The translations under genes were made by a program, and so were the position numbers. Shown piece after piece: positions 1-38,366 of a stretch of DNA of 38,366 bases (position 1 is the first letter of the stretch; each line of letters begins with the position of its first letter). The DNA is from Singulisphaera sp. (GTDB taxonomy: Bacteria; Planctomycetota; Planctomycetia; Isosphaerales; Isosphaeraceae): positions 1 to 38,366 of the forward strand of contig DAIDJG010000002.1 in the NCBI GenBank assembly GCA_027451445.1, given 5' to 3'. The notes under the pieces were generated by a model that searched no databases, was not told the DNA's origin, and was given only the letters and a program-made list of their open reading frames with translations.

Positions 1-428
<428 letters not shown>

Positions 429-709
429 GAAGACGAGACGTTCCGAACCGCCCGAAAGCGGCTCTTCCCGACCCGTTCCTCACCTCGTGGGGTTGAGGAA
501 TCTGACTGGTCGCGGCATCCAAGAGCCCGAAGACTCTCGAATGCTGCCGGTGAGTGAAACATTCCGTTTCCCCCTTCACTTCGGCTCTCACCGAGCCTCT
601 GCGAAGGGCCGAGACGGCGACTGCCTCACGCCGGCTTCCCTCAAGGGTTTCTCAGACAGACAAACAAACACAAACACGCTGTAGCGTATCTGACAACGAT
701 CGACCAGAT

Positions 710-721
710 TGTCAAAGAGCC
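710..721 (-). promoter_or_regulatory. boxA-like rRNA antitermination element
   Basis: The minus strand reads GGCTCTTTGACA, close to the boxA consensus TGCTCTTTAACA that recruits NusB/NusE in rRNA leaders. It lies about 280 bases upstream of the 16S 5' end and downstream of the predicted promoter, as expected for a leader boxA. Assignment is by motif and position only. Confidence 0.7.
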
Positions 722-885
722 AACAAACCATCGACGTCAAAACCCGAGACTGGTGATCGCTCACTGCCCCGGACTGTCTGTCGCCGATATTCTTTTGCCC
801 ACGCTGGCCGATCGAATCGGCACCCCGCGATGGTTCGTCGCGGAGCCGCTGTCCGAAGACATCGTTCTCACGTGCGGCAAGGGAA

Positions 886-913
886 ATCATACCGCGCCAG
901 AAACGAACGTCAA
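886..913 (-). promoter_or_regulatory. Putative sigma70-type rRNA promoter
   Basis: On the minus strand, TTGACG (908-913) and TATGAT (886-891) are separated by 16 bases. Both are 5/6 matches to the -35 and -10 consensus. Predicted transcription would start near 879 and run through boxA into 16S, giving a leader of about 450 bases. Position, strand and the downstream boxA support it. There is no experimental evidence. Confidence 0.6.
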
Positions 914-1036
914 CACCCTACTCGGTTTTTCCCTCGATTCTTCGTCGAGTCCACATTCGCAGCGGAATGTAGTTGACTGTCCGAATTGAAGTTACGCGCG
1001 TTGTTTGCGTGCTGAAAAAATGGCGATCGAGCTCGA

Positions 1037-2068
1037 CTACTTGAAGAACGCGGCGGCTTCGTCGTAGTACGTGAGGTCGAGCGTCTTGGTGGCCGCAACT
1101 CCCTCGCTCAGTGTGGTTTCGACGATCCGGTTGCCTGACAGCGCCACCATGGTTCCAAAACGCTTCTGAATCACGAGATGGCTCGCCGCGAGACCGAGCC
1201 GCGTGGCGAGCACCCGGTCGCAAGCACTCGGCGGACCGCCGCGCTGAAGGTGACCAAGGATCACACAACGGGTCTCGAGTCCGGTGAGTCGTTCGATCCG
1301 GTCGGCCACCACGTTTCCAATCCCACCGAGGCGAGGGTGTCCGAACGTGTCGAGCTTATCATCGATGGTGATCATGCCCCGTTCCGGGAATTCCGCCCCC
1401 TCCGAGACGACCACGATGGCATAGTGCTTCCCGGAGGCCCGCCGGCGCTTGAGTACGTCGACCATGTGGGGCATGTCGATCGGCACTTCGGGTACCAGGA
1501 TGTAGTCGGCGGCGACGGCGATCCCGGCGAAACAGGCGATCCAACCCGAGTTGCGGCCCATCGTCTCGACGACCATGATGCGACGGTGGCTTTCGGTGGT
1601 CGTGCGCAGACGGTCGACGGCCTCGACGACGATGTTGACGGCCGTGTCGAAGCCGAAGGAGAAGTCGGTGACCATCAGGTCGTTGTCAATGGTCTTGGGA
1701 ACGCCGACGATCGGCATGTGAAAGTCTTTGTGGAGGCGGTAAGCAACTCCGAGCGTATCGTCGCCGCCGATGGCCACGAGGGCATCGAGACCGAGATTCT
1801 TGAAGTTGTCCTGGAGCGCAGGTAGGTCGGTATCGGGGTTCTTGTAGGGATTCGTGCGCGAGGAGCCGAGGATCGTCCCGCCTTTCCCGACGATGTCATC
1901 CGTCCGCGAAACCTCGAGTGTGACGGTCATGTCGCGGACGAGTCCCCGCCAACCTTCGAGGATGCCAATGCAAGTGCCTCCCTCGTTGGCGGTGCGCTGA
2001 ACGATGGCGCGGATCACGGCGTTGAGGCCGGGGCAATCACCGCCGCCCGTCAAGAGACCGACTCGCAT
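1037..2068 (-). CDS. pfp: 6-phosphofructokinase, probably pyrophosphate-dependent
   Basis: This 343-residue protein has the full PfkA-family fold signature: an N-terminal GLLTGGGDCPGLNAVIR loop and the substrate motif PKTIDND (residues 124-130). The phosphoryl-donor site reads GGDDT, with Asp at 104, and Lys at 125. Classical ATP enzymes have Gly at both places (GGDGS, PGTIDND). Asp plus Lys is the known signature of PPi-dependent enzymes, which work reversibly between fructose 6-phosphate and fructose 1,6-bisphosphate in the cytoplasm. CAGGAA lies six bases before the ATG at 2068. The gene is downstream of the acc block on the same strand with a gap of about 110 bases. Donor specificity is predicted, not proven. 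Confidence 0.9.
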   Translation of the reverse strand: MRVGLLTGGGDCPGLNAVIRAIVQRTANEGGTCIGILEGWRGLVRDMTVTLEVSRTDDIVGKGGTILGSSRTNPYKNPDTDLPALQDNFKNLGLDALVAIGGDDTLGVAYRLHKDFHMPIVGVPKTIDNDLMVTDFSFGFDTAVNIVVEAVDRLRTTTESHRRIMVVETMGRNSGWIACFAGIAVAADYILVPEVPIDMPHMVDVLKRRRASGKHYAIVVVSEGAEFPERGMITIDDKLDTFGHPRLGGIGNVVADRIERLTGLETRCVILGHLQRGGPPSACDRVLATRLGLAASHLVIQKRFGTMVALSGNRIVETTLSEGVAATKTLDLTYYDEAAAFFK

Positions 2069-2180
2069 GGCAAATTCCTGGACGGTGTCTACGAGAGGGA
2101 ACGGATACGACGAGCCCCAAGCGGCTGGCAGAAGATGATGAGGCTACCAGGGTTGCGACGATCTTGCCAGAGGCAGCGGT

Positions 2181-3554
2181 TTACGCCGTCGTACCCGCCT
2201 TTTTTGCAGGCATGAGCACGCGCTCGACCCAGGTCGTATCGACCTGCCCCGCGATGAAGTCGGGATGGCGGAAAATGCGCCGATGGAGCGGCAGTGTGGT
2301 TTGGATGCCCTCGATGACCAGTTCATCGAGCGCTCGGCGCATCCGAGCAAGGGCCTCGTTGCGGTCGGCTGCGTGGACGATCAATTTGCCCACGAGGGAG
2401 TCGTAATGGGGAGGGATCGTGTAGCCGACCTGGATATGCGAATCCCAGCGCACCCCGGGCCCGCCCGGAACCTTCAGTGCGGTGATTCGTCCTGGCGAGG
2501 GTCGGAAATCGTTGTCGGGATCTTCGGAATTGATCCGACACTCGAAGGAGTGGCCGCGCGTGACGATATCGGACTGCGAGAACGGGAGTGACTCACCCGC
2601 CGCGACTCGGATCTGTTGTTTGATCAGGTCCAGTCCCGTGATCTGCTCGGTCACGGGGTGCTCGACCTGGATCCGGGCATTGACCTCGATGAAGTAGAAC
2701 CGATTGTCCGCATCGACCAAAAACTCGCACGTTCCGGCGTTCACGTACCCCGCGGCCTTCGCAAGCCGCACGGCGGCCTCGCCGAGATGAGTGCGAACCT
2801 TCAAGGGAAGGGTCGGTGCGGGAGCCTCCTCGACGAGCTTCTGATGCCGGCGCTGGAGGGAACAGTCGCGGTCCCAGCAGTGGACGACCTTGCCGTGGCT
2901 GTCGGCGAGAATCTGGACCTCGACGTGCCGGGGTTTGTCGATAAACTTCTCGAGGTAAACGCTGGAGTTCTTGAATGCGGCCTCGGCTTCGTTCCTCGCC
3001 GCCTGGAGCGATGCGACCAGGGTAGGTTCTTCCCGACAGATCCGCATTCCCTTACCACCGCCTCCCGCGGCGGCCTTGATCAGAACCGGATACCCGATCG
3101 AACGTGCCAGCCGCAGGGCATCTTCGTTGCTGCCGACTGGGCCGTCAGAACCGGGAACGCAGGGGACCTTGGCGGCGTTCGCGACGAGTTTGGCCTCGGT
3201 CTTGAGGCCCATCTTGCGGATCGCCTCGTGTGGCGGACCGATGAACTCGAAGTTGCAGCTCCGGCAAATCTCGGCGAAGCTCGGGTTCTCGCTCAAGAAA
3301 CCGTAGCCGGGATGGATGGCCTGGACGTCGGCGACCTCAGCCGCGGCGATGATGCGGGGGATGTTGAGATAGCTGTCGGTACTGGCGGCCTTGCCGATGC
3401 AGATGGCTCGGTCGGCTTGTTCGAGGTAGGGAGCCCCGCGGTCGGCCTGGGAGTAGACGGCGACGACCTCGATTCCCAACTCCTTGCACGCGCGAATGAC
3501 CCGAAGGGCAATTTCACCGCGATTGGCCACGAGGATTCGCTGAAACATCGGCAC
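2181..3554 (-). CDS. accC: Acetyl-CoA carboxylase, biotin carboxylase subunit
   Basis: This 457-residue protein is full length for AccC. It carboxylates the biotin on AccB using ATP and bicarbonate, the first step of malonyl-CoA formation for fatty acid synthesis. Visible features are the N-terminal [18 protein letters not shown] biotin-carboxylase domain, the ATP-grasp glycine-rich loop ([12 protein letters not shown]) and the catalytic segment [14 protein letters not shown]. The GTG at 3554 is preceded by GAGGTG at good spacing; an ATG at 3548 is the alternative. It follows accB by 83 bases and is surely co-transcribed. A propionyl-CoA carboxylase alpha chain would be longer with its own biotinyl domain, which is absent here. 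Confidence 0.97.
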
Positions 3555-3637
3555 AGATCACCTCAAAGAACCTGCGGCACCCCCCGCGCGACAGCTCGCG
3601 GCGGAGCGCCTCTACGCTCAACGTCGGCCGAGGGCAT

Positions 3638-4120
3638 TCACGAGGGATTGACGCGGAAGAGGGGCTGCCCGAACTCTACGGATTGACCCGTCTTGACCAG
3701 GATTTCGGTGATCGTGCCGGTGACCCGGGCGGGGATATCGGTGAAAACCTTCATCGCTTCGATAATACAGACGGTGGTGTCAGGGGTCACAGCCGAGCCG
3801 ACCGTGACGAAGGGCGGAGCGTCGGGCGACCCAGACGAGTAGAACGTGCCGACCATGGGACTTTCGATGACGACCCCTGTGGCCGCGGGAGTCGGCTGAG
3901 GCGTGGGCGCTGCGACGACGGTTGGCGGCGGCTGCTGCGCCGCCACGGGGGCCGGGGTTGCGCTCACAATCGGAGCCTGGACCTCGATACCTTGACGCCG
4001 CAAGCGGATTTTCGTGGGGCCGTCGATGTAGTCCAGGGCGGTGAGGTCATACCGCTTCATCATGCGGACGAGGTGGTGAATGTTGCGAACATTCAGAGGC
4101 TCGGACGGGTTCTCCGACAT
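3638..4120 (-). CDS. accB: Acetyl-CoA carboxylase biotin carboxyl carrier protein
   Basis: This 160-residue carrier has an N-terminal alpha-helical segment (residues 10-45), a flexible Ala/Pro-rich linker (about 50-82) and a C-terminal biotinyl domain. The motif EAMKVF places the biotinylated lysine at residue 124. The ATG at 4120 is preferred because GGAG lies eight bases before it; an in-frame GTG at 4129 has no such site. Biotin attached here shuttles between AccC and the carboxyltransferase AccA/AccD, neither of which is in this window. The gene sits between pepP (70-base gap) and accC, an order common in bacteria, though the efp gene often found between pepP and accB is absent. Confidence 0.96.
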   Translation of the reverse strand: MSENPSEPLNVRNIHHLVRMMKRYDLTALDYIDGPTKIRLRRQGIEVQAPIVSATPAPVAAQQPPPTVVAAPTPQPTPAATGVVIESPMVGTFYSSGSPDAPPFVTVGSAVTPDTTVCIIEAMKVFTDIPARVTGTITEILVKTGQSVEFGQPLFRVNPS

Positions 4121-4190
4121 ATCAGACACTCCGCGAGAAGCTACGACGCGGTGAGAATCGGGCGCCGGGTGGGGTTCATTGTGGTGTGGG

Positions 4191-5291
4191 TCATCCCACT
4201 CGGACGGAGTCGAGGGATCTGGGGACGTGGGTCAGGACCTCGCAGCCGTCGGGGGTCACCAGCACGTCGTCTTCGATCCGGATGCCCCCCCAGTCGGGCA
4301 GGTAGATACCTGGCTCGACGGTAACGACCATCCCAGCTTGAAGGGTGACGTCCGATTCCTTGCGGAGCGCAGGGGCCTCGTGGATATCGAGGCCCAGGCC
4401 ATGGCCGAGCCCGTGTTGAAAAAAAGGGCCGAAACCGGCTTCCTCAATCACGGAGCGGGCTTCGGCGTCCACGTCTCGGGCCATCACACCCGGCCGGATC
4501 GCGGCAATGGCGCGTTCCTGGGCCGACAGGACGGTCCGATAGATCGTCTCAAACTTCGGAGTGACCTTACCGGTCACCAGCACCCTCGTCAAGTCACTTT
4601 TGTAAGGGGCCAGCGTTCCCGACGCCCCCCAGTCCACCAAAACGAAGTCGTCATCGCCAATCCGCGCCTCCCGCGACGGCCGAGCATGAGGGAGCGCCGA
4701 GCGTGTTCCAACGGCGATGATTGGTGGAAAACTCGCGGCCGAGGCCCCGCAGCGCCTGAGGAAGGACTCGAGATCATCGGCGACGTCTTTCTCCGTATCA
4801 CCCAGCCGCAGACCCGCCCGCAGCATCGCAAACGCGCGTTCGGCCATCGCGATGGAAGCCCGAACCAGAGCGATCTCATCATCGTCCTTGACCGATCGAA
4901 GGGCCTCGACGCGATCCGAGAGGGCAATCCAGGTGACAGCGGGGAGTCGCTGCTTCACATCTTCGAAGTTGGCCACGCTCATGACGGCCGACTCGAAGCC
5001 GAGCCGGGTGAGCCCGAGTTTTCCGATCACGTCGGCCAGGGCAGAGTTCATCACCTGGCCGACCTGGCGGATCTGGCATTCGACGCCCGGGCACTCCTGT
5101 GCGATTTGAGTCGTGTAGCGACCATCGGAGACGATTACGGCACGGTCGTCCGACACGATCAGGAGCGAAGCGTCGCCCGTAAAGCCGGTTAAGTAGCGAA
5201 CGTTCGTTTCGCAGAGGACGAGCAAGCCATCCACATCATCGTTCGAGAGCGATTCTCGGAGCTTCGCAAGGCGCGAGGAGGTGCGGTCCAT
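4191..5291 (-). CDS. pepP: Xaa-Pro aminopeptidase (M24 family)
   Basis: This roughly 366-residue metallopeptidase should remove N-terminal residues before proline in cytoplasmic peptides. The N-terminal creatinase-like domain contains LCETNVRYLTGFTGDAS. The C-terminal pita-bread domain has all the di-metal ligands: Asp in VDWGA and in KSDLTR, His in GHGLGLDIHE, and Glu in VEPGIYLPDWGGIRIEDD. I chose the ATG at 5291 because MDRTSSRLAKLRE begins the family alignment. Starts at 5330 or 5531 would add an unconserved extension running toward the divergent DUF1080 gene. It heads the pepP-accB-accC run. Confidence 0.93.
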   Translation of the reverse strand: MDRTSSRLAKLRESLSNDDVDGLLVLCETNVRYLTGFTGDASLLIVSDDRAVIVSDGRYTTQIAQECPGVECQIRQVGQVMNSALADVIGKLGLTRLGFESAVMSVANFEDVKQRLPAVTWIALSDRVEALRSVKDDDEIALVRASIAMAERAFAMLRAGLRLGDTEKDVADDLESFLRRCGASAASFPPIIAVGTRSALPHARPSREARIGDDDFVLVDWGASGTLAPYKSDLTRVLVTGKVTPKFETIYRTVLSAQERAIAAIRPGVMARDVDAEARSVIEEAGFGPFFQHGLGHGLGLDIHEAPALRKESDVTLQAGMVVTVEPGIYLPDWGGIRIEDDVLVTPDGCEVLTHVPRSLDSVRVG

Positions 5292-5409
5292 GGGGCGTTC
5301 CCGAGGGTAGTGCAAGCGTGCGACGCGCATGGTAAGTTGCACGCGATCCCGATGCGAGAGGCTGGGTCGGGCAGAACCAAATTCGAGGCACCCCTGAAGA
5401 GGAGACGCG

Positions 5410-6063
5410 ATGCGTACCTTGACCGCGACAGGCCTGTTGGGACTGGCCTTGGCGACAGCCGCGCTGGCCGCTGAGAAGGAATTCACGACCATTTTCGACG
5501 GGTCGAGCGGCGCCGGCTGGATGACCAACACCGGGAAGCCGCTACCTAAAGCGAACGTTCAGCCTGACGGCCTCAATCCTCACGGCTCGGGAGGATACAT
5601 CGTCGTCCACGACAAGCCGCATGGGGACTTTGTCTTCGATTTCGACTACAAGCTCTCGAAAGGCTGCAACTCGGGCGTGTTCGTCCGCGTTGGCAAACTC
5701 AAAGATCCCGTGATGACAGGGCTTGAGATCGCGATCGACGACACAACCGGCACGGGCATGCACGACCCTGGCGCCATTTACGACCTGGTCGCTCCCAAGG
5801 TGAACGCTCAGAAACCCCAGGGCGAGTGGAACCACATGACCATTACCGCCAAGGGTCCGAAGATTTCGGTCGAGTTGAACGGGACCCAAGTCTCCACCAT
5901 CGATCAAAGCGAGTGGACCAAGCCGGGAGAGCGCCCCGACGGGTCGAAGCACAAGTTCAGCAACATCGCGATCAAGGACCTCGCGCGTCCCGGCTACCTC
6001 GGGTTCCAGGACCACGGGCAAGATTGCTGGTATAAGAATGTGAGGATCAAGGATCTCGACTGA
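5410..6063 (+). CDS. Secreted DUF1080 (3-keto-disaccharide hydrolase-like) protein
   Basis: The 217-residue protein has an N-terminal signal peptide (residues 1-20, ending LATAALAAE). One DUF1080 concanavalin/laminin-G-like beta-sandwich follows, with typical segments FTTIFDGSS, DFVFDFDYKLSKGCNSGVFVR, GEWNHMTI and GYLGFQDHG. Members of this family in planctomycetes act on, or bind, carbohydrates outside the cytoplasm; some cleave 3-keto-disaccharides. GAGGAG stands just before the ATG. The gene is divergent from pepP and converges on the TPM gene, with a strong hairpin between them. The exact substrate cannot be read from sequence. Confidence 0.88.
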   Translation: MRTLTATGLLGLALATAALAAEKEFTTIFDGSSGAGWMTNTGKPLPKANVQPDGLNPHGSGGYIVVHDKPHGDFVFDFDYKLSKGCNSGVFVRVGKLKDPVMTGLEIAIDDTTGTGMHDPGAIYDLVAPKVNAQKPQGEWNHMTITAKGPKISVELNGTQVSTIDQSEWTKPGERPDGSKHKFSNIAIKDLARPGYLGFQDHGQDCWYKNVRIKDLD

Positions 6064-6116
6064 TTTGCACGAAAAGAAGCATCGAGCCGTCCGATCAACT
6101 ACGAGATGCGCAAAGC

Positions 6117-6163
6117 TTAAAAGCACAAGCGAGGGACAGGAGACGCCTCCCCCTCGCTTGTGC
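6117..6163 (-). terminator. Intrinsic terminator between convergent genes
   Basis: A 13-bp perfect stem pairs 6123-6135 with 6151-6163, and the 15-base loop contains a small inner GGAG/CTCC pairing. On the minus strand it is followed at once by TTTT (6119-6122), so it best terminates the TPM gene. The symmetrical stem may also stop the DUF1080 transcript from the other side. Confidence 0.75.
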
Positions 6164-6210
6164 CTGAGATTTGCATTGACGACTTTGATAGCGATCAACA
6201 GAGACGCGGC

Positions 6211-7218
6211 TTACCACCCCCCGCCATCATCACCACCGCCACCGCCCCAGTCACCACCACCGCCGCCGCCCCAGTCACCACCACCGCCACCGCCCCAGTC
6301 ACCGCCTCCTGCGTCACCACCGCCGGAATCGTCCCACGACGTTCCGCCGCTGCCTCCTCCCCAATTGTCGTTATCGGGCTGGGACGACGAGTCTGCTTCG
6401 GATGATCCGTAAGCCGATTGGTCGACGTAGTCGCCATGGTGATGCCTGCCGGAGAACTGATCGTAGAGCCAGTTGCCGGCGAGCGCACCGCCGAGTCCGC
6501 CGAGGAGGCCCGAGAAAAAACCCCCTCCGCCTCCGTAGCCTCCTCCGCCGTAACCGGGACCGCCCATTCGGCCCGGTCCGCCATAGCCGGCGCCTCCGCT
6601 GAACAGGGCGCCCAAGAGACGGATGCCGATCAAGACCGCGACAATGAACAGCCCGATGCCGAGGAGTGTGCCGATACCGAACGTCCCTTGCCCCGCCACA
6701 GGACGTCCGCGCTGGCGAAGGGGTACGTTGGCTTTGTGGTTCGCGCCGGATTGCTTGACGCTGCCGAACTCGGCTTGCGCGGCGCGACCTTCGGTGTCGA
6801 TGGCATTCACAGCGGCCAGCAAGCCGCCGTTGAAGTCTCGCTTGTTGAACTCCAAACGCATCGCTTGCCGGATTCGCTCCAAACGTTCGCGGGGGAACGC
6901 CCGAGCATAGGCGCCGGAGCTTTCGATATCGAACTTCTTGTCGCCCTTCGCGATTAGCATGTAGAGCCCCTCGGCTCTCCGTTCACGGGCGTGTTCTGTC
7001 AAGACGGCATCGATGTTCCGGCCTTCAAGCGAGTCGACCGTTTCAATCGTTACCGGAAGTTGATACCGGCTCTCGATGCGATCGAGCCGGGTTTGAGCAT
7101 CGCGCACGGCGTTCGTGTCGAACATCCCCGCCGTGTCGCGGATCGTCGCGGCGCCCGCGGAGCCGAGCGGTAGAGCGCAGATCAGGGGGAGTGCGAGCAG
7201 CCAACGCATCTTCAACAT
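6211..7218 (-). CDS. TPM-domain membrane protein with glycine-rich tail (YgcG-like)
   Basis: This protein of about 335 residues begins with a signal peptide (MLKMRWLLALPLICALPLGSAGA). A TPM domain follows (about 25-150, with IRDTAGMFDTNAVRDAQTRLD). A transmembrane helix comes next (about 180-205, GTLLGIGLFIVAVLIGIRLLGALF), then a very glycine-rich C-terminus. The last 60 residues repeat DWGGGGGG units that end in GW. TPM proteins are implicated in membrane-associated repair or phosphatase roles, but this one's function is unknown. The ATG at 7218 is preferred: GAGGTG precedes it by nine bases and the signal peptide starts there. Upstream in-frame starts at 7227 and 7257 are less well placed. 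Confidence 0.85.
   Translation of the reverse strand: MLKMRWLLALPLICALPLGSAGAATIRDTAGMFDTNAVRDAQTRLDRIESRYQLPVTIETVDSLEGRNIDAVLTEHARERRAEGLYMLIAKGDKKFDIESSGAYARAFPRERLERIRQAMRLEFNKRDFNGGLLAAVNAIDTEGRAAQAEFGSVKQSGANHKANVPLRQRGRPVAGQGTFGIGTLLGIGLFIVAVLIGIRLLGALFSGGAGYGGPGRMGGPGYGGGGYGGGGGFFSGLLGGLGGALAGNWLYDQFSGRHHHGDYVDQSAYGSSEADSSSQPDNDNWGGGSGGTSWDDSGGGDAGGGDWGGGGGGDWGGGGGGDWGGGGGDDGGGW
6229..6300. repeat. Coding tandem repeat of about 24 bp (DWGGGGGG units)
   Basis: Three near-identical units of 21-24 bases, CACCACCACCGCC(A/G)CCGCCCCAGT-like, lie in the 3' end of the TPM gene. On the minus strand they encode successive DWGGGGGG units. The units differ by one triplet insertion and single substitutions, as expected of replication slippage that keeps the frame. 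Confidence 0.8.
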
Positions 7219-7359
7219 GGATGTCATCACCTCGAACCAAGGAAAATCCGCAACCACCGCTTCAATTCAGGGCGGTGCAGGTCCATTCGCCGCCAGTCTT
7301 CGTTTATTTCGGGGAAACGACGGAAACGACCTCGACAGAACTTTCGCGATCCTACCATT

Positions 7360-7647
7360 TTACGACTCCGCGATGTCCTTGAAGCGGCCAATCGCCACAA
7401 CTTCGTCACGCTGGATGAGAACGCGGGCGCGGTTGCGGCGGACGCCGAGGCGAACGGAGTCGTAGATGTATACCTCGCGCGTCTTGGTGCTGTCACGAAA
7501 ATCGTGCAGGTCGGCATCGTGGAGCTCAAAGTAGGACGCGTCATACCCCACCAGAGTCCCCATGCAGACGTAACTCGAACGGAGATCAATCACTACGACA
7601 TCTCCGACAAGTGCCGCGAGTAGGTCTGACGAGGAGCGTTGGTCCAT
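7360..7647 (-). CDS. Small LSm/Sm-like beta-barrel protein, function unknown
   Basis: A 95-residue protein (108 if started at 7686). Residues 9-47 (LLAALVGDVVVIDLRSS, then GTLVGYDASYFELHDADL) follow the Sm1 pattern: hydrophobic-x-G-x2-V-x-L, then G-x-L-x2-h-D-x2-h-x-L. Residues 74-88 (ARVLIQRDEVVAIGR) resemble the Sm2 strand pair, although the usual RG is QR. Such folds form rings that bind RNA in Hfq and LSm proteins. No signal peptide or membrane segment is seen. It stands alone, divergent from the secreted CxxCH gene. The Sm assignment rests on pattern matching by eye; the function is not known. Confidence 0.7.
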   Translation of the reverse strand: MDQRSSSDLLAALVGDVVVIDLRSSYVCMGTLVGYDASYFELHDADLHDFRDSTKTREVYIYDSVRLGVRRNRARVLIQRDEVVAIGRFKDIAES

Positions 7648-7718
7648 CGTTGAGTGAGCCTTGAAGAGATTCGAGCCGCCACGCATAACTTTGACCGCGA
7701 ATCGCGCGCCGCTTCGTC

Positions 7719-7747
7719 TTGACGAATTGTAGGGGTCGGGCTATGGT
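7719..7747 (+). promoter_or_regulatory. Putative promoter of the CxxCH-protein gene, near-leaderless
   Basis: TTGACG (7719-7724) and TATGGT (7742-7747) are spaced 17 bases apart. Transcription would begin near 7754, only about three bases before the ATG at 7757. No Shine-Dalgarno motif precedes that ATG, which agrees with a leaderless or near-leaderless message. Inferred from motif spacing alone. Confidence 0.45.
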
Positions 7748-7756
7748 CCCGCCACC

Positions 7757-9193
7757 ATGTCACCCAAAAACTCAATTCTCAAGACCAGCTTGTCTGCGCT
7801 GGGGGTAATTGGATTCGCCGTGTGTGGTCTCGCTGACCCGCCGGTTCCTCCTCCGGCCGAACAAGCTCCGAACGCAGCACCGGCAACGCAGCAGCCTGCG
7901 GACGCGGTGCTCCTGTTGTCCGACGGCAGGGTCCTTCAGGGGAAGGTCTCGCTGGATTCCAAGGGGTATATGCTCAAGCAGAAGGGAAACGCGTTGCCGG
8001 TGAAGCGGGAGACTGTGCAGGGCGTTTTTCCCACGTTGCAAGAGGCATACGAGTTCCTGGCGGAACGAGCCCCCGCGAATGATCCAGACGAACAGCTCAA
8101 GCTGGCGCGATGGTGTTTGACAAATCAACTGAAAGAGCACGCCAAGTTCCATCTCGAACAGGTGGTGGCGCTGAGCCCGAAGTATTCGCCCGCGAAACAA
8201 ATGCTTGAAGCGATCTCGTTCTTCGAAGAGCGGGCCGCGCTGCGTGATCCCGACGTGTCACGAACCGCGGCGGTGGTCCCGGCCGATGCGCCGGGTGAGC
8301 TCAAGCTCGAAGCGCGCGAACTTCAAGGGCGTCCGAAGCTCGAGCGGTACGCGAGCGGCGGTCCCCTGCGGATCTTCGATTTGCCACCGGCCCTCGCGAC
8401 CAAGCGTGCCGAGGAGTTCGCGAATTACGTTCAGCCGGTGCTCCAGTCACGTTGCGCAGGCTGTCATAACGAGAAGTACACGGGCGAGTTCCAGCTCATT
8501 CAGTTCAAGAACAAACGCGACCACTCCGCGGCCGCGTACCGATTCAATCTGGACGCCACATTGCGTTTGATCGATCTCGAGAACCCATCGAAGAGTGAGC
8601 TGCTGTCGAGCGGGTTGCGGCCGCATGGGAAAGGATCCAACAAGCGACCGATTTTCCTGGGCTCGAACGATCAGCAATACCAGGTCCTGCTGACGTGGGT
8701 CGAACGACTCAAGGGCAAAGGCGCCCGCGTTGGCGCTCCTGCGGCGGCGGTTCGCACGGCTGGCGCCGCAGGCGAGGAGGAGGAGTTCGCGGCCGATCGG
8801 GGCAATCGTAACTTCGTCGTCGCGGATGAGACCCCGATGATGAAGCGCCCCGGCCAACCGAGCGTGCTGAGCGGCGGACCCCAGCAAATCCCACCGCGAC
8901 GATTCGTTCCCGGCCAGGGGCTCGTGCCCGATGCCAACCCAGCGGACTCCGACGAGTTTCCCGTCCCGTTCGCGGCTGGGGGCGCGGGTCCCAAGATGAA
9001 GGTGCCCCCGAGCAGTCCAGCGACCGCGACCGCACCGCCTAGTGAACTGCCCTCACTCCCCGAGAGCACGGCGATTCCCCCGCCCTCGGCAGACAAACCA
9101 AGCGTTGACACCGCGAAAACCCCTCGCAAACCGGTCAAGCTTGACGACAGCATGCTGCAACGGGTCCTCCAAAACCGGAATTCGCAGCGTTGA
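7757..9193 (+). CDS. Secreted protein with a single c-type heme motif, planctomycete type
   Basis: The 478-residue protein has a signal peptide (residues 1-25). A Pro/Ala-rich linker follows, then a domain containing VLLLSDGRVLQGKVSLDSKGY (51-71) and a helical, TPR-like stretch (about 95-160). One CAGCH motif sits at 233-237 inside FANYVQPVLQSRCAGCHNEKYTG, the typical context of planctomycete cytochrome-like domains. The final 150 residues are Pro/Gly-rich and probably disordered. Heme would be attached outside the cytoplasm. No enzymatic domain was recognised, so a redox role is inference. A strong terminator follows the gene. Confidence 0.8.
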   Translation: MSPKNSILKTSLSALGVIGFAVCGLADPPVPPPAEQAPNAAPATQQPADAVLLLSDGRVLQGKVSLDSKGYMLKQKGNALPVKRETVQGVFPTLQEAYEFLAERAPANDPDEQLKLARWCLTNQLKEHAKFHLEQVVALSPKYSPAKQMLEAISFFEERAALRDPDVSRTAAVVPADAPGELKLEARELQGRPKLERYASGGPLRIFDLPPALATKRAEEFANYVQPVLQSRCAGCHNEKYTGEFQLIQFKNKRDHSAAAYRFNLDATLRLIDLENPSKSELLSSGLRPHGKGSNKRPIFLGSNDQQYQVLLTWVERLKGKGARVGAPAAAVRTAGAAGEEEEFAADRGNRNFVVADETPMMKRPGQPSVLSGGPQQIPPRRFVPGQGLVPDANPADSDEFPVPFAAGGAGPKMKVPPSSPATATAPPSELPSLPESTAIPPPSADKPSVDTAKTPRKPVKLDDSMLQRVLQNRNSQR

Positions 9194-9226
9194 CGCGAAA
9201 GGGCGCTCTCACCGCAGGGTCTCGCA

Positions 9227-9256
9227 CGGGGTGAGGTTGAACCTCACCCCGTTTTT
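9227..9256 (+). terminator. Rho-independent terminator
   Basis: An 11-bp perfect GC-rich stem (9227-9237 with 9241-9251) closes a three-base TGA loop and is followed by TTTTT (9252-9256). It lies 33 bases after the stop of the CxxCH-protein gene and just before the convergent end of the HisA-like gene. Confidence 0.9.
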
Positions 9257-9279
9257 CGCGCGCAGATCTGAGAATTGAC

Positions 9280-10059
9280 TCAGGCCGAGTGGTCCAAGGC
9301 GCGTCCGTCAAAGACCTTGATGCGACCGTCGTGCAGCGCCGAGCCAAGCAACACCGCCGACGCCCCGGCCCTCGCGACGGCTTTCAGTTCCTCCGCTCGT
9401 CCGATCCCGCCGCCGACGCTGACTTCGAGTTGGGGCTGCTCCGCCCGGAGTTCCGAAACGAGAGGCAATGTGCCCAATCCCTGGCCGGAGCCCACGCGCG
9501 CGAGGTCGAGCAAGAGGATCCGTTCGACACCCCACTCGATCCCCTCTTCGGCGATATCGGCTGGGCTGCTCGTCACCCAACCTGCACCCGGCGCAACGAT
9601 CGGGACACCGTTCTTGAGGTCGAGGCTAAAGACGACTCTGGACGGTCCCGCTTCCCTCAACACCGCACGTAACGCGGCAGGCCCGTCCAGTGACTCCAGT
9701 CCGGCAACGATCGTCGATACACCTGCGTCGAGAAGTGATACCACGCTTCGCTCGTCACGGATTCCAGCGTCGACCCACAAGTCCAAACCAAGGGCGACCA
9801 TCGCCCGGTAAACGTCCCAATCTGGTGCGGCTCCGTGAATGGCGTCGAGGTCAGCGAGATAAACGCTCTGCACACCGAGCCTCTCACGGAATGCGTTTGC
9901 GAGGGCAACCGGATCGGATCCCGGATGCAGGACGCTACGCACGGGCTCATAATGGGCGCGGTTACCGCCTTGGGCATGGACGGCTTGCCCCCCTCTCAAG
10001 TCGATCACCGGTACAACGATAAGTGGAAACGGCTCACGAGTCGGCGTGCGAATGATCAC
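9280..10059 (-). CDS. HisA-like TIM-barrel protein of the H4MPT-associated type
   Basis: A 259-residue (beta/alpha)8 protein related to HisA. It keeps VPVIDLRGGQAVHA near the N-terminus, the mid-barrel SLDLKNG segment and the phosphate-binding loops SVGGGIG and AVLLGSALHDG, so both HisA-type catalytic aspartates appear present. No histidine genes are nearby. The gene is divergent from MfnD/F/E-like genes, and HisA-related proteins are known members of bacterial and archaeal H4MPT gene sets, so a cofactor-biosynthesis role is more likely than histidine synthesis. The only good start is the GTG at 10059, whose codons overlap the start of the divergent ATP-grasp gene. True HisA cannot be excluded. 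Confidence 0.75.
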   Translation of the reverse strand: MIIRTPTREPFPLIVVPVIDLRGGQAVHAQGGNRAHYEPVRSVLHPGSDPVALANAFRERLGVQSVYLADLDAIHGAAPDWDVYRAMVALGLDLWVDAGIRDERSVVSLLDAGVSTIVAGLESLDGPAALRAVLREAGPSRVVFSLDLKNGVPIVAPGAGWVTSSPADIAEEGIEWGVERILLLDLARVGSGQGLGTLPLVSELRAEQPQLEVSVGGGIGRAEELKAVARAGASAVLLGSALHDGRIKVFDGRALDHSA

Positions 10060-11083
10060 AGTCCTTATTCATGAATGGGTTACCGGTGGCGGGCTAGCGG
10101 GCATGCCCTTACCGGCGTCATGGGCCGCCGAAGGCGGCGCGATGAGGCGCACCCTGGTGCGAGAGTTCAGTGCCCTTGCCGATACGCGTGTCATCGTGAT
10201 GCTCGATCCGCAAATCGTGGATTATGAAGGCGCTTGGACTGTGGTACCTGTCGGCCCTGGCGAGGAGTTGAGCATCTTCGAGTCGCTCGCGTCCCAGGCC
10301 GATTATACGCTGGTCATCGCTCCGGAGACCGATGGAATCCTCGCTGCGCGCGCTCGCGTCCTGGAGCGATGTCAAACCATCAGCCTGGGATCAACTCCGG
10401 AGGCGGTCGAGCTGTCTGCGGACAAAATGCGCATGGGAACCTTCCTTGCGTCCCGAGGAATCTCGACGCCCCATTGCCGGCTTGTCGACCCCGCCACGGG
10501 ATTGCCCGATGATTTCGCCTATCCTGCCGTGCTCAAGCCGCGCGATGGCGCGGGTTCGGTTCACACGTACTTGATTGAGTCTCCCAATTCGATCCCCGAC
10601 GACGCGAAATCTCGAGGGCACGCGATTTTACAACCCCTGGAACCGGGGCTGCCGATGAGCGCAAGCTTCCTGGTGGGCACGCGTTCCACGAAATTGCTCG
10701 GAGTTGGGAGGCAGGACATCGTGTGCGAAGACGGTCGTTTCGTCTATCAAGGGGGCACGATCCCCGCGCCTCGTGATTGGCTCGCGACCGAAGTTTGGCA
10801 CGCTCTGGAGGCGGTCGCCGGACTCCGCGGCTTTGTCGGAGTCGATTTTGTGTACAACGAAGCCGATCGCCGGGCTTGCGTGCTCGAAATCAATCCCAGA
10901 CCGACCACTTCGATCGTCGGTCTGGAACGACTCTTGCCGGCGGGTATGATAGCCCGATCCTGGTTGGAGCTGGTGACGGGCAACGGCGGGGAGAAATGCG
11001 GGGACATGGCAAAGATCGTCCACGCGCAGGATCCGGTTTCCTTTCACGCCGATGGCATGTTCCGCACCACGAAGAGGGCATGA
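10052..11083 (+). CDS. ATP-grasp ligase, tyramine-glutamate ligase (MfnD)-like
   Basis: A 343-residue ATP-grasp protein. It starts MITVLIHEWVTGGGLAG and has the central nucleotide-binding segment (SADKMRMGTFLASRGIS, then YPAVLKPRDGAGS). The C-terminal metal/ATP motif is GVDFVYNEADRR..LEINPRPTTS. MfnD joins glutamate to tyramine in methanofuran assembly, and bacterial methylofuran needs an equivalent step. The assignment rests on family resemblance and on coupling to MfnF- and MfnE-like genes. The start may be GTG 10046 or ATG 10052; neither has a clear Shine-Dalgarno. It overlaps the next gene by ATGA, so translation is probably coupled. Confidence 0.78.
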   Translation: MITVLIHEWVTGGGLAGMPLPASWAAEGGAMRRTLVREFSALADTRVIVMLDPQIVDYEGAWTVVPVGPGEELSIFESLASQADYTLVIAPETDGILAARARVLERCQTISLGSTPEAVELSADKMRMGTFLASRGISTPHCRLVDPATGLPDDFAYPAVLKPRDGAGSVHTYLIESPNSIPDDAKSRGHAILQPLEPGLPMSASFLVGTRSTKLLGVGRQDIVCEDGRFVYQGGTIPAPRDWLATEVWHALEAVAGLRGFVGVDFVYNEADRRACVLEINPRPTTSIVGLERLLPAGMIARSWLELVTGNGGEKCGDMAKIVHAQDPVSFHADGMFRTTKRA

Positions 11084-12105
11084 TGGCGACGACGACATGG
11101 TTAGCACTCGACGTCGGCGGGGCCAACATCAAGTCCGCGCATTCCAGCGGCCAGGCGCGAACGCTTCCGTTCGAGCTTTGGAAACGGCCCGAGGAACTGG
11201 CTTCTGTGCTGCACTCGCTCGCCGCAACCTTTCCGGACTACGAGCGACTCGCGCTCACGATGACTGCGGAACTGTGCGATTGCTATCCCACCAAGACCGT
11301 CGGGGTCAACTCCGTCCTCGACGCCGTGAAGGCAGCCTGCGATGAAAAGCCCACGCAGGTCTGGGGTGTCGACGGCCGATTTCACTCCGTGACCGCTGTG
11401 CGAGAACAACCCGGCCTCGCCGCGGCGGCGAACTGGGTAGCGCTAGCGACACTCGCTGCGCGGTTGGTTCCGGAGGGAGGCGGGATCCTGATCGACATCG
11501 GTACGACGACGACGGACCTGATCCCTTTGAGAGACGGCCATCCGATCGCGCGCGGTCGGAGCGACACGGAGCGATTGCAGAACGGCGAGCTCGTTTATGC
11601 GGGAGTGCGGCGGACGCCCGTGTGTGCGTTGGCCACGGAGTTGCCGCTTCGCGGCGTGATGACCGGATTAGCAGCCGAGCTGTTCGCCTCGACGCTGGAT
11701 GTTTACTTGATGCTGGGCGAGACACCATCCGATCCCAAGGACTTCTCGACCGCAGACGGCCGTCCCGCGACGGCGGACGCTGCGCGCGACCGACTTGCGC
11801 GTATGGTGGGCGCGGATCGCGAAGGGTTCACTTCGGAGGACGCCTTCCAGTTCGCCACTGCCGCCGATGATGCGCTCGTCGTGCGGCTCGACGCAGCCGC
11901 GCGTCGCGCGTGCCGCGCGGTCGCGGTTCATCCACTCGCGGCGATCGTGGCGGGTTCCGGCGACTTTCTCGCCCGTCGACTCGCACAGCGCTTGATTCCG
12001 CCAGGCGGCCGGATTATCAGTCTGCAAGACGCCTGGGGAAAAGTCGCTTCGAGTGCGGGTTGCGCCCATGCCCTCGTCCTGCTCGCGCAAGAGGCCTTCG
12101 ATTGA
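11083..12105 (+). CDS. MfnF-like H4MPT-linked C1-pathway protein (hydantoinase/kinase-like fold)
   Basis: About 340 residues with an actin-like ATPase fold. The N-terminal phosphate-1 loop is LALDVGGANIKSAH, the family-specific segment LTMTAELCDCYPTKTVGV follows (about 60-77), and the second phosphate loop is GGGILIDIGTTTTDLIPL. This is the family of archaeal MfnF, which couples the furan amine phosphate to the glutamyl-tyramine unit of methanofuran; bacterial members are annotated as H4MPT-linked C1 transfer proteins. The ATG at 11083 is preferred, with AGAGGG four bases before it; an ATG directly upstream at 11080 is equally in frame. The much longer in-frame extension to 10777 lies inside the ATP-grasp gene and is rejected. 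Confidence 0.83.
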   Translation: MATTTWLALDVGGANIKSAHSSGQARTLPFELWKRPEELASVLHSLAATFPDYERLALTMTAELCDCYPTKTVGVNSVLDAVKAACDEKPTQVWGVDGRFHSVTAVREQPGLAAAANWVALATLAARLVPEGGGILIDIGTTTTDLIPLRDGHPIARGRSDTERLQNGELVYAGVRRTPVCALATELPLRGVMTGLAAELFASTLDVYLMLGETPSDPKDFSTADGRPATADAARDRLARMVGADREGFTSEDAFQFATAADDALVVRLDAAARRACRAVAVHPLAAIVAGSGDFLARRLAQRLIPPGGRIISLQDAWGKVASSAGCAHALVLLAQEAFD

Positions 12106-12785
12106 TGTCCGACACCGTCGTCATCAAGGTCGGGGGAAGCCTGCTCGACTGGTCCAAGCTGCCCGTCACCTTGAGTGAATACCTACGCAAACGGGCTCAC
12201 GAGCGCCTGCTTCTGATCGTGGGCGGCGGCGCCATTGTGGACGTGATTCGAACGCTCGATCGCGCCCACCAACTGGGTGAAGAACGTTCTCATGAGTTGG
12301 CACTCCACGCACTCGACCTGACAGCGCAAGTGCTGATCACCTTGATCCCGGGACTCTGTGTGATCGACGATCCCGAAGAACGAACCCGCGCGTGGGAGCG
12401 CGATCTCATCCCAATCTTAGCGCCTCGTCGCTTCCTCGAACGGGATGAGCGATCGTCGCCCGATCCTCTCGCGCATTCCTGGAACGTCACCTCGGACGCG
12501 ATCGCCGCGCGAGTCGCCGAACGAATTGGCGCCAAGGAACTCGTACTGCTGAAAAGCACGCCGATACCCGACGGTGACCCCGTACGTTGTGGTGTTGTGG
12601 ATCCCGCGTTTTTCGACACGGCGCGAGCGCTCGATCGGGTCTTCTACCTCAACCTGCGCGATCCGCTGCCGATGCCCATGCGACTCTCGCGGTCTCTTGA
12701 CGACCACGGCGCGACTGAAAGAGAATCGACGCCAGCTCAAGCGGCAATCCACACACTTCCGGGCCCCGAGGACCCCTTGTCATGA
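12105..12785 (+). CDS. Amino-acid-kinase-family protein, MfnE-like
   Basis: A 226-residue kinase of the aspartokinase/acetylglutamate-kinase fold. It begins VVIKVGGSLLDWSKLP and has a second nucleotide loop LLIVGGGAIVDVIR and the distal segment AERIGAKELVLLKSTPIPDG. Archaeal MfnE phosphorylates the aminomethyl-furan precursor of methanofuran. Location directly after the MfnF-like gene (stop and start share one base, TGATG) supports the same job in methylofuran synthesis. It is short for a lysine-sensitive aspartokinase and lacks ACT domains. It overlaps the following gene by four bases. Confidence 0.82.
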   Translation: MSDTVVIKVGGSLLDWSKLPVTLSEYLRKRAHERLLLIVGGGAIVDVIRTLDRAHQLGEERSHELALHALDLTAQVLITLIPGLCVIDDPEERTRAWERDLIPILAPRRFLERDERSSPDPLAHSWNVTSDAIAARVAERIGAKELVLLKSTPIPDGDPVRCGVVDPAFFDTARALDRVFYLNLRDPLPMPMRLSRSLDDHGATERESTPAQAAIHTLPGPEDPLS

Positions 12786-13090
12786 GTCAGCCGGCGCTCG
12801 TACCTCTGGATCGTCCGGACGTGTCACCCAGGCCGATTTCGCCTCGACTCCGAACCCAGCTCGTCTACTTCACCAGCCCGTCCGGAACGTCGGGAGTGCC
12901 TCATCTGAAGGAGGACGAATACTGGTTCGCTGCGCAGGAGGTCGCCACCTGGCTCGACGACGGCGTGTTCCATCTCGTCTCACCGCTGGACACGGCGAAC
13001 ATGACCGAGGTCGAACTCACCGAGGAACAAGAAGCGCTTTTGAACTGGCTCAAAGCGCAACGCGTCCAGCATGTGCGGGTCGTCGACTAG
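12782..13090 (+). CDS. Conserved-looking small protein coupled to the methanofuran gene block
   Basis: The 102-residue protein is not recognised. It is soluble with no signal peptide or cysteines. An N-terminal basic Pro-rich stretch (1-25) precedes a compact region with LVYFTSPSGTSG, EDEYWFAAQEVATWLDDGVFHLVSPLD and an acidic helix (VELTEEQEALLNWLKAQ). Its ATG overlaps the stop of the MfnE-like gene (ATGA), so it is translated as the last cistron of the four-gene run. That context suggests a role with the cofactor pathway or its enzymes, but no function can be assigned. Confidence 0.8.
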   Translation: MSQPALVPLDRPDVSPRPISPRLRTQLVYFTSPSGTSGVPHLKEDEYWFAAQEVATWLDDGVFHLVSPLDTANMTEVELTEEQEALLNWLKAQRVQHVRVVD

Positions 13091-13192
13091 CGAAGCGCCC
13101 GTTGACTTCCGCGGCGCTTCACCCCTCGTCCCGACATCATACCCAGTGCGGCTGGGCGTTCTCAGAGGCCACCAAGTGTGGAGCTACCCAAC

Positions 13193-13228
13193 AAAAATCG
13201 GGTGGGGGACAAAAGCTGTCCCCCATCC
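13193..13228 (-). terminator. Rho-independent terminator of the FKBP gene
   Basis: A stem of about 9-12 bp pairs GGGGGACA (13204-13211) with TGTCCCCC (13217-13224) around a five-base loop, extended outward by a few weaker pairs. On the minus strand it is followed by ATTTTTG (13192-13198). It lies about 27 bases after the FKBP stop codon. The convergent small gene on the plus strand may also be stopped by the stem. Confidence 0.8.
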
Positions 13229-13254
13229 GAAAAGTGTTCAACTCGCCGCTTTGG

Positions 13255-13941
13255 TCATTTCACCTTGAGCAATTCGACCTCAAAGATCAGCGTCGCGTTC
13301 GGGCCGATCTTGCTGCCCGGTTGTGGCCGTTCGCCGTAGGCAAGCTTGCTCGGAATCACGAACTGATACTTCGCGCCTTCCTTCATCAGTTGCAGTCCCT
13401 CGGTCCAGCCGGGGATGACGCGATTGACCGGGAACTCGGTCGGCTCTCCGCGCCGGTAGGAGCTGTCGAATTCGGTACCGTCGATGAGCGTGCCCTTGTA
13501 GTGGACCGAAACCGTGTCCGTCGCAGTGGGCGTCCGGCCGGTCCCTTCTTTGAGGACCTTGTATTGAAGGCCGCTTGCCGTCGTCTTCACACCGGGCTTG
13601 GTCTTGTTCTCGGCCAGGTAGTCGGTTTCCGCCTTGAATTTCTGGGCGAGCAGATCCTCTTCAAACGCCTTGAGGACGTCGCGCAACTGCGCTTCGGTGA
13701 ACTGTCCCTTGCCGGCCAGTCCCTCTTGGATTCCTTTGACGAGGAGATCCGCGTCGAGCTTGACCGGATTTCTCTTCAGGCTCTCGCCGATGTTTTGCCC
13801 GATCGCGTAGCTCGCCTTTTGCTGAATGTCCTTCAGCTCAGAGGCCGGCGCAGCCTTGGGCGTTTCCTTCTTCTCCTCCTGGGCCAGCGTCGAGGCGGCG
13901 ACCAACCCCAGACCCGCCACGACTGCCATCACATATTTCAT
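13255..13941 (-). CDS. Secreted FKBP-type peptidyl-prolyl cis-trans isomerase
   Basis: This 228-residue protein has a signal peptide ([21 protein letters not shown]). An N-terminal FKBP dimerisation-like helical domain follows (about 35-110, [20 protein letters not shown]), then a C-terminal FKBP domain (about 120-228) with [48 protein letters not shown] and [16 protein letters not shown]. It should catalyse proline isomerisation during folding of exported proteins, like FkpA or Mip. The ATG at 13941 is chosen because AGGA lies seven bases before it and the signal peptide begins there; the open frame extends further but without family sequence. Confidence 0.93.
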
Positions 13942-14109
13942 CCGCTGTTCCTGTGTGTAGGTTCTGACGCGACCACGCCGCGGGCTCCGACCAGCAGCGA
14001 AACCTTTATTATAAACGATTTCCTCGAACCGCGGAAGCCAGTCGGAGTCGCTTTTCGATACGTCGTACTCATTCGCATGAGGCGGCACGTTATGCGCGGA
14101 CACATAGAT

Positions 14110-15228
14110 TCAAAAAGTAAGGACACGATCGCGCGCGGCGACATCCCACACCGCGACGATGTCTCCGTCCTCGATCACATACGCCCGGCGGTGCAACGCG
14201 CAGGTCGGGCAGATATGACTGGGGAAGGCCAGGAAGGGAGTCCCGGGAGGACAACTCTCGGCACGAGAGGTTTCGACAACGAGATGCTCTTCACTCTGTT
14301 TGCCGATTTGGGCATCGGGCAGTTCGGGGAGGGTCACGCGCGAACCAGCCGGGGGATCGGCGGCCACGGCTTTGTGGCCGAGGTCCAGACAAAGGCTACC
14401 CGGCCGGGGGCGGCTGATCACTCGCGTGAGCAAAGCCGCGGCGGGAATGAACGGGAGATCGGGGAAGCGTGAGGCGTAACTCGTATCCTGGAGCGTGCAC
14501 GTACCGGGCGAACACTCAACGCCAGGGACGTTGAGCGTCGCATGGATCGGAAACGTCGGGGTCCCGCCCATAACGAGCCGAGGGACGGGAAGCCCCCGAG
14601 ACAGCAATCGATCGCGGAACTGCAGCGTAGCCGCGATGCCGGCGTCCGCACGTTGCCGGCGCACTTCCAGATCCGTGTCGTGAACGTGGCCGTCATAGCC
14701 TGAGAGGCCATAAAACGTCAGATTCGGCAGCTTCGCCACGAGTTCAGCCAGGGCCACCGCCGAGTCGTCAGGCGCGATGCCCGTTCGTCCCATGCCGACT
14801 TCGAGATCGATCAAAACGGGTACCGGCGACTCGATCCCCTCCAGGGCCTCGGATAGCGCCCGTGCCGGCCCGGGGTCGTCGACCAGGGCGCGAAATACCG
14901 TTTTCGGGTAAGCGCGCACGAGCCGGCCGAAGCGCTCAATGTTCGGGCCAACCAACGGGTACGCAAGCAGGACGTCCTTTCCGCCCGCCTCCGCCGTCAT
15001 CTCGGCTTCGGCGATCGTCGCGCATTTATGTTTATGAATACCGTACTCCTCGCACAAGGCGACAAGCTGCGGCATCTTATGAGTCTTGACATGCGGGCGG
15101 AGTCGATCTGGGCCCCCGGCCATCTCGATCATCGCAACAATGTTCCGCCGCACGAGCGAACGGAAGACGAGCAGCGACGGGCTCAGCAGTGCCGACGGGT
15201 CATTCAAGCGATACACGGGGTCCAACAT
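14110..15228 (-). CDS. D-threonine aldolase / D-serine dehydratase-like PLP enzyme
   Basis: A 372-residue fold-type III PLP enzyme. The alanine-racemase-like barrel has RPHVKTHK, with the PLP lysine at residue 48. The C-terminal domain has the metal ligand pair in SHICPTCA. These enzymes cleave D-3-hydroxy-amino acids or dehydrate D-serine using PLP and a divalent metal. The ATG at 15228 follows GCGAGG at short spacing; an upstream TTG at 15267 would overlap the M20 stop and is less likely. It lies 35 bases after the M20 amidohydrolase, so the two are probably co-transcribed. Substrate is uncertain. Confidence 0.87.
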   Translation of the reverse strand: MLDPVYRLNDPSALLSPSLLVFRSLVRRNIVAMIEMAGGPDRLRPHVKTHKMPQLVALCEEYGIHKHKCATIAEAEMTAEAGGKDVLLAYPLVGPNIERFGRLVRAYPKTVFRALVDDPGPARALSEALEGIESPVPVLIDLEVGMGRTGIAPDDSAVALAELVAKLPNLTFYGLSGYDGHVHDTDLEVRRQRADAGIAATLQFRDRLLSRGLPVPRLVMGGTPTFPIHATLNVPGVECSPGTCTLQDTSYASRFPDLPFIPAAALLTRVISRPRPGSLCLDLGHKAVAADPPAGSRVTLPELPDAQIGKQSEEHLVVETSRAESCPPGTPFLAFPSHICPTCALHRRAYVIEDGDIVAVWDVAARDRVLTF

Positions 15229-15263
15229 CGCGCGCCTCGCGAAAAAGGGCGGTTTGTGTGAAG

Positions 15264-16571
15264 TCAAGGACGCGGCGGTAACAGCTCGCGGACCGCCGCG
15301 GTCATCGCGCGGATACCGGTGCGGAGGCTCGGCACGGGCTCCGGATAGTAGAGGGCCGAATGCAATGAGGGCAATCCCTTCCCCTTAGTTTCCGCCATGC
15401 GTTCCGGTGCGATTGTGCCTAACCGAAACATGAAGATCGGTACGCCCCCCTGGCTGTACATCCCGAAGTCCTCCGCCCCCATCACTGGCTCGACTTCCTT
15501 GATGTTGGAAGCACCAAGCTCCTTTTCGAGTCCGGGCACGACACGGGCAACGAGGCTCGGCGTGTTGATCGTGGGCGGCGTTCCATCATGCACCGTCACC
15601 GTGGGTTCCGGCGCGTGATGCGCCTTGGCGAGCCCCGACACCCGGCGCTTGATTCCTTCGACGAGTTGGTCACGCACGTCTTCGCTGTACGCGCGAATGG
15701 TCAACTGGAGCTTCACCTCATCCGAGATGATGTTGTGCTTGGTACCGCCATGGATCGCACCGACCGTCACGACGGCAGGATGCACGGGGTCAACCTCGCG
15801 GCTCACGATCGTTTGGAAATCGAGAATCGCGAGCGCAGCGAGGACGATCGGATCCACCGTCGTATGAGGCGCCGCACCATGCCCCCCCTTCCCCTTGATG
15901 GTCACGTCGACCGAGTTCGAACCGGCGAGGGCCGGCCCTGAGGTGTAGGCGATTGTACCTGCCGCCCCGTCGTTCAAAACGTGAAGCGCCAGTGCAAAGT
16001 CCGGCTTGGGGAATCGCGTGTAAAGGCCGTCTTTGAGCATCTCCTTCGCCCCACCGATCATCTCCTCAGCAGGCTGACCGATGAAGACGGCGGTCCCCGA
16101 CCAGCGATCCTTGTGCTGAATCAACCAGCGCGCTGTGCCGACCAAGCACGTCATGTGCATGTCGTGGCCACAGGCGTGCATCACACCGACCTCTTTGCCG
16201 GCGGGATCTTTTCCTTTAGCGCGGCTCGCGTACGGGAGGCCTGTCTCCTCGACCACGGGCAGAGCGTCGAGATCGGTCCGGACCAAGACTGTTGGGCCTG
16301 CACCGTTCTTGAAGACCCCTACGACCCCGAGTTTCCCCACGCCGGTTGTCACCGTCGCGCCGGCTTTCCGCAATTCGTCAGCGATGCGCTTGGCGGTCTC
16401 GAATTCCTGATTGGACAACTCGGGGTGACTGTGCAAGTGTTTGTAAAGGCCGATGAGATCGTCCTGGTTGGCCGAGAACCACGCGTCATCATCCTTTGGC
16501 ACTTGGCCGTAGCTCAACGGAGCGCAAAGGAGGACGAGCGGAAGGAGAAGAGCCACGTGGACTCGGGGCAT
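15264..16571 (-). CDS. Secreted M20 amidohydrolase (N-acyl-amino-acid/hippurate hydrolase-like)
   Basis: About 435 residues: a signal peptide (MPRVHVALLLPLVLLCAPLSYG) and an M20D amidohydrolase. The metal-binding motifs are MHACGHDMH, GQPAEEMIGGAKEML and PVMGAEDFGMYS, and the dimerisation-domain histidine motif is HGGTKHNIISDEV. It should release amino acids from N-acyl or peptide-like substrates outside the cytoplasm. I chose the ATG at 16571. The frame stays open upstream, but that sequence comes from a noncoding 21-bp tandem repeat and is unlike the family. It probably forms an operon with the D-threonine aldolase-like gene downstream. Confidence 0.9.
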   Translation of the reverse strand: MPRVHVALLLPLVLLCAPLSYGQVPKDDDAWFSANQDDLIGLYKHLHSHPELSNQEFETAKRIADELRKAGATVTTGVGKLGVVGVFKNGAGPTVLVRTDLDALPVVEETGLPYASRAKGKDPAGKEVGVMHACGHDMHMTCLVGTARWLIQHKDRWSGTAVFIGQPAEEMIGGAKEMLKDGLYTRFPKPDFALALHVLNDGAAGTIAYTSGPALAGSNSVDVTIKGKGGHGAAPHTTVDPIVLAALAILDFQTIVSREVDPVHPAVVTVGAIHGGTKHNIISDEVKLQLTIRAYSEDVRDQLVEGIKRRVSGLAKAHHAPEPTVTVHDGTPPTINTPSLVARVVPGLEKELGASNIKEVEPVMGAEDFGMYSQGGVPIFMFRLGTIAPERMAETKGKGLPSLHSALYYPEPVPSLRTGIRAMTAAVRELLPPRP

Positions 16572-16633
16572 GACGGAGCTCCAGGGATGGAGGGGTTGCG
16601 GAGGGAAGTTATGGTAAGGGAGAGGTGGGAAGA

Positions 16634-16696
16634 TGGCAAATGGCAGATGCAAAATGGCGAATGGCAGATGCAAAATGGCAAATGGCAGACGCGAAA
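16634..16696. repeat. 21-bp direct tandem repeat, three units
   Basis: Three imperfect head-to-tail copies of TGGCAAATGGCAGATGCAAAA occupy 16634-16654, 16655-16675 and 16676-16696. The second unit has one substitution and the third has two. The array sits upstream of the M20 gene and downstream of the TPR gene. On the minus strand it falsely extends the M20 reading frame. Confidence 0.9.
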
Positions 16697-16789
16697 TGAC
16701 CGATGAGAGCTATCATCCGAGCTTCGTCACCCGACATTTCTCATCGGCCATCTTGTGTTTTGCGTGTCGCATCTGCGGTTGAACCGCAC

Positions 16790-17110
16790 TCACTCAAACC
16801 CCATCTGCTTGTTCAAGGCAATCGCCTTCGCGTGCTCAGCTTCGGGGATCTTGCCGCAGCGCTGGTAGATGACGGAGAGGGCGGTGTAACTGAAGGTGTC
16901 GTCGGGTTCGAGCTCGACGACGCGTTTGGCGTGATGAATGGCCTTGTCGACCTCGGCGAGATCGGCGTAAAGCTTCGCGAGCATCCCATGGCCGATGGCG
17001 AAAGCGCTGTCCATGGCGACGGCTTCTTCAAGCTTGGATATCGCGCCCGGCTTGTCGCCCTTGTCGCGGTAGCCGACGGCTTCGTCGTAGAGTTCGTTCG
17101 GAGTAGGCAT
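16790..17110 (-). CDS. Small TPR-repeat protein
   Basis: The 106-residue protein consists almost entirely of about three tetratricopeptide repeats: NELYDEAVGYRDKGDKPGAI, AFAIGHGMLAKLYADLAEVDKAIHHAK and TFSYTALSVIYQRCGKIPEAE. Typical small/large/aromatic TPR positions are visible. It has no signal peptide and probably acts as a cytoplasmic protein-interaction module. It lies 62 bases after the sugar-phosphate isomerase gene on the same strand. The partner is unknown. Confidence 0.85.
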   Translation of the reverse strand: MPTPNELYDEAVGYRDKGDKPGAISKLEEAVAMDSAFAIGHGMLAKLYADLAEVDKAIHHAKRVVELEPDDTFSYTALSVIYQRCGKIPEAEHAKAIALNKQMGFE

Positions 17111-17172
17111 GGAATGAGGTCTCTTGGTGGGCCGTTCGATTCAAAGATCCAGTCCGCAGGTGTCTGCTCGAA

Positions 17173-18051
17173 TTATAGGCAGCCGGAACCGAGTCCAACA
17201 GTGACGGATCGATCGAAGTAGCCGCAGGTCCGCAGGTGTTCCACACTCTGAGCGATTCGGGCCTGGCGTTCCTCCAGTCCGGGCTCCGGCTCGCCGCCGA
17301 TGCCTTCGAGCTCGATCGTATAAGGGCCCGTGAAACCGACCGTGTCGAGGATTTCTCGGATCCGTCGCAAGTCAACGGCCCCGCCGGCGCCGAGGGCCGG
17401 GAAATACCAGTCTTCGAAACCCCCGCGGTTGTCCTTGACGTGGACGTTGCGCACGAGATGCTTGACCCGCTCCAGCTCATCGACCGGGTTCGCGCCTTGG
17501 TTGTAGTAGGCAATGTTCCCGGTATCGAAGTTCAGCCGGATGTGCGGATGCGCCACGTCGTCCATCAAGGCGAGCATGGCAATCGCATTTTGGGTCGGCC
17601 CCTTGTGCGTTTCGAGCGCCACCGTGATCCCCAGACTACCGGCGGTATCGCCGATCCGCCGGAGATGGGACACGATTGTCCGGCGCTCCTCGTCATTCGA
17701 TGGCTGGCCAGCACCCGAGACGACGACCTTCACGCCAAACCAGCGTGCGGCGAACTCAATGCGGCGCTCGGTCAGCGCGACGCCGTCTTCCGTGCGAATG
17801 TCGGCCCCGCCGACATTACAGCCGCTCACCTTGACGCCGTGCTTCTTCAGATGAGCGCAAAACGCGCTGGCCGTGCCATCATCGGCTTTTTCCGTGACCA
17901 CCACCGACTCAGGGATGATGAGTCCCCCGAAGTTGTGACCGCGGAGGGCCAACTCGAGGTGATCGATGCCCGCCGCACGGATGTGCTCAACGGCCGTCCA
18001 GACGCCAGACGGGCCATAGCAGTTGGTAAAGCAGCTCAAGACACGATTCAT
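17173..18051 (-). CDS. Sugar phosphate isomerase/epimerase-like TIM-barrel protein
   Basis: A 292-residue xylose-isomerase-like TIM barrel. The expected divalent-metal ligand segments are visible: Glu in VALETHKGP, Asp in LNFDTGNIAYYNQG, His in VRNVHVKDNRG and Glu in YTIELEGIGGE. Relatives isomerise or epimerise sugars, inositols or their phosphates. The start codon overlaps the stop of the RNase D gene by four bases (ATGA), indicating one transcript and coupled translation. This pairing does not suggest a specific substrate, and none can be named. Confidence 0.87.
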   Translation of the reverse strand: MNRVLSCFTNCYGPSGVWTAVEHIRAAGIDHLELALRGHNFGGLIIPESVVVTEKADDGTASAFCAHLKKHGVKVSGCNVGGADIRTEDGVALTERRIEFAARWFGVKVVVSGAGQPSNDEERRTIVSHLRRIGDTAGSLGITVALETHKGPTQNAIAMLALMDDVAHPHIRLNFDTGNIAYYNQGANPVDELERVKHLVRNVHVKDNRGGFEDWYFPALGAGGAVDLRRIREILDTVGFTGPYTIELEGIGGEPEPGLEERQARIAQSVEHLRTCGYFDRSVTVGLGSGCL

Positions 18052-19298
18052 GCGTCATTCCTCGGAGGGGAGCCACGTTCCTCGGAAGCGGACGCTTCCT
18101 CGCGGCTTGTCATGGGCACCAGCGTGACGGGCACATCGGCCTCCGGGTCCACCACGCGCAAGGCGCAGCGCCCGGAGAGCACATCGAGCAAGGCCTCGCC
18201 GCAAACGATATCACGCCAACCTTTGGCTAACTCGGGGCGACGCTGCTCAGGGCGGCCCTCAGAATTCCAGCGTACGAGCTCTTTCAGATCGGAGACGACA
18301 CCAACGAGGCCGACAGCGACCTTGTTCTGCGCGCAACAACGCGCCAGGGCCGCGTTCATCAGGTTGACGACCATCGACAGCCCCGGCCCCTCTTCGGGGC
18401 GGTCACTGTGCTCCGGGAGAGCGTCCGCAGGAACTTGTTGCGCCTCGGCAATCACCCGCAGGATGTCAGGGCTCCGGCTCAGGAGCTGAGGCCGGTTGAA
18501 GTCGCGCAGCAACTCCAGGTCACGGCGAGTTGCTGGCTGACGCTTGGCGATCGCGACGAGCAGGTCGTCGCGAAGGAGCTGACGGAGCGGCCGGTTGGTG
18601 CGCCGGGCTTCTTCGACCCGCCATTCGGCGAGTCGGCGTGCCACTTCGAGCCCCCGGCGCGATAATTGGTGCAGCCCCGAAAGTCGTCGCCACCGCTCTT
18701 CCTCAGCGCGGCTCTGGATCGCCCCAACGAAGTGCGCAAACTCGTCCTCGGCCCACTCCAAGCGGCCCAACTGGGTCAGGCGGGCCTTGATCGTATCGGC
18801 CATCCCGAGAAGGTAGCGGACGTCGTCCAGGGCATACCGCAGTTGTGCGGGGCTAAGCGGCCGTCGGCGCCAGTCGGTCCGCGTTTCACCCCCGGCGACG
18901 CTCGTCTGAAGGACCTGGTAGACGAGGTTGCCCAAGGAAAGGGGATATCCGAACCCAACCAGCCCGGCCGCGATCTGGACGTCAAACACCCTCGCAGGCA
19001 GCTTGCCCATCTGAAACCGGCAAATTCGCAGGTCCTCGCCCGCGGCGTGCATGACGACTTCGACAGAGGGGTCGACCACCACGTCCCAGAACGGGACCAT
19101 ATCGCCGATCGCGATCGGGTCGATCACCGCCAGCCGGTCGCGCGTGGCGACTTGTACCAGGCAGAGGACCGGCTCGAACGTCTCCTCGGAGACAAACTCC
19201 GTGTCGAAGGCGAAACGGCCCGCCGCGCGCAGATGCGCGACCAGGTCGTGCAGACCGGCTGGAGTTGAGATCAGGGGTGCTTCGTCGTGCTCGGCCAT
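18048..19298 (-). CDS. rnd: Ribonuclease D
   Basis: A 416-residue 3'-5' exoribonuclease of the DEDDy group, which trims tRNA and other stable RNA 3' ends. The exonuclease motifs are FDTEF (Asp32, Glu34), HAAGEDLRICRF and the terminal Tyr/Asp motif RYALDDVRYLL. An HRDC-type helical domain follows (about 205-290). The C-terminal 120 residues are less typical. The ATG at 19298 is preferred over the GTG one codon upstream. It is the first gene of the rnd-isomerase-TPR run. Confidence 0.9.
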   Translation of the reverse strand: MAEHDEAPLISTPAGLHDLVAHLRAAGRFAFDTEFVSEETFEPVLCLVQVATRDRLAVIDPIAIGDMVPFWDVVVDPSVEVVMHAAGEDLRICRFQMGKLPARVFDVQIAAGLVGFGYPLSLGNLVYQVLQTSVAGGETRTDWRRRPLSPAQLRYALDDVRYLLGMADTIKARLTQLGRLEWAEDEFAHFVGAIQSRAEEERWRRLSGLHQLSRRGLEVARRLAEWRVEEARRTNRPLRQLLRDDLLVAIAKRQPATRRDLELLRDFNRPQLLSRSPDILRVIAEAQQVPADALPEHSDRPEEGPGLSMVVNLMNAALARCCAQNKVAVGLVGVVSDLKELVRWNSEGRPEQRRPELAKGWRDIVCGEALLDVLSGRCALRVVDPEADVPVTLVPMTSREEASASEERGSPPRNDA

Positions 19299-19306
19299 CA
19301 CTCAGT

Positions 19307-19376
19307 TCGAAACGCCTGCGCGCGGCCCAATTCCTGATCTGCCGGCGGCCTCGAATTATCGAGTCTGGCGTTTCGA
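19307..19376. repeat. Inverted repeat upstream of rnd
   Basis: TCGAAACGCC (19307-19316) is the perfect complement of GGCGTTTCGA (19367-19376), with 50 bases between the arms. It fills the gap between the alpha/beta hydrolase stop and the RNase D start. There is no T-run, so a terminator is unlikely. It could be a protein-binding site or a structured 5' UTR. Confidence 0.5.
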
Positions 19377-19421
19377 GTTGCAAGGGGTCTGAATGAGTGA
19401 CTGCATTCTGCGAAGCGGGCC

Positions 19422-20195
19422 CTACAATGTGCCCAGGAAATTCAATAGCGCCGCGTTCACCGCGTCCGCATTCTCGAGCGGCGGAAGATGGCCCGCTTTG
19501 GGAATAATCACCGTCTGAGCGTACGGAATGGCGCTTGCGAGCGTCTGAGCGGTCTCGGGGGGCGTGATCACGTCCTCCTGGCCGAACAGCAAGAGCGTCG
19601 GAACGCGGATACTCGAGAGCATCGCCGTGCGATCCGGGCGAGTCGCGAGCCCTCTCAATGCGCCAATGACGCCTCGAGGCGCGGTCGTTTCGAGCATCTT
19701 TCGCACCCGCGCCACCATCTCAGGATAGGCCGCAGCGCTTGACGCAGAGAGAAGTCGAGGAAGCATCGCATCGACGACTGGTTTGACGTCCTGCGCACCT
19801 TCGATCTGTGACGCCATGACCTCCCGGGCTTCCGCCGCGGCGGGAGTGTCCGCCTCGGCTTTCGTGTCCATCAGGATCAAGGCTCGCACCCGTTGTGGGA
19901 ACCGGGCCATGATGGAGAGCGCGACGTAGCCTCCCATCGAAAGGCCACCCAGCACCACGGGCTCGGTCAGTTGAAGGACGTCGAGAAGCTCAATGACGTC
20001 GTCTGCCAGCACGTCCATCGAATAGGTGCCAGGTGGCGCAGCCGAAGCACCATGTCCGCGCAAGTCGGGCAAAATCAAACGATAGCGCGAACCGACGCTC
20101 CCCGTCTGATGTTCCCAGAGCGATCGGTTCAGCGGAAACCCATGCAGCAGCACCACCACCGGACCCGGACCGTGATCGTCGTACGCCAGCAGCAT
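19422..20195 (-). CDS. Alpha/beta-fold hydrolase
   Basis: The 257-residue cytoplasmic hydrolase has the oxyanion-hole motif LLHGFPLNRSLW, the nucleophile elbow GLSMGG (catalytic Ser) and a C-terminal KAGHLPPLENAD carrying the catalytic His. Overall it resembles 3-oxoadipate enol-lactonases and small-molecule esterases, but no pathway neighbours support a specific substrate. GGGAGGA stands six bases before the ATG at 20195. It is divergent from the large heme-binding gene. Confidence 0.88.
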   Translation of the reverse strand: MLLAYDDHGPGPVVVLLHGFPLNRSLWEHQTGSVGSRYRLILPDLRGHGASAAPPGTYSMDVLADDVIELLDVLQLTEPVVLGGLSMGGYVALSIMARFPQRVRALILMDTKAEADTPAAAEAREVMASQIEGAQDVKPVVDAMLPRLLSASSAAAYPEMVARVRKMLETTAPRGVIGALRGLATRPDRTAMLSSIRVPTLLLFGQEDVITPPETAQTLASAIPYAQTVIIPKAGHLPPLENADAVNAALLNFLGTL

Positions 20196-20406
20196 CGCAA
20201 TCCTCCCTCAGGGGACGGAATAAACCACTTGCCAGGCTCGCTCTATCGATATGCAAGAGGGGTGCCGTCAGCGAGAGGAAACTCGCGAGGATTGTGATCG
20301 AGCGCATCTTGAGGGTCTTGTGGATCGAGGAACTTGTCGGCAAAGTGAACGCACTTGGCACCCCATGAAGCTTGCGACCTGCCCGATCGTCCCCACGGTG
20401 TCTCTC

Positions 20407-23400
20407 ATGATCAAGCACGCCCGCCCCGTTTGCATCTTGTGCCTCTGGGTTCTCGCCGCATTTGCAATCCTGTCGACGACACAAATCGCAAGGGGCGATG
20501 AACCCGACCCGCGCCTGGCGGGCTACCGGACGCCACCTGGCTGGAAAGTCACGATTGCCGCAACTGAGCCCCTGGTGATCAATCCCGTCACGATGACTTT
20601 CGGGCTCGACGGGCGTCTCTACGTCGTCGAGTGGCGGGCGGGCCGAGGCCCGAACGATCACATCAAGGTCCTCACCGACACGGACGGCGATGGCAAGTTC
20701 GACAAGGCCGACATGTACATGGACGGTCTCGATCTTCCTGCTGGAGTCCTCTTCTGGGACGGCTGGACCTACGTCACGCTCGACCATGACGTCGTCCGCT
20801 TCCGGGACATGGACGGCGACGGCAAGTTCGAGACGCGCGAGGTGATCGCCTCCGGATTCGGCAACGACGACTCCCATCATCGCGTCTCGGGTATGACGAT
20901 GGGCCCCGACGGGTGGATCTACCTGACCACCGGCGACAGCGACGCGCACGCCAAGGGCTCCGACGGCTCGACCGCAACCGTCCTCCGCTCCGGCGGCGTG
21001 TTCCGCTGCAAGCCCGACGGCTCGCACATGGAAAACGTCGCGTTCGGCATGCGGAACCCCTGGGGGAACATCGCGTTCGACGACGAGTTCCGCATGTTCC
21101 ACACCGACAACGACAACGAAGGCGCACCCGGCTTCACCGGCTGCCGCATCCTGCACGTTGTCGAAGGGGGAGATTACGGCTGGCGCCTCCGTGAAGGAGC
21201 CCGCTGCTGCCAGCCCGACTACGAACGCGCCACCTGGAACGGCGGCCGCCCCGGGCGGCTTGGCTGGATCGCGGAGACGGGGCGCGGCGCACCGGCCGGG
21301 CTTTGCATTCTGAACTCGGCCGCGTTCCCGCCGTCGACTCGCAATCTCCTCGTGTATCCCGACGTGTTCCGCAAGCTCGTGCGCGCCTACAAGCTCAAGC
21401 CCGCGGGAGCCACGTTCACCGTGGGTGAAGCGTTTGAGCTGCTGGGTTCGGAGGATCCCTTGTTTCGTCCCGACGACGCCGAGATCGGGCCTGATGGGGC
21501 CATGTACATCCTCGATTGGCGGACTGACTCAGGTGGCGCGGGGCAGCTTTCGGGGAATGGCAAGACGGGGCGGATCTATCGGGTCACCTGGAGTGGAACG
21601 GACGAAGAGCCGGCCCGGAAGACGTTCGCACCGAACCGGTTCGCTGACTTGAAGTCACGCACGGAGGACGAGCTCATCAAGACGCTTTCGTCCGAGGACT
21701 ATATGATGCGGCGAGAATACAGCCTTGAGTTGATCCGGAGAGGTCAAGGGTTCGAGGCGATCCTCAACGCAAATCAGGACAAGGATGCCGTAGCGCGGAT
21801 TGGCGCACACCGCAAACAACTTGCCGATTTGATCCTGGGTGGCGCGAAAGGCAGTGTCCCGATCGTGGCCAGACGTCACGCCATCCCGGTCCAGATCGCT
21901 TATTCCCCAGGTGATCGCTGGTCGACAATGGCATGCACAGGCGTGTCCGGCCCCATCGATCCCTCACTGGTCAGGCTTGGCTGGGAATTATCTGCGCGAT
22001 TCTCGAATCCCGACGACGCGAACACCGCTGGCGCATTACTCCTCAATGAAGCCGCTCCAGTCGGCGCCATGAGCGATCCCGAGACGCGAGCACTCGCATA
22101 CGCGCTCGGGCGATTCAACAAGGTGCGACATGCCGGACAGGAAGAAGAGACGGACTTCAATGCCTTTGTCCGGGCCGTTGTCCAGCGGTTCGCGATGGCG
22201 CAAGACCAGGCGAAACGGGAGAACTGGACGGGAGGTCGTATCCTCCAAGAAATCCGAAAACAGGCCTCCGAGGCCACCAAGCTCACCAATCAGCAAATCG
22301 TCGCCAATGCGTTGATGACGATGGCCGTCCAGGCACGAACCTCCGATCCCTTCGTCCAGGACGCGATCACACGCGGTCTCGAACGCCTTGCTCCCACGGG
22401 GCTCGAGGCGGTCAAACGCTCCCTCAGCGTGGGCGACGCCAAACACAGAGACGCCGCCCGTTTCATCCTCCAGGGTTGGCGCACCGAAGAGGGCCTCACG
22501 ACCATTCTCGACGAGGCCACGACGAGCCGCGAAATTCCCACAACATCCCGCGCGAACCTGTTTCGGGCTGCGAGAGAGATGGTTACGGCCGTCCCCGCCG
22601 AGCCGATCTGCAAATGGCTCGTCGACGAACCGCATGCACACCCATCGGCGCGCGTCGAGGCAATCCACGTATTGGCCGCTCTGCACCAACGTGCCGCATC
22701 GGCCGCAGGCACGATCATCCCTCAACTCCTCGCGGACGAACAAGCCGAAGTCCGCCGTGCTGCTCTGGGCCTGGCTGCCGAGTTCCGTTCGCCAGCAATC
22801 ATGAAAGGAATTCTCCAGGTTATTGAGTCGGCGAAACACCCGGCGTACGAGCGCCGCCTCGCGCTCGCGGCGCTACGCGGTTACGAGGACAAAACGCTCG
22901 CGCCGATGCTCACCAAAGTTTTTCCGTCGCTCGATGACGCGGGACTCCAGACCGAACTCCTGCGCACGCTCGCGTCGCTCGACTTCCGCGCCGCGGCCGA
23001 ACGCGCCAAGGGCTTGCTCGCCAGTCCGAATCGTGAAGCACGCCAGGAAGCCATCGCACTCCTCGGCCAGAAACCGGACACGGCCCTGGAGGTCGCGCAG
23101 CGCTACAACGCCGGCAAGCTCCCCTCCGAGGATCTCGCCCGCGTCATCGAAGCCGTCAGACCCCACGCGACACCCGAGCTCCAGGCGGCGACGCAGACAC
23201 TCCTCAAGAAGACGCTCCTCGGCGCACCCACCGGCGACGAAGCCAGGCGGCTCCGTGAATACGTCGGCCGGTTCGGCAATCCCGATCGCGGCAAGATCCT
23301 CTACCTCGATACCAAAAAAGTCGGCTGCACCACCTGCCATCGCCTCGAAGGCATCGGCGGCGCCGTTGGACCGGACCTCACACGAATCTACGAGACCCTG

Positions 23401-23715
23401 TCATTCGACAAACGCGTCGAGGCGATCCTCGAGCCCTCGAAGGAGATCAAAGAAGGCTTCGGCACCTTCAAAGTCGCCACCACCGACGGGCGCGTCGTGA
23501 ACGGGCTCCTACTCAGCGATACGCCCGAAGGAGTCACTCTCAAAGACGCACAGGGGCGAGAAGTCCGCATTCCCAAGAAGGAAATCGAAGACAAAGGACC
23601 GGAGAAGACGAGCCTGATGCCCGTGGGAGTGGTCGGCAACCTGTCGTTCAACGAATTCGCGGACTTGCTCTCGTTCCTCGGCGACCGTAAAGCGCAAGAG
23701 AGCCTGCGAAAATAA
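20407..23715 (+). CDS. PVC-type 'membrane-bound dehydrogenase': beta-propeller, HEAT repeats and CxxCH heme domain
   Basis: A protein of about 1102 residues with a signal peptide (1-30, MIKHARPVCILCLWVLAAF). The N-terminal six-bladed propeller (about 40-400) resembles sorbosone/glucose dehydrogenases. Two calcium-loop-like motifs are DTDGDGKFD (from 91) and DMDGDGKFE (from 134). A long helical HEAT-like region follows (about 430-930), then a planctomycete heme-binding domain with CTTCH at 974-978 and GGAVGPDLTRI. It likely oxidises a sugar or alcohol outside the cytoplasm and passes electrons to its heme; the substrate is unknown. ATG 20407 fits the signal peptide; an in-frame ATG at 20365 is less suitable. 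Confidence 0.9.
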   Translation: MIKHARPVCILCLWVLAAFAILSTTQIARGDEPDPRLAGYRTPPGWKVTIAATEPLVINPVTMTFGLDGRLYVVEWRAGRGPNDHIKVLTDTDGDGKFDKADMYMDGLDLPAGVLFWDGWTYVTLDHDVVRFRDMDGDGKFETREVIASGFGNDDSHHRVSGMTMGPDGWIYLTTGDSDAHAKGSDGSTATVLRSGGVFRCKPDGSHMENVAFGMRNPWGNIAFDDEFRMFHTDNDNEGAPGFTGCRILHVVEGGDYGWRLREGARCCQPDYERATWNGGRPGRLGWIAETGRGAPAGLCILNSAAFPPSTRNLLVYPDVFRKLVRAYKLKPAGATFTVGEAFELLGSEDPLFRPDDAEIGPDGAMYILDWRTDSGGAGQLSGNGKTGRIYRVTWSGTDEEPARKTFAPNRFADLKSRTEDELIKTLSSEDYMMRREYSLELIRRGQGFEAILNANQDKDAVARIGAHRKQLADLILGGAKGSVPIVARRHAIPVQIAYSPGDRWSTMACTGVSGPIDPSLVRLGWELSARFSNPDDANTAGALLLNEAAPVGAMSDPETRALAYALGRFNKVRHAGQEEETDFNAFVRAVVQRFAMAQDQAKRENWTGGRILQEIRKQASEATKLTNQQIVANALMTMAVQARTSDPFVQDAITRGLERLAPTGLEAVKRSLSVGDAKHRDAARFILQGWRTEEGLTTILDEATTSREIPTTSRANLFRAAREMVTAVPAEPICKWLVDEPHAHPSARVEAIHVLAALHQRAASAAGTIIPQLLADEQAEVRRAALGLAAEFRSPAIMKGILQVIESAKHPAYERRLALAALRGYEDKTLAPMLTKVFPSLDDAGLQTELLRTLASLDFRAAAERAKGLLASPNREARQEAIALLGQKPDTALEVAQRYNAGKLPSEDLARVIEAVRPHATPELQAATQTLLKKTLLGAPTGDEARRLREYVGRFGNPDRGKILYLDTKKVGCTTCHRLEGIGGAVGPDLTRIYETLSFDKRVEAILEPSKEIKEGFGTFKVATTDGRVVNGLLLSDTPEGVTLKDAQGREVRIPKKEIEDKGPEKTSLMPVGVVGNLSFNEFADLLSFLGDRKAQESLRK

Positions 23716-23724
23716 TGAAGAGTT

Positions 23725-23801
23725 TATCCGCAGATGTCGCAGATGAACGTAGATTTAAGAAATTCTTAATTATCTGCGTCAATCTGCGACATCTGCGGAT
23801 A
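23725..23801. repeat. Long imperfect palindrome between convergent genes
   Basis: A perfect 20-base arm, TATCCGCAGATGTCGCAGAT (23725-23744), is repeated in inverse orientation at 23782-23801. Inside it lie a second imperfect inverted repeat and a central TTAAGAAATTCTTAA palindrome, so nearly the whole 77 bases fold into one hairpin. The unit contains repeated GCAGAT words. It sits between the convergent heme-protein and htpG genes and resembles a dispersed extragenic palindrome. It may also act as a bidirectional terminator. Confidence 0.85.
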
Positions 23802-23819
23802 GGATCTTGGTCTTTTACA

Positions 23820-25703
23820 TTATGCAAGCACGATCGGTGAGCGCTTCTCCGCCGCTTCTTCCATAAATCCTTGAACGCGCGCGACGAGTGCCTCGGGCTC
23901 TTCGACGCCCCCTTCGAGGAGTTGGGCGTTCGCCCAGAGTTGCAGTCCGCACTGCTTGATGAATGGGTCGTGTTCGTGGTTCGTCGAGAGGTTCCCCAGG
24001 CGCCGGATCAAGGGAGAACCGGGGTTCACCTCAAGGATTCGTTTGCCGACGCTGTACTCACGGTTCGCGCGCTGGAGGAGGCGCTGCATCTGGCTGCTGA
24101 GGCCCCCTTCGGCGTTGACGAGGCAGCAGGGGCTGTCCGTCAACCGCTTCGATTCGCGGATTTCCTGAACACGGTCGCCAAGAGCCTCGCGGAAGAGCTC
24201 GAGCACCCGCGCGAAGGCGCCGGTGGGTTGCTCGTCGTCCTTCTTCTCCTCGGTCTCGGAGCCGGGGAGATCGAGCTCGGACGAGTCGATCGAGGTCAGC
24301 GACTTTTCCTGATATTGATGCAAGTTCGAGAGCACAAATTCGTCGATCGGGTCGGTGAGGAAGAGAACTTCCACACCCCGCCGTCGGAAGATCTCGAGGT
24401 TCGGGCTCTTTTGGATCGAGGAGAGATCCGGACCGCTGAAGTAATAGATGTGTTTCTGGTCGGGCAGGGCTCGGCTCAGGTACTCGTCGAGCGAGGTCGG
24501 TTTGTCGGGCCCCTCGGTCTTGGACGAGGAGAAACGCAGGAGCTTGGCGATCCGATCTCGGTTGGCAAAGTCACTGCCAACGCCTTCCTTTAGTACAGGG
24601 CCAAATTCGCGATAGAACTTCAGGTAGTCGTCGTGATTGTCCTTGGCGAGCAGGTCGAGCCGGTCGAAGACGCCTTTCACGAGCGTGTTGCGGATGCGCC
24701 GGATGACCGTGTTGTCCTGGAGCGTTTCGCGAGAGACATTGAGCGGCAGGTCTTCAGAATCCACGAGGCCGTAAAGGAACCGCATGTAGTCCGGCAGCAG
24801 CTCGCGGCAGTCGTGTTGCACCAGAATGCGTTTGGCGCACAGGTTCAAGCCGTGCTCGTCGCGATGGAGTCCGAGCCTCTCGAAGCTGGTGGGCGGACAG
24901 TAAAGGATCGCGCGGAACTGAATCGGTGAATCGGCCGACAGGTGGACGTGCCAGGCGGGCGACTCTTCACTCCGGTGGGTGAGGTGCTGGTAAAATTGCT
25001 TGTACTGCTCCTCGGTCACCTGGCTCTTGGGCTCGACCCAGATGGGTTTCTGGTCATTCACAACCTGACCGTCAATCTTGATCGGGTGCGGAACGAAGCT
25101 GGAATACTTCCGGAGCGCACTCTTGATCTTCCAGTCGTCAACGAAGTCCTTGCAGTCCTCCTTCAAGTGGAGGATCACCTCGGTACCACGCTCCAGGCCA
25201 TCGGCAGGCGTGACACTGAAGGACCCGGTCCCTTCGGACTCCCACTCCCAGCCCGTGCTTTCCTGGTAACTGCGGGTCCGCACGCGTACCCTGTCCGCGA
25301 GCATGAAGGACGAATAGAACCCGACACCGAACTGGCCGATCAGCGAGAGGTCAGTCTTCCCCTGAGCCGTAGCATTCTTGAGAAACTCGAGCGAACCGCT
25401 CCGTGCGATGGTACCCAGGTTCGTCACGAGTTCGTCGTGCGTCATGCCGATCCCGTTGTCGCGAATGACAAGCTCGAGCGCATCCTTACGTGGCTCGATC
25501 ACAATTTCGAGCGGACCCGCGTCGCGTTGGGCATCATCGGTGAGTGCGATGTACCGCATCTTGTCAAGCGCATCGGACGCATTCGATACAAGTTCCCGCA
25601 GCGCGATCTCTCGGCTCTGATAGAGCGAATGCGCGAGCAGGTGGAGTAACTGCTTGATCTCGGCCTGAAACGAAAACTCTTGCTTATCAGCCACGCTCGA
25701 CAT
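23820..25703 (-). CDS. htpG: Molecular chaperone HtpG (Hsp90)
   Basis: This 627-residue ATP-dependent chaperone has all Bergerat-fold ATPase motifs: ELVSNASDALDKMRY, IRDNGIGM and GQFGVGFYSSF. The middle domain has the typical GVVDSEDLPLNVSRE-like segment (here LVDSEDLPLNVSRETLQ), and the C-terminal dimerisation domain is complete. It assists folding of cytoplasmic proteins under stress. The ATG at 25703 gives the normal HtpG N-terminus and has GGAG eight bases upstream; the open frame extends to 25775 without family sequence. It is separated by 263 bases from the upstream mptG gene. Confidence 0.96.
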   Translation of the reverse strand: MSSVADKQEFSFQAEIKQLLHLLAHSLYQSREIALRELVSNASDALDKMRYIALTDDAQRDAGPLEIVIEPRKDALELVIRDNGIGMTHDELVTNLGTIARSGSLEFLKNATAQGKTDLSLIGQFGVGFYSSFMLADRVRVRTRSYQESTGWEWESEGTGSFSVTPADGLERGTEVILHLKEDCKDFVDDWKIKSALRKYSSFVPHPIKIDGQVVNDQKPIWVEPKSQVTEEQYKQFYQHLTHRSEESPAWHVHLSADSPIQFRAILYCPPTSFERLGLHRDEHGLNLCAKRILVQHDCRELLPDYMRFLYGLVDSEDLPLNVSRETLQDNTVIRRIRNTLVKGVFDRLDLLAKDNHDDYLKFYREFGPVLKEGVGSDFANRDRIAKLLRFSSSKTEGPDKPTSLDEYLSRALPDQKHIYYFSGPDLSSIQKSPNLEIFRRRGVEVLFLTDPIDEFVLSNLHQYQEKSLTSIDSSELDLPGSETEEKKDDEQPTGAFARVLELFREALGDRVQEIRESKRLTDSPCCLVNAEGGLSSQMQRLLQRANREYSVGKRILEVNPGSPLIRRLGNLSTNHEHDPFIKQCGLQLWANAQLLEGGVEEPEALVARVQGFMEEAAEKRSPIVLA

Positions 25704-25966
25704 CACCCCATCTCCCCTCATTGACCGGGCTGTCGTCAGCCCGGTTCGACAAACGTCGATCAGCGACGTCATCAACCTAGGGCAAGCGGTGTACCAATTT
25801 GGCAGCGAAGCCGTAAATTGAAACGGCTTCGAATGTTCGGAACGGCGACGTTGACGAACGACGCTCGGTGGCCTGCCACGGGGTCCACAGCCGATCTATT
25901 CGGCTGTCAAAATGGCACCTGGGTTATGCGGATCCTCATAAAGTGGGTTTTTACCCTTTGAGGCTG

Positions 25967-26923
25967 CTATAAACACGTCGTCTTGAGAACGGCTCCCGTG
26001 CGACTTGCCGTCGTCCAGAAGACCGCGTGGGAGCCGAGGGTAAACCGATCGCAAAGCCGTTTCGCGAGGCGAGCGCGCTCCTCCCCTTCGAGCTTGGCAA
26101 ACGCATACAGGGTCGGTCCCCATGAGCTCTGCCCGACCCCATGAAACCCTTCGGCGCGGAGCCAATCCACAATCGCGACGCTTTCCGGCCGGGCGAGGAT
26201 TCCTCCTTGCGCAGGCGCAAAGCATTGACCAACCGCTTCTTGCAACTCGGTGAGACTGCGACCAAAGGTCTCGATGTCGCGATCACAAACGGCCGGAAGC
26301 ATCCCGAGGAGGACGATTCGACACAGTCTTTCAGTGACTCGGGTGGGGATCGGCGGAAGCTGGGCGAACGCATTGGCCTCTTCGGGGCCATGCAATCCGG
26401 GCGAATGCTCGGGGATGATGACGAGCACGCTCCACTCCGAGGGGAACTCGAGCCGAGCCAGGAGCGGCGGGATCGTCCCCTGGGGTCCTCGCCCCCCATC
26501 AACGATCAGGGCGCCCGCTCGAAAGCCGTGAAGCCCAATGCCCGAACGGAGCCCGCGTTCGCTGAGCGCGGCGAGTCTCTCGACGGTTGGATCAGACTCG
26601 CCGGCCACGCTCAAAAGTGCGCGCGTCACAGCCAGGCTCACCTGGGTGCCGACACCGAGCCCGAGGTGCTCCCTAGGTGCGTGCCGAATCTGAAACTGCA
26701 ACGGCCCGGTCTTGAGAGTTTCCTCGACTCGACGGGCGACGCGCAGCACGCGGTCCTTGAGCGGTCCTTCCGCACCCCAGATCGACGCGGGTTCGGCGGT
26801 CAGACCGATTCCCGGTGCTTCGATCATCAGCCCGACACCGCCAAATTGTCGAGGCGCTTCCGGTCCCCAGCCGAGGAGTCCAAAGTGGAGGCGGCTCGGC
26901 GTCTCGATGCTCACACGTTTCAT
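25967..26923 (-). CDS. mptG: Beta-ribofuranosylaminobenzene 5'-phosphate synthase (RFAP synthase)
   Basis: This 318-residue GHMP-superfamily protein condenses 4-hydroxybenzoate or p-aminobenzoate with phosphoribosyl pyrophosphate, the committed step of (tetrahydro)methanopterin synthesis. Family sequence is seen in SIETPSRLHFGLLGW, the phosphate-binding loop HLGLGVGTQVSLAV and LSERGLRSGIGLHGFRAGALIVDGG. The length is normal. Its ATG overlaps the stop of the DUF447 gene by four bases, so it is the last cistron of a coupled DHPS-like/DUF447/mptG unit. RFAP synthase is restricted to organisms that make H4MPT-type cofactors and is the strongest single marker of that pathway here. Confidence 0.92.
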   Translation of the reverse strand: MKRVSIETPSRLHFGLLGWGPEAPRQFGGVGLMIEAPGIGLTAEPASIWGAEGPLKDRVLRVARRVEETLKTGPLQFQIRHAPREHLGLGVGTQVSLAVTRALLSVAGESDPTVERLAALSERGLRSGIGLHGFRAGALIVDGGRGPQGTIPPLLARLEFPSEWSVLVIIPEHSPGLHGPEEANAFAQLPPIPTRVTERLCRIVLLGMLPAVCDRDIETFGRSLTELQEAVGQCFAPAQGGILARPESVAIVDWLRAEGFHGVGQSSWGPTLYAFAKLEGEERARLAKRLCDRFTLGSHAVFWTTASRTGAVLKTTCL

Positions 26924-27513
26924 GGGCGCATCGTAGCAAATCGCTCGCCCCTGCGCCGTGCGACTTCCGCAACATGGTCGACCAGCAGGTTGAACGCCTC
27001 GTGCTCATGGGGTCCGCCCGTTTTGGTGACTAGCGTCGCGAACTTGTGGTAATCGGCCTCGATTTCGGCGAACGGCAGGAAGTCGGTGCGCGTGGCCAGG
27101 ATCGCCGCCTCGAGCACAGCGTGTTTCGCGCGATTGAAGCCGAAGAAATCGCGAACTCGTCCTTCGGCCACGGTCTCGGCGACGATCGTGGTCCGCTCAT
27201 CGCGATCGTCAAGGTCGGTGACCCGGAACTCAAAATAGCGGCAGCAGTCGACCAGCACACGTCCTTGCACCACGGCCGCCGGACTCGTCGACGCATCGAC
27301 CTCACGGCCGATTGCCGTGCGCGCCAGCAAAAGTACGTCGTCGGTGACGTGCAGCACCCCCTGCCCGGTCGCCTTGAGGTTTCGGTACGTCGTGGACGTC
27401 TGAAAGGGTCGAAGAACGAATCGCCGCATCTCGGGGTCGACCTTCGGGCCCATCGGAGCGATGTTCACGATGCCTTGGGGGTCGAGCGTGGTCACAATAC
27501 CTTCGAGGATCAC
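26920..27513 (-). CDS. DUF447 family protein (H4MPT-associated, flavin-reductase-like fold)
   Basis: A 197-residue DUF447 protein with the characteristic start ILEGIVTTLDPQGIVNIAPMGP, then FQTSTTYRNLKATGQGVLHVTDD and ECDY-like FVEIEADYHKFA. It has a split-barrel, FMN-binding-like fold by family knowledge. Its genes travel with methanopterin biosynthesis genes in archaea, methylotrophs and planctomycetes, but its reaction is not established to my knowledge. The start is GTG 27513, overlapping the upstream stop (GTGA), and the stop overlaps mptG. These overlaps indicate coupled translation. Confidence 0.88.
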   Translation of the reverse strand: MILEGIVTTLDPQGIVNIAPMGPKVDPEMRRFVLRPFQTSTTYRNLKATGQGVLHVTDDVLLLARTAIGREVDASTSPAAVVQGRVLVDCCRYFEFRVTDLDDRDERTTIVAETVAEGRVRDFFGFNRAKHAVLEAAILATRTDFLPFAEIEADYHKFATLVTKTGGPHEHEAFNLLVDHVAEVARRRGERFATMRP

Positions 27514-28901
27514 GATTCAGCCTCGCTCGGTGGATTTTTCTTGCGATCGCGGTGGCTGATTTCCAGCTCGGTCAGCATCCCCCAATCGAGCGCCTGGTCT
27601 TGTCGGTAGTTCTTGCTCAGCAGGAGTGCGGTTTTCGCTTTCATCAGCTCGAAGCCCAGGTAAAACGCGTGCGAGGGGTCCGTCACGCCCATCTTCTCGA
27701 AAAGCAGGAACGGGTCGGTATCGCCGAGGAAACTCGTGTTGTTGAGAGCATAGAGTAGCCCGTCCTCGGCGAACAGACGCCAGTTGGGATCCTTGATTCG
27801 GCGGGCAAGCTCCTGGAGGTTCTCGAGGCCGAACCGCGCGACCTTGGGATCGCGCAGCATGATGAGGCCCGGCTCGACGTGTTTCGGGAGCCTTCGGTTT
27901 TGGACCGCGTGGTACGCGAGCCGACGCGCCCGATCGATTTCGCGAACGGACGAACGGGCCCAGTTGATGACCGCCGTTGTCAGCACGCTCCGAATCCCGA
28001 CCTCCTGGCAGAAGCCGATCAAGAGAGTATTCACCCCGGCGGAGTCGACGTCGGTCAACTCCGTGAGATTACCGATCCCCATCATCACGGGCGCGTTGGG
28101 AAACTGCTTGCGAACCTCAAGGTAACGCCCGAGCGACCGTGCGAAACCGAAGCCGATCGGCTCCAGGATGGGGTCGATCCGATAGGGGACTCCCGCGTTC
28201 TCCAGGAACGCTATGGTCTCCTCCAGTCCATCGAGCGACCCCGGGTTATCGGGGATCGCGACCACCTCGGCACCCCAGTCGGCGGCGTGTGCACGGTTGG
28301 ACGCATTGACACTCAGGACGAGATCGGCCCCCGCCGTGGTCGCGAGCCGCGCCTCGACAGGATCGAACGTGTCGATCGAAACTCGAAGGCCCAGATCGCG
28401 GAGCGCGGAGACGGCCTCGCCGACGCCGAGCCAGGGGCCGTCGGGATCGCAACCGACGTCGATCCGGTCCGCCCCTTCGTCGGCGAACTGCCGGGCCATC
28501 GCGAGCAGCTCGGCGCGATCCAACTTCGGGGCGTGGTTGATCTCGGCGAGGATCTCGATGTCAAAGGCGCCGTAGCCGGCGAGACGAGCGTCGTTGTGTC
28601 CAAAGTATTTCGGCAGGTCGCGCAGGTCCTCCGGACCTCGTTCGACGGGGAGGCCGGTTTTCTCAACCAAGGGCGCAAGATCGCCCCGGCACTGGCCCGG
28701 CAGGATAATCCGTGCGATGTCCTGCGGAATATCGAGTCGTCGCGCCACCCACGCGGGTGTCATGAGGGCGGCCACGGAAATCGGCAGGACGGCCACCTCA
28801 CAATCAAATGGGAGGCTGGGGGCCATCGTGTCGAGCACCTGCCGCAGTGCGAATTCGGCCAGACGTCCCGTAACGAACAAGTAATGAGCTCGATCCGCCA
28901 C
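27510..28901 (-). CDS. Dihydropteroate-synthase-like protein (DUF6513 + DHPS-like TIM barrel)
   Basis: This 463-residue protein has an N-terminal domain (about 1-140, HYLFVTGRLAEFALRQVLD, RRLDIPQDIARIILPGQCRGD) fused to a DHPS-like barrel (about 140-400). The barrel has ADEGADRIDVGCDP, VSIDTFDP and ADLVLSVNASNR, which match pterin-binding strands. It probably joins a pterin diphosphate to the RFAP product in H4MPT synthesis; this function is inferred from fold and neighbours. The start is GTG 28901 with GGGAG six bases upstream. It follows the GGT gene by 37 bases. An ordinary FolP would be about 280 residues and lack the N-terminal domain. Confidence 0.88.
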   Translation of the reverse strand: MADRAHYLFVTGRLAEFALRQVLDTMAPSLPFDCEVAVLPISVAALMTPAWVARRLDIPQDIARIILPGQCRGDLAPLVEKTGLPVERGPEDLRDLPKYFGHNDARLAGYGAFDIEILAEINHAPKLDRAELLAMARQFADEGADRIDVGCDPDGPWLGVGEAVSALRDLGLRVSIDTFDPVEARLATTAGADLVLSVNASNRAHAADWGAEVVAIPDNPGSLDGLEETIAFLENAGVPYRIDPILEPIGFGFARSLGRYLEVRKQFPNAPVMMGIGNLTELTDVDSAGVNTLLIGFCQEVGIRSVLTTAVINWARSSVREIDRARRLAYHAVQNRRLPKHVEPGLIMLRDPKVARFGLENLQELARRIKDPNWRLFAEDGLLYALNNTSFLGDTDPFLLFEKMGVTDPSHAFYLGFELMKAKTALLLSKNYRQDQALDWGMLTELEISHRDRKKNPPSEAES

Positions 28902-28938
28902 GATGTGCTCCCGAACTCCCGCAGCGCTCGCGAGGCTC

Positions 28939-30549
28939 TCAAACGGCCGGTACGCCCGCGGCGGCGGCGAGAGCCATCCGGGGTTCCGGTACGCCGGTCC
29001 ACAGTCCCTTATCGCGCGCGATCAGGTGAGTGTTGCCCGCGTCTCGGGCTACCTCAGTGAGACGATGCCCTCGGGCGCGGAGGGCGGCGATACATTCCTC
29101 GCCCGCGGCCGACTCGATAACGGCCGGCTCTATGGTTTCGCACTGGAGCCGAGGTGCCGCCAAGGCATCTCCAGGCGCGAGTCCAAGAATCAACTGGTTG
29201 ATCACAACCGCTGCGCTATTGTTGACGATCGTTCTCCCGCCGGACGCTCCCACGGCGAGCACAGCTTTGCCGTCGGCAATCGCAATCACCGGCGCCATGT
29301 TGTGCAGCGGTCGCTTGCCCGGCGCGATCGAGTTCACCCATCCAGGCCGCGGTTCGAACCGGGTCATTCCATGACCGAGCACGACGCCGGTACCGGGGAC
29401 CATGAGCATCGACCCGAAACCCCCGCCATGCGTCTGGGTCCATGAGACCACGTTTCCCGAGGCATCGGCCGCGGCGAGATGCACCGTCCCCTTTAACGGA
29501 TCGGGCGCGACCAGCCGTCCCGGTTCGGGGTGGGCGAGACCCTCCAGGACGCGTTCCAGCAGATCGTCGAGGTGTCCCGAGGTCAGGAGGTCGCAAGGCG
29601 GCACGTCCATCGCGGACGGGTCGCCGACCCGTCTGAGCCGTTCGTCCCAAGCAACTTTTGCGCACTCCAAAAGTGCCTCGTACGCGCGGGCATCATGCGC
29701 CGGTCCGGCCTTTCCGGCTCGTTCGAGCCGGTCGAAGAGCGCGGCGATTTGAAGCGATGTCAGTCCGCCGGAGGCAGGCGGGGGCGTCGACAGAACATGT
29801 CCACGAACTTCGACGGAAGCCGGCTCGACGACTCGCGCATGATAGGCCGCCATGTCGTCGTGAGTCAGTAGGCCGCCAAGCTTCCGAACGTGGTCGGAGA
29901 TCAACCGGCCGATCCAGCCTGAGTAGAACACATCGGGCCCTTCATGGACGATGGCCTCCAGGGTGTCGGCCAGCCGAGGCATCGGCACAAGCTTCGGGGG
30001 CGCGCCAAAATCGGGCGCGGGCGCCCCTTCGGCCCGGGCTTCGATGGTCCTCCATGTGTGCGCGTGGGCCGGGATCAGCGGAACCCCTTCCTTGGCCAGC
30101 CGGATCGCCGGTGCGATCACGGTCTTGCGGTCGAGCGAACCCCACTCCTTGAGCATCGTGAGGAGCCCACTGAGCACGCCGGGAACTGCGATCGAGAGCG
30201 GTCCATGCCGGTGCCGGTCGTCCGGCAGCCGATAGCCGTCCGGATCGGTCGAGGGCAAGACTGGGAACATCCGCGCTCTGGCCGCGGCAGGCGCGACGGC
30301 GTTGGCGTCGAGGGCGACAACTTGCCCCGTTTGTGCACGAAAGCCTACGCCCGTGGCTGCGTAGCCGCCGATGCCACAGTTGAAGGGAGAAACGACGGCC
30401 TCAACAAACCCGGCCGTCACCGCCGCGTCGAAAGCGTTTCCACCCCTGCGGAGAATTTCGGCTCCGGCCTCCGCCGCAAGCCGGTCGGGCGCCACGCAGA
30501 CCGCAGTGGATCGGACTTGCTTCGGCCGAGGCACCGCCAGTTCGTTCAT
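28939..30549 (-). CDS. ggt: Gamma-glutamyltransferase without signal peptide
   Basis: A roughly 536-residue N-terminal-nucleophile hydrolase precursor. The family sequence includes RRGGNAFDAAVTAGFVEAVVSPFNCGIGG, SGGLTSLQIAALFDRLE and the processing site KGTVHLAAADASGN, whose Thr (about residue 355) becomes the nucleophile. The active-site region PGKRPLHNMAPVIA is intact. GGT hydrolyses or transfers gamma-glutamyl groups. Most are exported, but this N-terminus (MNELAVPRPKQVRSTAVC) has no signal peptide, suggesting a cytoplasmic enzyme. AGGTG precedes the ATG at 30549; an alternative ATG lies at 30555. It lies 40 bases after the dioxygenase gene and 37 before the DHPS-like gene, in one run. Confidence 0.88.
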   Translation of the reverse strand: MNELAVPRPKQVRSTAVCVAPDRLAAEAGAEILRRGGNAFDAAVTAGFVEAVVSPFNCGIGGYAATGVGFRAQTGQVVALDANAVAPAAARARMFPVLPSTDPDGYRLPDDRHRHGPLSIAVPGVLSGLLTMLKEWGSLDRKTVIAPAIRLAKEGVPLIPAHAHTWRTIEARAEGAPAPDFGAPPKLVPMPRLADTLEAIVHEGPDVFYSGWIGRLISDHVRKLGGLLTHDDMAAYHARVVEPASVEVRGHVLSTPPPASGGLTSLQIAALFDRLERAGKAGPAHDARAYEALLECAKVAWDERLRRVGDPSAMDVPPCDLLTSGHLDDLLERVLEGLAHPEPGRLVAPDPLKGTVHLAAADASGNVVSWTQTHGGGFGSMLMVPGTGVVLGHGMTRFEPRPGWVNSIAPGKRPLHNMAPVIAIADGKAVLAVGASGGRTIVNNSAAVVINQLILGLAPGDALAAPRLQCETIEPAVIESAAGEECIAALRARGHRLTEVARDAGNTHLIARDKGLWTGVPEPRMALAAAAGVPAV

Positions 30550-30589
30550 GAGCATTCACCTGCTCCGCAAGATCCAAGTCGCTCGACGA

Positions 30590-31558
30590 TTACATCGGAG
30601 CTTTGTTCGTCTTCAACCACAGCCGCACCAAGTGGCGTCGACGTTCGGGCTCGGGGTGATCCTCATAGGCCGTACGGTTGTGAAGGATCCAACGGTTGTT
30701 GATAAAATAAACCTGACCCGGTTCGAGCGAGAACTCGGCGCGCAGCGAGGGTTGATTCGCCACCGCGTCCAGACGGTCGAGTGCGTCGCGCTGTGCGGTG
30801 CTCAAGGGCACGCCGGCCTTTTCGTGTCCGGCCTCAATCCAGTAGCGGAGGTAGCGGAACAGCGGCTCGGGCCCGGTGCGCTCAATCACGGGTTGAAGGA
30901 CGGTCGGTGCCTCCCCGTCGCGGACCCCGCCGCGACGGTCGACGTGAAACGGCTCGCAGAGCGTTTCGAGTGCGTCGGGGCACTCGCGGCGCAGGGCTTC
31001 GACCACGCTGAGACCGCTCACCACCTGGCTCACGCCTCCCGACCGCGCAGTCTTCAAACAGAGCAATCCCACGTAATCGAGTATGGTATCGCCGAACGAG
31101 TTGTCCGTATGAAAGCTGCTCTCGTAGTTGGTCACCGAGAACCGGGCACCTTTGGACACGTCCTGCCCGCTGTCCCTGACGTCGTAAAGGAGCGTCCCCT
31201 GGACGTTCTGCGCAAACGGCTCGCCGAGCAACTGACCGACGAGCCAGTAGAGCGTGACCGCTTCACGTTCCGAAATTCGATCGACCGGGAGCCGGTCGAG
31301 CACAACAAACCCACGGCCGTATTCCAGCTCACGGCGGGCACTGACAAGGTAGCACCCAAGCGAATCACTCTCTTCGGCCGTGAGTCTCAAGTCGGTAATG
31401 GGGCCGTCGCCTCGCCCGCGAGCCTCGTAGATCGGCCTCACCCTAGCGAGCAAGTCTTCGGGCAAGAGGTGCGTCCAGTCGGCTGTCGTCCCCACAGTCG
31501 CAGAATCCCATTCTTTCAGATCGTCTACGGACGATGTGGTTTCCGCTTGATTCACCAC
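30590..31558 (-). CDS. TauD/TfdA-family Fe(II)/2-oxoglutarate dioxygenase
   Basis: A 322-residue clavaminate-synthase-like enzyme. The iron ligands are visible as the HxD of SSFHTDNSF and the distal His in NNRWILHNRTAYEDH, and the oxoglutarate arginine is in RRHLVRLWLKT. It should hydroxylate or oxidatively cleave a small molecule using O2 and 2-oxoglutarate; the substrate is unknown. GTG 31558 is chosen because GGAGG stands eight bases before it; a TTG at 31591 would put that site inside the gene. It heads a same-strand run into ggt and the H4MPT genes. Confidence 0.87.
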   Translation of the reverse strand: MVNQAETTSSVDDLKEWDSATVGTTADWTHLLPEDLLARVRPIYEARGRGDGPITDLRLTAEESDSLGCYLVSARRELEYGRGFVVLDRLPVDRISEREAVTLYWLVGQLLGEPFAQNVQGTLLYDVRDSGQDVSKGARFSVTNYESSFHTDNSFGDTILDYVGLLCLKTARSGGVSQVVSGLSVVEALRRECPDALETLCEPFHVDRRGGVRDGEAPTVLQPVIERTGPEPLFRYLRYWIEAGHEKAGVPLSTAQRDALDRLDAVANQPSLRAEFSLEPGQVYFINNRWILHNRTAYEDHPEPERRRHLVRLWLKTNKAPM

Positions 31559-31727
31559 CAGCCTCACCTCCGTCGCGGATCCTATCACCAAAACGCCGCG
31601 GCCCTGACAATCCGCCGTTCGGTGATCGTACCATGTGCGGCAACAACTTACTCGATCAGAGTCCGTCCATTATCCGACCTAGCGTCTTGCGGTAGTTTGT
31701 GCGTACGGCGTCGAACATTCTGGAGTA

Positions 31728-31815
31728 ATCACAACGCCAGGCCCGGAAATACCGATTGGCCGGTTCGAGGTCTTCGCCACCAGGCTCGACCATCCCGAAT
31801 GCGTCGCCTTCGACC
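31728..31815 (+). pseudogene. Possible remnant of an SMP-30/gluconolactonase 5' end
   Basis: In one plus-strand frame, about 25 codons read FEVFATRLDHPECVAFDRGG, closely resembling the N-terminal strand of SMP-30/gluconolactonase propellers. There is no start codon in good position, the similarity ends after about 30 codons and no second blade follows. The rest of the gap between the dioxygenase and enolase-family genes (31559-31923) shows nothing else I can support. This is judged by eye and may be chance; the opposite strand also has an open frame here. Confidence 0.3.
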
Positions 31816-31923
31816 GCGGCGGATCCCCGGCGATTGGGAATACGACTGGATTTCGTTTCGGGACACCCGTCGCAGAGCGCGCTGGGAAGCGCCGCAAGCT
31901 TTGCGGATCGAACGGGAATTGGA

Positions 31924-33045
31924 CTAACGGACGCGGTATTTCTCGACCTTCGCCTCGTCGAGTTCGACCCCAAGTCCCGGCCGATCGGAAGGCGCGGCCC
32001 GCCCGCCTTCGAGCGCCAGTGGCGTTGTGAGGATTTCATCCTCGTAATAGAGCGGCCCGATGATGTCGCAGGGATAGTCGTCAGGCGTGATGCCGCGATG
32101 AGCGATCGCCAGGTGGAGCATCGCGGCCGCGCCGACTCCCAGTTCCAGATTCGACCCTACGGTGCAGGCGATTCCGCGAGTGTCGGCGAAATCTGCGATG
32201 GCCTTCGCCGGACCGATCCCGCCCGACTTGCCAATGTAGACGGAAAAGACGTCGCAGGCCCCGGCGCGGGCGAGTTGACGAGCGTCGGCGAGCGAGTAGA
32301 TCGACTCGTCGGCAATCACGGGCACTCCCGTCGACCGGCGAACCGCAGCCATTTCCTCCGGGTCGCCCGCCCAAACCGGCTGTTCCACGAATGCGATCTG
32401 AAAGGCTTTCAGCCGCTCGACCGCGGCCGTCGCGGTCGCGGAGTCGATCCAGCCGCCATTGGCATCGACGCCCAGCTTGATTTCAGATCCGAGCGCTTCG
32501 CGGACGGCCGCTACGCGGGCCACGTCGTCATCCACGCCGAGCCCAACCTTCACCTTCATCGCACGGTACCCCCGTGCCTTCGCCCCCCGCGCGATCTCCG
32601 CAGCCTCTGCCGGCGTCGAGCCCGAGATCGACCATTTCGTCATGACCGACTCACGGACCTTACCGCCCAGCAACTCGTAGACAGGTTTCCCAGCCGCCTT
32701 ACCCGCCAGGTCCCAAAGGGCCATCTCAACGGCCGCCTTGGTGAACTCGTTCCCCGCGACGAGGGCAAACGCCGCCTGCACGGCGTCGCCGACCGGGGTC
32801 GGATCGCGTCCCACGAGCGCCGGCGCAAAATAGCCGTTGATAAAATGTGCGGCCGAGACCTGATCCTCGCCCGACCAGCGCGGGGTACAAGACGCCTCAC
32901 CGAGCCCGACCAAACCTTCATCGGTGTGCACCTTGACCAGCAGGAACGGGGATGTGTCGTGGACGCCTCCACGACCCGAGCGAATCGCGAGACTTGGTTT
33001 GATCGGGACCCGGACGGGGATTGTCTCAACAGCGGCGATTCTCAT
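31924..33045 (-). CDS. Enolase-superfamily mandelate racemase/muconate lactonizing enzyme-like protein
   Basis: A 373-residue enzyme. The N-terminal capping domain starts MRIAAVETIPVRVPIKPSLAI. The barrel carries the KxK acid/base motif (YRAMKVKVG) and the metal ligands in GVDANGGW, FVEQPV and VIADES. This arrangement matches the muconate cycloisomerase/dipeptide epimerase subgroup, which abstract a proton alpha to a carboxylate. The substrate is not determinable from sequence. The ATG at 33045 is used; the frame is open to 33078 without family sequence. It ends a minus-strand run from the SDR gene. Confidence 0.9.
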   Translation of the reverse strand: MRIAAVETIPVRVPIKPSLAIRSGRGGVHDTSPFLLVKVHTDEGLVGLGEASCTPRWSGEDQVSAAHFINGYFAPALVGRDPTPVGDAVQAAFALVAGNEFTKAAVEMALWDLAGKAAGKPVYELLGGKVRESVMTKWSISGSTPAEAAEIARGAKARGYRAMKVKVGLGVDDDVARVAAVREALGSEIKLGVDANGGWIDSATATAAVERLKAFQIAFVEQPVWAGDPEEMAAVRRSTGVPVIADESIYSLADARQLARAGACDVFSVYIGKSGGIGPAKAIADFADTRGIACTVGSNLELGVGAAAMLHLAIAHRGITPDDYPCDIIGPLYYEDEILTTPLALEGGRAAPSDRPGLGVELDEAKVEKYRVR

Positions 33046-33071
33046 TGCTGTATTCAACCTTCCGCTCGACC

Positions 33072-33224
33072 TCACCACGGCAACAGTTTCACCGGATGGC
33101 GGAGCGGGAACTCAAGATCCACACCATAAATTGCCAGCACCGTCCCGACAAGCAGCAGCCACCAGAATCGCCTATCCTTGAACCCAGCGTAACTTGCGAG
33201 GAATCGAACCATCATTCCGACCAT
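33072..33224 (-). CDS. Putative small single-pass membrane protein (50 aa)
   Basis: This 50-codon ORF fits neatly between the glycosidase-like gene (29-base gap) and the enolase-family gene (26-base gap). It encodes a basic start (VRFLASYAGFKDRRF) followed by one hydrophobic helix (WWLLLVGTVLAIYGV). The amphipathic start and Trp/Arg border look like a real small membrane protein, similar in plan to DUF5989-type proteins. Starts at 33224, 33215 or 33212 are possible, none with a strong ribosome site. The function is unknown. Confidence 0.45.
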   Translation of the reverse strand: MVGMMVRFLASYAGFKDRRFWWLLLVGTVLAIYGVDLEFPLRHPVKLLPW

Positions 33225-33253
33225 CGTCGTGCGCAAGCTCGGGAATGCGACGT

Positions 33254-35524
33254 TCAGCCGTTCGGCTCCGATCGGGCGACCTGGATCCGCACCACGAATC
33301 GGCCCGTTCGCCCCGTAAGTTTGATCTGGCCCCCGTCGTCGACGGCGAGTTGGTTTCCGTCGATATCCGCCCTGGTTGTCTTCCATCCCGGCGGTAGCGG
33401 GAGCCGCACGAGCCAGGTGTCTGGGCGACGTGGCGGCGCGTCGATGGTCAAGATGGCGCTGCCCGCGTTCAGCCTCGATTCGGCAAGAAACGAAACTGGC
33501 CCGAAGGCCGTCGGTGCGCCGGCCACCTCCAGTGTCGCGCCCTCGCGAAGCCAGCGGCCTGGTGCGCCAAAGAGCAGGCGCAACGTTTCCGGCCGGCCAT
33601 CGTCGTCGAGGTCCCACTCCTGGATCAGGAGGTAACGCAACGTTGTGAGAACCGTGGCATTACTGGCGCTGTTGGGTGGCAGGTAGAAGGTTCGTCCCCG
33701 GCTATCGCCGTTGAGTAGCTGTGATCCCTCACCCCCAATGAACGTATCGCGGGTGAGCCCCTGGGCGAGATGCCCGTAGAAACCGACGAGTGCATGGCCC
33801 ACATCGTCACGTCTCAGGAGCGTGAGCTGATAGCGCAGTCCGTAGAGCGGATTGACCCCGGGCATGTTATTGAACTGACCCTGGTGGGGCGTGCTTCGGA
33901 TCATGCCCATCGCGAGCCCTCCGTGCGATCGCAAGTAGTCGATGATCCAGCCCTCTCGCGGTGAGCCGGGACCGAAAACGCTGGATCCGAGGACGTAGGG
34001 AATCATCAGGTCGTAGTAGCTTCCCGTCCGCGTTGCGGTGAGTATCTCGTGGGGCGCCTCAACGCCAAAGAGGGCGATGGGAATAAACGGAGGTTTGGAA
34101 TCGAGCCGCTCGCTCTTCGTAACCGCGTCGAGGATCGCCGCGCGGAACGTCGCGGCCTCCGCGGCCAATTCCTTTGCGCGTTCCTGCTGGCCGAGGTCCG
34201 CAAGCACAGCGGCCATATCCCGGAGCCCTCGCCAGCAGTTGGCGTTGGAGTTCAGTGAAAAAACATTCTGGTCGATATCCCCCGCGTATCGATCGGGCGG
34301 CAACAGGCCGTTGTCCTTCTGGCGGCTCGACACGATGAAGTCGATCACCGGACCCCAAATCGGCTCCCACTCGCGCAGCGAGCGCGTGTCGCGGCTTAAC
34401 CAGTAGTAGTAGGCGAGGAGTTGGAGCTTATGTCCGGCGACATGATAGCGCGTGGCCTGCCGGTTGAACTCCAGCAACGGCTTGACCATCCGGCGCGATT
34501 CCTCCGCGAACCCGAAAAGCATAAGCGCCCGCGTGGCATCGCCGCACTCGGCCTCGTACAAGTGGTCATACGCATTGCCCGCGCTATAGTGCATCCGATC
34601 GCCGATGGCGACGACGAAATTGCCGATGATGAGCGAGCGCCAGGCATTTTGCACGACACGCTCGGGGATGCCGAACCGAGTTCCCCGCGCGAGGAGCGTC
34701 TGCCAGCGATCGAGGGACGCGTTCCGTTCCGTCTCGTACAAGGCCGCGGTGAGCGCCGGCAATGGGGGCGCAAGCGGTCGCGTACAGACCGCCAGCTCCA
34801 CGGTGTGTCCCGCAGCGGGCGTCGCGCGAAGCATTCGAGCGCCGTTGTCCCACGACCAGCCAGGTCCATAAAGGAGCAAGGCACGCCCTTCGGCGTCACG
34901 GATGGAACCATCTCCGCCGGACGCGGGAGCGCTATCGTCGAAATGCGCTTCCAGGCTGCCACCGTCCCCACGAACCGTGAACCGCACGAATACGGTGCCC
35001 GCATCGGAGAAGGGGCTTGTCACGGAAGCGAAGGCCTCTTCAAGGTAGGCCACTGCCCTTTCATTGTCTTCGACCTGAACGATCGGTAGATGGCCCTCGT
35101 GATAGAGGGGACCGTCGAGACGTGACGGATTGCCGCCGAACGGGCGTGATGTTCCGCCGATGTGGAAGCTGACCGGCCAACCCGCCTCCTTCCACATGGG
35201 AGGTTTGTCGGCCCGCGGATTCACCGCACTTCCGTTGCTGACCCAGCGTGCCTTCGATGGCCCTGCCGGGGCGCTCAAGACGATGGGATAGTCGCGAAAC
35301 CGGGTGTTCGTGTAACGCAACGGTGGCAGCAGGTCACGGAACGCTTCAAAGCTCGGCCCGTCGGGGAGCTTGAGAACGGCCTCACCCCAGACGTCTTCCA
35401 ACGACTCGGCCATCGCCTGCGGGTTCTTCCACCCCTTCATAGGCACCGAATCCGCACCGGCCATTGGAGCAAGATGCCAAAATACGGCGGCAAGAAGTGT
35501 CCCGAAACGAAATCGCCTGCTCAT
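33254..35524 (-). CDS. Secreted six-hairpin glycosidase-like protein
   Basis: About 756 residues with a signal peptide (MSRRFRFGTLLAAVFWHLAPMAGA). A beta-rich N-terminal domain (about 40-270) precedes an (alpha/alpha)6 barrel (about 290-680) with VVAIGDRMHYSAGNAYDHLYEAECGDA, KLQLLAYYYWLSRDTRSLREW, DNGLLPPDRYAGDIDQNVFSLNSNANCW and a beta-sandwich C-terminus. The fold resembles glucoamylase/GH63-type glycosidases; the substrate and catalytic acids were not identified with confidence. GGGGAAG stands six bases before the ATG at 35524. It should act on polysaccharides outside the cytoplasm. Confidence 0.75.
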   Translation of the reverse strand: MSRRFRFGTLLAAVFWHLAPMAGADSVPMKGWKNPQAMAESLEDVWGEAVLKLPDGPSFEAFRDLLPPLRYTNTRFRDYPIVLSAPAGPSKARWVSNGSAVNPRADKPPMWKEAGWPVSFHIGGTSRPFGGNPSRLDGPLYHEGHLPIVQVEDNERAVAYLEEAFASVTSPFSDAGTVFVRFTVRGDGGSLEAHFDDSAPASGGDGSIRDAEGRALLLYGPGWSWDNGARMLRATPAAGHTVELAVCTRPLAPPLPALTAALYETERNASLDRWQTLLARGTRFGIPERVVQNAWRSLIIGNFVVAIGDRMHYSAGNAYDHLYEAECGDATRALMLFGFAEESRRMVKPLLEFNRQATRYHVAGHKLQLLAYYYWLSRDTRSLREWEPIWGPVIDFIVSSRQKDNGLLPPDRYAGDIDQNVFSLNSNANCWRGLRDMAAVLADLGQQERAKELAAEAATFRAAILDAVTKSERLDSKPPFIPIALFGVEAPHEILTATRTGSYYDLMIPYVLGSSVFGPGSPREGWIIDYLRSHGGLAMGMIRSTPHQGQFNNMPGVNPLYGLRYQLTLLRRDDVGHALVGFYGHLAQGLTRDTFIGGEGSQLLNGDSRGRTFYLPPNSASNATVLTTLRYLLIQEWDLDDDGRPETLRLLFGAPGRWLREGATLEVAGAPTAFGPVSFLAESRLNAGSAILTIDAPPRRPDTWLVRLPLPPGWKTTRADIDGNQLAVDDGGQIKLTGRTGRFVVRIQVARSEPNG

Positions 35525-35647
35525 GGTGATCTTCCCCACCAACCGAGACGGAGCCTCAATAGCGACCTGCGCTGATGACCTCGCCTCTCGCCTCCCCAAT
35601 GCCCTCCGCACAGGATTCGACGAGGCAACGATGGGGCGCGACCAACG

Positions 35648-36412
35648 CTACCGGATCGCACCACCATTGATGCGGACGATCTGGCCCGTGACAAACCTCG
35701 TCGACGGGCTTACCAGTACGCGAGCCACCTCCGCGACGTCTTCCGGCGTACCCCAGCGTTTGAGAGGCGTCTCGCGTAGTACACGGTCTTGCCACGATGG
35801 AGATGCGGTTTCGCCCCAGGCGGTCTTGATCCAACCCGGTGCGAGTGCGTTCACGCGAACGGTGGGAGCAAGGCTCAAGGCAAGGCTCCGGGTGAAGGCC
35901 ATGACGGCGCCCTTGGTCGCGGCGAACAACTCGCCGGAATCGCCTTCCATTCCTGTTTCCGCCTGATCCCAACCCATCGTCACGATCGAGCCCCCACCCT
36001 GCTCTTTCATGCGCCGGCCGACTTCGCGCGTCAGTCGTATCGTCGCCAGCACATCGACCGCCCACAGGTGATCGAGCTTGGCATCGAACGCGAGCTTTGC
36101 GCTTTCGCCGGTGAGCGTGTCGGCGCCGGCGATGTGCAACCAGGCGTCGAGGCCACCCCACACTTGCCACGCGTCAACGACGAGCTGGTCGCTGGCCGGG
36201 CGGTCGGCGAGATCAGCCATAAGAACATGTGAGCGGGAGCCCAGTTCACGGATAGCCTGTGCGGTATTTTCGGCCTCAGCGCGCGAGCTCCGCCCATGAA
36301 TCAAAACGTCGGCCCCTGCTCGGGCCAGCGCAAGCGCCGTCGCGCGGCCAATGCCGGACGTCGAGCCGAGTACTGCCGCACGCAGGCCCTTCAGATCTTC
36401 AGGCACAGTCAC
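35648..36412 (-). CDS. SDR-family protein lacking the catalytic Tyr and Ser
   Basis: The 254-residue Rossmann-fold protein has an intact cofactor motif GSTSGIG (16-22), an HGRSSR segment that favours NADPH, and the C-terminal VRVNALAPGWIKT..VTGQIVRINGG of FabG-like SDRs. The active site is not normal: the YxxxK motif reads FAATK (Phe163, Lys167; codon TTC at 35924-35926), and the usual Ser region reads TMGWDQAE. It may bind nucleotide without classical reductase chemistry, or use other residues. The GTG start is at 36412. It is divergent from fhcB across 201 bases, suggesting a shared control region and perhaps a link to C1 metabolism. Confidence 0.85.
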   Translation of the reverse strand: MTVPEDLKGLRAAVLGSTSGIGRATALALARAGADVLIHGRSSRAEAENTAQAIRELGSRSHVLMADLADRPASDQLVVDAWQVWGGLDAWLHIAGADTLTGESAKLAFDAKLDHLWAVDVLATIRLTREVGRRMKEQGGGSIVTMGWDQAETGMEGDSGELFAATKGAVMAFTRSLALSLAPTVRVNALAPGWIKTAWGETASPSWQDRVLRETPLKRWGTPEDVAEVARVLVSPSTRFVTGQIVRINGGAIR

Positions 36413-36498
36413 GCCCGCCGCGAAAAGGTTGCACGGATGAGTTTCGCGCGTTCAGTATCATGTAACTCGCGGCTCGGCTCAAGGGTCGTTCCGTCTAT

Positions 36499-36527
36499 TT
36501 GACTCGCCCCGAGCGCTCTGGGACAAT
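36499..36527 (+). promoter_or_regulatory. Putative fhcB promoter
   Basis: TTGACT (36499-36504) and GACAAT (36522-36527) are 17 bases apart, pointing toward fhcB. Transcription would start near 36534, giving an 80-base 5' UTR that contains the 36560-36581 hairpin. Predicted from consensus and spacing only. Confidence 0.5.
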
Positions 36528-36559
36528 GATCGCCCGTCAGCCATAAGACTGACGCATTG

Positions 36560-36581
36560 CGCTCGACTCACTGGTCGAGCG
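36560..36581 (+). promoter_or_regulatory. Perfect hairpin in the predicted fhcB 5' UTR
   Basis: CGCTCGAC and GTCGAGCG form an 8-bp perfect stem around a six-base loop. The element ends 32 bases before the fhcB start, between the predicted promoter and an AAGG ribosome site. It could be an operator for a dimeric regulator or an RNA hairpin; no T-run follows. Confidence 0.5.
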
Positions 36582-36613
36582 TCCTCCGATTCGGTGGCCG
36601 AAGGTAGCACGGA

Positions 36614-38038
36614 ATGTCGAGCGGCTTCGACGCGAGTTCTCTCCGAATCGTCAAGGATGCCACCTGCACAGCCTGCGGATGTCTCTGCGACGACATCATC
36701 GTCTCCGCGACGGCGGACCAAATTGTGAACGCCGAGAACGCGTGCGAGACCGGCCGACACTGGTTTCTCGCCGATCGCGCTCGTCCGAACCACGCTGAGT
36801 GCTGGATCGGTGGGAAACCGTCCCCGCGCGAAGAGGCTATCGCGCATGCGGGCCAGCTTCTAAGATCCGCGCGTTCCCCTCTGGTCTTCGGCCTTAGCCA
36901 ATCCGTATCCGAAGCCACTGCGGCGGCGCTGACACTCGCCGATCGAATCGGCGCGATCGTGGATGCCGACCTCGCTGGAAATGCTACAGACCGGCTGCGT
37001 GCCTTTCAGCGCGTCGGGCGTGTTTCTGCGACGCTCGGCGAGGTCAAGCAGCGTGCCGATGTCGTCGTCTTCTGGGGCGTCGATCCCGTGAAGACGCATC
37101 CGCGGCATTTGGAACGCTATTCCGTCGATCCCGTGGGGCGATTCGTCCCCAGGGGACGCGCGCAGCGGACGGTCATCGTCGTCGACGAGGAGCGGACCGC
37201 GACCGCAGACCGAGGCGACGTGTTTGTGCGAATTCCCAATGCCACGCGCTTCGAAGCGCTTTGGGCGCTACGGGCGATTGTGAAGAGTGTGGCGCTCGAT
37301 CCGGATCGGGTGGAGCGTTCGACGGGAGTTGCTCTTGCGGATCTTGACCGGCTCGCCACGCGACTCAAGGCGGCGCATTATGGAGCCTGGTTTTTCAGCG
37401 CCGCGCATCGTGGCCCCGCCGAGGAGGAGGCCGTGCTCACGCTCGTACGAGACCTGAACGCGCCGAAGACCATGGCGAATCGAGACCCGGCAGGAGACAT
37501 CGGAGGCTCCTGCCCACCCCCCCTACCCCCCCTTCCCAAGGGGGGGAGTTATTTGGCTCCTGAGGAGATTGATGCCCGGACATCGCACACCCGATTCGTC
37601 GCGATCACTCTCGGCGCACGGGGAAACCCTGCGGGCGCCGAGGCCGTGACGACTTGGCAAACCGGCATCCCTTCGCGTGTCGACTTCAGCCAGCGGGCTC
37701 CCCGCTTCTGGCCAGGCGAAACCTCGGCCGAGGCTGTCCTCGAGCGCCAGGAGGCGGACATCGCCGTCGTTCTCACCGACGACATCCCTGCGTCGTGGTC
37801 ATCGGAAGCGCGCGCCCAACTGGGGCGAATTCCCCGCATCGCGATCGGCCCAAACCCTGATATCCAGGCCGCGGTCGCTCTCGTGTCGGCGACGATGGGC
37901 ATTGATGCCGGTGGTTCCGTGATCCGCTCGGATGGCGTCACATTGCCCCTCCGGCCTGCACTCAACGCGCGATTCCCGACCGATCGCGAGTGGCTCCAGA
38001 TGCTAATCGAACGGCTCGACTCGGACACCACGCCATGA
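36614..38038 (+). CDS. fhcB: Formyltransferase/hydrolase complex subunit B (formylmethanofuran dehydrogenase B homologue)
   Basis: This 474-residue FwdB/FmdB homologue has the N-terminal iron-sulfur motif C18-x2-C21-x3-C25 (TCTACGCLCDDI) with a fourth Cys at 44 (NACETG). Later segments match the family: ADVVVFWGVDPVKTHPRHLER, RTVIVVDEERT and RFWPGE. The region holding the tungsten/molybdenum ligand Cys in methanogens has no Cys (DADLAGNATDRL), as expected of the bacterial Fhc complex, which hydrolyses rather than reduces. About 35 residues near 283-320 look inserted and contain a C-rich palindromic repeat. The stop overlaps the fhcA start (ATGA). Confidence 0.93.
   Translation: MSSGFDASSLRIVKDATCTACGCLCDDIIVSATADQIVNAENACETGRHWFLADRARPNHAECWIGGKPSPREEAIAHAGQLLRSARSPLVFGLSQSVSEATAAALTLADRIGAIVDADLAGNATDRLRAFQRVGRVSATLGEVKQRADVVVFWGVDPVKTHPRHLERYSVDPVGRFVPRGRAQRTVIVVDEERTATADRGDVFVRIPNATRFEALWALRAIVKSVALDPDRVERSTGVALADLDRLATRLKAAHYGAWFFSAAHRGPAEEEAVLTLVRDLNAPKTMANRDPAGDIGGSCPPPLPPLPKGGSYLAPEEIDARTSHTRFVAITLGARGNPAGAEAVTTWQTGIPSRVDFSQRAPRFWPGETSAEAVLERQEADIAVVLTDDIPASWSSEARAQLGRIPRIAIGPNPDIQAAVALVSATMGIDAGGSVIRSDGVTLPLRPALNARFPTDREWLQMLIERLDSDTTP
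37513..37549. repeat. C-rich palindromic repeat inserted in frame within fhcB
   Basis: The core CCCCCCCTT-CCC-AAGGGGGGG (37526-37546) makes a 9-bp stem with a three-base loop. It is preceded by a second C-run joined by TA (37517-37525). It encodes the low-complexity PPPLPPLPKGGS segment of FhcB. The composition is unlike the surrounding coding sequence and looks like a mobile extragenic palindrome that kept the reading frame. Confidence 0.75.
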
Positions 38039-38366
38039 GCACGCTCAAGATCGCTGGTGGACGCGTCTATGACCCTACTCATGACATCCACGGCACAGAG
38101 CAAGATCTCTGGATCGCCAACGGCAGAGTGATCGCGCCACCAAATGATCCAGGCGCCAGGGCGGACCGGACGATCGATGCACGAGGGTACGCCGTGATGC
38201 CCGGTGGGGTGGACGTCCACTGCCACATCGCCGGCTCGAAGGTGAACGCGGCGCGCGCCCTTCGTCCTGAGGAAAAACGCGGCGCCGGCGTCCCGAGACG
38301 GTCCGGGCGACGATCCGGCACGCTCGGCAGTGTGCCCAGCACATTCACCACGGGATACGCTTACGC
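38035..38366 (+). CDS. fhcA: Formyltransferase/hydrolase complex subunit A, N-terminal part (runs off the window)
   Basis: The first 110 codons of an amidohydrolase-superfamily protein homologous to FwdA/FmdA. The start LKIAGGRVYDPTHDIHG, the VMPGGVDVHCHIAG zinc-ligand HxH motif and NAARALRPEE are typical. In the bacterial Fhc complex, subunit A releases formate from formyl-methylofuran. Translation is coupled to fhcB by an ATGA overlap. The remaining roughly 80 percent lies beyond the window, so intactness cannot be judged. Confidence 0.93.
   Translation, partial: MSTLKIAGGRVYDPTHDIHGTEQDLWIANGRVIAPPNDPGARADRTIDARGYAVMPGGVDVHCHIAGSKVNAARALRPEEKRGAGVPRRSGRRSGTLGSVPSTFTTGYAY

Follow-up and report, generated by a model that had tools for sequence, protein, structure and literature searches.

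An in-frame insertion in a planctomycete fhcB gene as a probable partial copy of a dispersed palindromic repeat resembling Rickettsia palindromic elements

How might a conserved enzyme gene come to hold a palindromic repeat within its coding sequence, and still keep an open frame through it? The question is raised by fhcB (36614–38038, + strand) in a 38,366-nt stretch of Singulisphaera sp. DNA, the whole of which is called the window here. By sequence and predicted fold, the product of this ORF (474 aa) is FwdB/FhcB, subunit B of the formyltransferase/hydrolase complex. The model TIGR03129 (formylmethanofuran dehydrogenase subunit B) is matched at E 2.5e-96 over two separate stretches, the score of 322.8 bits lying slightly under the curated cut-off of 327.8. 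In PDB comparisons by sequence and by fold, the product matches FwdB (5t5i, 8rja) and FhcB (6s6y); the sequence alignments to solved FwdB chains likewise fall into two stretches, with the break at the insertion site described below. The contig ends within the gene after fhcB (window 38036–38366), which resembles fhcA and has an amidohydrolase-type start, MSTLKIAGGRVYDP.

The first-pass annotation had placed about 35 extra residues at 37463–37587, with the reading frame preserved across them. Alignments to a same-genus genome (G001), within a 13-member set, and to 109 homologues delimit an in-frame insertion of 41 codons (123 bp; 37463–37585, + strand, boundaries uncertain by a few bases), across which the two halves of fhcB are indeed joined in frame. 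The insert makes up FhcB residues 284–324, following a helix that ends in RDLN and preceding the strand TRFVAI, and the peptide it encodes includes DPAGDIGGSCPPPLPPLPK. An FhcB match is present in 52 of 58 relatives, usually as two alignments, the first stopping near residue 283 and the second resuming near 325; in G001 the two flank alignments abut exactly (5033|5034) and residues 284–324 are absent, i.e., this is an empty site. All other sequences of the 13-member alignment have a 41-column gap here, with the junction LN|xTRFVA. Opposite the insert, nearly all of the 109 homologues have 0–3 residues; the exceptions are two sequences with 7 and 9 and three with 17, whose extra residues the aligner probably placed there. 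None of the 109, the same-genus one included, has an insert of the 41-residue size, and the Pro-rich loop is thus not a conserved part of planctomycete FhcB.

The relatives' genes have peculiarities of their own. In the FhcB/FwdB of four planctomycetes (L054, L055, L057, and L060; codon at locus 1843–1845), an in-frame TGA stands at the position of a metal-ligand cysteine (SL*HGP vs. SVCHGP) and the frame continues beyond it; on sequence grounds these are candidate selenocysteine proteins, and an Rfam search of the TGA-containing loci gave no SECIS-type match. The FhcB of genome G047 (L036) has a different dispersed palindrome, GGCCCCCTTCCTGAAGGGAGGGGGAGAG, in frame at another site (near residue 225), with 18 matches in that genome.

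The AlphaFold2 model of FhcB, made with 37 homologues, has a mean pLDDT of 84.2 and a pTM of 0.80, and its top matches in a Foldseek fold search are 8rja_B and 5t5i, followed by the Methylorubrum FhcB 6s6y. Residues 287–312 and 317–322 fall below a pLDDT of 50, between a helix at 268–282 and a strand at 327–333. The model therefore predicts an intact FwdB/FhcB fold with the insert as a disordered loop, in agreement with the earlier suggestion of a tolerated insertion in a loop, and the insert may well be near-neutral for the enzyme. It could instead be imagined that the repeat-encoded peptide has been co-opted as a functional, selected loop, for instance as an interaction segment; the reading frame is maintained in fhcB, and the same frame is used in many other genes (below). 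However, the loop is absent from all 109 homologues and is modeled as disordered, and the same peptide occurs in unrelated proteins, so that we regard a selected function as very improbable.

Within the insert is a palindrome with a C-run, TTCCCAA, and a G-run, noticed at the outset and located at 37513–37552 (+ strand): the unit CCCACCCCCCCTACCCCCCCTTCCCAAGGGGGGGAGTTAT, with stem CCCCCCC/GGGGGGG and a predicted hairpin of -18.6 kcal/mol, which translates to PPPLPPLPKGGSY in the fhcB ORF. The window contains no other palindrome of this kind. A reading of the hairpin as a known RNA family was rejected, as none of its Rfam matches reaches the gathering score and they resemble artifacts that any hairpin might give (miRNA models).

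The genome as a whole (a 10.88-Mb draft in 622 contigs, with 4.77% estimated contamination) contains hundreds of copies, many of them outside genes. The 19-base center has 144 + 141 = 285 matches with at most two mismatches, and a reversed-pattern control has none; the dispersed element postulated from the single fhcB copy is thus present. It is also very unevenly distributed. A class-wide scan of 297 genomes, allowing at most one mismatch, found 266 matches in this genome, five in same-genus G001, and at most 17 in any other, with the core palindrome absent from 283 of the 297, an expansion at the level of the species. Comparison with named relatives places the genome in the Isosphaeraceae, near an Isosphaeraceae MAG and Singulisphaera acidiphila; the 27-base core had no match in a scan of named genomes, a set in which the source genome itself is perhaps not included. 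No described planctomycete repeat family of this kind was found in the literature searched.

This abundance bears on another account of the fhcB insert, a lineage-specific low-complexity expansion by slippage in the C and G runs, with no mobility involved. Homopolymer runs are prone to slippage, and the outer 65 bp of the insert are not repeat-like, but the 40-bp unit also has positions outside homopolymers (TTCCCAA, AGTTAT, CATCGGA), and its hundreds of occurrences elsewhere contradict this account, which we find hardly credible.

Most copies of the palindrome are not solitary. They form part of a composite element, about 270–324 bp long, in which two palindromes lie in inverted orientation with their cores about 143 bp apart. 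Sixty-one such elements (family A, collected from part of all copies) share a consensus, whose conservation fades some tens of bases beyond the cores, leaving the element ends fuzzy. The usual open frame reads NSPPWEGGVGGVG...CPPPLPPLPKGGSYE; on average 1.39 of the six frames of a family-A element are open. With a 324-bp copy (L252) as the query, the full composite was matched over its full length in the source genome only, and sister genomes gave short degenerate cores. There are variants: five loci (L072, L076, L004, L010, and L017) have two inward-pointing cores 51 bp apart around a conserved center, AAGAAACGCGTGCGCGTCTGTTCAAAC, and a further palindrome, GCGTTAASTTAACGC, lies near the outer ends of some elements (L252, 2415–2429, and 21 other loci).

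Part of the fhcB insert is recognizable as this element. The palindromic insertion had been noted at 37463–37587; by BLAST and a shuffle test, homology to other genomic copies, in the right arm of the composite, is confined to about 37494–37552 (+ strand) and does not extend to the outer parts. BLAST matches mostly begin at 37495–37513 and finish at 37551–37563, and the repeat likeness of 37495–37512 exceeds that of 200 of 200 shuffles, while that of 37463–37494 and of the part right of 37552 is no greater than that of shuffled sequence. The recognizable repeat thus makes up about 58 bp of the 123; the outer 65 bp, without a match to the repeat, may be filler, or element sequence that has diverged strongly. 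From its sequence, we take the fhcB copy to be a partial, single-palindrome relative of the larger two-palindrome element. An 8-bp direct repeat, GGCTCCTG, lies beside the core on both sides (37505–37512 and 37555–37562, + strand). It was considered as a family-wide target-site duplication and ruled out, being absent around other copies; no target-site duplication common to the family was found around them.

At least 12 genes besides fhcB (at least 13 in all) hold an in-frame copy of the family, among them genes for a PKS, an NRPS-like protein (a label assigned by eye), Eco57I-type methylases, a GT87 protein, and PMT-type and other membrane proteins. Those examples with two inverted cores all use the frame NSPPWEGG...PPLPKGGSYE. 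Two of the insertions have empty sites in same-genus G001: that in L252, of 108 codons (324 bp), where the alignments abut exactly, and that in L135, of 90 codons net (270 bp). The Pfam domain match (148–518) of one Eco57I methylase (L134) spans the element. This ORF (L134, on G000:C72) carries two element copies, at aa 93 and 230–278.

In all, 83 sites with enough flanking sequence were sorted by a codon-usage score trained on the source genome, with a threshold relaxed after calibration on window genes. At 12 of them, fhcB included, both flanks are coding on the same strand and in the same frame, and the frame stays open across the element. At five others the flanks share a strand but differ in frame, and inspection places these copies between genes, the upstream ORF ending 48–68 bp before the first core; one site has a stop, and at the remainder at most one flank is coding or the two flanks lie on opposite strands. 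The chance that an insertion preserves the frame, computed from the open frames of family A, is about 0.08 per event; because of this low rate, 12 frame-preserving cases of 13 would be unexpected unless selection filters the survivors, although this ratio is descriptive, as decayed disrupted genes would escape the sorting.

These other genes also speak to the possibility of an assembly or binning artifact at the repeat. The genome is a draft, and many of its contigs break off at these palindromes or close to them; but the flanks of the insert are two halves of one single-copy fhcB, joined in frame, and at least a dozen further genes show the same arrangement, with the sister genome having the empty site for two of these. 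An artifact is accordingly an explanation to which we give almost no weight.

The reading we favor, with a probability of roughly 0.85, is a MITE-like dispersed repeat that behaves like the Rickettsia palindromic elements, of which the fhcB insert is a partial copy. A non-autonomous palindromic repeat would have expanded in this Isosphaeraceae species, inserting into protein-coding genes as well as between genes. Read on one strand in one frame, the repeat often has no stop codon and would encode a Pro/Gly-rich peptide, so that a copy landing in the open orientation and frame would add a probably unstructured segment without truncating the gene. The in-gene copies would then be survivors only, sitting in loops or linkers where they do not disturb the fold, and the fhcB copy, presumably translated, would have retained one palindrome within its 123 bp. 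Mobilization would be by transposition, through an enzyme acting in trans; since the copies share no target-site duplication, have fuzzy ends, and lack a linked transposase, this step is one that we infer. A stronger version, in which the repeat is shaped for life within genes, keeping one frame and orientation open and repeatedly remodeling multidomain and membrane proteins as a natural inserter of disordered Pro/Gly linkers, seems to us rather doubtful.

The in-gene copies offer a set of natural insertion mutants, indicating where proteins may tolerate 40–110 extra residues.

Among known systems, the GTAG/CGTC REPs and REPINs (PMC3733652, PMC3116915) invite comparison; REPs have been reported in Planctomycetes. 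The present family is similar in its short GC-rich hairpins, found singly and in inverted pairs and sometimes within ORFs. It could accordingly be a REP/REPIN-type repeat moved by a RAYT (Y1 tyrosine transposase), with two inverted hairpins as the mobile unit and singletons as remnants: inverted pairs about 143 bp apart occur alongside singletons, the source genome has nine Y1_Tnp genes, and REPs within ORFs are already known (PMC3733652). Against this, none of the nine Y1_Tnp loci, some of them cut by contig ends, has a core nearby except for one poor match, and no RAYT is linked. The hairpin has no GTAG/CGTC tag at its 5′ base: by inspection, it is preceded on the + strand by CTAC, putting GTAG 3′ of it on the other, which appears to be the wrong side for a REP or REPIN. 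The copies are also mostly larger composites, and 270–324 bp is long for a REPIN. We consider this origin unlikely, if worth bearing in mind.

Bacterial MITEs with ORFs, such as ERIC and Correia/NEMIS (107 bp; PMC2229807), are like the favored MITE-like repeat in being small and repeated, with inverted repeats, no transposase gene seen, and in-frame fusions. Where MITEs have defined terminal inverted repeats, this family has inverted palindromes near both of its fuzzy ends, and where they have a target-site duplication, no family-wide direct repeat was found for it.

Rickettsia provides the best-known cases of palindromic elements lying in frame within conserved genes, and these are usually discussed for small intracellular genomes. 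The Rickettsia elements (RPE; Ogata et al., 2000, 2002) are 105–146 bp long (as described in PMC2229807, PMC10969869), palindromic, and dispersed between genes as well as, in frame, within the genes of unrelated proteins (PMC2229807, PMC10969869). The planctomycete family shares this dispersal, with in-frame insertions that have no counterpart in orthologues (fhcB, L252, L135, and the Eco57I methylase L134); like RPE, it favors a single open frame, in which the same peptide recurs, and conserved parts of the host proteins are kept. It differs in sequence, with its C/G-run hairpins, in size (a composite of about 270–324 bp vs. 105–146 bp), in its greater number of copies, and in its setting, a large Isosphaeraceae genome from a phylum distant from Rickettsia. 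By this analogy it would work like RPE, although with another phylum and another composition we claim no membership in the Rickettsia families themselves. That an 11-Mb planctomycete genome harbors a larger and more numerous family, for which a sister genome has empty sites, shows that the phenomenon is not confined to genomes of the Rickettsia type.
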